6,208 nt of DNA from assembly GCA_946410365.1 (NCBI GenBank), contig CAMKAA010000064.1, positions 1-6,208 on the forward strand. The letters run 5' to 3'. Positions 1 through 6,208 of this stretch are shown one piece after another. This stretch comes from an uncultured Lachnospiraceae bacterium. Its GTDB lineage: Bacteria > Bacillota_A > Clostridia > Lachnospirales > Lachnospiraceae. The position numbers were made by a program, and so were the translations under genes. How positions within the stretch are numbered: position 1 is the first letter of the stretch; each line of letters starts with the position of its first letter. The notes under the pieces were generated by a model that saw nothing but the letters and a program-made list of their open reading frames with translations, had not been told where the DNA came from and made no database searches.

Positions 1-39
1 CCGTGTCCGGGAAAGACTTCCGGTACGGTGTCTTTTTTT
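1..39 (+). terminator. Partial rho-independent terminator of an upstream + strand gene
   Basis: CCGT at 1-4 pairs with ACGG at 25-28, and CCGG at 7-10 pairs with CCGG at 20-23, around a 9-nt loop and a small internal bulge. TGTC and a run of seven T (33-39) follow. The left arm is cut by the window edge and probably begins with GACA to pair with TGTC at 29-32. The polarity (stem then T-run) points to a gene transcribed rightwards from outside the window, so it ends convergently with the alcohol dehydrogenase. Confidence 0.7.
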
Positions 40-56
40 ATGTAATAATATCTCTT

Positions 57-96
57 CTTAAAAGGACAGGCGCCCCGCTTTACAGCAGGGCGCCTG
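57..96 (-). terminator. Rho-independent terminator of the alcohol dehydrogenase gene
   Basis: A perfect 9-bp GC-rich inverted repeat (CAGGCGCCC at 67-75, GGGCGCCTG at 88-96) extends inward by three more pairs after one mismatch, with a TTAC loop on the + strand. Read on the - strand the hairpin is followed by TCCTTTTAAG, a short T-rich tract. It starts about 35 nt after the stop codon of the dehydrogenase. The + strand side is also pyrimidine-rich, so weak bidirectional action is possible. Confidence 0.75.
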
Positions 97-131
97 ATTC
101 TTCTGCTCTTAAGAGACTATTCGGCTCCTTA

Positions 132-1277
132 TCACATCAGTTTGCGGAACATTGCCTCGTAGTCAGCCAGAGATGCCTCTCTGGGGTTGCCGGGCGCGCA
201 GGCGTCAGCCGCAGCGGACTCGCAAAGGAAAGGAAGATCCTCTTCTCTGAGTTTCTCAAGCTTGGTCGGGATTCCGACATCAACAGAGAGCTGCTGAACT
301 GCGTCGATCGCAGCCTTGCGATAGGTCTCCTGATCCATGCCGGTCGTATCGATATCAAATGCCTCAGCGATCGCTTTATACTTCTCGCCTGTAAAGTCTT
401 TGTTGAACTCCATGACGATAGGAAGCATCATAGCGCATGCTACGCCGTGAGGTGTGTCATAGACAGCGCCCAGGGTGTGTGCCATGGAGTGCGCGATTCC
501 GAGACCGACATTGGAGTAAGCCATAGCGGTGACATACTGTGCCAGAGCCATTCCTTCGCGTCCGTCGGGGTCATTCTGAACAGCCTTACGCAGGTTCTTG
601 GCAATGAGCTTGATCGCCTCGAGATCCAGGCAGTCGGAAAGTTCCCATGCGCCCTTGGTGGTGTAACCCTCGATCGCGTGGGTCAGAGCGTCCATACCGG
701 TGGATGCCGTAAGGCCCTTGGGCATGGAGGACATCATGTCGGGATCGACTACTGCCACGTCCGGGATATCGTTAGGGTCTACGCACACGAATTTTCTCTT
801 CTTCTCAACGTCTGTGATGACGTAGTTGATCGTGGACTCAGCGCCTGTTCCGCCGGTGGTGGGAACAGCGATCGTGAATACTGTGCGCTTCTTGGTGGGT
901 GCTACGCCCTCAAGGGAACGTACATCGTAGAACTCGGGGTTATTGACGATAATGCCGATGCCCTTGCCGGTGTCCATGGAAGAGCCGCCGCCGATCGTGA
1001 TCATGAAGTCAGCGCCGGAAGCCTTGTAAGCGTCAACGCCTTCCTGAACGTTCTCGATCGTGGGATTGGGCTTGATATTGGAATAAACTTCAAATTCGAT
1101 TCCGTTCTTCGCAAGAAGATCCGTGACCTTCGCGGTGACGCCGAATTTCACCAGATCCGGATCGGAAGCTACGAACGCTTTCTTAAATCCCTTGGATGCT
1201 ACGATCCCGGGGATCTCATTGATTGCGCCGTGTCCGTGGAAAGACATTGCGTTGAGCACAAAACGATTTACTGCCAT
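132..1277 (-). CDS. FucO-like iron-dependent alcohol dehydrogenase (lactaldehyde/propanediol oxidoreductase type)
   Basis: Predicted cytosolic group III (iron-containing) alcohol dehydrogenase of 381 aa, the family's usual length. It should interconvert an aldehyde and a primary alcohol or diol with NAD(H). Similarity to E. coli FucO (lactaldehyde reductase / 1,2-propanediol oxidoreductase) appears colinear without large gaps. The dinucleotide-binding GGGS is at residues 96-99 with Asp102 after it. Asp39 matches the FucO residue associated with NADH preference. Metal ligands Asp196, His200, His263 and His277 fall at the same numbers as in FucO, and His267 is also kept. A start at 1334 would add 19 residues, but the ATG at 1277 has AGGAGG just upstream and begins as FucO does. 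The gene is monocistronic, with its own promoter and terminator. Substrate cannot be fixed from sequence: lactaldehyde in fucose/rhamnose use, 1,3-propanediol or butanol oxidoreductase are all possible, and no sugar-catabolic genes are adjacent. Confidence 0.93.
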   Translation of the reverse strand: MAVNRFVLNAMSFHGHGAINEIPGIVASKGFKKAFVASDPDLVKFGVTAKVTDLLAKNGIEFEVYSNIKPNPTIENVQEGVDAYKASGADFMITIGGGSSMDTGKGIGIIVNNPEFYDVRSLEGVAPTKKRTVFTIAVPTTGGTGAESTINYVITDVEKKRKFVCVDPNDIPDVAVVDPDMMSSMPKGLTASTGMDALTHAIEGYTTKGAWELSDCLDLEAIKLIAKNLRKAVQNDPDGREGMALAQYVTAMAYSNVGLGIAHSMAHTLGAVYDTPHGVACAMMLPIVMEFNKDFTGEKYKAIAEAFDIDTTGMDQETYRKAAIDAVQQLSVDVGIPTKLEKLREEDLPFLCESAAADACAPGNPREASLADYEAMFRKLM

Positions 1278-1340
1278 ACTCGATACCTCCTGAATACTTA
1301 ATACTATTGGAATCACCCCAAATACCGATTCCATATTTAC

Positions 1341-1369
1341 ATTATATCGCAGGTTTTTCTTTATTATTG
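1341..1369 (-). promoter_or_regulatory. Predicted promoter of the alcohol dehydrogenase gene
   Basis: On the - strand there is a perfect TATAAT (+ coordinates 1341-1346). At 17-nt spacing the -35 position reads CAATAA (1364-1369), a poor match to TTGACA. Initiation near 1335 would give a leader of about 57 nt before the ATG at 1277. A perfect -10 with a poor -35 suggests dependence on, or overlap with, a regulator site. Confidence 0.6.
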
Positions 1370-1385
1370 TTAATAATTTGTTAAT
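1361..1385. promoter_or_regulatory. Possible operator over the dehydrogenase -35 (Rex-like half sites)
   Basis: TTGTTAAT occurs twice, at 1367-1374 and 1378-1385, exactly 11 bp apart (about one helical turn). The first copy also lies in a dyad, TTATTA (1361-1366), TTGT, TAATAA (1371-1376). The clostridial Rex consensus I recall is TTGTTAA-N4-TTAACAA. Here 1367-1384 matches the first half fully but only TT and AA of the second, 11 of 14 specified positions. Rex controls alcohol dehydrogenases in response to NADH/NAD+, so the location is sensible, but AT-rich DNA can give this by chance. Confidence 0.3.
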
Positions 1386-1445
1386 TCAGGGAATTTTCTT
1401 CCCGATTCTCTCCTGCCGAACTGTCTATTTTAACTCGCCGAAATA

Positions 1446-1466
1446 TATTAGTCCTTTTGACTATTA
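1446..1466. promoter_or_regulatory. Upstream copy of a 21-bp NrtR-like operator
   Basis: A 21-bp imperfect palindrome centred on 1456, with perfect core TAGTC (1449-1453), 5 nt, GACTA (1459-1463) and 7 of 8 symmetric positions per half. It contains GT-N7-AC (1451-1452, 1460-1461), the core I recall for NrtR operators. It lies just upstream of the predicted -35 of the operon that encodes an NrtR-like protein. A near-identical copy sits at 1503-1523. Confidence 0.65.
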
Positions 1467-1471
1467 TTCTA

Positions 1472-1500
1472 TTGACGCCGTCATATTTTGGTGTTATTGT
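1472..1500 (+). promoter_or_regulatory. Predicted promoter of the four-gene operon
   Basis: TTGACG (1472-1477) is a good -35. After exactly 17 nt comes TATTGT (1495-1500), preceded by TG at 1492-1493, which makes an extended -10 (TGtTATTGT). Transcription would start near 1507, inside the downstream operator copy. The two 21-bp operators lie on either side, the arrangement expected for repression by polymerase exclusion, possibly with cooperative binding. An 11-bp perfect palindrome (TGACGCCGTCA, 1473-1483) overlaps the -35. Confidence 0.6.
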
Positions 1501-1502
1501 AA

Positions 1503-1523
1503 TTATAGTCAATAAGACTATTA
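1503..1523. promoter_or_regulatory. Downstream copy of the 21-bp NrtR-like operator
   Basis: A 21-bp imperfect palindrome centred on 1513, with core TAGTC (1506-1510), 5 nt, GACTA (1516-1520) and GT-N7-AC at 1508-1509 and 1517-1518. It differs from the upstream copy mainly in the 5-nt centre. Taken together the two copies give the symmetric consensus TAATAGTC-N5-GACTATTA. It covers the predicted transcription start and ends 10 bp before the AGGAGG of the first operon gene. The two centres are 57 bp apart. Confidence 0.65.
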
Positions 1524-1547
1524 TTCCAATACAGGAGGACAAAGGAA

Positions 1548-2180
1548 ATGAATACTATGTTTAACGGAATGTTCATGAAAGTTCAGAAAGGGCTGTGCAT
1601 GCTGTCCCCCTGCGGGATCGCGATCAAGACTTCCTCGGGTTACAGGAGTTACGATACCGGATCCGGGAAACTTCGCAACTGTGACAATCTGGTCTTCAGC
1701 TTCGGCGACGGATTGTTCTTCGTGATCCCGTCCGCCAAGGTTAAACCCGGCGATATCATCCTGAACGGAGGCAAACCGGCCTGCGTGAGGAAAGCCGGCA
1801 GGGACAGCATCGAAGTGATCAACTACGAGACCTCCGCAGTGGAGACGCTCCTTCCCGAGCGCCATGTGTTTATGGGCAACACCTGGTTCTACGGCAAGAT
1901 CGTATCCCTTTTCGGAGACGGTTCCTCCATCTGCGGCAAAGGCGGTCTCACCAAGATGATGAAGCTAATGATGATGAGCAGCCTCTTCGACAATGCCGGC
2001 GCAGCGGCGGACGGTACAATGGCAGCTCCCGGCATGGGAAATATAAACGCGATCATGCCTCTCCTGCTCCTGAAAGGCGGCGGATTCGACGATCTGTTCG
2101 GAGGCCTGTTCGATGAGGATGAGAAGGACACTGAAGGCGGCGATAAAGACACTGAAGATGACGGGGATCTCCTCTTCTAA
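1548..2180 (+). CDS. Uncharacterised protein with Met/Gly-rich middle and acidic tail
   Basis: First gene of the operon, 210 aa; I do not recognise a named family. AGGAGG (1533-1538) lies 9 nt before the chosen ATG; in-frame Met codons at residues 4, 8 and 10 are less well placed. No signal peptide is apparent. Residues about 10-120 look like a beta-rich globular domain with many Gly, Val and Ile and several Cys (17, 22, 45, 79). Residues about 128-180 are low-complexity: a Met cluster (KMMKLMMMSSLF, 136-147), an Ala/Gly stretch and a hydrophobic segment (IMPLLLLKGGG, 169-179) that could be an amphipathic or self-associating helix. The last 30 residues are strongly acidic, with KDTE twice (a 10-bp direct repeat at 2127-2136 and 2148-2157). 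The VWA gene follows after 63 nt. I infer a structural or adaptor partner of the VWA protein, not an enzyme. Confidence 0.8.
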   Translation: MNTMFNGMFMKVQKGLCMLSPCGIAIKTSSGYRSYDTGSGKLRNCDNLVFSFGDGLFFVIPSAKVKPGDIILNGGKPACVRKAGRDSIEVINYETSAVETLLPERHVFMGNTWFYGKIVSLFGDGSSICGKGGLTKMMKLMMMSSLFDNAGAAADGTMAAPGMGNINAIMPLLLLKGGGFDDLFGGLFDEDEKDTEGGDKDTEDDGDLLF

Positions 2181-2243
2181 GGGGTCATTACCCGAAAGCA
2201 AAGTCACTGTTTTGACAAAATACAGATAATAAGGAGGCTTACG

Positions 2244-3173
2244 ATGGGCGGAGGATATTGGAAAAGAGAGGATTTTGCCAGATATTCGGCAGGAATGGGA
2301 AGGACCGTCAGATCTGACGGGCATATCGACACCTCCGGAATGCGGAGCGCCCAGGATATGTACCGGGCAAGAGGGCTGGATCCGGATCTTAGCCCCTACA
2401 AGGTAATGCGGGAGTGCTGCGACAGCGATGAACATCCGGATACAGTTCCTGTGATCCTGGCATTGGATGTCACCGGATCCATGGGCGGAGCGCTGCTCAA
2501 GACTGCATCTTCCCTCGGTGTGATCATGCAGAATATTCTGGACAAGTACAAGGACGTGGAATTCATGGTCATGGGCATCGGTGATCTGTCCTATGACCGG
2601 GGACCGATCCAGATCTCCCAGTTTGAGTCGGACATCCGGATCGCGGAGCATCTGGACAAAATATGGTTTGAGCGCGGCGGCGGCGGCAACAGCTTCGAAT
2701 CCTATACAGCCGCCTGGTACATGGGACTGCACCACACCGCACTGGACTGCTGGAAAAGAGGAAGAAAGGGTATCATCATTACCCTTGGCGATGAGCCGCT
2801 CAATCCCTATCTGCCCGGCGCACGCCTTGAGCAGCTGACCGGGGACATTCTTCAAGGAGATGTAGAGACTCGGGAACTATACCGGAACACACTGGAAAAA
2901 TTTGAGATCTTCCATGTTGCTATTGATGATCCCGGAGACTGCTACAGGCGGTACGCAGGTCAGATCAGAAGCAGTTTCGGCCCTCTTCTGAAGAAACGGC
3001 TGCGCGTTTCAACACTGGATAAACTGCCCCGCACTATTTTGGAATGTCTGGAAGAATGCGGGATCGGCAGGGAAACGCACAATGACGAGGCAGCTGTCGT
3101 CGGCACAAAGACGGAAAAAAAGGACCGTGGAATCTTCGGATTGTTCAGCGGATTAGGCACGGCAAGCTGGTAA
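2244..3173 (+). CDS. Stand-alone von Willebrand factor A (VWA) domain protein
   Basis: A 309-aa protein without signal peptide or membrane segment, so probably cytosolic. Residues 1-65 are a polar N-terminal region. The VWA fold starts at about 68 with strand VPVILALDVTGSMGG: Asp75, Thr77 and Ser79 form a MIDAS metal site in which DxTxS replaces the usual DxSxS. A glycine-rich loop (GGGGNSFES, 145-153) and strand GIIITLGDEPLNP (176-188, Asp183) would complete the metal site and neighbouring loop. The C-terminus (about 280-309) is charged, then short and hydrophobic. VWA domains bind partner proteins through a metal ion; many bacterial ones work with MoxR-type AAA+ ATPases, but none is present here. 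AAGGAGG (2231-2237) is 6 nt before the ATG. The PurA-like gene follows after 21 nt. Likely partners are the operon products on either side (inference). Confidence 0.9.
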   Translation: MGGGYWKREDFARYSAGMGRTVRSDGHIDTSGMRSAQDMYRARGLDPDLSPYKVMRECCDSDEHPDTVPVILALDVTGSMGGALLKTASSLGVIMQNILDKYKDVEFMVMGIGDLSYDRGPIQISQFESDIRIAEHLDKIWFERGGGGNSFESYTAAWYMGLHHTALDCWKRGRKGIIITLGDEPLNPYLPGARLEQLTGDILQGDVETRELYRNTLEKFEIFHVAIDDPGDCYRRYAGQIRSSFGPLLKKRLRVSTLDKLPRTILECLEECGIGRETHNDEAAVVGTKTEKKDRGIFGLFSGLGTASW

Positions 3174-3194
3174 CACGGCCAAAAAGGAGGAACC

Positions 3195-4346
3195 ATGCAG
3201 AACATCAAGTTGATCATAGGTGCTAATTACGGGGACGAGGGCAAGGGGCTGGCAACAGATTTCTTTGGCGCCAAGGCAGCGGGGAGATTCAATACGATCA
3301 ATGTTCTGACTAATGGAGGCCCCCAGCGAGGACACACCGTGGAACTGTCCGACGGCCGCCGGCATGTGTTCAAACACTTCGGAGCGGCGTCCTTTCGGGG
3401 CGCCGCGAGCTACTTCGCCGAACAGTTCATCGTAAACCCAATGGAATTCATGCGGGAGTATGACGATCTGCGCGCGATCCACGAGGCTCCGGAAGCATAT
3501 ATGAATCACCGCTGCCGCTTCTCCACTCCCTGGGATATGTTGACAAATCAGCTGTTTTTAGAAAAGAACGGTCTCCACAACAGCTGCGGATTCGGGATCT
3601 GGGAGACTGTACTGCGCTATCAGAAAGGATTCGGGATTTCCTTCGGGGCCTTTGCTGCCATGAACAGGGAAGACCGGATCGCATATCTGCGGAGGGTAAG
3701 AGACGGCTATTTCGCGGAACGGGTCCGCGGCCTTAATGCTGCGGATTTCTTTTTCCGGGATGAACTGCTTTGCCGCTTTGAGCAGGACTGCGAATCGATG
3801 CTGCTCCTCTGCCCTCTTCGGGATGACGAGTATCTCAGACACTATCAGACTGTTCTTTTTGAAAATGCCCAGGGACTTCTGCTTGATGGCAACTCCCTCG
3901 AGGGACAGGAATTCACCACTCCATCCACAACGGGCTCCGGAAGGGTCACAGAAGCCGCAGAGCGCATATTCCGGGGCGCAGATATCGAGGTCTGTTATGT
4001 AACCCGCTCCTATCTCACAAGGCACGGCGACGGACCGATGGAAGGTGAATTCACAGCGCGGCAGCTGCAGGCGGTCCTGCCCGGCATAAAGCCTGACGCC
4101 ACAAACGTTGAAAACCGTTTTCAGGGAAATCTTCGATATGGTATGATGGACGTGAATCTTCTGGCAGAAAGGATCCGAAAAGATTTCGACCGTTGTCCCG
4201 ACAGCTCCGGAAACCGATACCGTTCTTCTTTGATGGTCACACATCTTAATGAATATGCGGGCATCGACGCCGAAAGCCTTGCGCAGCGGTTCGGAACTCT
4301 TTATCTGTCGGATGGCAGAACCAGCGGTGACATTCACATTTTTTAA
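3195..4346 (+). CDS. Divergent, shortened adenylosuccinate synthetase (PurA) paralogue
   Basis: A 383-aa PurA-family protein against about 430 aa for housekeeping enzymes. PurA joins IMP and aspartate using GTP. Kept here: phosphate loop GDEGKG (13-18, catalytic Asp14, Lys17), GHT with catalytic His47, the AQG segment with Gln226, TTPSTTGSG (241-249) in place of the VTSSNTTAGG-type loop, YLTRHGDGP (273-281) in place of YTTRVGAGP, and a C-terminal DGRTSGDI (373-380). Changed or not seen: the TTGRGIGP region, where CGFGIWET (131-138) may be the counterpart; the aspartate-loop TTGRxRR, where FQGNLRYG (309-316) sits; and the guanine-recognition TKLD, which reads THLN (349-352). An enzyme with altered nucleotide, base or amino-acid specificity is therefore likely, though loss of activity cannot be excluded. 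AAAGGAGG (3183-3190) precedes the ATG. The operon context, with no purine-pathway neighbours, argues against a housekeeping role. Confidence 0.85.
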   Translation: MQNIKLIIGANYGDEGKGLATDFFGAKAAGRFNTINVLTNGGPQRGHTVELSDGRRHVFKHFGAASFRGAASYFAEQFIVNPMEFMREYDDLRAIHEAPEAYMNHRCRFSTPWDMLTNQLFLEKNGLHNSCGFGIWETVLRYQKGFGISFGAFAAMNREDRIAYLRRVRDGYFAERVRGLNAADFFFRDELLCRFEQDCESMLLLCPLRDDEYLRHYQTVLFENAQGLLLDGNSLEGQEFTTPSTTGSGRVTEAAERIFRGADIEVCYVTRSYLTRHGDGPMEGEFTARQLQAVLPGIKPDATNVENRFQGNLRYGMMDVNLLAERIRKDFDRCPDSSGNRYRSSLMVTHLNEYAGIDAESLAQRFGTLYLSDGRTSGDIHIF

Positions 4347-4362
4347 AAGGCAGGCACACAGC

Positions 4363-5169
4363 ATGCAGTCAGAACAGCAATATCTGCAGAATTATGATCC
4401 GTCGCAGTTCGAGCACCCCTCTGTGACGGTAGACATACTGATCTTCACAGTATCAGACAAGAAACTCCGTCTGCTGCTGATCAGGAGAAATGAACATCCC
4501 TATCTGGGAAAATGGGCGATTCCCGGCGGCTTCCTTAAAATGGACGAATCTGCAGACGAAGCTGCTGCCCGCAGGATCCGGGAGGAAGCCGGTGTTGAAA
4601 ATGTTCACCTGGAACAGCTTTACACTTTTTCTGCCGTGGACCGCGATCCCAGGACCAGAGTCATCTCCATTGCTTACCTTGCCACTGTTCCCGCAGGAAA
4701 GCTTCATTTCCTTGCAGGAACCGGCGCGGAAGAAGCTGCGCTCTTTTCAATTGACGGGATTACAGGGGAGAGCGTCGGGGAACAGCCGGAGACCATGGAA
4801 TCCCGGGCTGCGGAGTCAATGATACTTACCGGACCCGGGGGAGAACTGATCACGGGAAGCGATCTGGCTTTCGACCACGCAGGGATCATCAGGACTGCTG
4901 TACAGCGTATGCGCGGGAAACTCGATTACACAGATCTGGCTTTCGGTTTTTTGGAAGATCCGAACTCCTTTACCCTGACCGAACTGCGTCTTATCCATGA
5001 AGCGATCCTGGACCACTCTCTGGACATCGGCAACTTCCGCCGCACCATCAAGCGGGAATATGAAGCTTCCGGACGGATCGCCGAACAAGGTCTTGAAAAA
5101 GGCTGCGTCGGAAGACCCGCCATGCTTTACAGTTTTATCGGGCCTTCTGGCAGTGGAACAAAAGATTGA
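4363..5169 (+). CDS. NrtR-like transcriptional regulator (degenerate Nudix domain plus winged helix)
   Basis: A 268-aa protein. Residues about 18-160 are a Nudix domain: WAIPGGF (51-57) leads into the Nudix box (56-78), which reads G-x5-E-x7-R-R-I-R-E-E-A-G-V. The first Glu of the REUxEE motif is Arg71, so hydrolysis is probably weak or lost, as in NrtR proteins that use this domain as a ligand sensor. Residues about 168-258 match the NrtR winged helix-turn-helix: LAFDHAGIIRTAVQRMRGKL, an FTLTELRLIHEAIL helix, NFRRTIKR as recognition helix, and a closing GRPAMLYSF. NrtR proteins bind operators and release them with ADP-ribose or related nucleotides. An upstream in-frame ATG at 4249 lies inside the PurA-like gene; the ATG at 4363, 16 nt after its stop with a modest AAAAGG/GGCAGG stretch, fits the family start. 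Two palindromes at the operon promoter suit it, implying autoregulation. Confidence 0.9.
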   Translation: MQSEQQYLQNYDPSQFEHPSVTVDILIFTVSDKKLRLLLIRRNEHPYLGKWAIPGGFLKMDESADEAAARRIREEAGVENVHLEQLYTFSAVDRDPRTRVISIAYLATVPAGKLHFLAGTGAEEAALFSIDGITGESVGEQPETMESRAAESMILTGPGGELITGSDLAFDHAGIIRTAVQRMRGKLDYTDLAFGFLEDPNSFTLTELRLIHEAILDHSLDIGNFRRTIKREYEASGRIAEQGLEKGCVGRPAMLYSFIGPSGSGTKD

Positions 5170-5247
5170 AATGCCCGGGAAAGTGTGTTAAAGTTCATTA
5201 ATATGCTAATTTGTCAGTTTTTTACATAATCATTTAGATATTTAAAT

Positions 5248-6208
5248 ATGAAGCGAACAGCAATTATAAGAATAGCCGGATTCCTGTTGATCTTCGTGAT
5301 ACTTCTGGAGATCTTCTGTGTTTTATTTGATGGCGGCTATTGGTTTGAAAAAAAGTTCATTTATGACCGCAACGCGCGGATGGCCGCTTTTGAACTGGAG
5401 CAGAAAGGCCAGATCAACGTGCTCAATATCGGAGACAGCCTCAGCACCACTTCGCTGGCGCCCATGGAGCTGTACAGAGACTACGGATATACTTCCTATA
5501 ACCTCGGGCAGGACCTGCAGACTCCGATCGAAAGCTATTATGCCCTTAAGACTGCTCTGAAGACACAGCCGATCAAGGCTGTCCTCTATGAGGGACACAA
5601 TCTCTTCACCAGCACACCGGATTTCGAGTTTCCCTCATCACTCCTCTCAGAAAGCCTTAAGACCGATTTTCCCTTCCTGCGTTTTCATTATGTCTGGCTC
5701 AAATACTGGAAGCCCCGCAGCATAAGACACTACTTCAAGGGTTTTCTGGTAAATGACGGCCATGACGGTTACACAGGAGGCGAATACTACGACTGGAACA
5801 GCACTGAGCGCCACTGGATAAACAAATACTATGTAGCTGTTTTGAAGAAAACCGTAGAGCTGTGCCGCCGCAACGGCATTGCATTCGTTCTCTACAGCGC
5901 GCCTTCCCCTGTGTGTTATCATTCCATTTCTATTCACAACAGCCTTGCCGACCTCGCTGAGGAGATCGGTGTCGATTACCTGGACGCCAATTATGACAGG
6001 GATAAGATCGATATGGACTGGAAGACGGATACCCACGACTGCGGAGACCACCTCAATCTGAGCGGTTCGAGGAAGATGACCAACTATCTCGCGGATTACC
6101 TCGTGAGCAGCACGGATCTTCCGGACCACAGAAACGATCCGGATTTCCGGAACTGGACAGATCTCTGGGATCCTTACGCGGAAGAGATCATTCAGATGGA
6201 GAACATTT
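5248..6208 (+). CDS. Membrane-anchored SGNH-hydrolase-like protein (DltD/AlgX style), 3' end outside the window
   Basis: Open for 320 codons to the window edge without a stop, so the gene is partial. A hydrophobic segment (about residues 9-27) after a Lys/Arg start predicts an N-terminal membrane anchor with the rest outside the membrane. SGNH blocks are visible: INVLNIGDS (56-64, nucleophile Ser64), YNLGQ (Gly87), EGHN (115-118, Gly116/Asn118) and DHLNLSG (267-273, catalytic His268 with Asp264 or Asp267 nearby). Such proteins often accompany MBOAT O-acyltransferases and act on acyl groups of cell-wall polymers or exopolysaccharides; a partner gene may lie beyond the window. The ATG at 5248 has no Shine-Dalgarno sequence, but the next in-frame ATG (residue 44) would remove the anchor, so 5248 is preferred. 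It lies 78 nt after the NrtR-like gene with no clear terminator between. Functional link to the operon is doubtful. Confidence 0.82.
   Translation, partial: MKRTAIIRIAGFLLIFVILLEIFCVLFDGGYWFEKKFIYDRNARMAAFELEQKGQINVLNIGDSLSTTSLAPMELYRDYGYTSYNLGQDLQTPIESYYALKTALKTQPIKAVLYEGHNLFTSTPDFEFPSSLLSESLKTDFPFLRFHYVWLKYWKPRSIRHYFKGFLVNDGHDGYTGGEYYDWNSTERHWINKYYVAVLKKTVELCRRNGIAFVLYSAPSPVCYHSISIHNSLADLAEEIGVDYLDANYDRDKIDMDWKTDTHDCGDHLNLSGSRKMTNYLADYLVSSTDLPDHRNDPDFRNWTDLWDPYAEEIIQMENI

Follow-up and report, generated by a model that had tools for sequence, protein, structure and literature searches.

The third gene of a head-to-tail four-gene array on the plus strand of the window (the whole stretch of 6,208 nucleotides analysed here, from an uncultured Lachnospiraceae bacterium; Table 1) encodes what is, by its sequence, a genuine PurA paralogue with changed recognition motifs. 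The array comprises c3, a vWA-type gene, the PurA-like gene and a Nudix/NrtR-type gene, in that order; the PurA-like protein is very probably a distinct enzyme of altered specificity that belongs to a near-obligate module. Our preferred reading, to which we assign a probability of roughly 0.55, is that it is the ligase subunit of a phage and bacterial module, with altered specificity, which would be derepressed by ADP-ribose-type signals. The vWA partner, the barrel partner (c3) and the twin operators are new beyond the initial annotation of this DNA, and the module is the main new fact.

Table 1. Features of the window, with positions counted from its first nucleotide.
Feature	Positions	Strand	Remark
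Lactaldehyde-reductase-type alcohol dehydrogenase	132–1334	minus	Precedes the four-gene array
Upstream operator-like palindrome, TTAGTC-N5-GACTAT	1448–1464		2 window matches
Sigma-70-like promoter, TTGACG-N17-TATTGT, between the operators	1472–1500	+	9 of 12 consensus matches
Downstream operator-like palindrome, ATAGTC-N5-GACTAT, just after the -10 element	1505–1521		57 bp from the first site
c3, 210 aa; predicted SH3-like beta barrel (about residues 10–120) and Met-rich acidic low-confidence tail	1548–2180	+	AF2 model
c1, vWA-type protein, 309 aa; MIDAS-like DVTGS motif; PHROG 2971	2244–3173	+	Profile matches
PurA-like protein, 383 aa	3195–4346	+	Pfam, PHROG, AlphaFold, alignment, tree
Nudix + winged-helix (NrtR-type) regulator, 268 aa; Nudix box GX5EX7RRUXEEXGU	4363–5169	+	Pfam
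320-aa ORF without a family; runs off the window end	5248–6207		After the regulator; relatives at five loci (L001–L005)

The PurA-like reading frame, which is preceded by an aaaggagg ribosome-binding site, matches PF00709 (Pfam) over residues 7–323 (E 6.7e-22) and phrog_1211 (E 9.3e-41), and misses the NCBIfam PurA equivalog cut-offs (57.1/402, 47.5/395.55, 44.2/700, 40.2/445 and 38.1/368 bits). Its AlphaFold model (mean pLDDT 95.5) has a predicted PurA fold, matching that of PurA over 352 residues. Since the window enzyme aligns end to end with 24 relatives (38–90% identity), and since a set of residues is invariant in 83 diverse members, the frame is not a chance one; these 83 were taken from 94 sequences, L020, with the enzyme in two frames, being among those left out. 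The ligase/kinase core read in the initial annotation is present (GDEGKG, Asp14, His47, AQG and TRHGDGP), as are the changes from TKLD to THLN and from TTGRxRR to FQGNLRYG. The estimate of about 50 missing residues also holds: the protein is ~45–50 residues shorter than local canonical PurA (open frames of ~430), the shortening lying mostly between THLN and a C-terminal SDGRT-like motif. The view that TTGRGIGP is largely gone has to be amended, as its place is taken, in a gap-free alignment, by the conserved family motif SCGxGIWET.

The vWA gene lies upstream of the PurA-like gene, on the same strand, at all 114 loci (the window, 25 genome loci, eight annotated phage or plasmid loci and the best 80 of 180 viral contigs), with a gap of less than 350 nt in 110; this neighbour is one of the features that set the family apart from PurA. 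At 77/114 loci c3 precedes the vWA gene. In the reverse direction, starting from 490 viral vWA loci or from 161 viral c3 loci, the three genes are present at every one of the best 80 in each case, many of the contigs being the same as before and the relatives being those nearest to the query alignments. Mean column identity is 45% for the vWA protein, 46% for c3 and 32% for the enzyme; because its partners are the better conserved, the enzyme may be an accessory part of the module. The PurA-like/vWA pair is absent from the titles and abstract beginnings of the literature searched.

The vWA-type protein c1 matches phrog_2971 (E 2.6e-49), which has no function attached and which, with PHROG 1211 for the enzyme, makes up the two phage families holding module proteins. 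Comparison of the MIDAS part with local VWA_2 domains gave a profile probability of 91 (E 1e-6), and Asp75, Gly78 and Ser79 of DxTxS are invariant in 75 vWA members (75 of 87 vWA and 53 of 55 c3 sequences were aligned). The Pfam VWA models found no match in c1 of the window, and the weak Pfam matches of the members are to VWA_4 (2/75, best 0.023), CobT_C (two, 0.025) and DUF444 (one, 0.079). A PI-PLC-X identity, to which 15/75 members match (best 2.4e-5), was set aside as unlikely. The family is large, with 7992 relatives among 8000 candidates scored, and none of the 120 listed carries a Pfam domain or a name.

For c3, the AF2 model has a pLDDT of 86–96 over residues 11–100 (overall mean 72.8), and the predicted barrel weakly resembles eIF5A, EF-P, HEX1 and PWWP; the structure search against the PDB returned no match under E 1e-3, and there was none in Pfam, NCBIfam, PHROG or PADLOC at E 0.01. 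Its tail is 17% Met (median of 77 members). Six matches under 1e-3 occur in the viral library, the named ones being Gp39 of Bacillus phage G, Gp39 of an uncultured marine phage and an uncharacterised protein of virus sp. ctPYc18. Among c3-less loci, five have a divergent Met-tailed protein and 13 a protein with DnaJ-like/kinase-like stretches according to home-made profiles, these assignments being weak (DnaJ E 1.7e-4 and Pkinase E 0.016, both under cut-offs); the single members with such weak matches are L058 for DnaJ and L063 and L138 for Pkinase. A 336–385-aa protein stands in place of c3 before the vWA gene in L056, L058, L063, L122, L131–133, L135, L137, L138 and L143. PADLOC found no match for the window enzyme, the vWA protein or c3; the kinase-like partners of L063 and L138 match its kinase-type models.

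The carriers of the family include large phages and gut bacteria. Annotated phages with the enzyme amount to at least 200 records (210 at E 1e-5), of which 189 are Mycobacterium phages; three matches, from phages of Staphylococcus and Listeria, may represent other relatives of PurA. The vWA protein occurs in 207 annotated phage records. Plasmid copies of the module were found in Rhodococcus, Agrobacterium, Methylorubrum, Acetobacter and others, and at E 1e-40 the enzyme has relatives in 1/294 genomes of the phylum of G024, namely G024 itself. At 11 viral loci (L070, L074, L078, L080, L083, L085, L088, L090, L118, L138 and L141) a further, recurrent cluster of proteins is encoded close to the module; one member of this cluster (in L088) matches SPFH/band 7 (E 2e-12).

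Seven residues never vary in the 83 members of the enzyme alignment: Asp14, Lys17, His47, Gln226, His277, Asn304 and Gln310. The first four are the equivalents of PurA Asp13, Lys16, His41 and Gln224 (E. coli numbering), and their conservation suggests that the base-oxygen phosphorylation chemistry is kept. The same residues bear on the alternative that survives best, in which the protein would be a nucleotide-driven switch or assembly factor whose NTPase cycle loads its two partners, the vWA protein and c3, onto a target, or releases them, in an AAA-vWA or SRP-like manner. The invariance of Asp14, His47 and Gln226, which serve phosphoryl transfer to the base and hold the base, goes beyond what a mere NTPase needs, and we regard the switch as rather unlikely.

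The substrate contacts around the retained core of the ligase are changed. The equivalents of Asn38, Thr129 and Val273, all retained in 11/11 local PurA and 12/12 PurZ, are Gln in 82/83, Cys in 76/83 and His in 83/83 family members, respectively. The Val273 equivalent lies beside the ribose; in S-2L PurZ this residue (V241) is described, in the part of PMC8342488 available, as positioned to interfere with the ribose 2′-OH, and E. coli Arg303 is there placed near the IMP 2′-oxygen and in contact with aspartate. The Arg303-equivalent position is variable in the PurA-like family, and the aspartate-binding TTGRxRR loop is rebuilt, with the invariant Asn304 and Gln310. Taken together, the His at Val273, the variable Arg303 position and the rebuilt loop point to changes in both the ribose and the amine. 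A changed amine is also made likely by the comparison with PurZ, which keeps an aspartate loop of the form TTVT(K/Q)xxRR in 12/12 examples examined, whereas the PurA-like family does not have it; one loop arginine is retained, however (Arg314, 81/83 members), which counts against this reading. On balance, the residues of the pocket suggest that the amine substrate is probably something other than aspartate.

The housekeeping PurA of the Lachnospiraceae is, judged from these alignments, itself unusual. In eight of the 11 local canonical proteins (L029, L030, L031, L034, L040, L041, L045 and L046) the Gln224 position is Leu and the Lys331 position is Val; six of the eight have TVLD and six have GSTKSGIAP.

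At the donor-base position, TKLD of PurA reads THLN in the window enzyme. The aligner opened a gap between Leu351 and Asn352; the match of Asn352 to Asp333 therefore depends on a gap-free continuation from THL, helped by the alternation of Asn and Asp in the family. This position is Asn in 48/83 and Asp in 35/83 members, with no other residue, and each of the 11 members that have the DnaJ/kinase-like partner carries Asp. In PurZ it is Gln in 9/12 and Asn in 3/12, phiVC8 PurZ having Asn (N297), as the Asn branch does; the phiVC8 structure is described as solved with ATP. The engineered D333N variant of E. coli PurA (attributed to Kang, 1994) is said to use XTP and not ATP. The PurZ donor is described inconsistently in the accessible portion of PMC12884076. 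Both points make ATP a preference and not a certainty, and from the residue at this position we give it an even chance of being the donor in the Asn branch, which holds the window enzyme. Within this one family, nature has exchanged the same donor-base residue that was engineered in E. coli PurA, and this natural Asn/Asp switch makes donor specificity directly testable.

These features also allow the family to be compared with PurZ, PurZ0 and DgsS, the enzymes of phage 2-aminoadenine synthesis (S-2L, phiVC8), which are likewise phage-borne, short and of the PurA fold. That the window enzyme is of the PurZ type, using aspartate to make a modified purine deoxynucleotide destined for phage DNA, would accord with its carriage by phages, with the amide at the donor-base position and with the inclusion of both groups in PHROG 1211. 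We nevertheless consider it very improbable: the Asp13 position is Ser in 12/12 PurZ and Asp in 83/83 members of the PurA-like family, the aspartate loops differ as described, the score against NF038379 (PurZ) is 24.8 bits with a cut-off of 300, bacterial copies have a Nudix-type regulator beside them, and profile searches of the S-2L and phiVC8 records turned up neither a vWA nor a c3 relative. The two groups also form separate clades. In a tree of 42 of the 83 family members, 11 local PurA and 12 PurZ, from which archaeal PurA and known PurZ0 were left out, the PurA-like family is set off by a branch with 100/100 support, apart from PurZ (likewise 100/100) and from the tested PurA rows, the latter not forming one group (2 changes); the bootstrap was unsettled (0.989), L061 and phiVC8 are long rows, and the midpoint root serves for drawing only. 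The Lachnospiraceae rows are placed among phage rows, which suggests movement of the gene between phages and bacteria. The available text of PMC12884076 does not discuss viral homologues of PurA that belong to neither the PurA nor the PurZ group.

The naming of phage genes reflects the shared profile. The PHROG 1211 label '2-aminooxy adenylosuccinate synthetase' covers both the PurA-like family and phiVC8/S-2L PurZ (loci of the two groups together: L375:23081–24112, L165:14229–15308, L060 and L061), so genes of the PurA-like family can carry a PurZ-derived name; the label is found in 7 of 20 phage records among the matches listed.

An ordinary second adenylosuccinate synthetase under separate control would share the fold and core seen here and is the least probable alternative, since the aspartate loop and ribose contact are changed family-wide, the PurA equivalog cut-offs are far from reached, and a separate canonical purA is present in 24/25 genomes of relatives (the genome of the window lying outside this check).

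Most bacterial copies of the module have a putative regulator of their own. The window protein has a Nudix domain fused to an NrtR winged helix (Pfam NUDIX, E 5.5e-18; NrtR_WHD, E 1.7e-10), matches PDC-S07 in PADLOC (E 1.5e-6) and scores 141.8 bits against the NrtR equivalog NF050029, missing the cut-off of 400. An NrtR-type gene is present in 24/26 bacterial loci, and one of the other two (L022) stops at a contig end; L019 and L021 have the Nudix gene immediately ahead of c3 and not after the enzyme. The palindrome WTAGTC-N5-GACTAW has two perfect matches in the window and none in 200 shuffles. The promoter between them is weak when taken alone, with eight such sites in the region compared with 3.4 in shuffles; relatives have a TTGAC element at the corresponding position between their operators. 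Twin palindromes, 57 or 58 bp apart, occur in 17 of the 23 bacterial loci with enough upstream DNA, a single site in one, and no TAGTC-type site within 350 nt in five. The loci of this last group are L017, L019, L021, L022 and L025; in L017, AGTAGCT/AGCTACT before c3 is perhaps a shifted operator. One of the two sites of L012 is AAAGTC-N5-GACTAA, and the strict pattern finds only one there.

The twin pair was found in 18/61 genomes of the genus (16 from loci already in the set, plus G715 and G721, which were checked), each with one at the PurA-like operon, and the reversed control gave 0. In G006 a c3 gene follows the pair where the contig ends, and the operon is therefore probably split between contigs. 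Among 397 sampled genomes of the family of G014, the twin operator occurs in G014 only (control 0). Plasmids of Rhodococcus and Tsukamurella have one perfect TAGTC-N5-GACTA just before the operon (with 11-nt arms in Tsukamurella) and a NUDIX gene after the enzyme; for these two single sites, the evidence is their position and arm length. Single sites in general were rejected as operator evidence, the reversed pattern being commoner in 16/19 genomes, equally common in one and rarer in two (G013 and G014). In Allorhizobium, the inverted repeats GACTTAGACG/CGCCTAAGTC and TTAGAC/GTCTAA, between a divergent NrtR_WHD gene and the module (L056:5976–6042), are perhaps a related operator.

The retention of site and regulator together across phyla is good evidence that the Nudix protein controls the module, and from these sites we consider local repression of the operon by it to be likely. 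The domain pair and the palindromic operator-like sites at its own operon resemble NrtR; the linked genes are, unlike those of NrtR, not for NAD synthesis, and TAGTC-N5-GACTA differs from the published operators, given in the part of PMC6800001 available as GTTTTCGA-N7-TCGAAAAC in mycobacteria and ATA-N-TTTA-N3-TAAAA-N2-ATA in streptococci.

Characterised NrtR proteins are described as releasing DNA on ADP-ribose in the accessible parts of PMC6800001 and PMC12735969; one factor of the family regulates L-arabinose use, so other pathways are possible (PMC4666351, in part). G014 has two further twin pairs; one faces the genes of a lipoprotein and of a microbial PARG (PF10021, E 9e-32), and the other a short ORF that matches no family. 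The PARG finding comes from this one genome, where the microbial PARG and an LRR lipoprotein lie behind twin operators at L350:2840–4465. ORFs near the sites in L350 and L351 resemble TIR-type proteins by eye. The initial annotation had proposed a different donor, acceptor or amino acid and a product that could be the ligand of the NrtR-like sensor. The former proposal agrees with an intact core and altered donor and substrate contacts; the latter is not supported so far, as family precedent and the PARG behind the same operators make ADP-ribose a likelier inducer than the enzyme product. By analogy, an inducer of the ADP-ribose type is somewhat favoured.

A NAD-salvage link in phages, first seen as NAMPT, NMNAT-Nudix and NADAR genes beside several copies, was weakened by control loci: NAMPT and NMNAT occur at 6/80 and 5/80 phage loci and at 0/80 and 0/80 dUTPase control loci, and NADAR at 2/80 compared with 3/80, the dUTPase control being imperfect in that 5/80 of its loci hold the module (an NrdD control comprised five loci). 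Conversely, the PurA-like gene is found at 1/80 NAMPT loci, on a contig already known, and the salvage link is accordingly given no weight as evidence here. The neighbourhoods of Nudix-regulated ADP-ribosylglycohydrolases in PMC9503650 also combine a Nudix transcription factor, ADP-ribose enzymes and a vWA domain, which is there called a Mg2+-dependent peptide-binding chaperone; unlike the present module, they involve no PurA or adenylosuccinate, which are mentioned 0 times in its main text as far as available.

In our preferred reading, the PurA-like protein would be a catalytic subunit acting with the vWA protein and, in the window branch, with the barrel/Met-tail protein c3. The chemistry would be of the PurA type: a purine-nucleotide-like acceptor would be phosphorylated on an oxygen by an NTP (probably GTP in the Asp branch and ATP or dATP in the Asn branch), and that oxygen would be replaced by an amine; the acceptor would not be IMP in its usual mode, nor the amine L-aspartate in its usual pocket. 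The module is common in phage contigs, with genome or plasmid copies in Lachnospiraceae and other bacteria, where the Nudix/NrtR-type protein would repress the operon via two operators around the promoter and let go when ADP-ribose or a relative accumulates, as after NAD+ breakdown, perhaps in a stress or anti-phage response. NAD+ breakdown is a central theme of phage defence. A fuller version is tentative: as part of a widespread system, the ligase would make a new nucleotide from a new donor, a new amine and a probably 2′-modified or deoxy acceptor, to be used or sensed by the vWA protein and the Met-tailed barrel or DnaJ-kinase partner, and bacteria would have acquired the module from phages and brought it under the control of a repressor that responds to ADP-ribose, firing on NAD+ breakdown, for example during phage attack.

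For phage genes labelled '2-aminooxy adenylosuccinate synthetase', the evidence presented here says that the PurA-like family is something else. The linked three-gene unit provides a handle on a large, unnamed family of vWA proteins. If the ADP-ribose link is true, NAD+ breakdown would be joined to a purine-ligase system in a way not found in the accessible portions of the literature searched.
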